Assembly: GCA_944388995.1 (NCBI GenBank)
Contig: CALXKN010000018.1
Coordinates: 1 to 38,253 of the forward strand
DNA: 38,253 nucleotides
Reading direction: 5' to 3'
Source of the DNA: an uncultured Spirochaetota bacterium
GTDB taxonomy: Bacteria; Spirochaetota; Spirochaetia; JAFGXN01
The position numbers and the translations under genes are program-made. The notes under the pieces were generated by a model, which made no database searches, was not told the DNA's origin, and was given only the letters and a program-made list of their open reading frames with translations. Positions 1-38,253 of the stretch are shown here, piece after piece; position 1 is the first letter of the stretch; every line of letters starts with the position of its first letter.

Positions 1-824
1 ATATACTGTTTGTTCCGCTCGATTTCCTCCTGCCGGATTTTCGCCTGCCGGATCAGCAGGTCAATTTCTTCTTTGCGCTGCTTTTCGTATGCCGAATAAT
101 TGCCTTTGTAGCGTTTCAGCCGGCCGTTGAAAAGTTCGTAAGTTTCACTGACGGTTTCGTCCAAAAACCAGCGGTCGTGCGAAATCAGCAGAACGCCGCC
201 GTCATATTTTTCGAGGAAGCCGGCAAGCCATTCGCGGCTTTCGATGTCGAGGTAGTTGGTCGGTTCATCCAGAAGGAGAATCTGCGGGTTCATCAGCAGA
301 ATCCGCGCCAGAGCGATGCGCATCTGCCAGCCGCCGGAAAATGAAGAAGAAGGTTTCCCGAGATCGGCGGCTTTGAATCCGAGACCTTTCAGCACCCGGT
401 CGATGCGGTCGCGGCGGTGGTGGTAGCCGCAGGAGAGGAGAATTTCTTCGATTTCGTGGATGCGGCGGGCTTTTTTCTCCCATCCGGCGTCGTTCCCGGT
501 CATCCGCGCGGCCAGTCCCGCTTTTTCGTCTTCAAGCAGCCGGAAGCGTTCAAACGCGGCTTCGGCCTCTTCCGCAGGCGTTTTGCTTCCGAAAGAAACG
601 CCGGTCTGCGGCAGGTATGCGGCGATCGTGCCTTCGGATTTGGAAACGGTTCCCGAATCCGGCTGAATTTCACCGGCGAGGATTTTCATCAGCGTCGATT
701 TGCCGCAACCGTTGACGCCGGCCAAAGCGGCGCGCGTTTTTCCGTCAATCTGAAGGGAAACGCTGTCGAGCAGATCCCGGTTGCCGTAGGCAAGGCAGAT
801 GCGCGAAGCTTGCAGAAGCGCCAC
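1..824 (-). CDS. ABC-F family ATPase, N-terminal part (cut by window edge)
   Basis: Soluble ABC-F ATPase; members bind ribosomes (translation factors or antibiotic-resistance proteins) rather than moving a substrate across a membrane. The 274 visible residues hold the first ATPase domain: Walker A GVNGCGKST (36-44), signature FSGGW (162-166), Walker B with DEPTNYLD (186-193; many ABC-F have NHLD) and H-loop SHDR (215-218). A charged helical stretch from about 245 to the edge fits the inter-domain linker; the second ATPase domain lies outside. There is no transmembrane segment. I chose GTG at 824 because GAGG lies 6 nt upstream and the frame opens with the usual first beta-strand. It is the last visible gene of a minus-strand run and begins 4 nt after the preceding stop. 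The subfamily (Uup, EttA, YdiF or resistance type) cannot be decided from this half. Confidence 0.9.
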   Translation of the reverse strand, partial: MALLQASRICLAYGNRDLLDSVSLQIDGKTRAALAGVNGCGKSTLMKILAGEIQPDSGTVSKSEGTIAAYLPQTGVSFGSKTPAEEAEAAFERFRLLEDEKAGLAARMTGNDAGWEKKARRIHEIEEILLSCGYHHRRDRIDRVLKGLGFKAADLGKPSSSFSGGWQMRIALARILLMNPQILLLDEPTNYLDIESREWLAGFLEKYDGGVLLISHDRWFLDETVSETYELFNGRLKRYKGNYSAYEKQRKEEIDLLIRQAKIRQEEIERNKQY

Positions 825-827
825 CGG

Positions 828-2078
828 TCACCTCGACAGATAAAGCTTCAGCGGAGCGTTCGGCTGCCGGATGACGGTGTTTTTTTCCACCAGATAGTCG
901 GGAATCATCGTCAGCTCGAGGTTGTTTTCGTCGGCGTTGTACAGCGCGTAGACGGTTTTTCCCTGCGAAAACCGAAAAACCAGACCGCCGGTGTAGACGT
1001 CGTTCAAATCCGAACTCATGAACAGGTTGAACGAAACGGTTCCGTCGGTAAAATCGGGACTCGGAATGTAATCGGGTATCAGAATGCGGTTGCGGGTCCA
1101 GACGAATTCCTTGTCTTCGGTAATCGTCAGCCGTCCGGAATTGATGCTTGAAAAGGAGTTGCCGTAAGCGATCAGGTTCTCAAACAGTCCGTTTTGCCGG
1201 TTCTGCTCGGTTTCAATGATCTTTGTCAGATCGGGAATCGGCGAGAAAAACTGTCCGTAATCGTTTTTCAGCGAAGTGTTGATGATGAGGATTTCGTTGG
1301 AATTCGGAAGATTGACCTGAATCGGCGTATCGGTAAACGAGACGGTTTTGCGGTCGCCTTCGATTCCCGAATAAGAAAAAACGCCTGAATAGAGCTTTGA
1401 GCGGACGGTGAGCGCTTTTTTTTGCGGGTCGACTTTGAAGAAGTAATTTTTCGCAAACAGCTCCAAATCGTAAATTCCGTTGGTGATGTACTCTTTGTAC
1501 TCCGACGGATAAAAAACCGTCGACGTCAGCCGCTCGGCAGCCGCTTGGTGCGGATCCCGCTTTTCCGCTTCGGAGGCCCGGAACAGTTCAAGGTTATGTC
1601 CGTATGACCAGCCGCCGGTTCCTGTTTCCGTTAAAATGCGGTACCAATAGTTTTGCGTCGATCCGACGGTGACCGTTTCTTCCGTTCGTCCGATGATTTT
1701 GATTTCTTCGCCTTCCCTCAGCGTGTATAAAACCGATCCGAACGCATCGGCTTCCGCTCTGACGGCGTGGCGGTCCCGTTTGGCCGTCGCAAATGTATCG
1801 GTAAACGGCCTGTAGGATTCGCGGAAATTTTCCGCATCCCGTTTGCGTTTTTCAAAATGAAGCTGCCACTTCTCGTATTCAATGCGTTCCCCGTCGATTT
1901 GAACGATGTACTTGTTGCGCAGCTTCGATTCCTGCTTGATTTTTACAAGCAGTCCGTTGTTTTGCGGAGCCTGAAAATCCCAAAGGACAACACCGTAGCC
2001 GATCCGTTCCGGCGCAACCAGAAGAATAAAACTGATGAGAACGCACGATGCAAGCAATCCGATGACGATTTTCTTCAT
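828..2078 (-). CDS. Envelope protein with SH3-like domains
   Basis: A 416-residue protein of unknown specific role. Residues 5-22 form a hydrophobic N-terminal segment. LASC at 9-12 resembles a lipobox, but hydrophobic residues continue past it, so an uncleaved anchor is equally possible. Residues about 26-64 (starting GYGVVLWDF) look like a small SH3-like barrel. Residues about 103-167 match a bacterial SH3b domain, with a run of alternating beta-strand residues ending in WSYGHNLELF. The remaining 250 residues are predicted soluble and unrecognised. Bacterial SH3 domains often bind peptidoglycan peptides, which fits a job at the cell wall beside the transglycosylase two genes upstream. ATG at 2078 follows the upstream TAA with a single base between, so translation is probably coupled. 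Confidence 0.85.
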   Translation of the reverse strand: MKKIVIGLLASCVLISFILLVAPERIGYGVVLWDFQAPQNNGLLVKIKQESKLRNKYIVQIDGERIEYEKWQLHFEKRKRDAENFRESYRPFTDTFATAKRDRHAVRAEADAFGSVLYTLREGEEIKIIGRTEETVTVGSTQNYWYRILTETGTGGWSYGHNLELFRASEAEKRDPHQAAAERLTSTVFYPSEYKEYITNGIYDLELFAKNYFFKVDPQKKALTVRSKLYSGVFSYSGIEGDRKTVSFTDTPIQVNLPNSNEILIINTSLKNDYGQFFSPIPDLTKIIETEQNRQNGLFENLIAYGNSFSSINSGRLTITEDKEFVWTRNRILIPDYIPSPDFTDGTVSFNLFMSSDLNDVYTGGLVFRFSQGKTVYALYNADENNLELTMIPDYLVEKNTVIRQPNAPLKLYLSR

Positions 2079-2079
2079 T

Positions 2080-2958
2080 TTATTTCTCTAACGGCGCCGA
2101 TAAAGTCAGGTTCAGGTTTTCTCTGTTGCAGAGAATGTGGATCTTCCCGGTTTTCAGCAGTTCGATATTGGCGGAGCGGCCCAGCAGCTTTTTGGCGTCG
2201 TCGTCGCGGATCACCAGGTCGGTGTGAAGCTCTCCGAATACGGCTGCCGCCAAAATCCGCAGCGGCCGCGTTCCGATTTCGTTTTCGGTCAGATCCGCGT
2301 CGGCGGGGTAGTAGGTTACATAGCCGCGTTCGGTCAGAACATCCGGGTTGATGTTCTCCTGCGACAGCAGCGTTTCGCCCGAAGCGCTGAGCAGTTTCGG
2401 GAAAAGCGCAGGCTGCAGGGCTGCCGCCTCCGATTTTCCGAAGACCGGCAGCAGACCCGTTGCGACAATCACGACGGCGCTGTAGTCCTCCGCCGCAATG
2501 TAACCCAGATACGGGCGGATGGGAATCGGCGTGTCGTGCGTGACAAAAATTTTCGTGAAATCGGAGTAGAGATTAACGCTGTATTCGTTTATCAGAGTCG
2601 TCAGATCTTCGGAAAGATAGGAGTTTTCAAGAAAAGCATCTTGGCTTAAAGATTCGATAACATTCAAATAAGTTAAATCGTTTAAAACCAAATCTTTTAC
2701 CGTTGCCTTCGAATTGACGACAATCGGTTCGAGCGCCATTAACAGAATACGGGGAAACGCTTTGCCGACTTCCTGACCGGCCTGCCGCTTTGCTTCCTGA
2801 ATGACAAAAATTTCAGGATTCAGGTGATTTTCCACGCGGATGCGGATCAGATCCCTCTCCCACCGGATATCGGTTTTGACATCGAAGTTATCGATTTGCG
2901 CCGTTGCGGCTGAGACAATGACGGTCAGTAATAAAAAACCTGCCAGTTTCTTTTTCAT
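2080..2958 (-). CDS. Secreted protein of unknown function
   Basis: A 292-residue protein with a clear signal peptide: KKK, a hydrophobic core, then a likely cut after SAATA at about residue 20. I do not recognise the family with certainty. The mature part begins with a short beta-rich stretch, then has a helical middle (about 50-110), and near the end alternates strand-like segments with a DDDAKKLLG helix. A distant relation to LPP20-like lipoproteins is possible but not shown. The start at 2958 has GGAG 5 nt upstream. It lies 11 nt after the transglycosylase stop and one base before the SH3 gene, inside the same minus-strand operon, so an envelope role is the best guess. Confidence 0.8.
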   Translation of the reverse strand: MKKKLAGFLLLTVIVSAATAQIDNFDVKTDIRWERDLIRIRVENHLNPEIFVIQEAKRQAGQEVGKAFPRILLMALEPIVVNSKATVKDLVLNDLTYLNVIESLSQDAFLENSYLSEDLTTLINEYSVNLYSDFTKIFVTHDTPIPIRPYLGYIAAEDYSAVVIVATGLLPVFGKSEAAALQPALFPKLLSASGETLLSQENINPDVLTERGYVTYYPADADLTENEIGTRPLRILAAAVFGELHTDLVIRDDDAKKLLGRSANIELLKTGKIHILCNRENLNLTLSAPLEK

Positions 2959-2969
2959 ATCATCTCCGC

Positions 2970-4271
2970 TCAGGGAACATTTATAACGGTTCCCGCTTTC
3001 AGTATATCACGGTTTCCCATTTTATTAAAGTATTTTAATTCATTGACGGATACGCCGTACTCCCGGGCCAGACCCCAAAGCGTGTCGCCGACCTGAACGG
3101 TGTAGGTCCGGCTGAATTCCTTTCCCGAAAATCCGTCCGGATCTGCCGGCGCCGGCTTTGCTTTCGGCGGAGCGACGTCCTTAAATGCGGGAATCATCAG
3201 CTTCTGTCCGATTTGAAGCGCCTGCGGTCTGACATTCGGATTGAACTGCAGGATAATATCGATGGATACGCCGTAGTGGGCGCTGAGCGCGTAGAGCGTA
3301 TCTCCCTGACGGATATTGTAAATATAGTAGTTTAAAAATTCAGAATCATCGTTTTCCAGAGCTCCGATGATTTGTTCTGTGTACTGAGCCGGAAATTTCA
3401 AATAATAATTGTTTTTCGGCGGCGTAACGCGGTAATTGAGTTCGGCGTTGGCCGCCTTCAGCTCCGCAAACGGAACGCCCGCTTTGGCAGCCAGCAGCGA
3501 AATGTCGATCGGCTTCTCAATCCTGACCATGTTCCATTCGGGAGGCGGGTTCCACGAGACGCTGAGCCCGAAATCTCTTTTATTGGAACAGGCATAGGCG
3601 ACGGCGAAGCACTTCGGGACATAATGAACGGTCTGCGACGGCAGAAGACGGCGGCGGGCCATCGACCAAAAGTCGTTGAGACCGTAGGCGTTCATGGTGC
3701 GCGTTACGCGTCCCAAGCCGCAGTTGTAGGCGGCCATCGCCAGCGCCCAGTCGCCGGTTTTTTCGTAGTTGTAGCTGAGTTTGTGGAGCGCGGCGTCAGT
3801 TGACTTCATGAAATCAAACCGTTCATCCGCCCATTCGGAAATCGAAATGTCGTACCCGCCGATGCTGTTCCTCATAAACTGCCAGATTCCGTATGCGCCC
3901 GATCGTGAAACGGCGCGCGGTTTGAATTCCGACTCAATAAACGCGATGTAAAAAAGTTCCTGAGGAAGGTTCGCTTCGTTGATTTTTTCACGGATATATC
4001 CGATGTACGGCTGGGCGGCGTTCAGGGTCCGGTCAATGGCTTCGCGAGAAAAGCGGTTTTTGTATTGAGCAAGCAATTTTTCTGTTTCGGGTGCTATTTC
4101 CGGGTGGAGCGGCAGTTTGTTCTGGACGGTCGGTTCGAGGAGGCCGACGCCCTCTGCTGATATCTGCGTTTTCTGCCGGCGGACGGCGTAACCGGAGAGA
4201 GGTTCCGTTGAAAACGCGAATCCTCCCAAAGAAACCGGAACGAGAAGAAAAACCGCAAGAATCCGTTTCAT
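2970..4271 (-). CDS. mltD: MltD-like lytic transglycosylase with two LysM domains
   Basis: Cleaves the glycan strands of peptidoglycan in the periplasm, releasing anhydro-muropeptides. The 433 residues hold a signal peptide (1-20), a family-23 transglycosylase domain (about 80-235) and two LysM domains (about 317-361 and 389-433) that bind glycan. The catalytic glutamate is E113 in IESEFKP; the GIWQFM (128-133) and AYNCG (181-185) motifs are intact. The frame is open further upstream, but ATG at 4271 forms an ATGA overlap with the preceding stop and opens directly into a signal peptide, so I take it as the start. E. coli MltD has the same order of domains. The neighbouring secreted genes suggest a wall-remodelling cluster. 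Confidence 0.93.
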   Translation of the reverse strand: MKRILAVFLLVPVSLGGFAFSTEPLSGYAVRRQKTQISAEGVGLLEPTVQNKLPLHPEIAPETEKLLAQYKNRFSREAIDRTLNAAQPYIGYIREKINEANLPQELFYIAFIESEFKPRAVSRSGAYGIWQFMRNSIGGYDISISEWADERFDFMKSTDAALHKLSYNYEKTGDWALAMAAYNCGLGRVTRTMNAYGLNDFWSMARRRLLPSQTVHYVPKCFAVAYACSNKRDFGLSVSWNPPPEWNMVRIEKPIDISLLAAKAGVPFAELKAANAELNYRVTPPKNNYYLKFPAQYTEQIIGALENDDSEFLNYYIYNIRQGDTLYALSAHYGVSIDIILQFNPNVRPQALQIGQKLMIPAFKDVAPPKAKPAPADPDGFSGKEFSRTYTVQVGDTLWGLAREYGVSVNELKYFNKMGNRDILKAGTVINVP

Positions 4272-5335
4272 GACGCATCCGCGGTCGATTCGAAGTGCTT
4301 GTCTCCGAAGTAGATCCCCGCCCACTCCCACTTGCCGTTCAGTTCGGGATCGGCAGGATAGTCGATCTTCGAAAAATAAAAGTACCACTTTCCGACTTGA
4401 AACTGCCAGTTCCACGTTTCCAAATACGCTTCCCGTTCGTTGGAAATAGGATCCAGAGCTGCGGCGTAACGGATATTCTGACGCTGAATGATGGTTCCCA
4501 TTCCGAAACGGAAGCTGTTTTCCGCCTCCACTTCATCCTGCGCCCATGAATTGGCAAAAAACAACGCCTGCGACTGACAGCGCTGCAGCAATCGGGAATT
4601 GCGCGTCCGGATGGCGTATTTGATATCCGCGACAAGCCGGTTCAGATCGTCGTAAGCCCAGTCAACCCGGTTGAATTTACTCAGACCGACCTTTTTGGCG
4701 GCCGACGAATAAGCGTTTGTGTCGTCGTGAATCACAACGTGGGGCGATTCAAGGAATTTTTCATAGGCTTCCAGCGCAGAGCTCCACTCTTTTTTTTCTT
4801 CATAGGCTTTGGCAAGGCGGTAGTACAATTCGCTTCGGTTTTCGGGAATCCGGATGCGGGGAAGGGCCGTTTGGTATAAATCGATTCGGGCGTCGGCTCC
4901 GACCGTCAGAGCCAGGCACCGCTCCAAAGCCCGGTCAAAAAGGGATAATCCGTCCAGCGTCAGTTCGGGATATTCTTTTAAAATCCGCATATAATGGATT
5001 TGCGCCGCTCCGTGGTTCTTTAAAGTTTCGCAGTTTTGGGCCCTCAGGAACAGATAATAGGCGTTAAACGGATCGTTCGGGTAGAGAAAAGAAACGTGCT
5101 GTAAAAAAAGATCGAGGGTAATCCGGTTTTCGCCTCGTAAAATCTGCGCGATTCGGTTGATTAAAATAAAACGGCCTTCCGGGGTCTCGGTTCCGTTTAA
5201 GGTCTCCATGAGAATTCTGAGATTTCTGTCGGTCTCCGACTGTCCCGTCGTAAAAAGCGGAAAAGATCCGGCCGCATTCCGGCATCCGAGGAGCGAAAGG
5301 GCGGCAAATATCAAAATCCGATAGCGAACCTTCAT
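4268..5335 (-). CDS. TPR-like lipoprotein
   Basis: A 355-residue predicted lipoprotein and first gene of the minus-strand run. The N-terminus is positively charged and hydrophobic, ending in LSLLGC with the lipid-carrying cysteine at residue 18. The middle contains helical repeats that look like tetratricopeptides, best seen around YYRLAKAYEEKKEWSSALEA, while the C-terminal 80 residues are rich in Trp and Tyr and unrecognised. TPR lipoproteins usually scaffold envelope complexes, which fits the transglycosylase that overlaps its end by 4 nt. The frame also allows TTG at 5341. Neither start has a Shine-Dalgarno sequence. A TATGAT box ends 6 nt before the TTG, so the transcript probably begins almost at the start codon. 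Confidence 0.82.
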   Translation of the reverse strand: MKVRYRILIFAALSLLGCRNAAGSFPLFTTGQSETDRNLRILMETLNGTETPEGRFILINRIAQILRGENRITLDLFLQHVSFLYPNDPFNAYYLFLRAQNCETLKNHGAAQIHYMRILKEYPELTLDGLSLFDRALERCLALTVGADARIDLYQTALPRIRIPENRSELYYRLAKAYEEKKEWSSALEAYEKFLESPHVVIHDDTNAYSSAAKKVGLSKFNRVDWAYDDLNRLVADIKYAIRTRNSRLLQRCQSQALFFANSWAQDEVEAENSFRFGMGTIIQRQNIRYAAALDPISNEREAYLETWNWQFQVGKWYFYFSKIDYPADPELNGKWEWAGIYFGDKHFESTADAS

Positions 5336-5347
5336 ACGCAACAGTCT

Positions 5348-5353
5348 ATCATA
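5348..5353 (-). promoter_or_regulatory. -10 box for the minus-strand envelope operon
   Basis: TATGAT on the minus strand, 12 nt before ATG 5335 and 6 nt before the alternative TTG 5341. No good -35 box is visible at the proper distance. The AT-rich gap 5342-5410 is shared with the divergent clpS promoter. Confidence 0.35.
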
Positions 5354-5375
5354 GTTAAATATAAAAAAAAAGGGC

Positions 5376-5404
5376 TTGTCGTTTTATTTCAAAAAAATTA
5401 TCAT
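5376..5404 (+). promoter_or_regulatory. clpS-clpA promoter
   Basis: TTGTCG (5376-5381), a 17-nt spacer and TATCAT (5399-5404). The -10 box ends 6 nt before the ATG at 5411, so transcription should begin at or next to the start codon; no Shine-Dalgarno sequence is present. Confidence 0.5.
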
Positions 5405-5410
5405 AATGAT

Positions 5411-5713
5411 ATGAAGTTGCCTGATCAGAAGCCGTCTGCCCGGCGGAAAAAACCGGCAGTGCCGCGGCCTCATCTTTACCGCATTGAATGGATCCGTCCG
5501 TCTGTCGGCAGCGGTGACGCGGCGGAGTTGATGAGACTTTCGTTCCGCTTCCGGGATGCGGATATCGACAGATTGATGGAAAAAAGCCGGGTTGGAGAGC
5601 GTACCGTTATCGGAATTTACTCGTTCGATGTGGCCCGCTCCAAAATGGCGGCGGCCCGCGACGCGGCGGCGGCACTCCGCCTGACGTGTCCTTTTTTTAT
5701 GGAGAGAGAGTAG
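5411..5713 (+). CDS. clpS: ClpS-like adaptor with altered N-degron pocket
   Basis: A 100-residue protein of ClpS size and fold directly before clpA. ClpS delivers proteins with destabilising N-terminal residues to the ClpAP protease. The match is clearest at the end, where VIGIYSFDVARSK corresponds to the family's hallmark strand and helix, and in the LYRIEW strand near residue 22. The residues that hold the N-degron in known ClpS proteins are not conserved: the Asn-Asp-Asp loop is replaced by a sequence around RPSVGSGD, and the pocket histidine falls on Arg by alignment. It may read another signal or only modulate ClpA. The stop TAG shares its G with the GTG start of clpA, so the two are translationally coupled. 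Confidence 0.8.
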   Translation: MKLPDQKPSARRKKPAVPRPHLYRIEWIRPSVGSGDAAELMRLSFRFRDADIDRLMEKSRVGERTVIGIYSFDVARSKMAAARDAAAALRLTCPFFMERE

Positions 5714-8040
5714 TGGATATTTCCGACGAACTGCAGCTGGCTTTAAACCGTTCCTACCGGCTGGCCAAAAAGAACCGGCATGAATTTGTCACGCCGGAGC
5801 ATGTTCTTTTGGCGCTTTTGGAATACGATACGGTCGGACGGCTGTTTGAAATCATGAATATTTCCGTTGAAGGTTTTGCGTGGGAGCTGGAGTCGTATCT
5901 GGATGCGACGATGCCGACGGTTGACGGTGAAAATCCGACGGAAAGCATCGGTTTTAAAGAAATTCTGGAAGATGCGTTTCATTTTGCCCGTTACGCCGAT
6001 GCGGAAGCCGTCGATATCGGCGACGTGCTGATGGCGATGATGGATCAGGAAGAGTCGTTTGCCGCGTATCTGCTCAGCCGTAACGGAATTACCGACCGCG
6101 CGTTTGCCGATGCCGTTGCAACGGCGGACCGGTTCGGCTCTGACGGTGTTTTTGCGGAGGGGTGGCCTTCCGATTTTCCTGACGAAGAAGACGGCGGGTG
6201 GGAGCGTAAGGACGACAGCGAAATTTTATCCGAGCTGACCGTCGACTTAACGGCCGCTGCCGCCGGACGCAGACTGCCGCCGTTTATCGGCCGCGAGGAT
6301 TTGCTGCAGACGGTTCAGTCGGTTCTGCTTCGCAGCCGGAAGTGTAACCCGCTGCTCATCGGCGAGCCCGGCGTCGGAAAAACGGCATTGGCGGAGGGGT
6401 TGGCTCAGCGCATCGTCCGGAAAAAAGTGCCGCCGTTTTTGATCGGGAAGAAACTCCTTTCCCTCGACGTCGGATCTTTGGTTGCCGGCACAAAATACCG
6501 CGGCGAATTCGAAATGCGGATGAAGCGGCTGCTCTCCGTGCTGGAGAAAGACGACTCGGTTATTCTGTTTATTGATGAAATCCATACGCTGATGGGAGCC
6601 GGCGCGGGCGAGACCAACAAACTTGACGCGGCCAATATGCTGAAGGCCAGACTGACCGGAGGCCGCCTGATCTGCATCGGGGCGACGACTTTCGAAGAGT
6701 TTAAAAAGAAAATCGAACCGGAAAAGGCGTTCCTGAGACGCTTTCAGGTTGTCGAAATACCGGAACCGACGCCCGCCGAAACCGAAGAGATTGTCAGGCA
6801 TATCCGAAAGAGTTTTGAACGGTTTCACGGCGTCCGCATTCCGATGAAAACGGCCCGCTGCGCCGTCGGACTGGCGGATCGCTGGCTGAAAGAACGCAGG
6901 CAGCCGGACAAAACCATCGATTTGCTGGATACGGTCTGCGCCGACGTCCGTTTCCGCGGATACAAAAACGGCAGAAACGACGGCCTGACCGTTGCGGACG
7001 CCGATTTGGAGCAGACGGTTGCCAAAATGGCCGGACTGCCTCCGGAAAAACTCGGCGAATCGGATGAACAGCGGCTGATGAAGCTGGAGCCGGCACTGAA
7101 GGCGGCGGTTTTCGGTCAGGACGCCGCCGTCGAAACGGTTGCGGCTGCCGTCAAACGGGCTTACGCCGGCTTCCGGAAGGAAAACCTGCCGATCGCCTCG
7201 CTTCTGTTTATCGGTCCGACCGGTGTCGGCAAAACAGAGCTGTCAAAACAGCTGGCGTCAGCGCTCGGAATCGATTTGATCCGTTTCGATATGAGCGAAT
7301 ATCAGGAAAAGAGTTCCGTCGCCCGGTTTATCGGAGCGCCTCCGGGGTACGTCGGTTATCAGGAAGGCGGCGTTCTCATTGATGCGGTCCGGCGCAAACC
7401 GAACGCGGTGCTGCTTTTGGATGAAATCGAAAAAGCGTGTCCCGATATTTTCAACATACTGCTACAGGTGATGGACTACGCCGTTCTGACCGATTCGCTC
7501 GGAAGAAAAGCCGATTTCAGCCGGATTGTCCTGATTATGACCGGCAACATCGGCTCCGGTGACTGGGAGAAAAACGCCATCGGTTTTGAAAGCGTTGCGG
7601 GAAACCGCGCCGCCGAATCGCTGAAAGAGGTCTTCTCTCCCGAATTCCGCAACCGTCTCGACGGAGTTGTCCGGTTCAACAAACTGAGCGAAGAGCAGGT
7701 GAGGAAAATCATCCTCAGGGAGATTGATCTCTTCTCCGCCCGGCTGAAAAAACGCGGCGTTTCGCTCTCGCTCGGTAACGGCGTTGTCGATTGGCTGACA
7801 AAAAAAGGTTTCAGTAAGGAGTTCGGCGCCCGTCCGGCGGTCGGTGTTGTCGAGACTGAGTTAAAGGCGCTGTTCCCCGATGAGGTGTTGTTCGGCTTTC
7901 TGAAAAACGGCGGACGCGCGCGCGTGGAAACGGAGAACGGACGCCTGCGGATCAAGCCGCCTTCGGGGAAATTCGGGTTTCCGCGGCTTTTAAAAGGAAA
8001 GAAAAATGACAAAGGGCGCGAAGGCGAAAGCGCGGTTTAA
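5713..8040 (+). CDS. clpA: ClpA, ATP-dependent unfoldase of the ClpAP protease
   Basis: Hexameric AAA+ unfoldase that threads substrates into ClpP. The 775 residues contain the Clp N-domain (about 1-140), D1 with GEPGVGKT (217-224) and VILFIDE (283-289), and D2 with GPTGVGKT (501-508) and AVLLLDE (565-571). IGF at 623-625 lies where ClpA and ClpX carry the ClpP-binding loop, so ClpP partnership is expected although clpP is not in the window. It lacks the coiled-coil middle domain of ClpB/ClpC. The frame opens earlier at 5686, but GTG at 5713 overlaps the clpS stop, has GGAGAGAG just upstream and gives the usual ClpA N-terminus. Confidence 0.96.
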   Translation: MDISDELQLALNRSYRLAKKNRHEFVTPEHVLLALLEYDTVGRLFEIMNISVEGFAWELESYLDATMPTVDGENPTESIGFKEILEDAFHFARYADAEAVDIGDVLMAMMDQEESFAAYLLSRNGITDRAFADAVATADRFGSDGVFAEGWPSDFPDEEDGGWERKDDSEILSELTVDLTAAAAGRRLPPFIGREDLLQTVQSVLLRSRKCNPLLIGEPGVGKTALAEGLAQRIVRKKVPPFLIGKKLLSLDVGSLVAGTKYRGEFEMRMKRLLSVLEKDDSVILFIDEIHTLMGAGAGETNKLDAANMLKARLTGGRLICIGATTFEEFKKKIEPEKAFLRRFQVVEIPEPTPAETEEIVRHIRKSFERFHGVRIPMKTARCAVGLADRWLKERRQPDKTIDLLDTVCADVRFRGYKNGRNDGLTVADADLEQTVAKMAGLPPEKLGESDEQRLMKLEPALKAAVFGQDAAVETVAAAVKRAYAGFRKENLPIASLLFIGPTGVGKTELSKQLASALGIDLIRFDMSEYQEKSSVARFIGAPPGYVGYQEGGVLIDAVRRKPNAVLLLDEIEKACPDIFNILLQVMDYAVLTDSLGRKADFSRIVLIMTGNIGSGDWEKNAIGFESVAGNRAAESLKEVFSPEFRNRLDGVVRFNKLSEEQVRKIILREIDLFSARLKKRGVSLSLGNGVVDWLTKKGFSKEFGARPAVGVVETELKALFPDEVLFGFLKNGGRARVETENGRLRIKPPSGKFGFPRLLKGKKNDKGREGESAV

Positions 8041-8488
8041 AGAGGGTTTTAACTGCGCGCAGTCGGTCGTTTCGGCGTTTGCCCCGGAAATTTCCCGGGA
8101 AACCGGCCTCACTGCGCAGCGGCTGACGGCCGCCGTCAGCGGGTTCGGCGGCGGCATGGGGCGGATGCGGGAAGTGTGCGGCGCCGTTTCCGGGGCGATC
8201 GCCGTTCTCGGCTTTCTGACCGGGTATTCGGACCCGGACGATTCCGCCGCCAAAAAAGAGATGTACGGCCGGGTGCGCGAATTGATGAACGCCTTTAAGG
8301 AGCGCAGCGGTTCGTGCGTCTGCCGCGAACTGTTGGTCGGAACAAACGCCGATGACGGCGCTGTCCCGGAAGAACGGACCGCCGGATATTACAGAAAGCG
8401 TCCGTGCGCCGATTTGGTTGAAACGGCGGCCGATCTTTGTGCGGAAATTTTACAAAAATACAACCGTTCCGGCAAAAAAAATACTTGA
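8006..8488 (+). CDS. C_GCAxxG_C_C family protein
   Basis: A 160-residue soluble protein of the cysteine-rich C_GCAxxG_C_C family, often annotated as a putative redox or metal protein of unknown function. The family pattern is visible: NCAQS with Cys17, GFGGGMGRM (47-55) followed by VCGAVSGA with Cys58, then Cys104, Cys106, Cys134 and Cys145. Spaced cysteines with no signal peptide suggest metal or Fe-S binding in the cytoplasm, which is an inference. The start at 8006 has AAAGGAAAG a few bases upstream and lies 35 nt inside the clpA end, so it is probably cotranscribed with clpS-clpA. A functional link to ClpA is not shown. Confidence 0.9.
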   Translation: MTKGAKAKARFKEGFNCAQSVVSAFAPEISRETGLTAQRLTAAVSGFGGGMGRMREVCGAVSGAIAVLGFLTGYSDPDDSAAKKEMYGRVRELMNAFKERSGSCVCRELLVGTNADDGAVPEERTAGYYRKRPCADLVETAADLCAEILQKYNRSGKKNT

Positions 8489-8511
8489 CTTTTCCCTGTT
8501 CGGTGTATAAT
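8485..8511 (+). promoter_or_regulatory. Promoter of the GPH symporter gene
   Basis: TTGACT (8485-8490) and a perfect TATAAT (8506-8511), separated by 15 nt, a little short. The -35 box overlaps the last codons of the preceding gene. The first 12 bases, TTGACTTTTCCC, recur in the promoter at 22142-22170. Confidence 0.65.
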
Positions 8512-8541
8512 AAAAACTATCAATATAATAAAGGGGTTTCT

Positions 8542-10431
8542 ATGACTCACTCCAAGAAAATCGGTTTTTGGAACTATGTTGCCTACGGAGCCGGAGATTT
8601 GTACGGCGGCGGTGCGTTTTTTATCGTCACTACCTTTGCCATGTATTATTTTGTCAATGTTGTCGGAATGCATCCGGTTCTGGCCGGTCTGATTCCCGCC
8701 ATCGGAAAGATTTGGGATGCGGTTTCCGATCCGATGATGGGCTACATCTCCGATCATACACCGCAGAACCGCTTCGGAAAGCGGCGCGTCTGGTTTCTTG
8801 TTTCCATTGTTCCGATTGCCGTTTCCTTTGCCTTGATTTGGTTCCCGACCTCCATTGCCACTCAGGCCGGAAAGTTTGCCTTTTACACATTTGCCTACAT
8901 TTTTTTCTTCACGGTTGCCACCATTTCCTATGTTCCGTATGCCGCTCTCAGCGCCGAAATGACAAGGGATTCCAAAGAACGCAATTTTCTGAACGGAACC
9001 CGGATTCTCTTTTCGTTTATTTCCACGCTGCTTGCCGGAGTCATTGCCAAACCGGTTATCGGACTGTTTGCAGACGAGAAAACCGGATATTTCGTCATGG
9101 GAATCATTTTCAGTTTGATTTTTGCCCTTCCGTGGATTACGCTTTATTTGGGAACATGGGAGTTGCCCGATCTGCAGCGGAGCGCAAAGCAAAAAAAATC
9201 GTTTTTCGCCAACTTTTTTTCACTGTTCCGCAACCGTTCCTGCCGCATCCATATTCTGATGTACGTTGGTTCTTACGGAACGCTTGACATTCTGATGTCG
9301 TGGTTCATGTTTTATTTGGTCGATTACCTTGACCGGGAAGCGTGGTTTGTCATCGCGCAGGGAGCCCTTCTGCTGACGATGATCGGTATGCTGCCGGTTT
9401 ACGTTAAAATCGCCAACAAAAAAGGACACGCCGCCGCTTATCTGATCGGTCTGTCGCTTTTTGTCGCCGGAATGATTTTTATGTCGTTTCAGACGCCGCA
9501 GACTCCCGTTGCTTTTCTGATTGCGAACGTGATTCTGCTCGGAGCGGGAATTTCCGCCGGCTGTCTGATCCCCCATGCGCTGCTGCCGTTTGTTTCCGAT
9601 ATCGACCGTCTGATTTCGGGAGAAGAGAGAGCCGGAACGTACTCCGCCGCAATGACCCTGACGCGCAAACTGTTTCTCGGTTTGATCATCATGACCGGGT
9701 TGGGCGTGCTGCTGGCGCAGATCGGTTACCGCAATCCGGTTCCTTACGAACTGCCGGAAATTCAGTACTCCGAAGCGTTTGCCGAAATTCAAAACCGCAC
9801 CAATGCCGTCGACACCGCCTATGTGTTTGACGAAGACGCCCGGATTTACCGGTTGGATAAAAACCATAAGAACGCTTCCGTTGCCGAAGAGACGGTAAAA
9901 ACCGGCGCCGCTCTTTTGAACCGGACGCTTGAAGACAGTAAAAACATTGCGGAGTCCGTTTTTAACGAAATTTCCGCCGCCGCCGAGGCCGATCTGAAAG
10001 CCCGCGGTGAAAGAATCGCCGCTTCGTATCTGTATCTGCCGGAAACACAGTCTTACCGGCTGATTCTGACGGACGATGAGACTCCCGACGTGCAGACGGC
10101 TCAGAACGAACGGTTGCGGACGCTCCGCGGAGACTTGGATTTCCTCGATTTTCAGTACATCGGATACGGGAACCCCGTCAAACCGAAGCAGACGGAGTCG
10201 ACTCTGGCCAGGCTGAAATTCTTTTTCATTCTGCTGCCGACTTTGATGTCCGTTATCGGTCTGATCGCGGCTTCCTTTTTCAGAGTGACGCCGAAAAACC
10301 ACGGCATTATCCGGAAAGAGTTGGATCGGCTCTCCGGCGGCGGCTCTAAAGCCGAGGTCGATCCCGAAGTCAAAAAAGTTTGCGAAAAGCTGACCGGACT
10401 GCCTTACGAGTCGCTTTATCCCGACGCATAA
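8542..10431 (+). CDS. GPH-type sugar:cation symporter with periplasmic insertion
   Basis: Membrane transporter of the glycoside-pentoside-hexuronide:cation symporter family (MelB-like, MFS superfamily), expected to import a sugar or glycoside with Na+ or H+. The diagnostic segment is IWDAVSDPMMGYISD (57-71) followed by GKRRVW (79-84). About eleven hydrophobic helices occupy residues 1-395 and a last one about 559-580. Between them lies a hydrophilic insertion of about 155 residues (396-552), rich in Glu, Lys and Ala and predicted helical, which would face the periplasm if the N-terminus is inside. Typical members are 450-500 residues; this one is 629. The ATG at 8542 has AAGGGG 5 nt upstream. 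The substrate cannot be told from sequence or neighbours. Confidence 0.87.
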   Translation: MTHSKKIGFWNYVAYGAGDLYGGGAFFIVTTFAMYYFVNVVGMHPVLAGLIPAIGKIWDAVSDPMMGYISDHTPQNRFGKRRVWFLVSIVPIAVSFALIWFPTSIATQAGKFAFYTFAYIFFFTVATISYVPYAALSAEMTRDSKERNFLNGTRILFSFISTLLAGVIAKPVIGLFADEKTGYFVMGIIFSLIFALPWITLYLGTWELPDLQRSAKQKKSFFANFFSLFRNRSCRIHILMYVGSYGTLDILMSWFMFYLVDYLDREAWFVIAQGALLLTMIGMLPVYVKIANKKGHAAAYLIGLSLFVAGMIFMSFQTPQTPVAFLIANVILLGAGISAGCLIPHALLPFVSDIDRLISGEERAGTYSAAMTLTRKLFLGLIIMTGLGVLLAQIGYRNPVPYELPEIQYSEAFAEIQNRTNAVDTAYVFDEDARIYRLDKNHKNASVAEETVKTGAALLNRTLEDSKNIAESVFNEISAAAEADLKARGERIAASYLYLPETQSYRLILTDDETPDVQTAQNERLRTLRGDLDFLDFQYIGYGNPVKPKQTESTLARLKFFFILLPTLMSVIGLIAASFFRVTPKNHGIIRKELDRLSGGGSKAEVDPEVKKVCEKLTGLPYESLYPDA

Positions 10432-10440
10432 CGTAAAATA

Positions 10441-10467
10441 TTGACCTCTCTTCGGTTTTCGGATAAA
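10441..10467 (+). promoter_or_regulatory. Possible trkA-trkH promoter
   Basis: TTGACC (10441-10446) and GATAAA (10462-10467) separated by 15 nt, upstream of a ribosome-binding AGG 7 nt before the trkA ATG. The match is moderate and the -10 lies within the hairpin at 10448-10475. Confidence 0.4.
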
Positions 10468-10486
10468 CTGAAGAGCAGGTTTTTTT
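10448..10486 (+). terminator. Hairpin plus T-run between symporter and trkA
   Basis: An 11-bp stem with one G-U pair (10448-10458 with 10465-10475), a 6-nt loop, then CAGG and seven T (10480-10486). It could end symporter transcription, although the T-run is not directly next to the stem and reaches the trkA start codon. Confidence 0.35.
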
Positions 10487-11836
10487 ATGAAGATTATTAT
10501 TTTCGGATCCGGCGAAATCGGCGGACAGATTGCCGAGGCTTTCTTTGAAGAGCATGATATTACCGTTATCGACCGCGCCGAGCGGTTGCTGGTAAATGTC
10601 AATAAATTGGATCTTTCCGTTATCGCCGGGAATGCCGCCGATATCCGCGTTTTGGAAGAGGCCGGAATTAAAAATGCCGATCTCTTCATTGCCTGTTCCC
10701 ACTCCGACGAAGCCAATATTATCGCGGCCCTGACAGCCAAGTTAATCAGCAACGTCAAAACAATGTGCTTTATCAGCAATAAAGAGTATTACGAAAGCCT
10801 GAAAATGGCCAAAGAGAGTGAATACGAGGCGTTCAACATTGATAAAGTGGTGTGGCTTCAAGAGCTGCTGACGCAGGATATTGTCCGCGTTCTGACAGTG
10901 CCGATTGCCATTGATGTGGAAGTTTTCCTTGACGGACGCGCCAATCTGATGGAGTACAAAATTGAAGAAAACTCCGCGCTTTGCCGCAAAGTGATTCGCG
11001 ACTGTCAGTTTCCGCCGGAAGTTCTGATTCTCGGAATCACCCGCAACAACTCCCTTTTTATTCCTAATGGAAACACCGAACTGCAGCCGGAAGACCGTGT
11101 CATTTTTATGGGAAAAACCGGTTCTCTGGAGGCGTTGATCAATAAATTTTTTCGGAAAGCGGCCGCTAAAGTCCGTTCGGTTTTGATTCTGGGGGGCGGA
11201 ACGATGGGGTACCTGCTGGCGAAAGCGTTGGAGGATATCGGGCTTCACGCGAAACTGATTGAAGCCGACGAGGAACGGTGCCGTTTTCTGGCCGCCGATT
11301 TGACCTCAACGCTGGTGATTTGCGGCGACGGAACCGATCTGAAACTCCTGCAGGAAGAGGAGGCGGGGTACTGCGACGTAGCGGTTTGTCTCACAGACAG
11401 CGATGAAAAGAATCTGCTCTGTTCGCTCTTTTCCAAAAAACTCGGAGTGGAGAAGGTCATTACCCGCGCGCTGAAGTCAAGCAACATCGACACATTTGAA
11501 CGCGCCGGCATCGATATTGTGATTTCGCCGCGCGACGCGGTGCTGAATTCCGTGCGCAACGGTTTTCTGAATCAGGACGGCAGTATTCTGCTCTCCGTCG
11601 GCAAAGGGCAAGGGGAAATCCTGCGGCTGAAAGTTCCGGCGGCGCTCGCCGGCGAACCGATTAAAAATCTGCGGATTCCGGGAAACGGATTGATTGCGGC
11701 CGTCGAACATCGGAAAAAAGCGGTGATTCCCAACGGCGAAACCAAACTCTCAAAAGGAGATTCCGTTATCGTCTTTTCTATGCGGGAAAACAGCGACGCC
11801 GTACTCGATTATTTCAGCGAGGCTGCTGACGTATGA
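10487..11836 (+). CDS. trkA: TrkA, regulatory subunit of the Trk potassium uptake system
   Basis: Cytoplasmic NAD(H)-binding regulator that gates the TrkH channel. The 449 residues are two copies of an RCK unit. The first begins IIIFGSGEIGGQIAE, a Rossmann nucleotide-binding loop at residues 3-17; the second begins near residue 229 with VLILGGGTMGY. Each is followed by a smaller RCK_C domain, the last ending in about DSVIVFSMRE. Length and order match full-length bacterial TrkA. The start at 10487 has AGG 7 nt upstream. Its TGA stop overlaps the ATG of trkH (ATGA), so the two subunits are made together. Confidence 0.96.
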   Translation: MKIIIFGSGEIGGQIAEAFFEEHDITVIDRAERLLVNVNKLDLSVIAGNAADIRVLEEAGIKNADLFIACSHSDEANIIAALTAKLISNVKTMCFISNKEYYESLKMAKESEYEAFNIDKVVWLQELLTQDIVRVLTVPIAIDVEVFLDGRANLMEYKIEENSALCRKVIRDCQFPPEVLILGITRNNSLFIPNGNTELQPEDRVIFMGKTGSLEALINKFFRKAAAKVRSVLILGGGTMGYLLAKALEDIGLHAKLIEADEERCRFLAADLTSTLVICGDGTDLKLLQEEEAGYCDVAVCLTDSDEKNLLCSLFSKKLGVEKVITRALKSSNIDTFERAGIDIVISPRDAVLNSVRNGFLNQDGSILLSVGKGQGEILRLKVPAALAGEPIKNLRIPGNGLIAAVEHRKKAVIPNGETKLSKGDSVIVFSMRENSDAVLDYFSEAADV

Positions 11837-13338
11837 GAATCCTCTATCTGCTGAAATCGCTCGGCTACATTTTGCGGTTGTTGTCGGCAGCGCTGTTTGT
11901 CGGATGTTTGGTTCCGCTGCTCTCCCGCGATTACGCCGGTATCGTTCCGTATCTGACCGCTTCTCTGCTCTGTTTGGCGTGCGCACTGCTGTTCCTTTTG
12001 ATTACCCGCCGTGTAAAAACTCTTGATGACATTCGCAAAGTTGAATCGTTGTCGGTTGTCGCTCTCATTTGGATTCTCTACGGTCTGTTTTGCGCGGTTC
12101 CGTTTCTTTTTTTTGAATTTTCGTTTTTGGATGCGTTTTTTGAATCGATTTCCGGATTGACGACGACCGGAGCTTCCGTTATCGTTGATTACAACGCCTA
12201 TCCGCATTCGATTTTCTTTTGGCGAGCCTATCTCCATTGGCTGGGCGGAATCGGAATCGTGGTTCTGTTTGTCGGCGTTTTGCCTCAGTTCTCGGTTGCC
12301 GGACGGCAGCTTTTTTTCGCCGAATCGTCTGGTCCGACAGAAGAAAAGCTGACGCCGCGGATTCGGCAGACGGCGACGCTGATTTTTTTTGTTTACGGGT
12401 TTCTGACGGTACTTCAAATTTTTCTGTTGTTGATTTGCGGCGTGCCGCTTTTCGATGCTGTTTGCACATCATTTTCGACCATGGGAACAGGAGGGTTTTC
12501 CATTTACGCTGACGGTCTGAGACCATATAATTCGGTCGCCGTTGTCTGGATTGTCATCGTTTTTATGTTTGTCGCTGGTTGTAATCTTTCCCTGGTTTAC
12601 CGACTGCTTTTTGGAAAACGGCACCGTTTTGCGATTTTTAAAAACGGGGAATTTCGTCTTTATGCGGCAATTGTATTGATTTTGTCCGCCGGACTGTTTG
12701 TTTCGCTGACAGTCAATCAAAAAATGTCTTCCGGTACAGCTCTGACTGAATCGGTTTTTCATATCGTCACATTGATGACGACAACCGGATTTACGTATTC
12801 AAATTTCGAATTGTGGGACGCAGCTTCGAAAATCTTTTTGATTTTGGCAATGATGACCGGCGCTTGTGCGGGATCGACAGCCGGCGGAATCAAAATTATC
12901 CGCATTCTCTACGCTTTCAAGCTGATTGCCCGTGAACTGAAACAGATGGTTCATCCGAATGCGGTGCTTCCGATCAAAGTTGACGGAAAACCGCTTCCCG
13001 ACGCGACGGCGCGGCAGGCGGCCTCTTTTCTTCTGCTTTATTTCATGTTGTTTCTTTTCGGCGCCATCGTCATGACCGTCGTAGAGGGGAATTTGACGGT
13101 CGGATTGACAGGTTCGCTGACAACTCTTGGCAACGTCGGTCCCGGTTTCGGCATCATCGGTCCGTACGGTTCCTACGCCGAGCTGCACGCCGTTTCAAAA
13201 GCGGTCGCCATTTTCAATATGCTGATGGGGCGTTTAGAGCTGATTCCTTTTATGATTCTCTTTTATCCGAGATTCCGTCTCCGTGGTAAAAATGCCGATT
13301 GGAGACGGCACCTAAAAAAAACCGCGACGGAAATTTAA
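11833..13338 (+). CDS. trkH: TrkH, potassium-translocating membrane subunit
   Basis: Integral membrane K+ uptake channel of the Trk/Ktr family, partner of TrkA. The 501 residues show four M1-P-M2 repeats; the filter-like loops are recognisable at SGLTTTGAS, STMGTGG, TLMTTTGFT and TTLGNVGPG, each with the family glycine. A conserved cytoplasmic turn GSTAGGIK follows the third repeat. The start at 11833 overlaps the trkA stop. The last codons (LKKTATEI) are unusual: they are written by the A-run and the left arm of the palindrome that serves as the gltX terminator, and the stop overlaps the gltX stop by 4 nt. Confidence 0.96.
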   Translation: MRILYLLKSLGYILRLLSAALFVGCLVPLLSRDYAGIVPYLTASLLCLACALLFLLITRRVKTLDDIRKVESLSVVALIWILYGLFCAVPFLFFEFSFLDAFFESISGLTTTGASVIVDYNAYPHSIFFWRAYLHWLGGIGIVVLFVGVLPQFSVAGRQLFFAESSGPTEEKLTPRIRQTATLIFFVYGFLTVLQIFLLLICGVPLFDAVCTSFSTMGTGGFSIYADGLRPYNSVAVVWIVIVFMFVAGCNLSLVYRLLFGKRHRFAIFKNGEFRLYAAIVLILSAGLFVSLTVNQKMSSGTALTESVFHIVTLMTTTGFTYSNFELWDAASKIFLILAMMTGACAGSTAGGIKIIRILYAFKLIARELKQMVHPNAVLPIKVDGKPLPDATARQAASFLLLYFMLFLFGAIVMTVVEGNLTVGLTGSLTTLGNVGPGFGIIGPYGSYAELHAVSKAVAIFNMLMGRLELIPFMILFYPRFRLRGKNADWRRHLKKTATEI

Positions 13339-13350
13339 TTTCCGTCGCGG
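13314..13350 (-). terminator. gltX terminator embedded in two coding ends
   Basis: Perfect 13-bp inverted repeat (13322-13334 and 13338-13350, arms CCGCGACGGAAAT and its complement) with loop TTA. On the minus strand it is followed immediately by eight T (13321-13314), a standard intrinsic terminator for gltX. The plus strand has no T-run after it. The structure lies inside the last codons of both trkH and gltX and contains both stop codons. Confidence 0.88.
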
Positions 13351-14834
13351 CCCGCCGCGTTCAGCAGATCGGCGGCGGCTTTCACACGCGCACACACCGG
13401 TTCCGCTCCCAGCAGCCGCATTGTTTCAAATATCGGAGGAGAAACCGCTGTTCCCGTTACGGCTACGCGCAGCGGATGGAGTAAATCGCCGATTTTTACA
13501 CCGCGCCGCTCCGCCTCTTCCCGCAGCGCCGCTTCGTTTTCTTCATCACTGCGGCCGAAAAACGCCTGCGTAAAACGATAAAGCCATTGCAGTGCTCCGG
13601 CTGTTGCTTCAACCGAACCGTTTTTCGGAATCAGCGAGGCGCTGTCGTTCAGATGAACGCCTTCAAACAGAAAGCGAATCATTTCAGGCGCATCGGCGAG
13701 CTTTTTCAGCCGTTCGCGGATTAAAGGAACGGCACCGGTTAGAATTTCATTTTCCTTTGCTGTCGGCGGATCGGAGCAAAGCTTCGCTTTTTGCAGAAAC
13801 GGCAGCAGTCTGCGGCGGAGTTCTTCCGGCTGCAGTTTGCGTATGTACTGTCCGTTAAACCAATCCAGTTTTTTGTAGTCAAAAACGCCGGGAGCTTTGT
13901 TGATTTTTTCCAACGAAAAGACCTTCTTTAATTCGTCTTTTGTGAAAAATTCGGTTTTGTCGTCATAGGACCAACCGATCATCGTTACATAGTTGATAAT
14001 CGCTTCGGGGAGATAACCGTTTTCACGAAATTCCCGCGCGGAGGTCGAACCGTGGCGTTTGGAGAGCTTTTGGCCGTCTTTTCCCATAACCATCGGTAAG
14101 TGGCAGTATTTCGGCACTTCCCAACCGAAGGCGTTATAAAGAAGAATATGCAGAGGTCCTGTCGGAATCCACTCCTGCGCCCGCAGAATGTGCGTAATTT
14201 TCATCAAATGATCATCGATGACATTCGCCAAATGGTATGTCGGAAATCCGTCGCTTTTCAGCAAAACCGGATCCGGAGAAATGTCGCTGTTTTTGCGGGT
14301 GATCTTCCCGAAAAGCAAATCCTCCATGACGGTTGAACCGCTCAGCGGAACTTTAAATCGAATCACCGGGTTTTTTCCGGAGGCGCGAAATTCTTCCCGT
14401 TTGCGTTCCCGTTCTTCGGGAGAGAGGTCGCGGCAATGGCGGTCGTAGCCTTGGTGGCTGCTCTTTCCTGATTTCTGTTCTTCCCGCAGCGACTCCAGCC
14501 GTTCTTCGGTACAGAAGCATTCGTACGCAAAGCCTTTTTCCACCAGTTCGCGCGCATATTTTTGATAAATGTCAAACCGCTGCGATTGAATGTAAGGCGC
14601 GTAAGGACCGCCTTTTTCCGGACCCTCATCCCAATCCAGCCCGAGCCAATCCATCGTATCGAAAAGATCTTGCAGGGATTCGTCGCTGTAACGTTCTCTG
14701 TCGGTATCTTCTATGCGGAGAATGAATTTTCCGCCTGTTGATTTTGCAAAAAACCAGTTGAAAAGCGCCGTTCTAACGCCGCCGATGTGCTGTAAACCGG
14801 TCGGCGATGGCGCATAGCGCACGCGTGTTGTCAT
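13335..14834 (-). CDS. gltX: Glutamyl-tRNA synthetase
   Basis: Class I aminoacyl-tRNA synthetase that charges tRNA(Glu) in the cytoplasm. The 499 residues carry the HIGH-type motif PSPTGLQHIG (9-18), the RIEDTD segment (40-45) and the KMSKS-type motif KLSKRHG (256-262), followed by the helical anticodon-binding domain. Length is typical. The start at 14834 has GAGGAG upstream with normal spacing. The C-terminal RDGN and its stop lie within the terminator palindrome. Whether it discriminates tRNA(Glu) from tRNA(Gln) cannot be told by eye; no gatCAB genes are in the window. Confidence 0.97.
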   Translation of the reverse strand: MTTRVRYAPSPTGLQHIGGVRTALFNWFFAKSTGGKFILRIEDTDRERYSDESLQDLFDTMDWLGLDWDEGPEKGGPYAPYIQSQRFDIYQKYARELVEKGFAYECFCTEERLESLREEQKSGKSSHQGYDRHCRDLSPEERERKREEFRASGKNPVIRFKVPLSGSTVMEDLLFGKITRKNSDISPDPVLLKSDGFPTYHLANVIDDHLMKITHILRAQEWIPTGPLHILLYNAFGWEVPKYCHLPMVMGKDGQKLSKRHGSTSAREFRENGYLPEAIINYVTMIGWSYDDKTEFFTKDELKKVFSLEKINKAPGVFDYKKLDWFNGQYIRKLQPEELRRRLLPFLQKAKLCSDPPTAKENEILTGAVPLIRERLKKLADAPEMIRFLFEGVHLNDSASLIPKNGSVEATAGALQWLYRFTQAFFGRSDEENEAALREEAERRGVKIGDLLHPLRVAVTGTAVSPPIFETMRLLGAEPVCARVKAAADLLNAAGRDGN

Positions 14835-14856
14835 TCGGAGACTCCTCTTTCTTCGG

Positions 14857-14885
14857 ATTATATACTCAAATTATATAAAAAACAA
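14857..14885 (-). promoter_or_regulatory. gltX promoter
   Basis: On the minus strand TTGTTT (14885-14880), a 17-nt spacer and a perfect TATAAT (14862-14857), then GAGGAG before the ATG. The region is shared with the divergent HD-GYP gene, for which GATAAT at 14889-14894 is a possible -10 box. Confidence 0.55.
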
Positions 14886-14925
14886 GTCGATAATAAAACG
14901 GTGATTTGAGTGTTCAGAGGTAGTC

Positions 14926-16080
14926 ATGGATAAAGTCCCCGTTAGTCAGTTGCGAGTCAATACTTATTATACAGCTCCGCTTTTTTTGGACGGACGTTAC
15001 ATTATTTTGTATCCGAATTTGCCGATTACCCGGGATCTGATCAACCGTCTGAACGAGTGGCGTTACACGGATATCGAAACCTCCGGATTGCCGTCCGAAT
15101 CCATTCCGAGTTTAAAAATGAATCCGTTGTTGGAGTCGGTTTCTGAAAATTCCGACGATAGTTTTTCCCATGAGAACGACAAACTGAAATCTTTCGAATC
15201 GACACTTTCCCGTATTTATGATATCTGTCGGAAAACGGGAAAGATCGATTATAATGCTTTTTTTGATTTTGCCAAGAATTTCAGAAGTACGATTGCAGAG
15301 AGTATTCAGAACTATCTTTCCGCTCAGGCAACGGTAGTTTTTTCATCCGATTTTCTGATTTCCCAATCCGTGCGTACGGCAGTGCTCGCCCTTGCGATCA
15401 GTGAAACGCTGAAAATTCCTCTTTACAGACAACTGGAATTGATTTCGGCCGCCTTGCTTCATAAAATCGGAATGGTAAAGATTCCGAAAGAAATTTATTT
15501 AAAACGGGGCGCTTTATCGGAGAAGGAACAGGAGTTGATCCGTTATTACCCGGTTTTGGGCGCGCGGATTTTGAAATCCAACGACTTCAGTAACGAAGTT
15601 GTGCAGGGAGTTTTGGAGCATCGGGAGGCTTACGACGGAAGCGGATACCCGCAGCGCATTTCCGGAGAGAGTATTTCCCTTTTTGGACGGATTTTGAATA
15701 TTGCGTCTTCTTTTTGCGCTATGACGGCTGCCCGTCCGTATCGGGCTGATTTTAAAAAAGAGCCGCGCGGTGTTATTGCCATTCTGCAAAACGCAAAGAA
15801 AGATTACGATCCGAATTTATGCCGCGTTTTATTGATGATTCTTTCGCTTTATCCGGTCGGAACGATGGTTCTGCTTAAAAACAATTCTGCCGGAATCGCT
15901 TTTAAAGTTAATCCGAATGATCCGCGGGCGCCGTTTGTTAAATTGCTGACAGATCCGGCCGGAAAACCGATGATGAGTGAACGGATTGTCGATACGCGCA
16001 GCAGCGAATTTCAGGTCGTTCGGGTTCTTACGGACGAAGAGAGCCGCAATATCAAAGACTTGTTTCTGAAAAAACCGTAA
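14926..16080 (+). CDS. Degenerate HD-GYP domain protein
   Basis: A 384-residue cytoplasmic protein with an HD-GYP fold. Active members hydrolyse cyclic di-GMP with a two- or three-metal centre. An N-terminal domain (about 1-70) resembles the small domain often placed before HD-GYP. The core (about 140-300) keeps the scaffold and the DGSGYP signature (237-242) but has lost most metal ligands: HD has become HK (179-180), the first His is Gln147, the later His is Tyr208, HHE reads HRE (232-234), and the Asp before RPYR is Ser. It is therefore probably not a phosphodiesterase and may bind a nucleotide or a partner. The C-terminal 80 residues form a small strand-rich tail. AGAGG lies 5 nt before the ATG. 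It overlaps the next gene by 1 nt. Confidence 0.85.
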   Translation: MDKVPVSQLRVNTYYTAPLFLDGRYIILYPNLPITRDLINRLNEWRYTDIETSGLPSESIPSLKMNPLLESVSENSDDSFSHENDKLKSFESTLSRIYDICRKTGKIDYNAFFDFAKNFRSTIAESIQNYLSAQATVVFSSDFLISQSVRTAVLALAISETLKIPLYRQLELISAALLHKIGMVKIPKEIYLKRGALSEKEQELIRYYPVLGARILKSNDFSNEVVQGVLEHREAYDGSGYPQRISGESISLFGRILNIASSFCAMTAARPYRADFKKEPRGVIAILQNAKKDYDPNLCRVLLMILSLYPVGTMVLLKNNSAGIAFKVNPNDPRAPFVKLLTDPAGKPMMSERIVDTRSSEFQVVRVLTDEESRNIKDLFLKKP

Positions 16081-17714
16081 TGTCCTTTTCCGTCGAATTC
16101 GAAAACAGAGTTGAAACGCTTGCTTCCGCCGTCACCGCCGAAGCGTATCTGAAAGCGAAGGGAATTGCGCAGCCGCTTGCGGTCAGAATCAACGGCGTTC
16201 TGAGGCCTTTGTCGGCGCCCCTCAACCGGAACTGCCGCTTGGAGAGAGTTGTTCCGCCGTCAGCCGAAGCGGCAGCCGTACTTCGCCATACGCTGAGCTT
16301 TCTGACTGCGGCGGCCTTCAGGCGGCTTTTCCCCGGTTCGAAAGCGGTGATTCAGCGCTCGGTGCCGCTCGGTTATGCGTATACGGTTGACGGGGAATGG
16401 AACCGGGAGATGGCCGGATGCCTGTACCGCCGTCTGGAGGAGGCAAGGCGCGGCGGTGAAGCGGTTTCCGAAAAAATACTTTCCTATGCCGATGTTGAGC
16501 GTCTCTTTGCCGACGGAGCCCTTGACGAGTCAAGCCGCAGACTCTTTTCCTTTATTCCGTCCGACGAAATCGTTCTCTGCGAATGGGATGGGGTTTTGCT
16601 GTATTCGTTTCACGTTTTGGCGGCGAACGCGGATCTGTTGCCGGATTTTGAAGTGATTTTTGAAGAGGGCGGCTGTGCGGTGCGTTTTTGCGCCGATCCT
16701 GAAACGGGGCGGCCGCTGCCTTATCAAGTCGGCAGCACTTTGGCCCGCGTCTACGGATTGGGAAAGCGGTGGGGCGCCGTTTCCGGCGTGAGCACCGTCG
16801 GCGACTTAAACGAATGCGTTCGCCGTAACCGCGTCGGCGATTTTATCCGCATTAATGAAACGCTGCAGGAGAACGCGTTGGCAGCTGCGGCGGCACAAAT
16901 CCGGGAACGGGGAGAAATCAAAGCGGTTCTGTTAGCCGGCCCTTCGTCATCCGGAAAGACCACAACGCTGAAACGGCTTTGCACTCAGTTGGAGGTTCTC
17001 GGTTATCACACCGTGCCGCTGTCGCTCGACAATTATTACAAAAATCGCGAAGAAATTCCGAAAGACGAAAACGGACAGTACGACTTCGAATGTCTTGAAT
17101 CGATTGACGTCGGTTTGATTCGCCGTCATTTGACCGATTTCTTTGACGGCAAAACGATTGTACCGCCGGTCTTCGATTTTGTTTTAGGAAAAAGCCGTCC
17201 CGGAAAACCGATTGAACCCCGTTCCGACTCTCTTGTTGTTATTGAGGGGATTCACGGCCTCAATCCGCAGCTTTTGCCGAAAACGGCGGCGGATCGGGTT
17301 TTCCGCATTTATCTGTCGGCTCTGACGCAAATCCGCATCGACGACGCCAACCGCATATCGACAACCGACAACCGTCTGCTGCGCCGTTTGGTCCGCGATG
17401 CGAAATACCGCAACACTTCGGCCGAACAGACTTTTTCCATGTGGCCGCAGGTCATCGCCGGAGAGCGGAAATACATCTTTCCGTATCAGAATGAAGCCGA
17501 CGCCGCTTTCAACTCTTCGCTTGATTATGAAATTTCCGTCTTAAAAGTGTACGCCGAACCGCTTTTGAGATCGATTCAGCCTGACAGTCCGTATTTTGAT
17601 GCGGCAGGACGGCTTTTGAAGCTGCTTTCGCTCTTTTTGGCGATTCCCGCGCAGGACGTACCGCCTTTTTCGCTGCTGAGGGAATTTATCGGCAACAGCG
17701 GTTTTTCGTACTGA
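16080..17714 (+). CDS. Uridine kinase-like nucleoside kinase with TGS-type N-terminus
   Basis: Cytoplasmic P-loop kinase of the uridine kinase/phosphoribulokinase family, expected to phosphorylate a nucleoside. The 544 residues begin with a domain like the TGS and second domains of threonyl-tRNA synthetase (about 1-250), an arrangement seen in putative nucleoside kinases of spirochaetes and Firmicutes. The kinase half has Walker A GPSSSGKTTT near residue 286, the SLDNYYKN segment that shapes the nucleoside site, and VVIEGIHGLN corresponding to Walker B. ATG at 16080 shares its A with the TAA of the preceding gene, so the two are coupled. The true substrate is not evident; uridine is only the family default. 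Confidence 0.88.
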   Translation: MSFSVEFENRVETLASAVTAEAYLKAKGIAQPLAVRINGVLRPLSAPLNRNCRLERVVPPSAEAAAVLRHTLSFLTAAAFRRLFPGSKAVIQRSVPLGYAYTVDGEWNREMAGCLYRRLEEARRGGEAVSEKILSYADVERLFADGALDESSRRLFSFIPSDEIVLCEWDGVLLYSFHVLAANADLLPDFEVIFEEGGCAVRFCADPETGRPLPYQVGSTLARVYGLGKRWGAVSGVSTVGDLNECVRRNRVGDFIRINETLQENALAAAAAQIRERGEIKAVLLAGPSSSGKTTTLKRLCTQLEVLGYHTVPLSLDNYYKNREEIPKDENGQYDFECLESIDVGLIRRHLTDFFDGKTIVPPVFDFVLGKSRPGKPIEPRSDSLVVIEGIHGLNPQLLPKTAADRVFRIYLSALTQIRIDDANRISTTDNRLLRRLVRDAKYRNTSAEQTFSMWPQVIAGERKYIFPYQNEADAAFNSSLDYEISVLKVYAEPLLRSIQPDSPYFDAAGRLLKLLSLFLAIPAQDVPPFSLLREFIGNSGFSY

Positions 17715-17770
17715 AAACAAAACATTCCTCCCGGTTTTCTTGCGGACTTTTCCCGATTCCGGTTTTCTGA

Positions 17771-17776
17771 TATGAT
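17771..17776 (+). promoter_or_regulatory. -10 box of mnmE
   Basis: TATGAT ends 6 nt before the mnmE ATG at 17783, which implies a transcript starting at the AUG. The -35 region is weak (TTTTCC at 17 nt). A GACTTTTCCC stretch also found in two other promoters lies at 17745-17754. Confidence 0.4.
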
Positions 17777-17782
17777 GGGTTT

Positions 17783-19135
17783 ATGACAGGGAAATACGAT
17801 ACGGAAGATGAAATTGCCGCATTGGCGACGCCGCGCGCGGCCGGCGCGATTGCCGTGATCCGGACATCCGGAAAACGCTGTCTGGAGAAGGCGTCGCGCT
17901 GTTTTTCGCGGCCGAAAGCGCTGAAGGCGGCTCCGGGAGGAACCTTTCTTTACGGGAAAATTCTTGATCCGGCGACGAAAGAAGCGGTCGACGAGGTCAT
18001 TGTCTCCGTTTCGCGCGCACCGCGCAGCTACACCGGCGGCGACTGTCTGGAAATCAGCTGCCACGGCGGGATTCCCGGCGTTGAGGCGGTTTTGGCGGCG
18101 CTGAGAGCGGCCGGTTTCCGCGATGCGCAACCGGGAGAGTTTACCCTGCGCGCATTTATCAACGGCAAACTTGATTTGACGCAGGCGGAAGCGGTTGCCT
18201 CCCTCATCGACGCAAAAACCAAAACGATGCACGGGGCCTCGCTGCGGACGCTGGACGGCGCCGTTTTCCGCGAACTGTCGGAAATCCGGCGGATTCTGAT
18301 TGACGCTTCGGCGGCGGTTGAGGTGCAGCTTGATTATGCCGAAGATGATTTGGACGACGCCGTTGCCGTTCCCGTTGCGGAACTGGAAGAAGCGGCTCTC
18401 CGTCTGCGGCGTTTGGCGGATTCGTATAAAGTCGGACGACTGATGCGGGAAGGGGTAAAGGTTGCGTTGTCCGGACGGACGAATTCAGGCAAATCGTCGC
18501 TGTTCAACCGGCTTCTCAATGAAGAGCGTTCCATTGTTTCCGATATTCACGGCACCACACGCGATTATTTGGAGGAGAGTGTAACGGTTGCGGGTTTTCC
18601 CGTTGTGCTGTACGATACGGCCGGATTGCGGAGTTCCGGAGACCGTGTCGAAGCGGAAGGCATCGAACGCGCGCGCAGAATTCTTGACGCCTGCGACTTT
18701 GTTTTGTATGTCGTCAGCGCCGCCGACGGCGAAACGGACGAAGACCGCCGCTGTCTGGAGCAAATCCGTCGTCCGGTTCTGAAGGTGATCAATAAAATCG
18801 ATTTGAAAGCGCCGCCGGCCGGGTACGACGGCGTTCCCGTCAGCGCGGCAACCGGCGAAGGTCTTTCCGGGCTGATTGACGCCCTCGCCGCCCGGCTGAA
18901 AACGGCGGCGGGAACTGCGGAGCTTCCGTTTGCCGTCAACGAACGGCAGGCGCAGCTTGTGCGGCGGGCGCTGACCGCAGTCGAAGCGGCGTTGGCGGAC
19001 GGCGGAGGGGTTGTCCTTGACGGTATCGCGATGGAACTGAAGGAGGCGCTCGACGCTGTCGGCGAGATGACGGGGGAAACCGCCTCCGCCGACATTCTTG
19101 ACGCCGTCTTTTCCCGCTTCTGCGTGGGAAAATAG
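17783..19135 (+). CDS. mnmE: MnmE, tRNA modification GTPase
   Basis: Works with MnmG to install the carboxymethylaminomethyl or related group on U34 of certain tRNAs. The 450 residues comprise the folate-binding N-terminal domain (about 1-120), a helical domain interrupted by the G domain, and the C-terminal C(I/V)GK motif (FCVGK, with Cys447). G1 is GRTNSGKSS near residue 231, followed by G3 DTAGLR and G4 NKID. Full length, no defects. No Shine-Dalgarno sequence is visible; a -10 box ends 6 nt before the start. mnmG is not nearby. Confidence 0.96.
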   Translation: MTGKYDTEDEIAALATPRAAGAIAVIRTSGKRCLEKASRCFSRPKALKAAPGGTFLYGKILDPATKEAVDEVIVSVSRAPRSYTGGDCLEISCHGGIPGVEAVLAALRAAGFRDAQPGEFTLRAFINGKLDLTQAEAVASLIDAKTKTMHGASLRTLDGAVFRELSEIRRILIDASAAVEVQLDYAEDDLDDAVAVPVAELEEAALRLRRLADSYKVGRLMREGVKVALSGRTNSGKSSLFNRLLNEERSIVSDIHGTTRDYLEESVTVAGFPVVLYDTAGLRSSGDRVEAEGIERARRILDACDFVLYVVSAADGETDEDRRCLEQIRRPVLKVINKIDLKAPPAGYDGVPVSAATGEGLSGLIDALAARLKTAAGTAELPFAVNERQAQLVRRALTAVEAALADGGGVVLDGIAMELKEALDAVGEMTGETASADILDAVFSRFCVGK

Positions 19136-19138
19136 GGT

Positions 19139-19927
19139 TTATTTTCTTTTGGCGGGTGAAAACGGATTCAGCAGTTCCCGATAGCCTTCCCATGACGGCG
19201 CGTTCCGGTAAGCGGCGGCCGCTTCTGTCGGGATGAAAAGAGCCGTTACCGATGTCAGCAAAAACGGAGCGTGACTTCCTCTTCCGTATCCTCTTCAAGA
19301 GCGGGGAATGGAGCGTCAGTCATCTCTTCCGGTTCGTCGAACGGCTCGTCGTTTTCATTGTAAAAGAGGCCGTTGATTGTCTCTTCGTCTTCCGTCGGAA
19401 TGATTGTCGGCGGATTGACGGCGTTCAGGCTCAGGGAATTGAAAAGAGAATCTTCGAATGCGGTGTCGGAAAGGACGACAATACCTTCGACCTCCCTATT
19501 GAAGCGGCCGTACGCGGTAAAGGCTTTTGAGGCGATCGTGCGATGAGGCCGACGGTAAACGATTGAAGAGCGCTGCAGAGCCGGCAAAGGCTTTCGGGTC
19601 AATCTGCAGAATGGCAGACACTTTTGTCAGCGACCGACAGCCGGAGAACGTCTCCGCGCCTATGTAAAGGAGATCGTCAGGAAGTAAAATGCTCTTCAGT
19701 GCGGCGCCGTCTGCAAATGCGTTTCCTGCAATTTGCAAAACGCACTGACGGAAGTGTAACGGATAACAGAGAGTCCTTCCCGCCGAAAAGATCTTTGCGG
19801 ACGGTTTTAAAGTTTTCCTTGGTAGAAAATACCGGTTTTGTTTCGGCGTCATACGATGTTTTGTCGGGATATATGGACATCCGCTGCCGGGAATGATTTC
19901 CCGATCGGCAGTGTGGACGATTTTCAT
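19139..19927 (-). pseudogene. Decayed BspA-like leucine-rich repeat gene
   Basis: Remains of a secreted or surface repeat protein read on the minus strand. Three frames each hold part of one protein: FSTKENFKTVRKDLFGGKD in the first, then AFADGAALKSILLPDDLLYIGAETFSGC (a standard LRR_5 unit), then a stretch ending SLNAVNPPTIIP, and finally a BspA-type C-terminus with LFIPTEAAAAY and SWEGYRELLNPF before TAA at 19141-19139. At least three frameshifts separate them, near 19750, 19580 and 19258 (the last in a run of five A). The start at 19927 still has GAGGAG 5 nt upstream. Since surrounding long genes are intact, real decay is likelier than sequencing error. The gene ends 3 nt after mnmE on the opposite strand. 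Confidence 0.75.
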
Positions 19928-19954
19928 TCATTCTCCTCAATGAAATGATTTTCG

Positions 19955-19983
19955 AAAAAAGCCGGTTCCGACCGGAACCGGCT
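19955..19983 (-). terminator. Terminator of the EF-G-like gene
   Basis: Perfect 10-bp stem (19960-19969 with 19974-19983, arm AGCCGGTTCC) and loop GACC. On the minus strand it is followed by a run of T (19959-19955). It lies 17 nt past the stop at 20001. Confidence 0.85.
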
Positions 19984-20000
19984 CGTAAAAAATGTCTCGA

Positions 20001-22088
20001 TTACTCCTCTTCGTCGGCGCTCATGCGGGCGCGGCCTTCTTCGATAACCGCCTCGACCTGCTTTCCGGTAATCGGACTGTAATGGGAAAAGTCGATTTCG
20101 TAAGAGCCGGTTCCCGACGTCAGCGCCTTCAGTTCGATGGCGTAACGCTGAATTTCGCTTTGAGGCACTTCGGCGTCGATTTGGGTAATTCCGCCGCCGA
20201 TTGATTCCTGCCCCTGAATGCGGGCCCGTTTGGACGACAGATTGGAGAGGATATCACCGATGTAGGCTTCGTCGGCAAAGACGTGCATCAGCATAATCGG
20301 TTCCAGCATCACCGCGGCGCCGTTTTTCATTGCTTCGCGCAGACAGCCGCGGGCGGCCAGCTTAAACGCCATTTCGGACGAATCGACGGGGTGTTCTTTG
20401 CCGTCGTAAATCGTCGCCTTCAAATCGACAATCGGATAGCCGGCCAAAAATCCCCGTTCCATCGCCTCCAGAAGTCCCTTTTCGATTCCGGGCATATAAT
20501 TTTTTCCGACGGCGCCGCCTTTGATTTCGTTGACGAATTCGAAATTCATTCCCCGTTCCAACGGTTCGAAGCGCATGACGACACGGGCATACTGACCGTG
20601 GCCGCCGGACTGCTTTTTGTGCGTGTATTCGGCTTCACATGGCTTGGTAATCGCTTCCCGATAGGCGATTTTCGGAATTTTGGTTTCATAAGCGATTTTG
20701 TTTTTATCGAGAGCGTTTTCCAAAATCATATTGAGGTGCATTTCGTCCATTGCGGAAATCACCGTCTCCTTCGTTTCGGCATTGTAACGCATGGTGAAGG
20801 TTAAATCCTGCTGTCCCGCTTTTTGTAGGAATTCGTTGAGTTTGTCTTCGTCTTTTTTGTCTTTTGCGGTGACGGCGACCGAGTAGGTCGGATGCGGCAG
20901 TCGCAGATTGTGGTAGCGGTACGGAAAACCGGCTTCGGCCAGCGTGTGGTTGGTGGCAATTCCGTCAATTTTCGACAGCGCGCCGATGGCTCCGGCCGAG
21001 AGCAAGTCCATTTCAATCAGCTTTTTCCCCTGTACGTTGTAGAGTTTTCCGACTTTGATTTTGGCGCCGGTATTGAGGTCGGTCAGCTCCGCATCGGGAT
21101 GGATGACACCGCTCATCATTTTGATGTAGGAGAGCTTGCCGGCGAATTTATCGAATTTGGTTTTGATGACCATCAGCGACACCGGAGCGTCGGAGGATAT
21201 GGTCAGGTCGACCTTTTGACCTTCGCCGTCGATGCCTTTTTCACCGACCGCATCGGGAGAAGGGGCCACAATCTCCAAAAAGTTCAGAAATGAAGCGATC
21301 CCGTTGTTCAGGACGGCGCTTCCGCACATCACCGGAACCACGCGCGTGCTGCGGATACCGAGTTTCAGTCCTTTCCGGATATCATCTTCGCTCAGCGTTC
21401 CTTCATTGAAATATTTTTCAATCAGATCGTCGGCTCCCTCGGCGGCCAATTCGATCATCTGTTCGCGCATTTCGGCAACCAAGTCCTTCATCTCTTCGGG
21501 AACGGGTGAAGCGACGTCTTTTTTGCTTGGATCGTGCACTAAGTACGCTTTTTCTTCTATCAGATTGACGATTCCTTTAAAATCCTTTCCGGAGCCGATA
21601 GGAATGGTTACCGGGACGAAGTTTTTTTTGAATTTGGTACGCAAGTCTTCGATGACGGCAAAGTAGTCGGCGTTGTCGATGTCCATTTTATTGATGAAGA
21701 CGGCGCGCGGTTTTTCCCGCTGATTGAGCCGCCGCCACAGTTTCAGCGTTTCGATTTGAACGCCGCTTTTGGCGTCAATGACGACAAGAGCCGATTCGCA
21801 TGCTCTTAAACCGACAATCACTTCGCCGACAAAACCGGCGGCTCCCGGCGTATCGAGAAAGTTCATTTTGTGACGGTTCCACATCAAGTGCGTAAACGAA
21901 GTGTAAATCGAAAAACGGTGGCTGATCTCCTCTTCGGTGAAATCACTCATCGTTTTGCCGCTTTCCACCGATTCGGCTTTTGCGATGACGTCGGCGTTGA
22001 ACAGCATCTGTTCCAAAAGAGTCGTCTTTCCCGTTCCGCCGTGGCCGACAATGGCGACATTTCTCAATTCTTTGGTGGCAAATCCCAT
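20001..22088 (-). CDS. EF-G-like GTPase lacking canonical G motifs
   Basis: A 695-residue paralogue of elongation factor G with all five EF-G domains. It resembles the EF-G-like (EF-G-2 of Thermus type) group rather than the translocase. G1 reads GHGGTGKT (15-22) instead of AHxDxGKT. G3 reads DTPGAAGF (79-86), so the catalytic histidine of DTPGH is alanine. The RGITI switch motif is replaced by a sequence near RFSIYTS (58-64). NKMD is kept. Domain IV starts with GGHGQYARV, as in true EF-G. GTP binding is likely; fast hydrolysis is doubtful. The start at 22088 has AAAGGAG upstream. It has its own promoter 131 nt downstream of the other EF-G gene. Confidence 0.9.
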   Translation of the reverse strand: MGFATKELRNVAIVGHGGTGKTTLLEQMLFNADVIAKAESVESGKTMSDFTEEEISHRFSIYTSFTHLMWNRHKMNFLDTPGAAGFVGEVIVGLRACESALVVIDAKSGVQIETLKLWRRLNQREKPRAVFINKMDIDNADYFAVIEDLRTKFKKNFVPVTIPIGSGKDFKGIVNLIEEKAYLVHDPSKKDVASPVPEEMKDLVAEMREQMIELAAEGADDLIEKYFNEGTLSEDDIRKGLKLGIRSTRVVPVMCGSAVLNNGIASFLNFLEIVAPSPDAVGEKGIDGEGQKVDLTISSDAPVSLMVIKTKFDKFAGKLSYIKMMSGVIHPDAELTDLNTGAKIKVGKLYNVQGKKLIEMDLLSAGAIGALSKIDGIATNHTLAEAGFPYRYHNLRLPHPTYSVAVTAKDKKDEDKLNEFLQKAGQQDLTFTMRYNAETKETVISAMDEMHLNMILENALDKNKIAYETKIPKIAYREAITKPCEAEYTHKKQSGGHGQYARVVMRFEPLERGMNFEFVNEIKGGAVGKNYMPGIEKGLLEAMERGFLAGYPIVDLKATIYDGKEHPVDSSEMAFKLAARGCLREAMKNGAAVMLEPIMLMHVFADEAYIGDILSNLSSKRARIQGQESIGGGITQIDAEVPQSEIQRYAIELKALTSGTGSYEIDFSHYSPITGKQVEAVIEEGRARMSADEEE

Positions 22089-22141
22089 ATTCCGCTCCTT
22101 TGCCGCATCGGTCTGAGTGCTCCGCCGCGGCTCCGTTATTT

Positions 22142-22170
22142 ATTTTCAGTCCGGGACGGGGAAAAGTCAA
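22142..22170 (-). promoter_or_regulatory. Promoter of the EF-G-like gene
   Basis: On the minus strand TTGACT (22170-22165), a 17-nt spacer and GAAAAT (22147-22142). The -35 box and the following six bases are identical to those of the symporter promoter at 8485. The remainder of the 22089-22219 gap holds no gene. Confidence 0.55.
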
Positions 22171-22219
22171 GCGGTTTTTTTTTAAGAGGGGCGGCTCGGA
22201 CGGTTTGCTGAAAGAGCGG

Positions 22220-24244
22220 CTACGGCCGTTTGCGGTAGTGGGAAAACTCCATTCCGAATGTGCCGCGTCCTTGAGTGAGGCTTCGCAGAACAGTTGAGTA
22301 GCCGAACATATTCACCAGCGCGTTTTCGCCGCTGATGCATTCGTATCCCGGATGTGAATCGATATGGTTGATGATTCCGCCTTTTGAGGTCAGCGATCCG
22401 ATAACTTCGCCGACGCGTTCGGTTGGCACAATGACGTCGATTTTCATAATCGGCTCCATGATGGCCGGAGAAGCGCTGCGGCAGGCGTTGTCGAATGCCT
22501 GCACGGCGCACGCTTCAAACGCAAACGGAGTCGAAAACTCTTCGCTGAAGTCTATTTCGGTAACGACCGCCTTAATATCAATGCACGGATAACCGAAACT
22601 GATGCCCGATTGGAATGCGTTTTCAATGCCGTTTTTGACGGCAGCTGCAATTTCTTCGGGAATCGAGCGGACGGACGCTTCACAGACGTATTCGTTGCCT
22701 TTGCCCGGGTTGGGGGTGACGGTCAGCGTCAATCCCGCGCGGTTTTCCTTGCCTGCGATCATGCGGTTGAAGGTTTCCGTGTGCGAGACGGTTTTCTCTA
22801 TCGATTCACGGTAAGAGACCTGAGGATTGCCGATGTTGGCTGCCGCCTTGTATTCGTTCAAAAGCCGTGTTGTAATGACGTCGAGGTGAAGTTCGCCCAT
22901 TCCGGAAATCAGCAGCTGTCCCGTTTCGGGGTTTTCTTTTACGATAAAAGTAGGATCTTCGGTCTGCAGTGCCTCAAGAGCCTTGCGCAGTTTATCGCCG
23001 TCGCTTGCCGTTTTCGGTTCGATAGCGACGGAAATCACCGGTTCGGGGAACGACGGCGGCTCAAGCAGAAGTTTTTTTCCTTCTCCGGCAAGCGTATCGC
23101 CCGTTTGCGAAATTTTACAGCCGATGAGCACGCCGATGTCGCCCGCTTCCAGCGCTTCCACCGCTTCCGATTTGTTGGCGTGCATCCGCAGAATGCGGGT
23201 AATGCGCTCTTTTTGATTTTTGTTGACATTGATCGGAGCCGTTCCTTTTTTGATAATGCCGCTGTAAACGCGGACAAAAGAGAGAAATCCGGCCTCGCGG
23301 TCGTTTTGAATCTTGAAAATGAGAGCAAGCGGCGGTCCTTTCGGATCGCAGGGAACGGTTTCTTCGCTCTCTTTTTTTGGATTGAATGCCGTCGGAGCGG
23401 GAACGTCGGTCGGACACGGAAGATAGTCGACAATCGCGTCTAAAAGCGGCTGAGTACCGATGTTTTTCAGCGACGAACCGGCGAGAATCGGCAGAATTTT
23501 CCTCTCTGCAACGCCTTTCCGAATGACCTCACGGATCAAATCGGACGGCGGTTCGCTGCCTTCCAAAATAATTTCCATCAGTTCATCGGAAAGTTCCGTC
23601 AGTCGGTCGAAGAGTTTTTCCCGAGCGGCTGAGGCCTCTTTTGCCAGCGCTTCGCGGATAACGCTTTCGGTTACGGTTTGCCCCTGGTCTTCTTTTGAAA
23701 AATGAAGCTCTTTCATCTTCAATAAATCGATGACGCCTTCAAATTCCGACTCTTTCCCGATCGGCAGCTGCAGCACAGCCGTTGAAATTCCGAATTTCTC
23801 TTCAATTTGGCGGACGACACCGGCAAAATCGGCTCCCATCCTGTCCATTTTATTGACAAATGCAATCCGCGGAACGCCGTACTGTTCGGCCTGCCTCCAA
23901 ACCGTCTCCGATTGCGGCTCGACGCCGCCGACCGCGCAAAAAATGCCGACGGCTCCGTCCAGAACCCGCAGCGACCGCTGCACTTCGGCGGTAAAATCGA
24001 CGTGTCCGGGCGTGTCGATGATGTTGATTTGACAATTTCTCCAGTAACAGGTGGTGGCAGCCGACGTAATGGTGATGCCGCGTTCCTGTTCCTGTTCCAT
24101 CCAGTCCATGGTCGCCTGTCCGTCATCGACTTCTCCGATTTTATGGCTTTTGCCCGTGTAAAAAAGTATGCGCTCCGTTGTGGTGGTTTTTCCCGCGTCG
24201 ACGTGGGCAATAATTCCGATATTTCTCAGTTTTGACAAATCCAT
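22220..24244 (-). CDS. fusA: Elongation factor G, EF-G2 type
   Basis: Translational GTPase with intact motifs: AHVDAGKT (13-20), RGITI (55-59), DTPGH (77-81) and NKMD (about 133). It is 674 residues, slightly shorter than the main EF-G. At the start of domain IV the usual GGxGQYxxV segment is missing and is replaced by [11 protein letters not shown], which argues against the standard translocase and for the second EF-G of spirochaetes. In Borrelia burgdorferi that protein acts in ribosome recycling, so this role is inferred here. The frame opens at TTG 24262, but ATG 24244 has GGAG 6 nt upstream and begins with the usual EF-G sequence. The canonical EF-G1 is probably elsewhere in the genome. 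Confidence 0.9.
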
Positions 24245-24260
24245 GGCTGACTCCGTCTTC

Positions 24261-24289
24261 AATTTATCACAAAAATCGGCTTTTGTCGA
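24261..24289 (-). promoter_or_regulatory. Possible fusA promoter
   Basis: TCGACA (24289-24284), a 17-nt spacer and TAAATT (24266-24261) on the minus strand, then GGAG before ATG 24244. The match is moderate. Confidence 0.35.
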
Positions 24290-24401
24290 GATTCCGCCTC
24301 CGCCGCTCCATTGAAATTCACATTCACTACTGGTATTTTTTTCCGTTTTTCTGTAAAATCAAAAAAGGGGAAACCCGTCAAATCATTCAAAGGAGAACGA
24401 T

Positions 24402-25103
24402 ATGGTTTATTCAGCGGAAGTGGAACATATGTGTCCATTGGCCAAGGGAACTTATCACGGTCCGGCTCCCATTCCCGAAGAGGGAAAGTGGGTTCAGGCG
24501 AAAGAAGTCAAGGATATTTCCGGCTTCACACACGGTGTCGGTTGGTGCGCGCCTCAGCAGGGTGCGTGTAAGCTGACCCTGAATATCAAAGACGGAATCA
24601 TTCAGGAAGCGTTGGTGGAAACCATCGGCTGTTCGGGAATGACCCATTCCGCAGCAATGGCTTCCGAAATTTTGATCGGAAAAACGATTTTGGAAGCGCT
24701 GAACACCGATTTGGTTTGCGATGCGATTAACACTGCGATGAGGGAACTTTTCCTGCAGATCGTTTACGGCCGCAGTCAATCGGCTTTCAGCGAAGGCGGT
24801 TTGGTTATCGGCGCTTCGTTGGAAGACTTGGGGAAGGGACTGCGCTCTCAGGTGGGAACGATGTTCGCGACGCTGAAGAAAGGTCCCCGTTACCTGGAAA
24901 TGGCGGAAGGTTACGTCGAAAAAGTGGCGGTCGACAAAGACGGCGCGATTATCGGTTACAAGTTTATCCACTTCGGAAAGATGATGGAATTCATCAAGAA
25001 AGGCGACGATCCCGCGACGGCGATGGAAAAGGCCCGCGGTTCTTACGGACGGACAACCGAAGAGCAGGGCGCGGTGAAGTTGATTGATCCGCGGCATGAA
25101 TAG
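24402..25103 (+). CDS. NifU/IscU-like iron-sulfur scaffold protein
   Basis: A 233-residue cytoplasmic protein related to the U-type Fe-S assembly scaffold. The best match to IscU is VETIGCSGMTHSAAMASEILIGKTI, broken here as ETIGCSGM (74-80) and HSAAMASE (82-89), which corresponds to the scaffold's second cysteine helix. Other cysteines are 11, 49, 56 and 106. The N-terminal 45 residues and the last 60 are not found in ordinary IscU. The start has AGGAG 6 nt upstream; TAAAAT at 24354-24359 is a possible -10 box. It is followed after 10 nt by the GGGtGRT gene. Such pairs are found together in anaerobes, but their target is not known to me. Confidence 0.85.
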   Translation: MVYSAEVEHMCPLAKGTYHGPAPIPEEGKWVQAKEVKDISGFTHGVGWCAPQQGACKLTLNIKDGIIQEALVETIGCSGMTHSAAMASEILIGKTILEALNTDLVCDAINTAMRELFLQIVYGRSQSAFSEGGLVIGASLEDLGKGLRSQVGTMFATLKKGPRYLEMAEGYVEKVAVDKDGAIIGYKFIHFGKMMEFIKKGDDPATAMEKARGSYGRTTEEQGAVKLIDPRHE

Positions 25104-25113
25104 GAGGGAAGTC

Positions 25114-26124
25114 ATGGCAGAGAAAATCACATTTGAAAGCTACGAACGCCGTATCGATAAAATCAAAAAGGTTCTGAAAGAGTACGGTATTAACAGTATC
25201 GAAGAGGCAAAAGAAATCTGCGACAACGCCGGAATCAATCCGTATAAGACCGTCGAAGAGACGCAGCCGATTTGTTTCGAAAATGCCAAATGGGCTTACG
25301 TGGTCGGTGCGGCGATTGCGATTAAAAAAGGGTGCACGGTTGCTGCCGACGCCGCCGAAGCCATCGGAATCGGTTTGCAGGCGTTTTGTATTCCCGGTTC
25401 GGTTGCCGAAGACCGCAAAGTCGGTTTGGGTCACGGTAACCTGGCTGCCCGCCTTTTGCGTGAAGAAACGAAGTGCTTCGCCTTTTTAGCAGGACATGAA
25501 TCGTTTGCGGCGGCCGAAGGGGCGATTAAAATTGCCGCCAAAGCCGACAAAGTCCGCAAAGAGCCGCTGCGCTGTATCCTGAACGGTCTCGGAAAAGACG
25601 CCGCTCAAATCATCAGCCGCATCAACGGATTCACTTACGTTCAAACAAAATTCGATTACTTCACCGGCGAGCTGAAAATCGTCAAGGAAATTCCGTATTC
25701 AAACGGAGAGCGGGCGAAAGTCAAATGCTACGGCGTTGACGACGTGCGCGAAGGTGTGGCGGTCATGTGGCACGAAGGCGTTGATGTTTCCATTACCGGA
25801 AACTCCACCAACCCGACCCGCTTCCAGCACCCGGTTGCCGGCACTTACAAAAAAGAGTGTGTCGAAAAAGGCAAAAAATACTTCTCCGTGGCTTCCGGCG
25901 GCGGTACGGGACGGACGCTCCACCCGGATAACATGGCGGCCGGTCCCGCGTCTTACGGTATGACCGACACCATGGGACGGATGCACTCCGACGCTCAGTT
26001 TGCCGGCTCCTCTTCGGTTCCGGCTCACGTCGAGATGATGGGCTTCCTCGGCATCGGCAACAACCCGATGGTCGGGGCGACGGTGGCTGTTGCTGTCGAC
26101 GTGGCTCAGGCACTGGCAAAATAA
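25114..26124 (+). CDS. GGGtGRT family protein
   Basis: A 336-residue protein of a family named after the motif GGGTGRT, seen here at 262-268 within ASGGGTGRTLHPDNMAAGP. No enzymatic activity is established to my knowledge. The glycine loop and the conserved acidic and His residues after it suggest nucleotide or cofactor binding (inference). There is no signal peptide or membrane segment. The frame is open from 25084, but ATG 25114 has TAGGAGGG upstream. The gene is cotranscribed with the scaffold gene and ends at a strong terminator. A second, truncated copy of its last 92 bases lies at 28811-28902. Confidence 0.92.
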   Translation: MAEKITFESYERRIDKIKKVLKEYGINSIEEAKEICDNAGINPYKTVEETQPICFENAKWAYVVGAAIAIKKGCTVAADAAEAIGIGLQAFCIPGSVAEDRKVGLGHGNLAARLLREETKCFAFLAGHESFAAAEGAIKIAAKADKVRKEPLRCILNGLGKDAAQIISRINGFTYVQTKFDYFTGELKIVKEIPYSNGERAKVKCYGVDDVREGVAVMWHEGVDVSITGNSTNPTRFQHPVAGTYKKECVEKGKKYFSVASGGGTGRTLHPDNMAAGPASYGMTDTMGRMHSDAQFAGSSSVPAHVEMMGFLGIGNNPMVGATVAVAVDVAQALAK

Positions 26125-26157
26125 GCGGCCGCTTTCGGCGGACGTTTTGCCGATTCG

Positions 26158-26202
26158 GGCTGCCTTTCGGAAAGGAATCTCCTTCCGGAGGCAGCCTTTT
26201 TT
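26158..26202 (+). terminator. Terminator of the scaffold-GGGtGRT operon
   Basis: Long hairpin with arms beginning GGCTGCCT and ending AGGCAGCC (26158-26175 with 26181-26196), a few mismatches in the middle, loop AATCT, followed by six T (26197-26202). Confidence 0.88.
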
Positions 26203-26242
26203 GTGTAAATTAACTCATTTAAAATGAATTAATTGATTTGTG

Positions 26243-26270
26243 TTGATTTTATATGTAGACAGTGTATAAT
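26243..26270 (+). promoter_or_regulatory. Promoter of the InlB/BspA repeat lipoprotein
   Basis: TTGATT (26243-26248), 16-nt spacer, perfect TATAAT (26265-26270). GGAGG at 26291-26295 precedes the ATG. The gene thus has its own promoter after the terminator. Confidence 0.65.
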
Positions 26271-26299
26271 GTAAACATTCGTTTTAAATCGGAGGCATT

Positions 26300-28354
26300 A
26301 TGAAATTGGGGAAAATAATTATTTTTTCAGTTTTTCTTTTAATTGGATGTGACAAAGAGTCGCCATTTCAAATGCTGACTGTTTCGTTTGACAGTCAGGG
26401 CGGTTCGGCAGTAGCGGCGCAAACAGTTCCTTTTGGGACGCTTTTAAAGGAACCGGAAGTTCCCGAAAAGAAGGGTGCTGTTTTCGAAGGATGGTTTACC
26501 GATAAAACAAAAGGCGATAAATGGGTGTTTTTGATTCCTGTTTCGACAGATATGACTTTGTATGCCCGGTGGAGTACCGGAATTCGTGTTTATTTTGACA
26601 GCCAGGGAGGAACTCCTGTCGACGAAACCCGCATCAATGCTGGACAACCGATCCCCCGTCCCGAAAATCCGGAAAGGGAAGGTTATACTTTTAACGGCTG
26701 GTATACGCAGCCGTTGGGAGGAGCATTGTGGGATTTTTCCGTTCCTGCCGGCGCCTCGATGACATTATATGCTCACTGGTTGCAGGGAACGTTGGTTGTT
26801 TTTGACAGCATGGGAGGCAGTGAAATTGCGGCGGTTCCCGTTAATAAGGGATTTCCGGTTGACCGTCCGATTGATCCGCAACGAATCGGATATGTTTTTC
26901 TCGGTTGGTATACCCGAGCGGAAGAGGGAGTGTTATGGGATTTTTCTGTTGCCGTAGGACGATCGATGACTTTGTATGCATATTGGGAAAAGGAAATTTA
27001 TACTGTTTCGTTTGACAGTAACGGCGGTCTCGAAAACTATTCTTCCCAAACTACAGATTACGAAACGCTTCTTTCGGAACCGATGCCGCAACCGTCGATA
27101 GCCGGCGGTCAGTTTTTGGGGTGGTTTACATCTCCCGAAGGAGGTGTTCGATGGGATTTCGCTTCATCATATGTTTCTGCTGATATGACTCTTTATGCAC
27201 AGTATCGGTTCGGTAATTGTACTATTTCTTTTGATTTACAGGGTGGAAACGGAACGGCTCCGTTACCGCAGACTGTTTCTTACGGTAGCTTAATTAAAGA
27301 ACCGCAGGTTCCGACAAAGGACGGGTACGCATTCGGAGGCTGGTATACGGAACCTCTCGGCGGAGTCAGATGGGATTTTACAATAGGGGTTTCTTCCGAT
27401 ATGATTTTGTATGCACAGTGGGGAATCCCGTTTGCACGGGCATTGACACAGGTAAAAGAAACGAGTGCCCGAAAACTGGATATGAAAATAGTCGGACCTC
27501 TCAATAAAGAGAATTTAAGTCAATTGGCAACAGAGATAAAAGCCAAAACTTCAACCGAATTTCGCCTGGATCTTTCCGGGGTAATCGGGCTGATTGAGGT
27601 TGGTAATAATTGTTTTGATAAATGTACGAATTTGAAAGAAATTCGCTTGCCCGATACTGTGGAGATTATCGGAAACTATGCATTTCGAGAAACCGGAATC
27701 GAAAAAATTTATTTCCCGAAATCTTTAAAAAAATTGGGAGATGCTGTATATGAAAAATGTTTGGGTTTAACGCGTGTCGAAATCCCCGGAGGTATCGAAC
27801 AAATCGGAGTGAATCTCTTTTATAATTGTACCGGAATTTTAACGGCTACATTGCCGGAAGGAATGTATGAAATTCCCAAAACCATGTTTCAGTATTGCAC
27901 GGCTTTAATGACGGTGAATATTCCCGAGAGTGTACGGATTATCCGTACAAGTGCATTTGCCAATTGCAAGTCCGTTACATCGTTTGTATTGCCCGATTTA
28001 CTTCTCTATATTGAAAGATCGGCTTTCAGTGATTGTGCGTTTGAATCGATTTCAGTTCCTGACTCCACATACGAGATTGGCGAATTTACATTTAACGGCA
28101 ATGAAAATTTAAAAACAGTTCGGTTGGGTTCCGGTTTATTGAAAATAGGAGAGGGAGCATTTCTTAATTGTCCGAAACTGACCCGCATGACTGTCGATGC
28201 GTTGTATCCGCCGGAATTGGGATATAAAAATTATTTGCCTTTTGATAAAGATAATGAGAATCTTTTCTTTTTTGTTCCAGAAGAAGCGTTGTCACGTTAT
28301 CAAACAGGGAATCGATGGACATATTACAATATAAAAATCAATGAACTAAATTAA
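26300..28354 (+). CDS. Repeat lipoprotein: five InlB-type repeats plus BspA-like LRR
   Basis: A 684-residue predicted surface lipoprotein. The signal ends in FLLIGC with Cys17. Five Listeria-Bacteroides (InlB B) repeats follow, each opening with a strand and F-D-x-x-G-G, with GWYT or GWFT in the middle and ending TLYA-x-W. Residues about 400-660 are LRR_5 units of the BspA kind, for example LPDTVEIIGNYAF and SAFANCKS. Such proteins commonly mediate adhesion to host or bacterial surfaces. Base composition is visibly richer in A and T than in neighbouring genes, a sign of acquisition. It has its own promoter and lies between two copies of GGGtGRT sequence. Confidence 0.9.
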   Translation: MKLGKIIIFSVFLLIGCDKESPFQMLTVSFDSQGGSAVAAQTVPFGTLLKEPEVPEKKGAVFEGWFTDKTKGDKWVFLIPVSTDMTLYARWSTGIRVYFDSQGGTPVDETRINAGQPIPRPENPEREGYTFNGWYTQPLGGALWDFSVPAGASMTLYAHWLQGTLVVFDSMGGSEIAAVPVNKGFPVDRPIDPQRIGYVFLGWYTRAEEGVLWDFSVAVGRSMTLYAYWEKEIYTVSFDSNGGLENYSSQTTDYETLLSEPMPQPSIAGGQFLGWFTSPEGGVRWDFASSYVSADMTLYAQYRFGNCTISFDLQGGNGTAPLPQTVSYGSLIKEPQVPTKDGYAFGGWYTEPLGGVRWDFTIGVSSDMILYAQWGIPFARALTQVKETSARKLDMKIVGPLNKENLSQLATEIKAKTSTEFRLDLSGVIGLIEVGNNCFDKCTNLKEIRLPDTVEIIGNYAFRETGIEKIYFPKSLKKLGDAVYEKCLGLTRVEIPGGIEQIGVNLFYNCTGILTATLPEGMYEIPKTMFQYCTALMTVNIPESVRIIRTSAFANCKSVTSFVLPDLLLYIERSAFSDCAFESISVPDSTYEIGEFTFNGNENLKTVRLGSGLLKIGEGAFLNCPKLTRMTVDALYPPELGYKNYLPFDKDNENLFFFVPEEALSRYQTGNRWTYYNIKINELN
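26378..27421 (+). repeat. Five tandem InlB-type repeat units
   Basis: Protein-level repeats at residues 27-91, 96-160, 164-229, 234-302 and 308-374 of the lipoprotein, about 65-70 residues each. The DNA copies differ considerably, so this is an old expansion, not a recent slippage. Confidence 0.85.
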
Positions 28355-28596
28355 ATTTTTTAAAATGCCGCTTTGTTTTCGGGATGTCGGGTTTTTGCGT
28401 TAAAACGGCAACAGGGGAATATCCCGCAAGGAAAAAGATAGGAAAGCGGTGTGAGCGACGCGGGATGAGGACGAACTTGTATCTTAGCGGTTACTCCCTT
28501 TTGCCTGAAAAACAGCTGATTGACTTAAAAAGAGTTCGATCTTTTTCCGCAGTCAAAAAGCATTCGCATGGATGTCTACCTCCCGCAGCTTTCGAT
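28355..28596. other. Gap with no supported gene
   Basis: About 240 bases between the lipoprotein and the acyltransferase fragment. A short open frame crosses it (28384-28695, plus strand) but has no ribosome-binding site, no protein-like composition and runs into the fragment. Nothing else is seen. Confidence 0.5.
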
Positions 28597-28637
28597 TTTC
28601 ACAGTCTGAAACAAAGTGTTTCACAGTCTGAAACACT
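28597..28637. repeat. 17-bp direct repeat with hairpin
   Basis: The same 17 bases (TTTCACAGTCTGAAACA) occur at 28597-28613 and 28619-28635, 22 nt apart. Each is a small inverted repeat, and the second extends to a 9-bp stem (28615-28623 with 28629-28637) around CAGTC. Only two copies, so not a CRISPR array. Confidence 0.7.
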
Positions 28638-28816
28638 CTGCCGGTTGCCGGCGGCTGTTTTTCGGGTCAGCAGACGCCGCAGCGGTCTTTCGTAAAACCG
28701 TTCGACCAAAGCCGCCGCGACAATGCTGCCGATAAAAAGCAAAACCGCATATCCGACAGCTCCGGCGGTCGTTGCTTCCCCCGATTCTTTTATATATTTA
28801 TAGTAAATACAGATGA
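28599..28816 (-). pseudogene. 3' fragment of an acyltransferase gene
   Basis: C-terminal part of a membrane acyltransferase, closely related to the intact gene at 29869-30963. Shared protein sequence includes ICIYYKYI and then TTAGAVGYAVLLFIGSIVA and VERFYERP. At DNA level 28684-28771 matches 29900-29987 with two differences, both silent; the short linker after KYI and the last residues differ. The fragment begins abruptly at AGATGA (28811-28816), where it joins the GGGtGRT fragment. No start codon of its own is credible. Confidence 0.85.
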
Positions 28817-28902
28817 TGGGCTTCCTCGGCATCGGAAACAACCCGATGGTTGGGGCGACGGTTGCTGTCGCCGTCGACGTGGCACAGGCACTGGCGAAAT
28901 AA
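28811..28902 (+). pseudogene. 3' fragment of a GGGtGRT gene
   Basis: Ninety-two bases matching 26033-26124 without gaps, including the stop codon. Seven bases differ, and all seven are silent third-position changes in Gly, Val and Ala codons. The rest of the gene is missing; the fragment is fused at AGATGA to the opposing acyltransferase fragment. Confidence 0.92.
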
Positions 28903-28911
28903 GCAGTTTCG

Positions 28912-28942
28912 AAAAAAAGACCTCCGAAAGGAGGTCTTTTTT
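28912..28942. terminator. Bidirectional terminator with GAAA loop
   Basis: Symmetric hairpin: A-run, GACCTCC, loop GAAA (28926-28929), GGAGGTC, T-run. It can end transcription from both sides: the GGGtGRT fragment on plus and the response regulator-GGDEF gene on minus, whose stop is 2 nt away. Confidence 0.88.
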
Positions 28943-28943
28943 G

Positions 28944-29828
28944 TTATTCCGAATCGCGTTTGCAGACGACTGTTTGGTTTTTTCCGTTGTTCTTAGCGCG
29001 GTACAGCGCTGCGTCGGCGTCATGAATCAATTCCTTAACAGTTGTTTCAGGCTGCGGAACGGCGGTTTTTATGCCGATGCTGACCGTTAAGGGCTTGTCT
29101 CCGCCTTGGAACGCGGCGGTCACAGCGGCGCTGAATTTTTGCGCCAATGAAAAAACCTCTTCTTCTTCGATGCCGGCAGTCAGAATGGCAAATTCATCGC
29201 CGCCGATACGGCAAAAAAGCGCTTTTATTCCGGAAAAAGTTGTGCGAATGGATTCCGCTACAGTTGTCAAAGCGCGGTCGCCGACTTCATGACCGTAACG
29301 GTCGTTGTGCTCTTTGAAAGAATCAATATCAATCGCTAGAATTCCGATTCGGCTGCTGTTTTCGACAGCGGCTTAAAGAATCAACGGAACGGAGGCGTCC
29401 CAGCCACGGCGATTAAGAAGCGATGTTAACGGATCCTGAGAAGAAATTTCTTTCCATTTTCGTTGTTGTTCGCAGCGCCGTAAAGCCGCACGAATGCGCG
29501 CTAAAAGTTCGCCTGTATGAAACGGTTTGACGATGTAGTCGTCAGCTCCGGCGTCCAAGCCTCTGATGATGTCTTCCGGTTCGCTTTTGGCAGATAAAAA
29601 TAAAACGGGTGAGGAAATCATCTTTCGGACTTGACTTAAAACTTCGAAGCCGCTGATTCGAGGAATCATAATGTCGAGGAGGATACAATCCCAGCTTCCG
29701 TTGAGCGCTTCTCTGACGGCACTGACGCCGTCGTGAACGGACACCGTTTCATAACCTTCCCGGTGCAGCTCCAATTCCAATAAACGCGTCAGGCGGATTT
29801 CGTCATCGATAATCAAAATTCGTTTCAT
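28944..29828 (-). pseudogene. Response regulator-GGDEF protein interrupted by TAA
   Basis: One continuous frame of 294 sense positions with a single TAA at codon 152 (29375-29373). The receiver domain is intact: acidic pair Asp9/Asp10, phosphoacceptor Asp52 and Lys101. The second half is a diguanylate cyclase domain with RIGGDEFAIL intact and a usual end (DADAALYRAKNNGKN). The stop falls in the first helices of the GGDEF domain, after SLLNRRGWD, so the cell should make only a 151-residue receiver. No start for the second half is convincing. ATG 29828 has no Shine-Dalgarno sequence, but TATAAT ends 8 nt before it. The alternative start is GTG 29834. A sequencing error at one base is possible. 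Confidence 0.85.
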
Positions 29829-29836
29829 GCTCACAA

Positions 29837-29842
29837 ATTATA
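29837..29842 (-). promoter_or_regulatory. -10 box of the response regulator gene
   Basis: Perfect TATAAT on the minus strand, ending 8 nt before ATG 29828. No clear -35 box is seen. The transcript would be leaderless or nearly so. Confidence 0.45.
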
Positions 29843-29868
29843 TTTCGCGGAAAAACATTAAACTCCCG

Positions 29869-30963
29869 TTAAAAACGTTTGCTCAGTATTTTTCTGACAG
29901 GTCTTTCGTAAAATCGTTCGACCAAAGCCGCCGCGACAATGCTGCCGATAAAAAGCAAAACCGCATATCCGACGGCTCCGGCGGTCGTGGGGGACATCTG
30001 TCTGATGTATTTATAGTAAATACAGATGAACGGATAGTGAATTAAATAGAGCGGATAGGAAATTTGCCCGAGAAATTTGACCGGAACCCGCAGAAACGAT
30101 TCGCTTTCTTTGCGCGAAGAGGCAATCAGCACAATGAGCGGAAAGAGAATCAGAATGCAGGAAATTTCATAAAGGGCGTTCATCCAAAGCGTCTGCGGAC
30201 CGCCGATGCGCGGCATTAGAAGTGCAATCGAAAGAAGAACGGTTGAAATCAGAAACGGACACGGAATCTTCCAATTCGGCCGCTTGATTCGAGCCAGCAA
30301 CAGTCCGGCCGTAAACGGAAATAGCAGCCGGGCAAATCCGGCGTAAAGGCTGTAAGGGGTCAGCTGCCATCCGCCGATAACGTCGCCGTTAGGGTTCGTC
30401 AGCAGGAAAACCGCCGTCACAATCCCGGCCGCGGCAGTCAGAAGAATCAGTGCCGCTTTCGGCAGATAACGGAAAATCAGCACATAAAGAAGATTGGCAA
30501 TATATTCGAAAAAGAGCGACCACTGCGGTCCGTTCAGCGGGTAGGATTCCCCCCAGCCGCGGACATCAAGTGCCGCCGGAACCGGCAGCATCAGCGCACC
30601 GAGCAGAGTCAGCAGCAGCACTCGTCCGACGGGAGCATCAGCGACTAAAGTTCCGCCGCCGAAGTAAAAGAAAATCGCTCCGATCACAGTTCCGAGAACA
30701 ACCATCGGCTGCAGACGGATGAGCCGCCGTTTGAAAAATGAACCGACACTGAGTTCGGCTGTCCTCTTATCATAAGCGTATCCGATTACAAAACCGGACA
30801 AAATGAAGAAAAAATCAACAGCCAAATAACCGTGATTGAACATTTGTGTAAAACGGTCGACGGCGTGGGCTTCGCCGATATGGTACAGCAAAACAATAAC
30901 AGCTGCCACTCCGCGTAATCCGTCTAAGGACGCGTAGTGAGACGGCGTTCCTTTCGGATTCAT
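29869..30963 (-). CDS. Membrane acyltransferase (OafA/acyltransferase 3 family)
   Basis: A 364-residue integral membrane protein with about ten helices that transfers acyl groups, usually acetyl, to cell-surface sugars. Family signs are SLDGLRGVAAVIVLLYHIG near the N-terminus with the catalytic His of LYHIG, then FFFILSGFVIGY and an RRLIRLQP segment corresponding to the conserved Arg-rich turn. The later QISYPLYLIHYPF is also typical. The start at 30963 has AGGAGAT upstream. It stands alone behind its own promoter, with no sugar-polymer genes around. A truncated relative is at 28599-28816. The acceptor is unknown. Confidence 0.9.
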   Translation of the reverse strand: MNPKGTPSHYASLDGLRGVAAVIVLLYHIGEAHAVDRFTQMFNHGYLAVDFFFILSGFVIGYAYDKRTAELSVGSFFKRRLIRLQPMVVLGTVIGAIFFYFGGGTLVADAPVGRVLLLTLLGALMLPVPAALDVRGWGESYPLNGPQWSLFFEYIANLLYVLIFRYLPKAALILLTAAAGIVTAVFLLTNPNGDVIGGWQLTPYSLYAGFARLLFPFTAGLLLARIKRPNWKIPCPFLISTVLLSIALLMPRIGGPQTLWMNALYEISCILILFPLIVLIASSRKESESFLRVPVKFLGQISYPLYLIHYPFICIYYKYIRQMSPTTAGAVGYAVLLFIGSIVAAALVERFYERPVRKILSKRF

Positions 30964-30995
30964 GACATATATCTCCTGACTGTAAATTTATGATA

Positions 30996-31024
30996 ATTAT
31001 ACATCGACGTTGTCTGTCCGGCAA
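30996..31024 (-). promoter_or_regulatory. Acyltransferase promoter
   Basis: On the minus strand TTGCCG (31024-31019), 17-nt spacer, perfect TATAAT (31001-30996). Confidence 0.6.
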
Positions 31025-31040
31025 CTTTTTTTTAAAACAG

Positions 31041-31068
31041 TTGATTTTCTTCCTGTTTCGGTTATAAT
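31041..31068 (+). promoter_or_regulatory. Promoter of the tautomerase-methylase operon
   Basis: TTGATT (31041-31046), 16-nt spacer, perfect TATAAT (31063-31068), followed by an AGGGGGA ribosome-binding site before ATG 31086. Same -35, spacer length and -10 as the promoter at 26243. Confidence 0.65.
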
Positions 31069-31085
31069 CGACTCAGGGGGAAAAA

Positions 31086-31427
31086 ATGCCTTTGATACAA
31101 CTGAAAACAACCGTACCGCTGCCGCCGGATCTGCGCGACGGCCTGACGGCCGATTTCGGAAAAATGATGGCGGACGCCGGAAAGCCGGAGGCGTTTCTGA
31201 TGATTGAGTTTGAAGAGGGCGCCGATCTGCGTTTCGGCGGTAAAAAACCGGAAAACGCCGCTCTCGTTGAGATGAAACAGGTCGGCGACCTCGGCCGCGA
31301 AACATATCTGCGCCTGACGGAAATCATCAGCCGCATTCTGAAGGAACGTCTCGGTACGCCGCCCGAATCGGTTTACATCACCTATCAGCCCGTCAGCGAC
31401 TGGGGTTGGAACGGAACGAATTTTTAG
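31086..31427 (+). CDS. MIF-like tautomerase
   Basis: A 113-residue homologue of macrophage migration inhibitory factor/D-dopachrome tautomerase. The conserved N-terminal proline directly after Met (MPLIQLKT) is the catalytic base in this family. The middle LVEMKQVG strand and the end DWGWNGTNF match the conserved MIF C-terminus. Members form trimers and act on phenylpyruvate-like keto acids; the physiological bacterial substrate is usually unknown. There is no signal peptide. It is first in an operon with a nitroreductase 8 nt downstream. A role at the host interface is possible but not supported by this sequence alone. Confidence 0.9.
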   Translation: MPLIQLKTTVPLPPDLRDGLTADFGKMMADAGKPEAFLMIEFEEGADLRFGGKKPENAALVEMKQVGDLGRETYLRLTEIISRILKERLGTPPESVYITYQPVSDWGWNGTNF

Positions 31428-31435
31428 GAAGGTTT

Positions 31436-31984
31436 ATGGATTTCAAGGAAATAGCGCAATGCCGGCGGAGTGTGCGCGGATACGATGCGCAGCGCCCCGT
31501 CGAAAAAGAAAAAATTGAGGCGTGTCTGGTTGCCGCGAGATTGGCGCCGTCGGCGTGCAATAGCCAGCCGTGGTTTTTTACCGTCTGTACCGGCGATACG
31601 GCCCGCAAACTGGCACCGCTGACGCAGGGAATGGGCATCAACGGCTGGACGGAAGAGGTGCCCGTTTTCGTCGTCATCAGTGAAGGCACAATGAATTTGT
31701 CGGCCCGCGCCGGTATGCTGTTGAAAAATAACGATTACCGTTCCATTGACCTCGGAATTGCCTGCGCTTATCTGACGGCTGAGGCGACAGAAATGGGTTT
31801 GTCTTCGTGCATCATCGGTTGGTTCCGGGAAAAAGCGGTGCGCCGACTGATCGGCTGTAAAGGAAAACCGCGTCTGATTGTCGCGCTCGGCTATCCGAAG
31901 ACCGATTCGGCGGCAGAAAAGCGAGAAAAAGCGAGAAAACCGGCGGATTCGATTATCAAATGGGTTGAACGGGAGGATTTATGA
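31436..31984 (+). CDS. Nitroreductase family flavoprotein
   Basis: A 182-residue FMN-dependent oxidoreductase, soluble and probably dimeric. The N-terminal CRRSVRGYD is the FMN phosphate-binding segment; ARLAPSACNSQPW and LGIACAYLTAEATEMGL are family-typical, as is GYPKTDS near the end. The substrate is not predictable. ATG 31436 lies 3 nt after AGGAAGG. The stop overlaps the ATG of the next gene (ATGA). The frame is open further upstream, inside the tautomerase gene, without a ribosome-binding site. Confidence 0.92.
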   Translation: MDFKEIAQCRRSVRGYDAQRPVEKEKIEACLVAARLAPSACNSQPWFFTVCTGDTARKLAPLTQGMGINGWTEEVPVFVVISEGTMNLSARAGMLLKNNDYRSIDLGIACAYLTAEATEMGLSSCIIGWFREKAVRRLIGCKGKPRLIVALGYPKTDSAAEKREKARKPADSIIKWVEREDL

Positions 31985-33141
31985 AAAAGAATTTGATTCT
32001 TTTAATTTTGCTAACGACGGCATTGTCCGCATGGGCGGCCGGTGCCAAAGAGACGCCGCAGCGGGTTTTTTTCGATGTGGTTGAGACTATCCAAAAGAAT
32101 GATAATGAGAAACTGAATTTTTACTTTGATGCTAATCCAATAACAGATCTTTATATGGATCCGGCTATTGATTGGGCGCAGTACATCGATTTTTTGCGCG
32201 TCGAACCGACCGGCAACACAATGACACAGAGCGAAGACGGTCAGCCGATGTTTATTGTCAAGGCTGATGTGACCAATCGTTCATTTAGTGAGTATTTTGA
32301 GAAAGCGATAGAGGTCATAGAAACACAAAAACCGTTGGTCGATGATGCGGCTGACATCTTAAACAGTCTTTTGGTCGATTACGTTGACAACGAAGATCCT
32401 TCGCTGGAAACTCTGACGGGGATCCAATTTCCGCTCATCTTTACCGACGGCGGCTGGAAACCGTATATAGATAAAGAATCAGAATCTTTTACGAATTGGC
32501 TATCTCTTTTCCTGCCGTTTGCGGTTTCTTACGAAGATTTGGAAAGTGCCGTTCTTTTTTTGGTTCTGAAGGCGGATGCGCTGTGCAACGGCGGTGAGAC
32601 GGAAGAATTTTTGCCGGAGGAAGAAGAATCCGAGGTTGTTGAAGACAGCTGCGGAGAAGCGGATACAGGAGAAGAAACCGAATCCGCCGCGGAGGAAACC
32701 GGCGGAGAGACGGCTGCGGAAGAGCCGGCGGACGTTTCCTTCTCCGAAACCGGTTTTGAAAGTTTGAATTGGTATGAATATGAAGAAATTGAGTTCCCGA
32801 CGGCCGACCGCTTTCCGTTTTTCGACGTCCGCATGGGGGTTTATTTGGTGCACGATGCGGATGAAACGGCGTTTAACGAAGCGATGAGCGCCGCCGGGAA
32901 AAATTTTCATGCCGCGGCCGTCCGTTACCTGAACCGCCTTTCGCTTGAGGAAATTCATGAATGGTCTATGGGCAACGGCGCCGACTGTTCCGCCGCTGTC
33001 GGTTTTATGGAGATGATCAACAACGAGGTACTCGCCGGATTCTTCACCGATGCGCCGGTAAAGGCCGTTCCCGTTTCCTGGCGGAATGTGATAGAAATTG
33101 AGAGTATTCCGGTCTTGGATTCCGTTGCGGGCGCTCCGTGA
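31981..33141 (+). CDS. Secreted acidic protein, possible FliL-like C-terminus
   Basis: A 386-residue protein with a signal peptide (KKNLILLILLTTALSAWA, cut near residue 20). I do not recognise the first 200 residues. Residues about 205-258 are a low-complexity acidic linker of Glu, Ala, Gly and Ser. The last 120 residues, from FPFFDVRMGVYLVHD to WRNVIEIESI, alternate strands and helices in the order of FliL, with a helix-NNEVLAGF segment where FliL has its conserved IN-x-L; this similarity is weak. Start and stop overlap both neighbours by 4 nt. If FliL-like it would act near a membrane motor or channel, but no flagellar gene is adjacent. Confidence 0.72.
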   Translation: MKKNLILLILLTTALSAWAAGAKETPQRVFFDVVETIQKNDNEKLNFYFDANPITDLYMDPAIDWAQYIDFLRVEPTGNTMTQSEDGQPMFIVKADVTNRSFSEYFEKAIEVIETQKPLVDDAADILNSLLVDYVDNEDPSLETLTGIQFPLIFTDGGWKPYIDKESESFTNWLSLFLPFAVSYEDLESAVLFLVLKADALCNGGETEEFLPEEEESEVVEDSCGEADTGEETESAAEETGGETAAEEPADVSFSETGFESLNWYEYEEIEFPTADRFPFFDVRMGVYLVHDADETAFNEAMSAAGKNFHAAAVRYLNRLSLEEIHEWSMGNGADCSAAVGFMEMINNEVLAGFFTDAPVKAVPVSWRNVIEIESIPVLDSVAGAP

Positions 33142-34829
33142 GGCGGGGCGTTCTTCCTGATTTTCCCGAACCGGAAGCCGGTAAACCGGTTTCCCGCGCC
33201 AACCGAACCGCCAGCCGGGTCGCCGTTCCGCTGACCGGAGCCGGCAAAACGGTGCGGCTGGCGGTTGCGGCAGCCCGCAAGGAGAAGCTGCTGCCTGAAG
33301 AGGCGGTAAAAGCGGCGGCCTTTGTTTTGCTGCGCTATGGCGGTCTTTTGAGCGCGGCTGCGGAAAACTCCGTGCCTCAAAACCGAATCGGCCGCCTTTA
33401 CCGCGATTGGATTTCTCCGCTCTCTGAAGCGCAGCTGCGTTTTGCCGCCGCGCTTTCCGAAATCGCCATTTCTCAGGAAGGTGATTTCCTCGGTTTGCTT
33501 TACCGTTCACTGCTCACCGTCGGCGACTGCGCCAAAAACGGTCTGTATTACACGCCGCCGCAGGCGACCGCCTCCGTTTCCGTCGCGCCGGGCGAAACCG
33601 TCTGCGATCCGTGCTGCGGAAGCGGTTCACTCTTGATTGCCGTTTTGCCGCCTGGTACGGAGAGCGGCGCAGTTTTTGCATTCGATATTGATGAAACGGC
33701 GCTGCGTCTGTGCGAAGTCAATTTGGCGCTTTTTTTTAAAGATGGTGATTTTCGTTCCCGGCTGGAAATTCGGGACGCGATTGCGGAGGACGGAGATTCG
33801 CCGCTTCGTTTTGATGTGATTGTCGCCAATCCGCCGTGGGGGGCGCGTGTGCATCGACATTCTGAAGACAGTTTCGCTTTGATTTTGCGCCGTTCGCTTG
33901 ATCGATTAAAAGAGGGAGGGCGGTGGTTTTTTATCCTTCCCGAATCGTTTCTGACCGTCAGACGCCACAGCCGCATCCGCCGCGAAACGGCGGAACGCAG
34001 CGAAAGCGTCTGCGTCCGTCCGCTCGGAAACGCCTTTCCGGGGGTTTTGTCGGAGGCGTTTTGGGTGGAAGGCCGGCTGAAAAGCGGTGCGGAGGGCAAA
34101 CCGGCGGCGGTCCGCGTTGTTCCGGACGGCGGCGTTCCGTTTGACGCCGCGCCGCCGCAGCCGCCCGATTTTGCGTGGGAGGTGCATGCTGCGCCGCAGG
34201 ATCGGGAGATGATTCGTCGGCTTTATACGCCCGGTTGGCGTTCGGTCGGTGAAATCTGCGGTTTTGCGCTCGGAATTGTGACCGGCGGCGATGGGCGTTT
34301 AACGGCGGAGGCTCCGTTTGACGGCGGCGAGCCGGTTTTCCGGGGGCGGGATGTGCGTCCGTTTCTTTTCGGGGAGCCGTCCCGGTGGATGCGCTTCGAA
34401 CCGGAAAAAATCCGGCAGTGTGTCAAAGAGGAGGTTTACCGCCGGCCGAAAATCGTTTACCGGTTCATCGGCGAACGTTTCTGCTGCCTTTACGACGAGT
34501 CGGGGGCGCTGATTCTCAACAGCGCGAACGCTTTGATTCCGAAAGACAAAAGTTATTCCGCGGCCGCAATGGTCTGTCTTTTCAATTCGGTGTTTTTGAA
34601 TTTTATCTTACGGAAGCGTTTCCATTCGAGAAAAATCCTGCGTTCGCATATCGAAACGCTGCCGCTGCCGGCGTTGTCGTCTGAGCTGAAAAACGGGTTT
34701 GAGAGCCTTCACAGGCAGATTGTCGGAGAAGGCGGTCTGACGCCTGAAACGGAGCGGCGGCTCCAAACGCTTGCGGCCGCCGCTTTTGGATTACCGTCGG
34801 AAGCGGTTGAAAGCTACCGCATTCGTTAG
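33138..34829 (+). CDS. N6-adenine DNA methylase with C-terminal recognition domain
   Basis: A 563-residue SAM-dependent methyltransferase. Motif I is DPCCGSGSLL near residue 157 and motif IV is NPPWG near 231, the signature of N6-adenine amino-methylases. After about residue 370 comes a TaqI-type target-recognition region with FRGRDVRPF, followed by an IYRF-type segment (KIVYRFIGERFCCLYD) and an end resembling LPLP-containing methylases. GTG 33138 overlaps the preceding TGA (GTGA). No restriction endonuclease is visible, so it may be an orphan epigenetic methylase or act alone; modification of RNA or protein is less likely. The stop overlaps that of cysK by 4 nt. Confidence 0.85.
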   Translation: MRRGVLPDFPEPEAGKPVSRANRTASRVAVPLTGAGKTVRLAVAAARKEKLLPEEAVKAAAFVLLRYGGLLSAAAENSVPQNRIGRLYRDWISPLSEAQLRFAAALSEIAISQEGDFLGLLYRSLLTVGDCAKNGLYYTPPQATASVSVAPGETVCDPCCGSGSLLIAVLPPGTESGAVFAFDIDETALRLCEVNLALFFKDGDFRSRLEIRDAIAEDGDSPLRFDVIVANPPWGARVHRHSEDSFALILRRSLDRLKEGGRWFFILPESFLTVRRHSRIRRETAERSESVCVRPLGNAFPGVLSEAFWVEGRLKSGAEGKPAAVRVVPDGGVPFDAAPPQPPDFAWEVHAAPQDREMIRRLYTPGWRSVGEICGFALGIVTGGDGRLTAEAPFDGGEPVFRGRDVRPFLFGEPSRWMRFEPEKIRQCVKEEVYRRPKIVYRFIGERFCCLYDESGALILNSANALIPKDKSYSAAAMVCLFNSVFLNFILRKRFHSRKILRSHIETLPLPALSSELKNGFESLHRQIVGEGGLTPETERRLQTLAAAAFGLPSEAVESYRIR

Positions 34830-35755
34830 GGCTGCGAAAAGAGCCGTGTCGACAGATAGCGTTCTCCCGTGTCGGGTAAAATGACGGCGACGGTTTTTCC
34901 GCGATTCTCTTTGCGTGCGGCAACGACGGCGGCTGCTTTCAGTGCGGCTCCCGATGAAATACCAACCAGAAGACCGTCTTTTTGCGCCGCTTCCCGTCCG
35001 AAGATCAGAGCGTCTTCATCGGAGACGGTGATAATTTCATCGTAAACCGAAGTATCCAATACGGAGGGAATAAATCCTGCGCCGATGCCTTGGATAGCGT
35101 GCGCGCCCGCCGTTCCGCCGGAGAGAACAGGCGACGAAGCCGGTTCGACGGCGACGACCTTCAGATTCGGATTCTTTTCCTTTAAAAAACCGCCCGCGCC
35201 GGTGATCGTTCCGCCCGTACCGACGCCCGCAATAAAAATATCGACCTTTCCGCCGGCCGCCTCCCAAATTTCGGGACCGGTCGTCAGGCGGTGCGCCTTG
35301 GCGTTCGACGGATTGTCAAACTGTCCGAGAATCAATCCGTTCGGAGTCTCTTCCGCCAATTTTGCGGCAGTTTCGACCGCGCCTTTCATTCCCTTTTTTC
35401 CGTCGGAGAGAATCAGCCGCGCGCCGTAAGCCTTCATTAAATTCCGCCGTTCGACGCTCATCGTCTCCGGCATGACGATGACGGCCTGAAAGCCGCGAAC
35501 AGCCGCTTCCATAGCCAAAGCGACACCGGTGTTGCCGCTGGTCGGTTCAATGACGACCGACTCCGGTGTCAGGCGGCCTTCCGCCTGTGCGTCGTCCAGC
35601 ATCATTTTGACCGCGCGATCCTTAATGCTTCCGCCCGGATTGAAACGCTCGACTTTTGCCAAAACAACCGCCTCCGCACAGTGACGTTTTTCAAATGCGG
35701 CAAGCCGCAGCAGCGGCGTACTGCCGATTAAAGATTCGGTTTGTTCGTAAATCAT
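34826..35755 (-). CDS. cysK: Cysteine synthase A (O-acetylserine sulfhydrylase)
   Basis: PLP enzyme making L-cysteine from O-acetylserine and sulfide. The 309 residues show the PLP lysine in PGGSIKDRA (Lys45), the substrate loop TSGNTG (72-77), the phosphate-binding GVGTGGTITG and the ISSGAA segment. Length is typical. ATG 35755 has GAGGG 5 nt upstream. It converges on the methylase gene with a 4-nt overlap. No serine acetyltransferase is in the window. Cysteine from this enzyme could feed the Fe-S scaffold system upstream, but nothing links them directly. Confidence 0.96.
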   Translation of the reverse strand: MIYEQTESLIGSTPLLRLAAFEKRHCAEAVVLAKVERFNPGGSIKDRAVKMMLDDAQAEGRLTPESVVIEPTSGNTGVALAMEAAVRGFQAVIVMPETMSVERRNLMKAYGARLILSDGKKGMKGAVETAAKLAEETPNGLILGQFDNPSNAKAHRLTTGPEIWEAAGGKVDIFIAGVGTGGTITGAGGFLKEKNPNLKVVAVEPASSPVLSGGTAGAHAIQGIGAGFIPSVLDTSVYDEIITVSDEDALIFGREAAQKDGLLVGISSGAALKAAAVVAARKENRGKTVAVILPDTGERYLSTRLFSQP

Positions 35756-35771
35756 AAAATCCCTCTTTTTT

Positions 35772-35800
35772 AATATACATCCGATCTTCCGTCAAGTCAA
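35772..35800 (-). promoter_or_regulatory. cysK promoter
   Basis: On the minus strand TTGACT (35800-35795), exactly 17 nt, then TATATT (35777-35772) preceded by TG. No binding site for a known sulfur regulator is recognised. Confidence 0.7.
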
Positions 35801-35845
35801 ACGTCTGAGTGTCTGTAAAAACAGCTGTTCAAAAAAACCGCTTTG

Positions 35846-35854
35846 TGGTATAAT
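35846..35854 (+). promoter_or_regulatory. Extended -10 promoter of the yggS operon
   Basis: TGGTATAAT, an extended -10 element, ends 6 nt before ATG 35861. The -35 region is weak (TTCAAA at 15 nt). A leaderless transcript is predicted; no Shine-Dalgarno sequence is present. Confidence 0.6.
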
Positions 35855-35860
35855 CAAAAC

Positions 35861-36553
35861 ATGATTTCGACAGCGGAAAATTGGAAACGAATCAACGAAG
35901 CGGTTGCTCTCGAAGCGGAACGCTGCGGCCGCAAACCGCAGGAGGTGAAGGTGATGGCGGTGACGAAGCTTCATACGGCGGAGGAGATCCGGCCTTTAAT
36001 TGAATGCGGCTGCCGTCTTTTCGGGGAAAACCGTTTGGCGGAGAGTCTTGAAAAATGGCCGCTTCTGAACCGCGAAGGCGTTTCCCTTCATCTGATCGGT
36101 CATCTGCAGTCGAATAAAGCAAAGGCGGCGGCCGGGTTTTTCGACGCCGTCGATTCGGTCGATTCGCTTTCAACGCTGCTGAAGGTTGAAAAGCACGCCG
36201 CGGCGGCCGGTAAACGGCTGCCGGTTCTGCTGGAGGTCAACTGTTCCGGCGAAGCGGCGAAACACGGCTTCCGCAGTGAAACGGAGTTTTTCCGGGCGGT
36301 GGAGGCGGCCGCCGGTTTGGAGTTTGTCTCCGTCTGCGGAGTGATGACGATGGCTGCCCTCGGAGCTGATGAGAAGACGGTGCGGGCGTCCTTTGCGCGT
36401 TTGAGGCGGCTGCGGGACAAGGCGGAGACGGAAAGCGGTTTGAAACTGCCGGAGCTGTCGATGGGAATGAGCGGCGATTTCAGGCAGGCGGTTGCCGAAG
36501 GTTCGACGACGGTCCGCATCGGGACGGCGCTTTTTGAAGGGGTTTCCGGTTGA
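35861..36553 (+). CDS. yggS: YggS/PLPBP family PLP homeostasis protein
   Basis: A 230-residue single-domain PLP-binding barrel without known catalytic activity; the family keeps pyridoxal phosphate and amino-acid pools in balance. Lys36 in VMAVTKLH is the PLP lysine. FGENR, HLIGHLQSNK and the end SMGMSGDF with GSTTVRIGTALF are family signatures. The frame is open from 35843, but ATG 35861 follows an extended -10 box by 6 nt and gives the normal N-terminus. The stop overlaps the TTG start of the next gene. Family members often neighbour envelope or division genes. Confidence 0.93.
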   Translation: MISTAENWKRINEAVALEAERCGRKPQEVKVMAVTKLHTAEEIRPLIECGCRLFGENRLAESLEKWPLLNREGVSLHLIGHLQSNKAKAAAGFFDAVDSVDSLSTLLKVEKHAAAAGKRLPVLLEVNCSGEAAKHGFRSETEFFRAVEAAAGLEFVSVCGVMTMAALGADEKTVRASFARLRRLRDKAETESGLKLPELSMGMSGDFRQAVAEGSTTVRIGTALFEGVSG

Positions 36554-37143
36554 AAAAACGGGTTTTTCTGCTGTCTGCGGTGCTGCTGTTTTCTCTTTCT
36601 CCGTTGCAGGCGCAAAGTTCGGCTTCAACTTCCGCTTCGGAGACGGAACCGGTTCCCTACGACTTGGAAACGATTCCTCAAGGCGTCCTCGATTTGCGCC
36701 GCTTTGAAATCATTATGTTCGGCGCTATGCCGATTGTCTATCTCTTTTCCGAAATCATTACCAGTACGGCGCTGTACGCAAAATACCAAAGCAGCGAATA
36801 CATTCCGTTGGTCGGAACGGCGGAAATCACCAACAACGAAAAAATGTACACCGTCGGTGTGACTTTTTCGTTGGCGTTTATCGTTGCCACCGTCGACATG
36901 ATTCTCTACAAAAAAAAGCAGCGGGAGCAGCAGTCGGGCGAAGCGCGGCGTCTGCGGGTAAGGCAGGCGGAAGAGCTCTACGGCGGTATCGATTCTAATT
37001 TCACTCCGCAGCCGGCCGATACGCTGACTGTCGGCGAAAACGAATCGCAGCCAAATACAACATCCGATGAGAAAACTTCCCCGCAAACCGATGCGGAACA
37101 GAGCGAATTGGAAGAATCTTCAGCGGAATCCGGGTCCACATGA
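36550..37143 (+). CDS. Small membrane protein of unknown function
   Basis: A 197-residue protein starting at TTG 36550, which overlaps the TGA of yggS; GGGG lies 8-11 nt upstream, so the start is acceptable. A signal peptide (1-22) is followed by two membrane spans, about 53-75 (IIMFGAMPIVYLF) and 101-118 (VGVTFSLAFIVATVDM), a short basic turn KKKQREQQ and a C-terminal tail of about 60 residues rich in Glu, Ser, Thr and Gln. I recognise no domain. The stop overlaps the start of the pseudouridine synthase gene by 4 nt, so it is cotranslated with yggS and that gene. Confidence 0.8.
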   Translation: MKKRVFLLSAVLLFSLSPLQAQSSASTSASETEPVPYDLETIPQGVLDLRRFEIIMFGAMPIVYLFSEIITSTALYAKYQSSEYIPLVGTAEITNNEKMYTVGVTFSLAFIVATVDMILYKKKQREQQSGEARRLRVRQAEELYGGIDSNFTPQPADTLTVGENESQPNTTSDEKTSPQTDAEQSELEESSAESGST

Positions 37144-38102
37144 ACGGTGAAAATGTGCATACCGTTACGGTCGATTACATTGAGGGCGTTTCCGTGCGTG
37201 CGGATTCTTACATTTGCTCCTCCCTGCACTTGTGTGTCCGTTCAAAATTCAAAGAACGGGTTTTCGGTCTGACTGTCAACGGAAAAGCGGCTAAAGCCTC
37301 TGCCGCCGTTAAAAACGGCGATGTTTTACAGTTTGAGCTGCGTCCGTCGGCGGATTCCGTTCTGCCGATGAAGCCGGCTGCCGAGGAGATGCCGCTCTCT
37401 GTTCTGTATGAAGACGAATTCACCCTGATCCTCGACAAACCGACGGGACTGACGGTTCATCCGGCGCCGGGACATTTTTCGGGAACGCTGGTGAACGGAC
37501 TTCTTTCCTATCTGAAGGAAGAAGAGAGTGATGATTTCGAAGATGAAAACCGTCCCGGAATCGTTCACCGCCTGGACAAAGATACTTCCGGAGTCATTCT
37601 GACAGCCAAAACGAGAGCGGCCGCCGATTACTACGCCTCCCTTTTTCGCGAACGGAAAGTTCAAAAAGAGTATCGGGCCTTTTTACGCGGTATTTTACCT
37701 TCCGGAGAGGGAAAAATCGAACGGCGGTTGGTGCGTCACCGGCGGGACCGCAAGCGGTTTACTGTCACCGATTCACCCGATGCCGGCCGCGCGGCGCTGA
37801 CCTTTTACAAAGAGTTAAAACGCTGGAAAGACCGTTACAGTCTTGTCTCTTTTTTTCCGCAAACGGGACGAACTCATCAGCTGCGGGTTCATGCGCAGTC
37901 GGTCGGCGCTCCGATTCTCGGCGACCCGATTTACGGAAGACCCGATGCGTTGTTTCCTGAAATTCGATTGATGCTGCATGCCTGTCGGCTGACGGTGACG
38001 CTTTTCGAAGAAGAGTCTCCGCGGACGTTTGAAGCTGCTTTGCCGCCGATTTTTGAGGAAACTGCCGCTCGCCTGGATGAAATCTTTTCAATGCGCCGTT
38101 AA
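37140..38102 (+). CDS. rluD: RluD-like rRNA pseudouridine synthase
   Basis: A 320-residue enzyme of the RluA family that converts specific uridines in 23S rRNA to pseudouridine. An S4-like RNA-binding domain (about 16-72) precedes the catalytic domain. The catalytic Asp is Asp146 in HRLDKDTSG (143-151); PTGLTVHPAPG, GRTHQLRVH and GDPIYG are also typical. The S4 domain places it with RluC/RluD; which site it modifies is not certain. It overlaps the preceding gene by ATGA. Its TAA overlaps the stop of a gene entering from the right. Confidence 0.93.
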   Translation: MNGENVHTVTVDYIEGVSVRADSYICSSLHLCVRSKFKERVFGLTVNGKAAKASAAVKNGDVLQFELRPSADSVLPMKPAAEEMPLSVLYEDEFTLILDKPTGLTVHPAPGHFSGTLVNGLLSYLKEEESDDFEDENRPGIVHRLDKDTSGVILTAKTRAAADYYASLFRERKVQKEYRAFLRGILPSGEGKIERRLVRHRRDRKRFTVTDSPDAGRAALTFYKELKRWKDRYSLVSFFPQTGRTHQLRVHAQSVGAPILGDPIYGRPDALFPEIRLMLHACRLTVTLFEEESPRTFEAALPPIFEETAARLDEIFSMRR

Positions 38103-38253
38103 TTCTGTCCTGTTTTGGGTAGAAAGCTGTCGAAGAGCAGAGCGCAGCCGACGCCGCCGTTCAGACAAACCGGAACATCGCGGCGGAACGCCGCCGAAAA
38201 CGGTACAAAAACCCGCACTGTAACCATCTTTGTCTTCATCGGGCGCACATCAA
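38099..38253 (-). CDS. C-terminal end of an unidentified gene (cut by window edge)
   Basis: Fifty codons and a TAA on the minus strand, ending in VPVCLNGGVGCALLFDSFLP and then KTGQN. The open frame to the edge and a 4-nt stop overlap with the RluD-like gene, as in two other convergent pairs here, support a real gene. The composition is protein-like, but the piece is too short to assign. Confidence 0.5.
   Translation of the reverse strand, partial: DVRPMKTKMVTVRVFVPFSAAFRRDVPVCLNGGVGCALLFDSFLPKTGQN

Follow-up and report, generated by a model that had tools for sequence, protein, structure and literature searches.

A microhomology joint between two diverged versions of a GGGtGRT locus as the probable origin of a chimeric scar in a Spirochaetota genome

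In the genome of an uncultured Spirochaetota bacterium (assembly GCA_944388995.1), the 3' ends of two opposing genes, an acyltransferase and a GGGtGRT gene, meet in a single short segment, and a full-length relative of each lies on either side. How was such a scar made, and were the two tails copied from the genes that flank them today? The stretch of DNA analysed here, called the window, comprises 38,253 nucleotides of contig CALXKN010000018.1; its source genome (1.93 Mb in 27 contigs) was compared with G001, the sole congener in the comparison.

Reading of the sequence together with a repeat search placed the scar exactly where it had first been located, and the observation is real. Its left half is an acyltransferase 3' fragment on the minus strand (28684-28816) and its right half a GGGtGRT 3' fragment on the plus strand (28811-28904). 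Plus-strand positions 28684-28772 match 29900-29988, the 3' end of the full minus-strand acyltransferase gene (29869-30963; Pfam Acyl_transf_3, E 7e-34), at 98% identity; about 20 nt after 28772 are diverged, and the match then resumes through TATTTATAGTAAATACAGATGA (28795-28816). From 28811 the segment beginning AGATGATGGGC matches, up to 28904 and at 93% identity, the plus-strand 3' end of the full GGGtGRT gene (25114-26124; Pfam PF14057, E 3e-196), so that 26033-26126 and 28811-28904 form the first and second copies of a 94-bp direct repeat. In BLAST searches against the bacterium's own whole genome, the acyltransferase part gave an E value of 3e-42 and the GGGtGRT part 9e-34. No more copies of the scar or the acyltransferase were found in this genome beyond the three pieces. 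The fusion of the two gene ends, proposed in a sequence-only reading of this DNA, is thus borne out by both alignments and both Pfam families.

The two halves share exactly 6 bp, AGATGA, at the joint (28811-28816). This word occurs once in each full gene, at 26033-26038 in GGGtGRT and at 30024-30029 in the acyltransferase, and once in the scar, as that reading had also stated. When breakpoint pairs were drawn at random in the two genes, an overlap of at least 6 bp arose in 0.26% of them (P = 0.0026), which is beyond chance for a short word at a joint. Taken with the BLAST E values, this statistic ruled out chance resemblance. The letters around the joint contain no gaps or ambiguous bases, and the joint sequence was not found in viral contigs.

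The neighbouring genes differ between the two sides. Upstream of the full GGGtGRT gene lies a NifU-like Fe-S scaffold gene (24402-25103, plus strand; Pfam NifU_N), whose protein is 100% identical in amino acids in G001. NifU was a constant neighbour of GGGtGRT in every locus listed from 80 other genomes, and the genes described below (response regulator, acyltransferase and lipoprotein) were not common to those neighbourhoods. Two EF-G-like genes adjoin on the minus strand (20001-24262). The NifU-like and GGGtGRT proteins (24402-26124) match their counterparts in Treponema/Spirochaetaceae MAGs at approximately 90-96% identity, and the EF-G-like neighbour protein only at approximately 48-55%, where comparable; a transfer of the NifU-GGGtGRT pair is possible on these identities. 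Downstream of the full GGGtGRT gene, the plus strand encodes a lipoprotein (26300-28354; Pfam Flg_new and LRR_5) that combines five Listeria-Bacteroides repeats with leucine-rich repeats of the BspA type. To the right of the scar follow a terminator-like hairpin with 13-bp arms (28913-28942), common to G001 and lying between the convergent GGGtGRT and response regulator-GGDEF (RR/GGDEF) genes, then the RR/GGDEF gene itself (28944-29834, minus strand) and the full acyltransferase. RR/GGDEF carries one in-frame TAA at a site that is open in the intact G001 copy, which could reflect a recent nonsense mutation, variation between strains or an error.

The geometry is that of a tandem duplication, in which the 3' part of the downstream unit runs directly, in direct order, into the beginning of a second unit. 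Bacterial duplications of this form are known. Those confirmed in Salmonella chemostats, and the deletions confirmed there, were bordered by short direct repeats (PMC3411829), and in engineered duplications 9-bp borders suffice (PMC11111574). The scar resembles these short-junction tandem duplications in that duplicate ends in direct order meet at a short common word, but its overlap is shorter (6 bp), its units are different alleles, and different genes lie between them.

A relative with one GGGtGRT-RR/GGDEF-acyltransferase set and no lipoprotein had been predicted to exist if the joint arose by duplication, and G001 is such a relative. At its locus (L018, contig C2), the order is one GGGtGRT gene, the common terminator, RR/GGDEF and the acyltransferase. 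The right-hand haplotype of the window (28811-29988) is therefore the one found in single copy in G001, which gives the single-copy order in a relative, from one congener only. The lipoprotein is absent from the G001 locus and has no DNA match in G001; a search of G000 (the source genome), G001 and G002 for a source of the lipoprotein interval returned distant paralogues only. G002, the only other family member compared, had no GGGtGRT match. No genome with a pure GGGtGRT-lipoprotein-acyltransferase haplotype was found, one congener having been compared.

The alleles of the two halves bear most directly on the question. Of the 94 positions in the scar's GGGtGRT tail, 7 differ from the window's full copy and 7 from G001, in both cases only at third codon positions and always synonymously. 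Random changes in this tail would be synonymous in about 25% of cases; had the five changes private to the scar arisen in a dead tail, the probability of all five being synonymous would be about 0.001. Compared to G001, the tail has also diverged further than the adjoining DNA (7/94 compared to 19/1084; Fisher P = 0.003). Because its changes are all synonymous and exceed those of the adjoining DNA, the tail most likely diverged as the end of a working gene, before it was severed. The acyltransferase tail, in contrast to the window's full gene, is identical to G001 over 117 of 117 nt (28684-28800), including TTGCTTCCCCCGATTCTTTTATA, a stretch missing from the full gene, which from 29989 has a different stretch compared to the scar and G001. 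Toward the stop codon the fragment has a divergent C-terminus (28599-28683, minus strand) with no match in G001; it ends in RPLRRLLTRK..., the full gene in RPVRKILSKRF and G001 in RPVRKMLSKRF, so that the scar matches neither. Beside the stop codon of the fragment, at 28596-28640, two near-identical 22-nt units (TTTCACAGTCTGAAACA...) fold into hairpins; an exact copy of the unit was not seen in the other loci examined. On these comparisons the halves of the scar are different alleles from the window's full genes, as far as tracts of 94 and 127 nt allow alleles to be told apart.

The earlier proposal of a tandem duplication by 6-bp homology consequently stands for the joint and the geometry but not for the copying of one sequence, since the units differ in the intervening genes and in the alleles of both tails. 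Its corollary, that two copies later lost or gained different genes between them, fits less well than a single join of two haplotypes, to which the different-allele tails conform. One could still suppose that a unit of approximately 1.2 kb, from the GGGtGRT tail to the acyltransferase tail, duplicated itself in one chromosome via AGATGA, that the lipoprotein and the nearby PDDEXK_2 DNA later took the place of the left RR/GGDEF gene, and that the tails were changed by gene conversion or drift. This history predicts the joint and its microhomology equally well, G001 would serve as its single-copy ancestor, and the scar's acyltransferase tail, being that of G001, could be the ancestral allele if the right copy changed later. 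However, beyond the same join it needs replacement of the left interval and change in both tails, at least three extra events (the left interval replaced, a new acyltransferase C-terminus and a changed right acyltransferase), and it requires the severed GGGtGRT tail and the intact one to have acquired seven differences, every one of them synonymous. We regard it as rather unlikely, and one join between haplotypes as the simplest account. A single such join accounts at once for duplicate ends in direct order, for AGATGA being present once, for the differing genes in between and for the allele differences.

We therefore consider that the scar probably arose when two diverged haplotypes of one locus were joined in a single illegitimate recombination guided by microhomology. 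The left haplotype would have read NifU-GGGtGRT-lipoprotein-acyltransferase, and the right one would be NifU-GGGtGRT-RR/GGDEF-acyltransferase. A broken end of the left haplotype, within its acyltransferase gene and perhaps beside a small AT-rich hairpin, would have annealed by its AGATGA to that word in the right haplotype's GGGtGRT gene, the six bases being common to both by chance. An out-of-register join would then set the two intervals one after the other, as a tandem duplication does, except that the copies differ. This probably happened when DNA of a relative came into the cell: ordinary homology, within GGGtGRT or upstream of it, would have joined one end, and microhomology the other, in the manner of homology-facilitated illegitimate recombination (HFIR). 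In Acinetobacter, Streptococcus pneumoniae and Pseudomonas stutzeri, HFIR integrates foreign DNA by a homologous anchor and an illegitimate joint of 3-10 bp (PMC6382021). The likeness to HFIR of competent bacteria is one of form, an illegitimate joint at a few common bases, here 6 bp between different alleles, within that range; the difference is that anchor and donor are deduced for the scar from its sequence.

Traces of exchange are present in the surrounding DNA. Divergence from G001 is uneven along the full GGGtGRT gene, with at most 4 differences per 100 nt over 22220-25419 and then 17 in 25420-25519, nearly all of them synonymous. This unevenness points to imported alleles, and the GGGtGRT locus seems to have undergone allelic exchange between lineages. 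The sharp allele changes inside the gene, at approximately 25420-25740, are compatible with the long-homology end of such an event. Positions 22220-25250 are approximately 99% identical to G001, compared to 86-94% for the rest of the window's syntenic blocks. In G001 the block 22220-31967 is on contig C2 and both of its flanks are on C3, with clean borders; this difference of contig indicates that the region of the scar is rearranged on a larger scale too.

A possible reason for the break lies in the acyltransferase gene. Its best short-loop hairpin, TGTATTTA-TAG-TAAATACA (30006-30024), abuts the breakpoint word AGATGA, and it is weaker in the allele of the scar and G001. The acyltransferase of G001 (L018, 8090-8400) has an in-frame internal deletion of approximately 260 codons, most of the gene, one end of which falls at the loop of the hairpin's counterpart, 10 bp from the joint of the scar. 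This deletion is an event independent of the scar. Hairpins with arms of at least 7 bp and a loop of 3-4 nt gave 12 hits in the 38-kb window. Two events at one hairpin, a coincidence noticed post hoc, are only suggestive of a possible fragile spot, and they give modest, testable grounds for regarding a hairpin as a break point.

On the left, approximately 100 bp from the acyltransferase fragment, the scar is adjoined by a remnant of a PD-(D/E)XK transposase/nuclease gene on the plus strand (28529-28582; 54 bp, 18 codons, KEFDLFPQSKSIRMDVYL). The remnant matches contigs C14 and C19 of the source genome and C2 of G001 at 83%, and the matching gene at locus L108 belongs to Pfam PDDEXK_2 (PF12784). 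Nucleases of the Rpn/YhgA-like PD-(D/E)XK group raise RecA-independent recombination in E. coli (PMC5350276). The resemblance to them is a family gene remnant near the scar; they belong to PF04754, whereas the remnant is an 18-codon scrap of PF12784 with no sign of a part in the event. Its position could nevertheless suggest that the two tails came separately or by a mobile element and met by accident. Against this, the halves meet at one common 6-mer and are ordered and oriented as an out-of-register join would leave them, and the 94-bp repeat that flanks them consists of homologous coding sequence and is no target duplication. We consider a separate arrival very improbable. Among the genes scanned with Pfam at the locus, there was no transposase except the 18-codon remnant, and the repeat search found no inverted-repeat pair bounding the segment. 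A transposon insertion, which would show an intact transposase, terminal inverted repeats and a short target duplication, is thus not supported by these scans.

The assembly itself could also have produced the joint, if two strains co-existing in the metagenome were misjoined in one contig. The 27 contigs probably represent a metagenome bin, the halves of the scar are different alleles, and the two acyltransferase tails have a 59-nt exact run in common, enough for a crossover by a short-k assembler. However, contamination was rated at 0.14%, the surroundings of the joint have no gap or ambiguity, and an overlap of 6 bp is far under the usual assembler k-mer. An overlap this short could not have guided an assembler, and some molecule must therefore carry the joint. 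These data make an artefact improbable.

The scar itself most likely has no function. At the joint, ATGATG is left in frame and heads an ORF of 29 residues from the GGGtGRT tail (28813-28902), hydrophobic in character (MMGFLGIGNNPMVGATVAVAVDVAQALAK). That the scar made a small gene that is now kept, translated and under selection seems highly doubtful from its sequence. All changes in the ORF compared to the full gene are synonymous, a pattern that prior descent explains, and no ribosome-binding site before it was evident by eye; for both reasons a kept micro-gene is unlikely. The event also left two direct repeats, of 94 bp (26033/28811) and 89 bp (28684/29900); by their geometry, recombination within either pair would bring back one of the two parental gene orders.

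Taken together, the scar is clearly a fossil of an ordinary, known kind of bacterial rearrangement and not of a new system. It is a natural, readable record of how a 6-bp slip can link two versions of a locus in one chromosome. Both accessory gene sets can thereby be kept side by side, in what is otherwise ordinary genome evolution.
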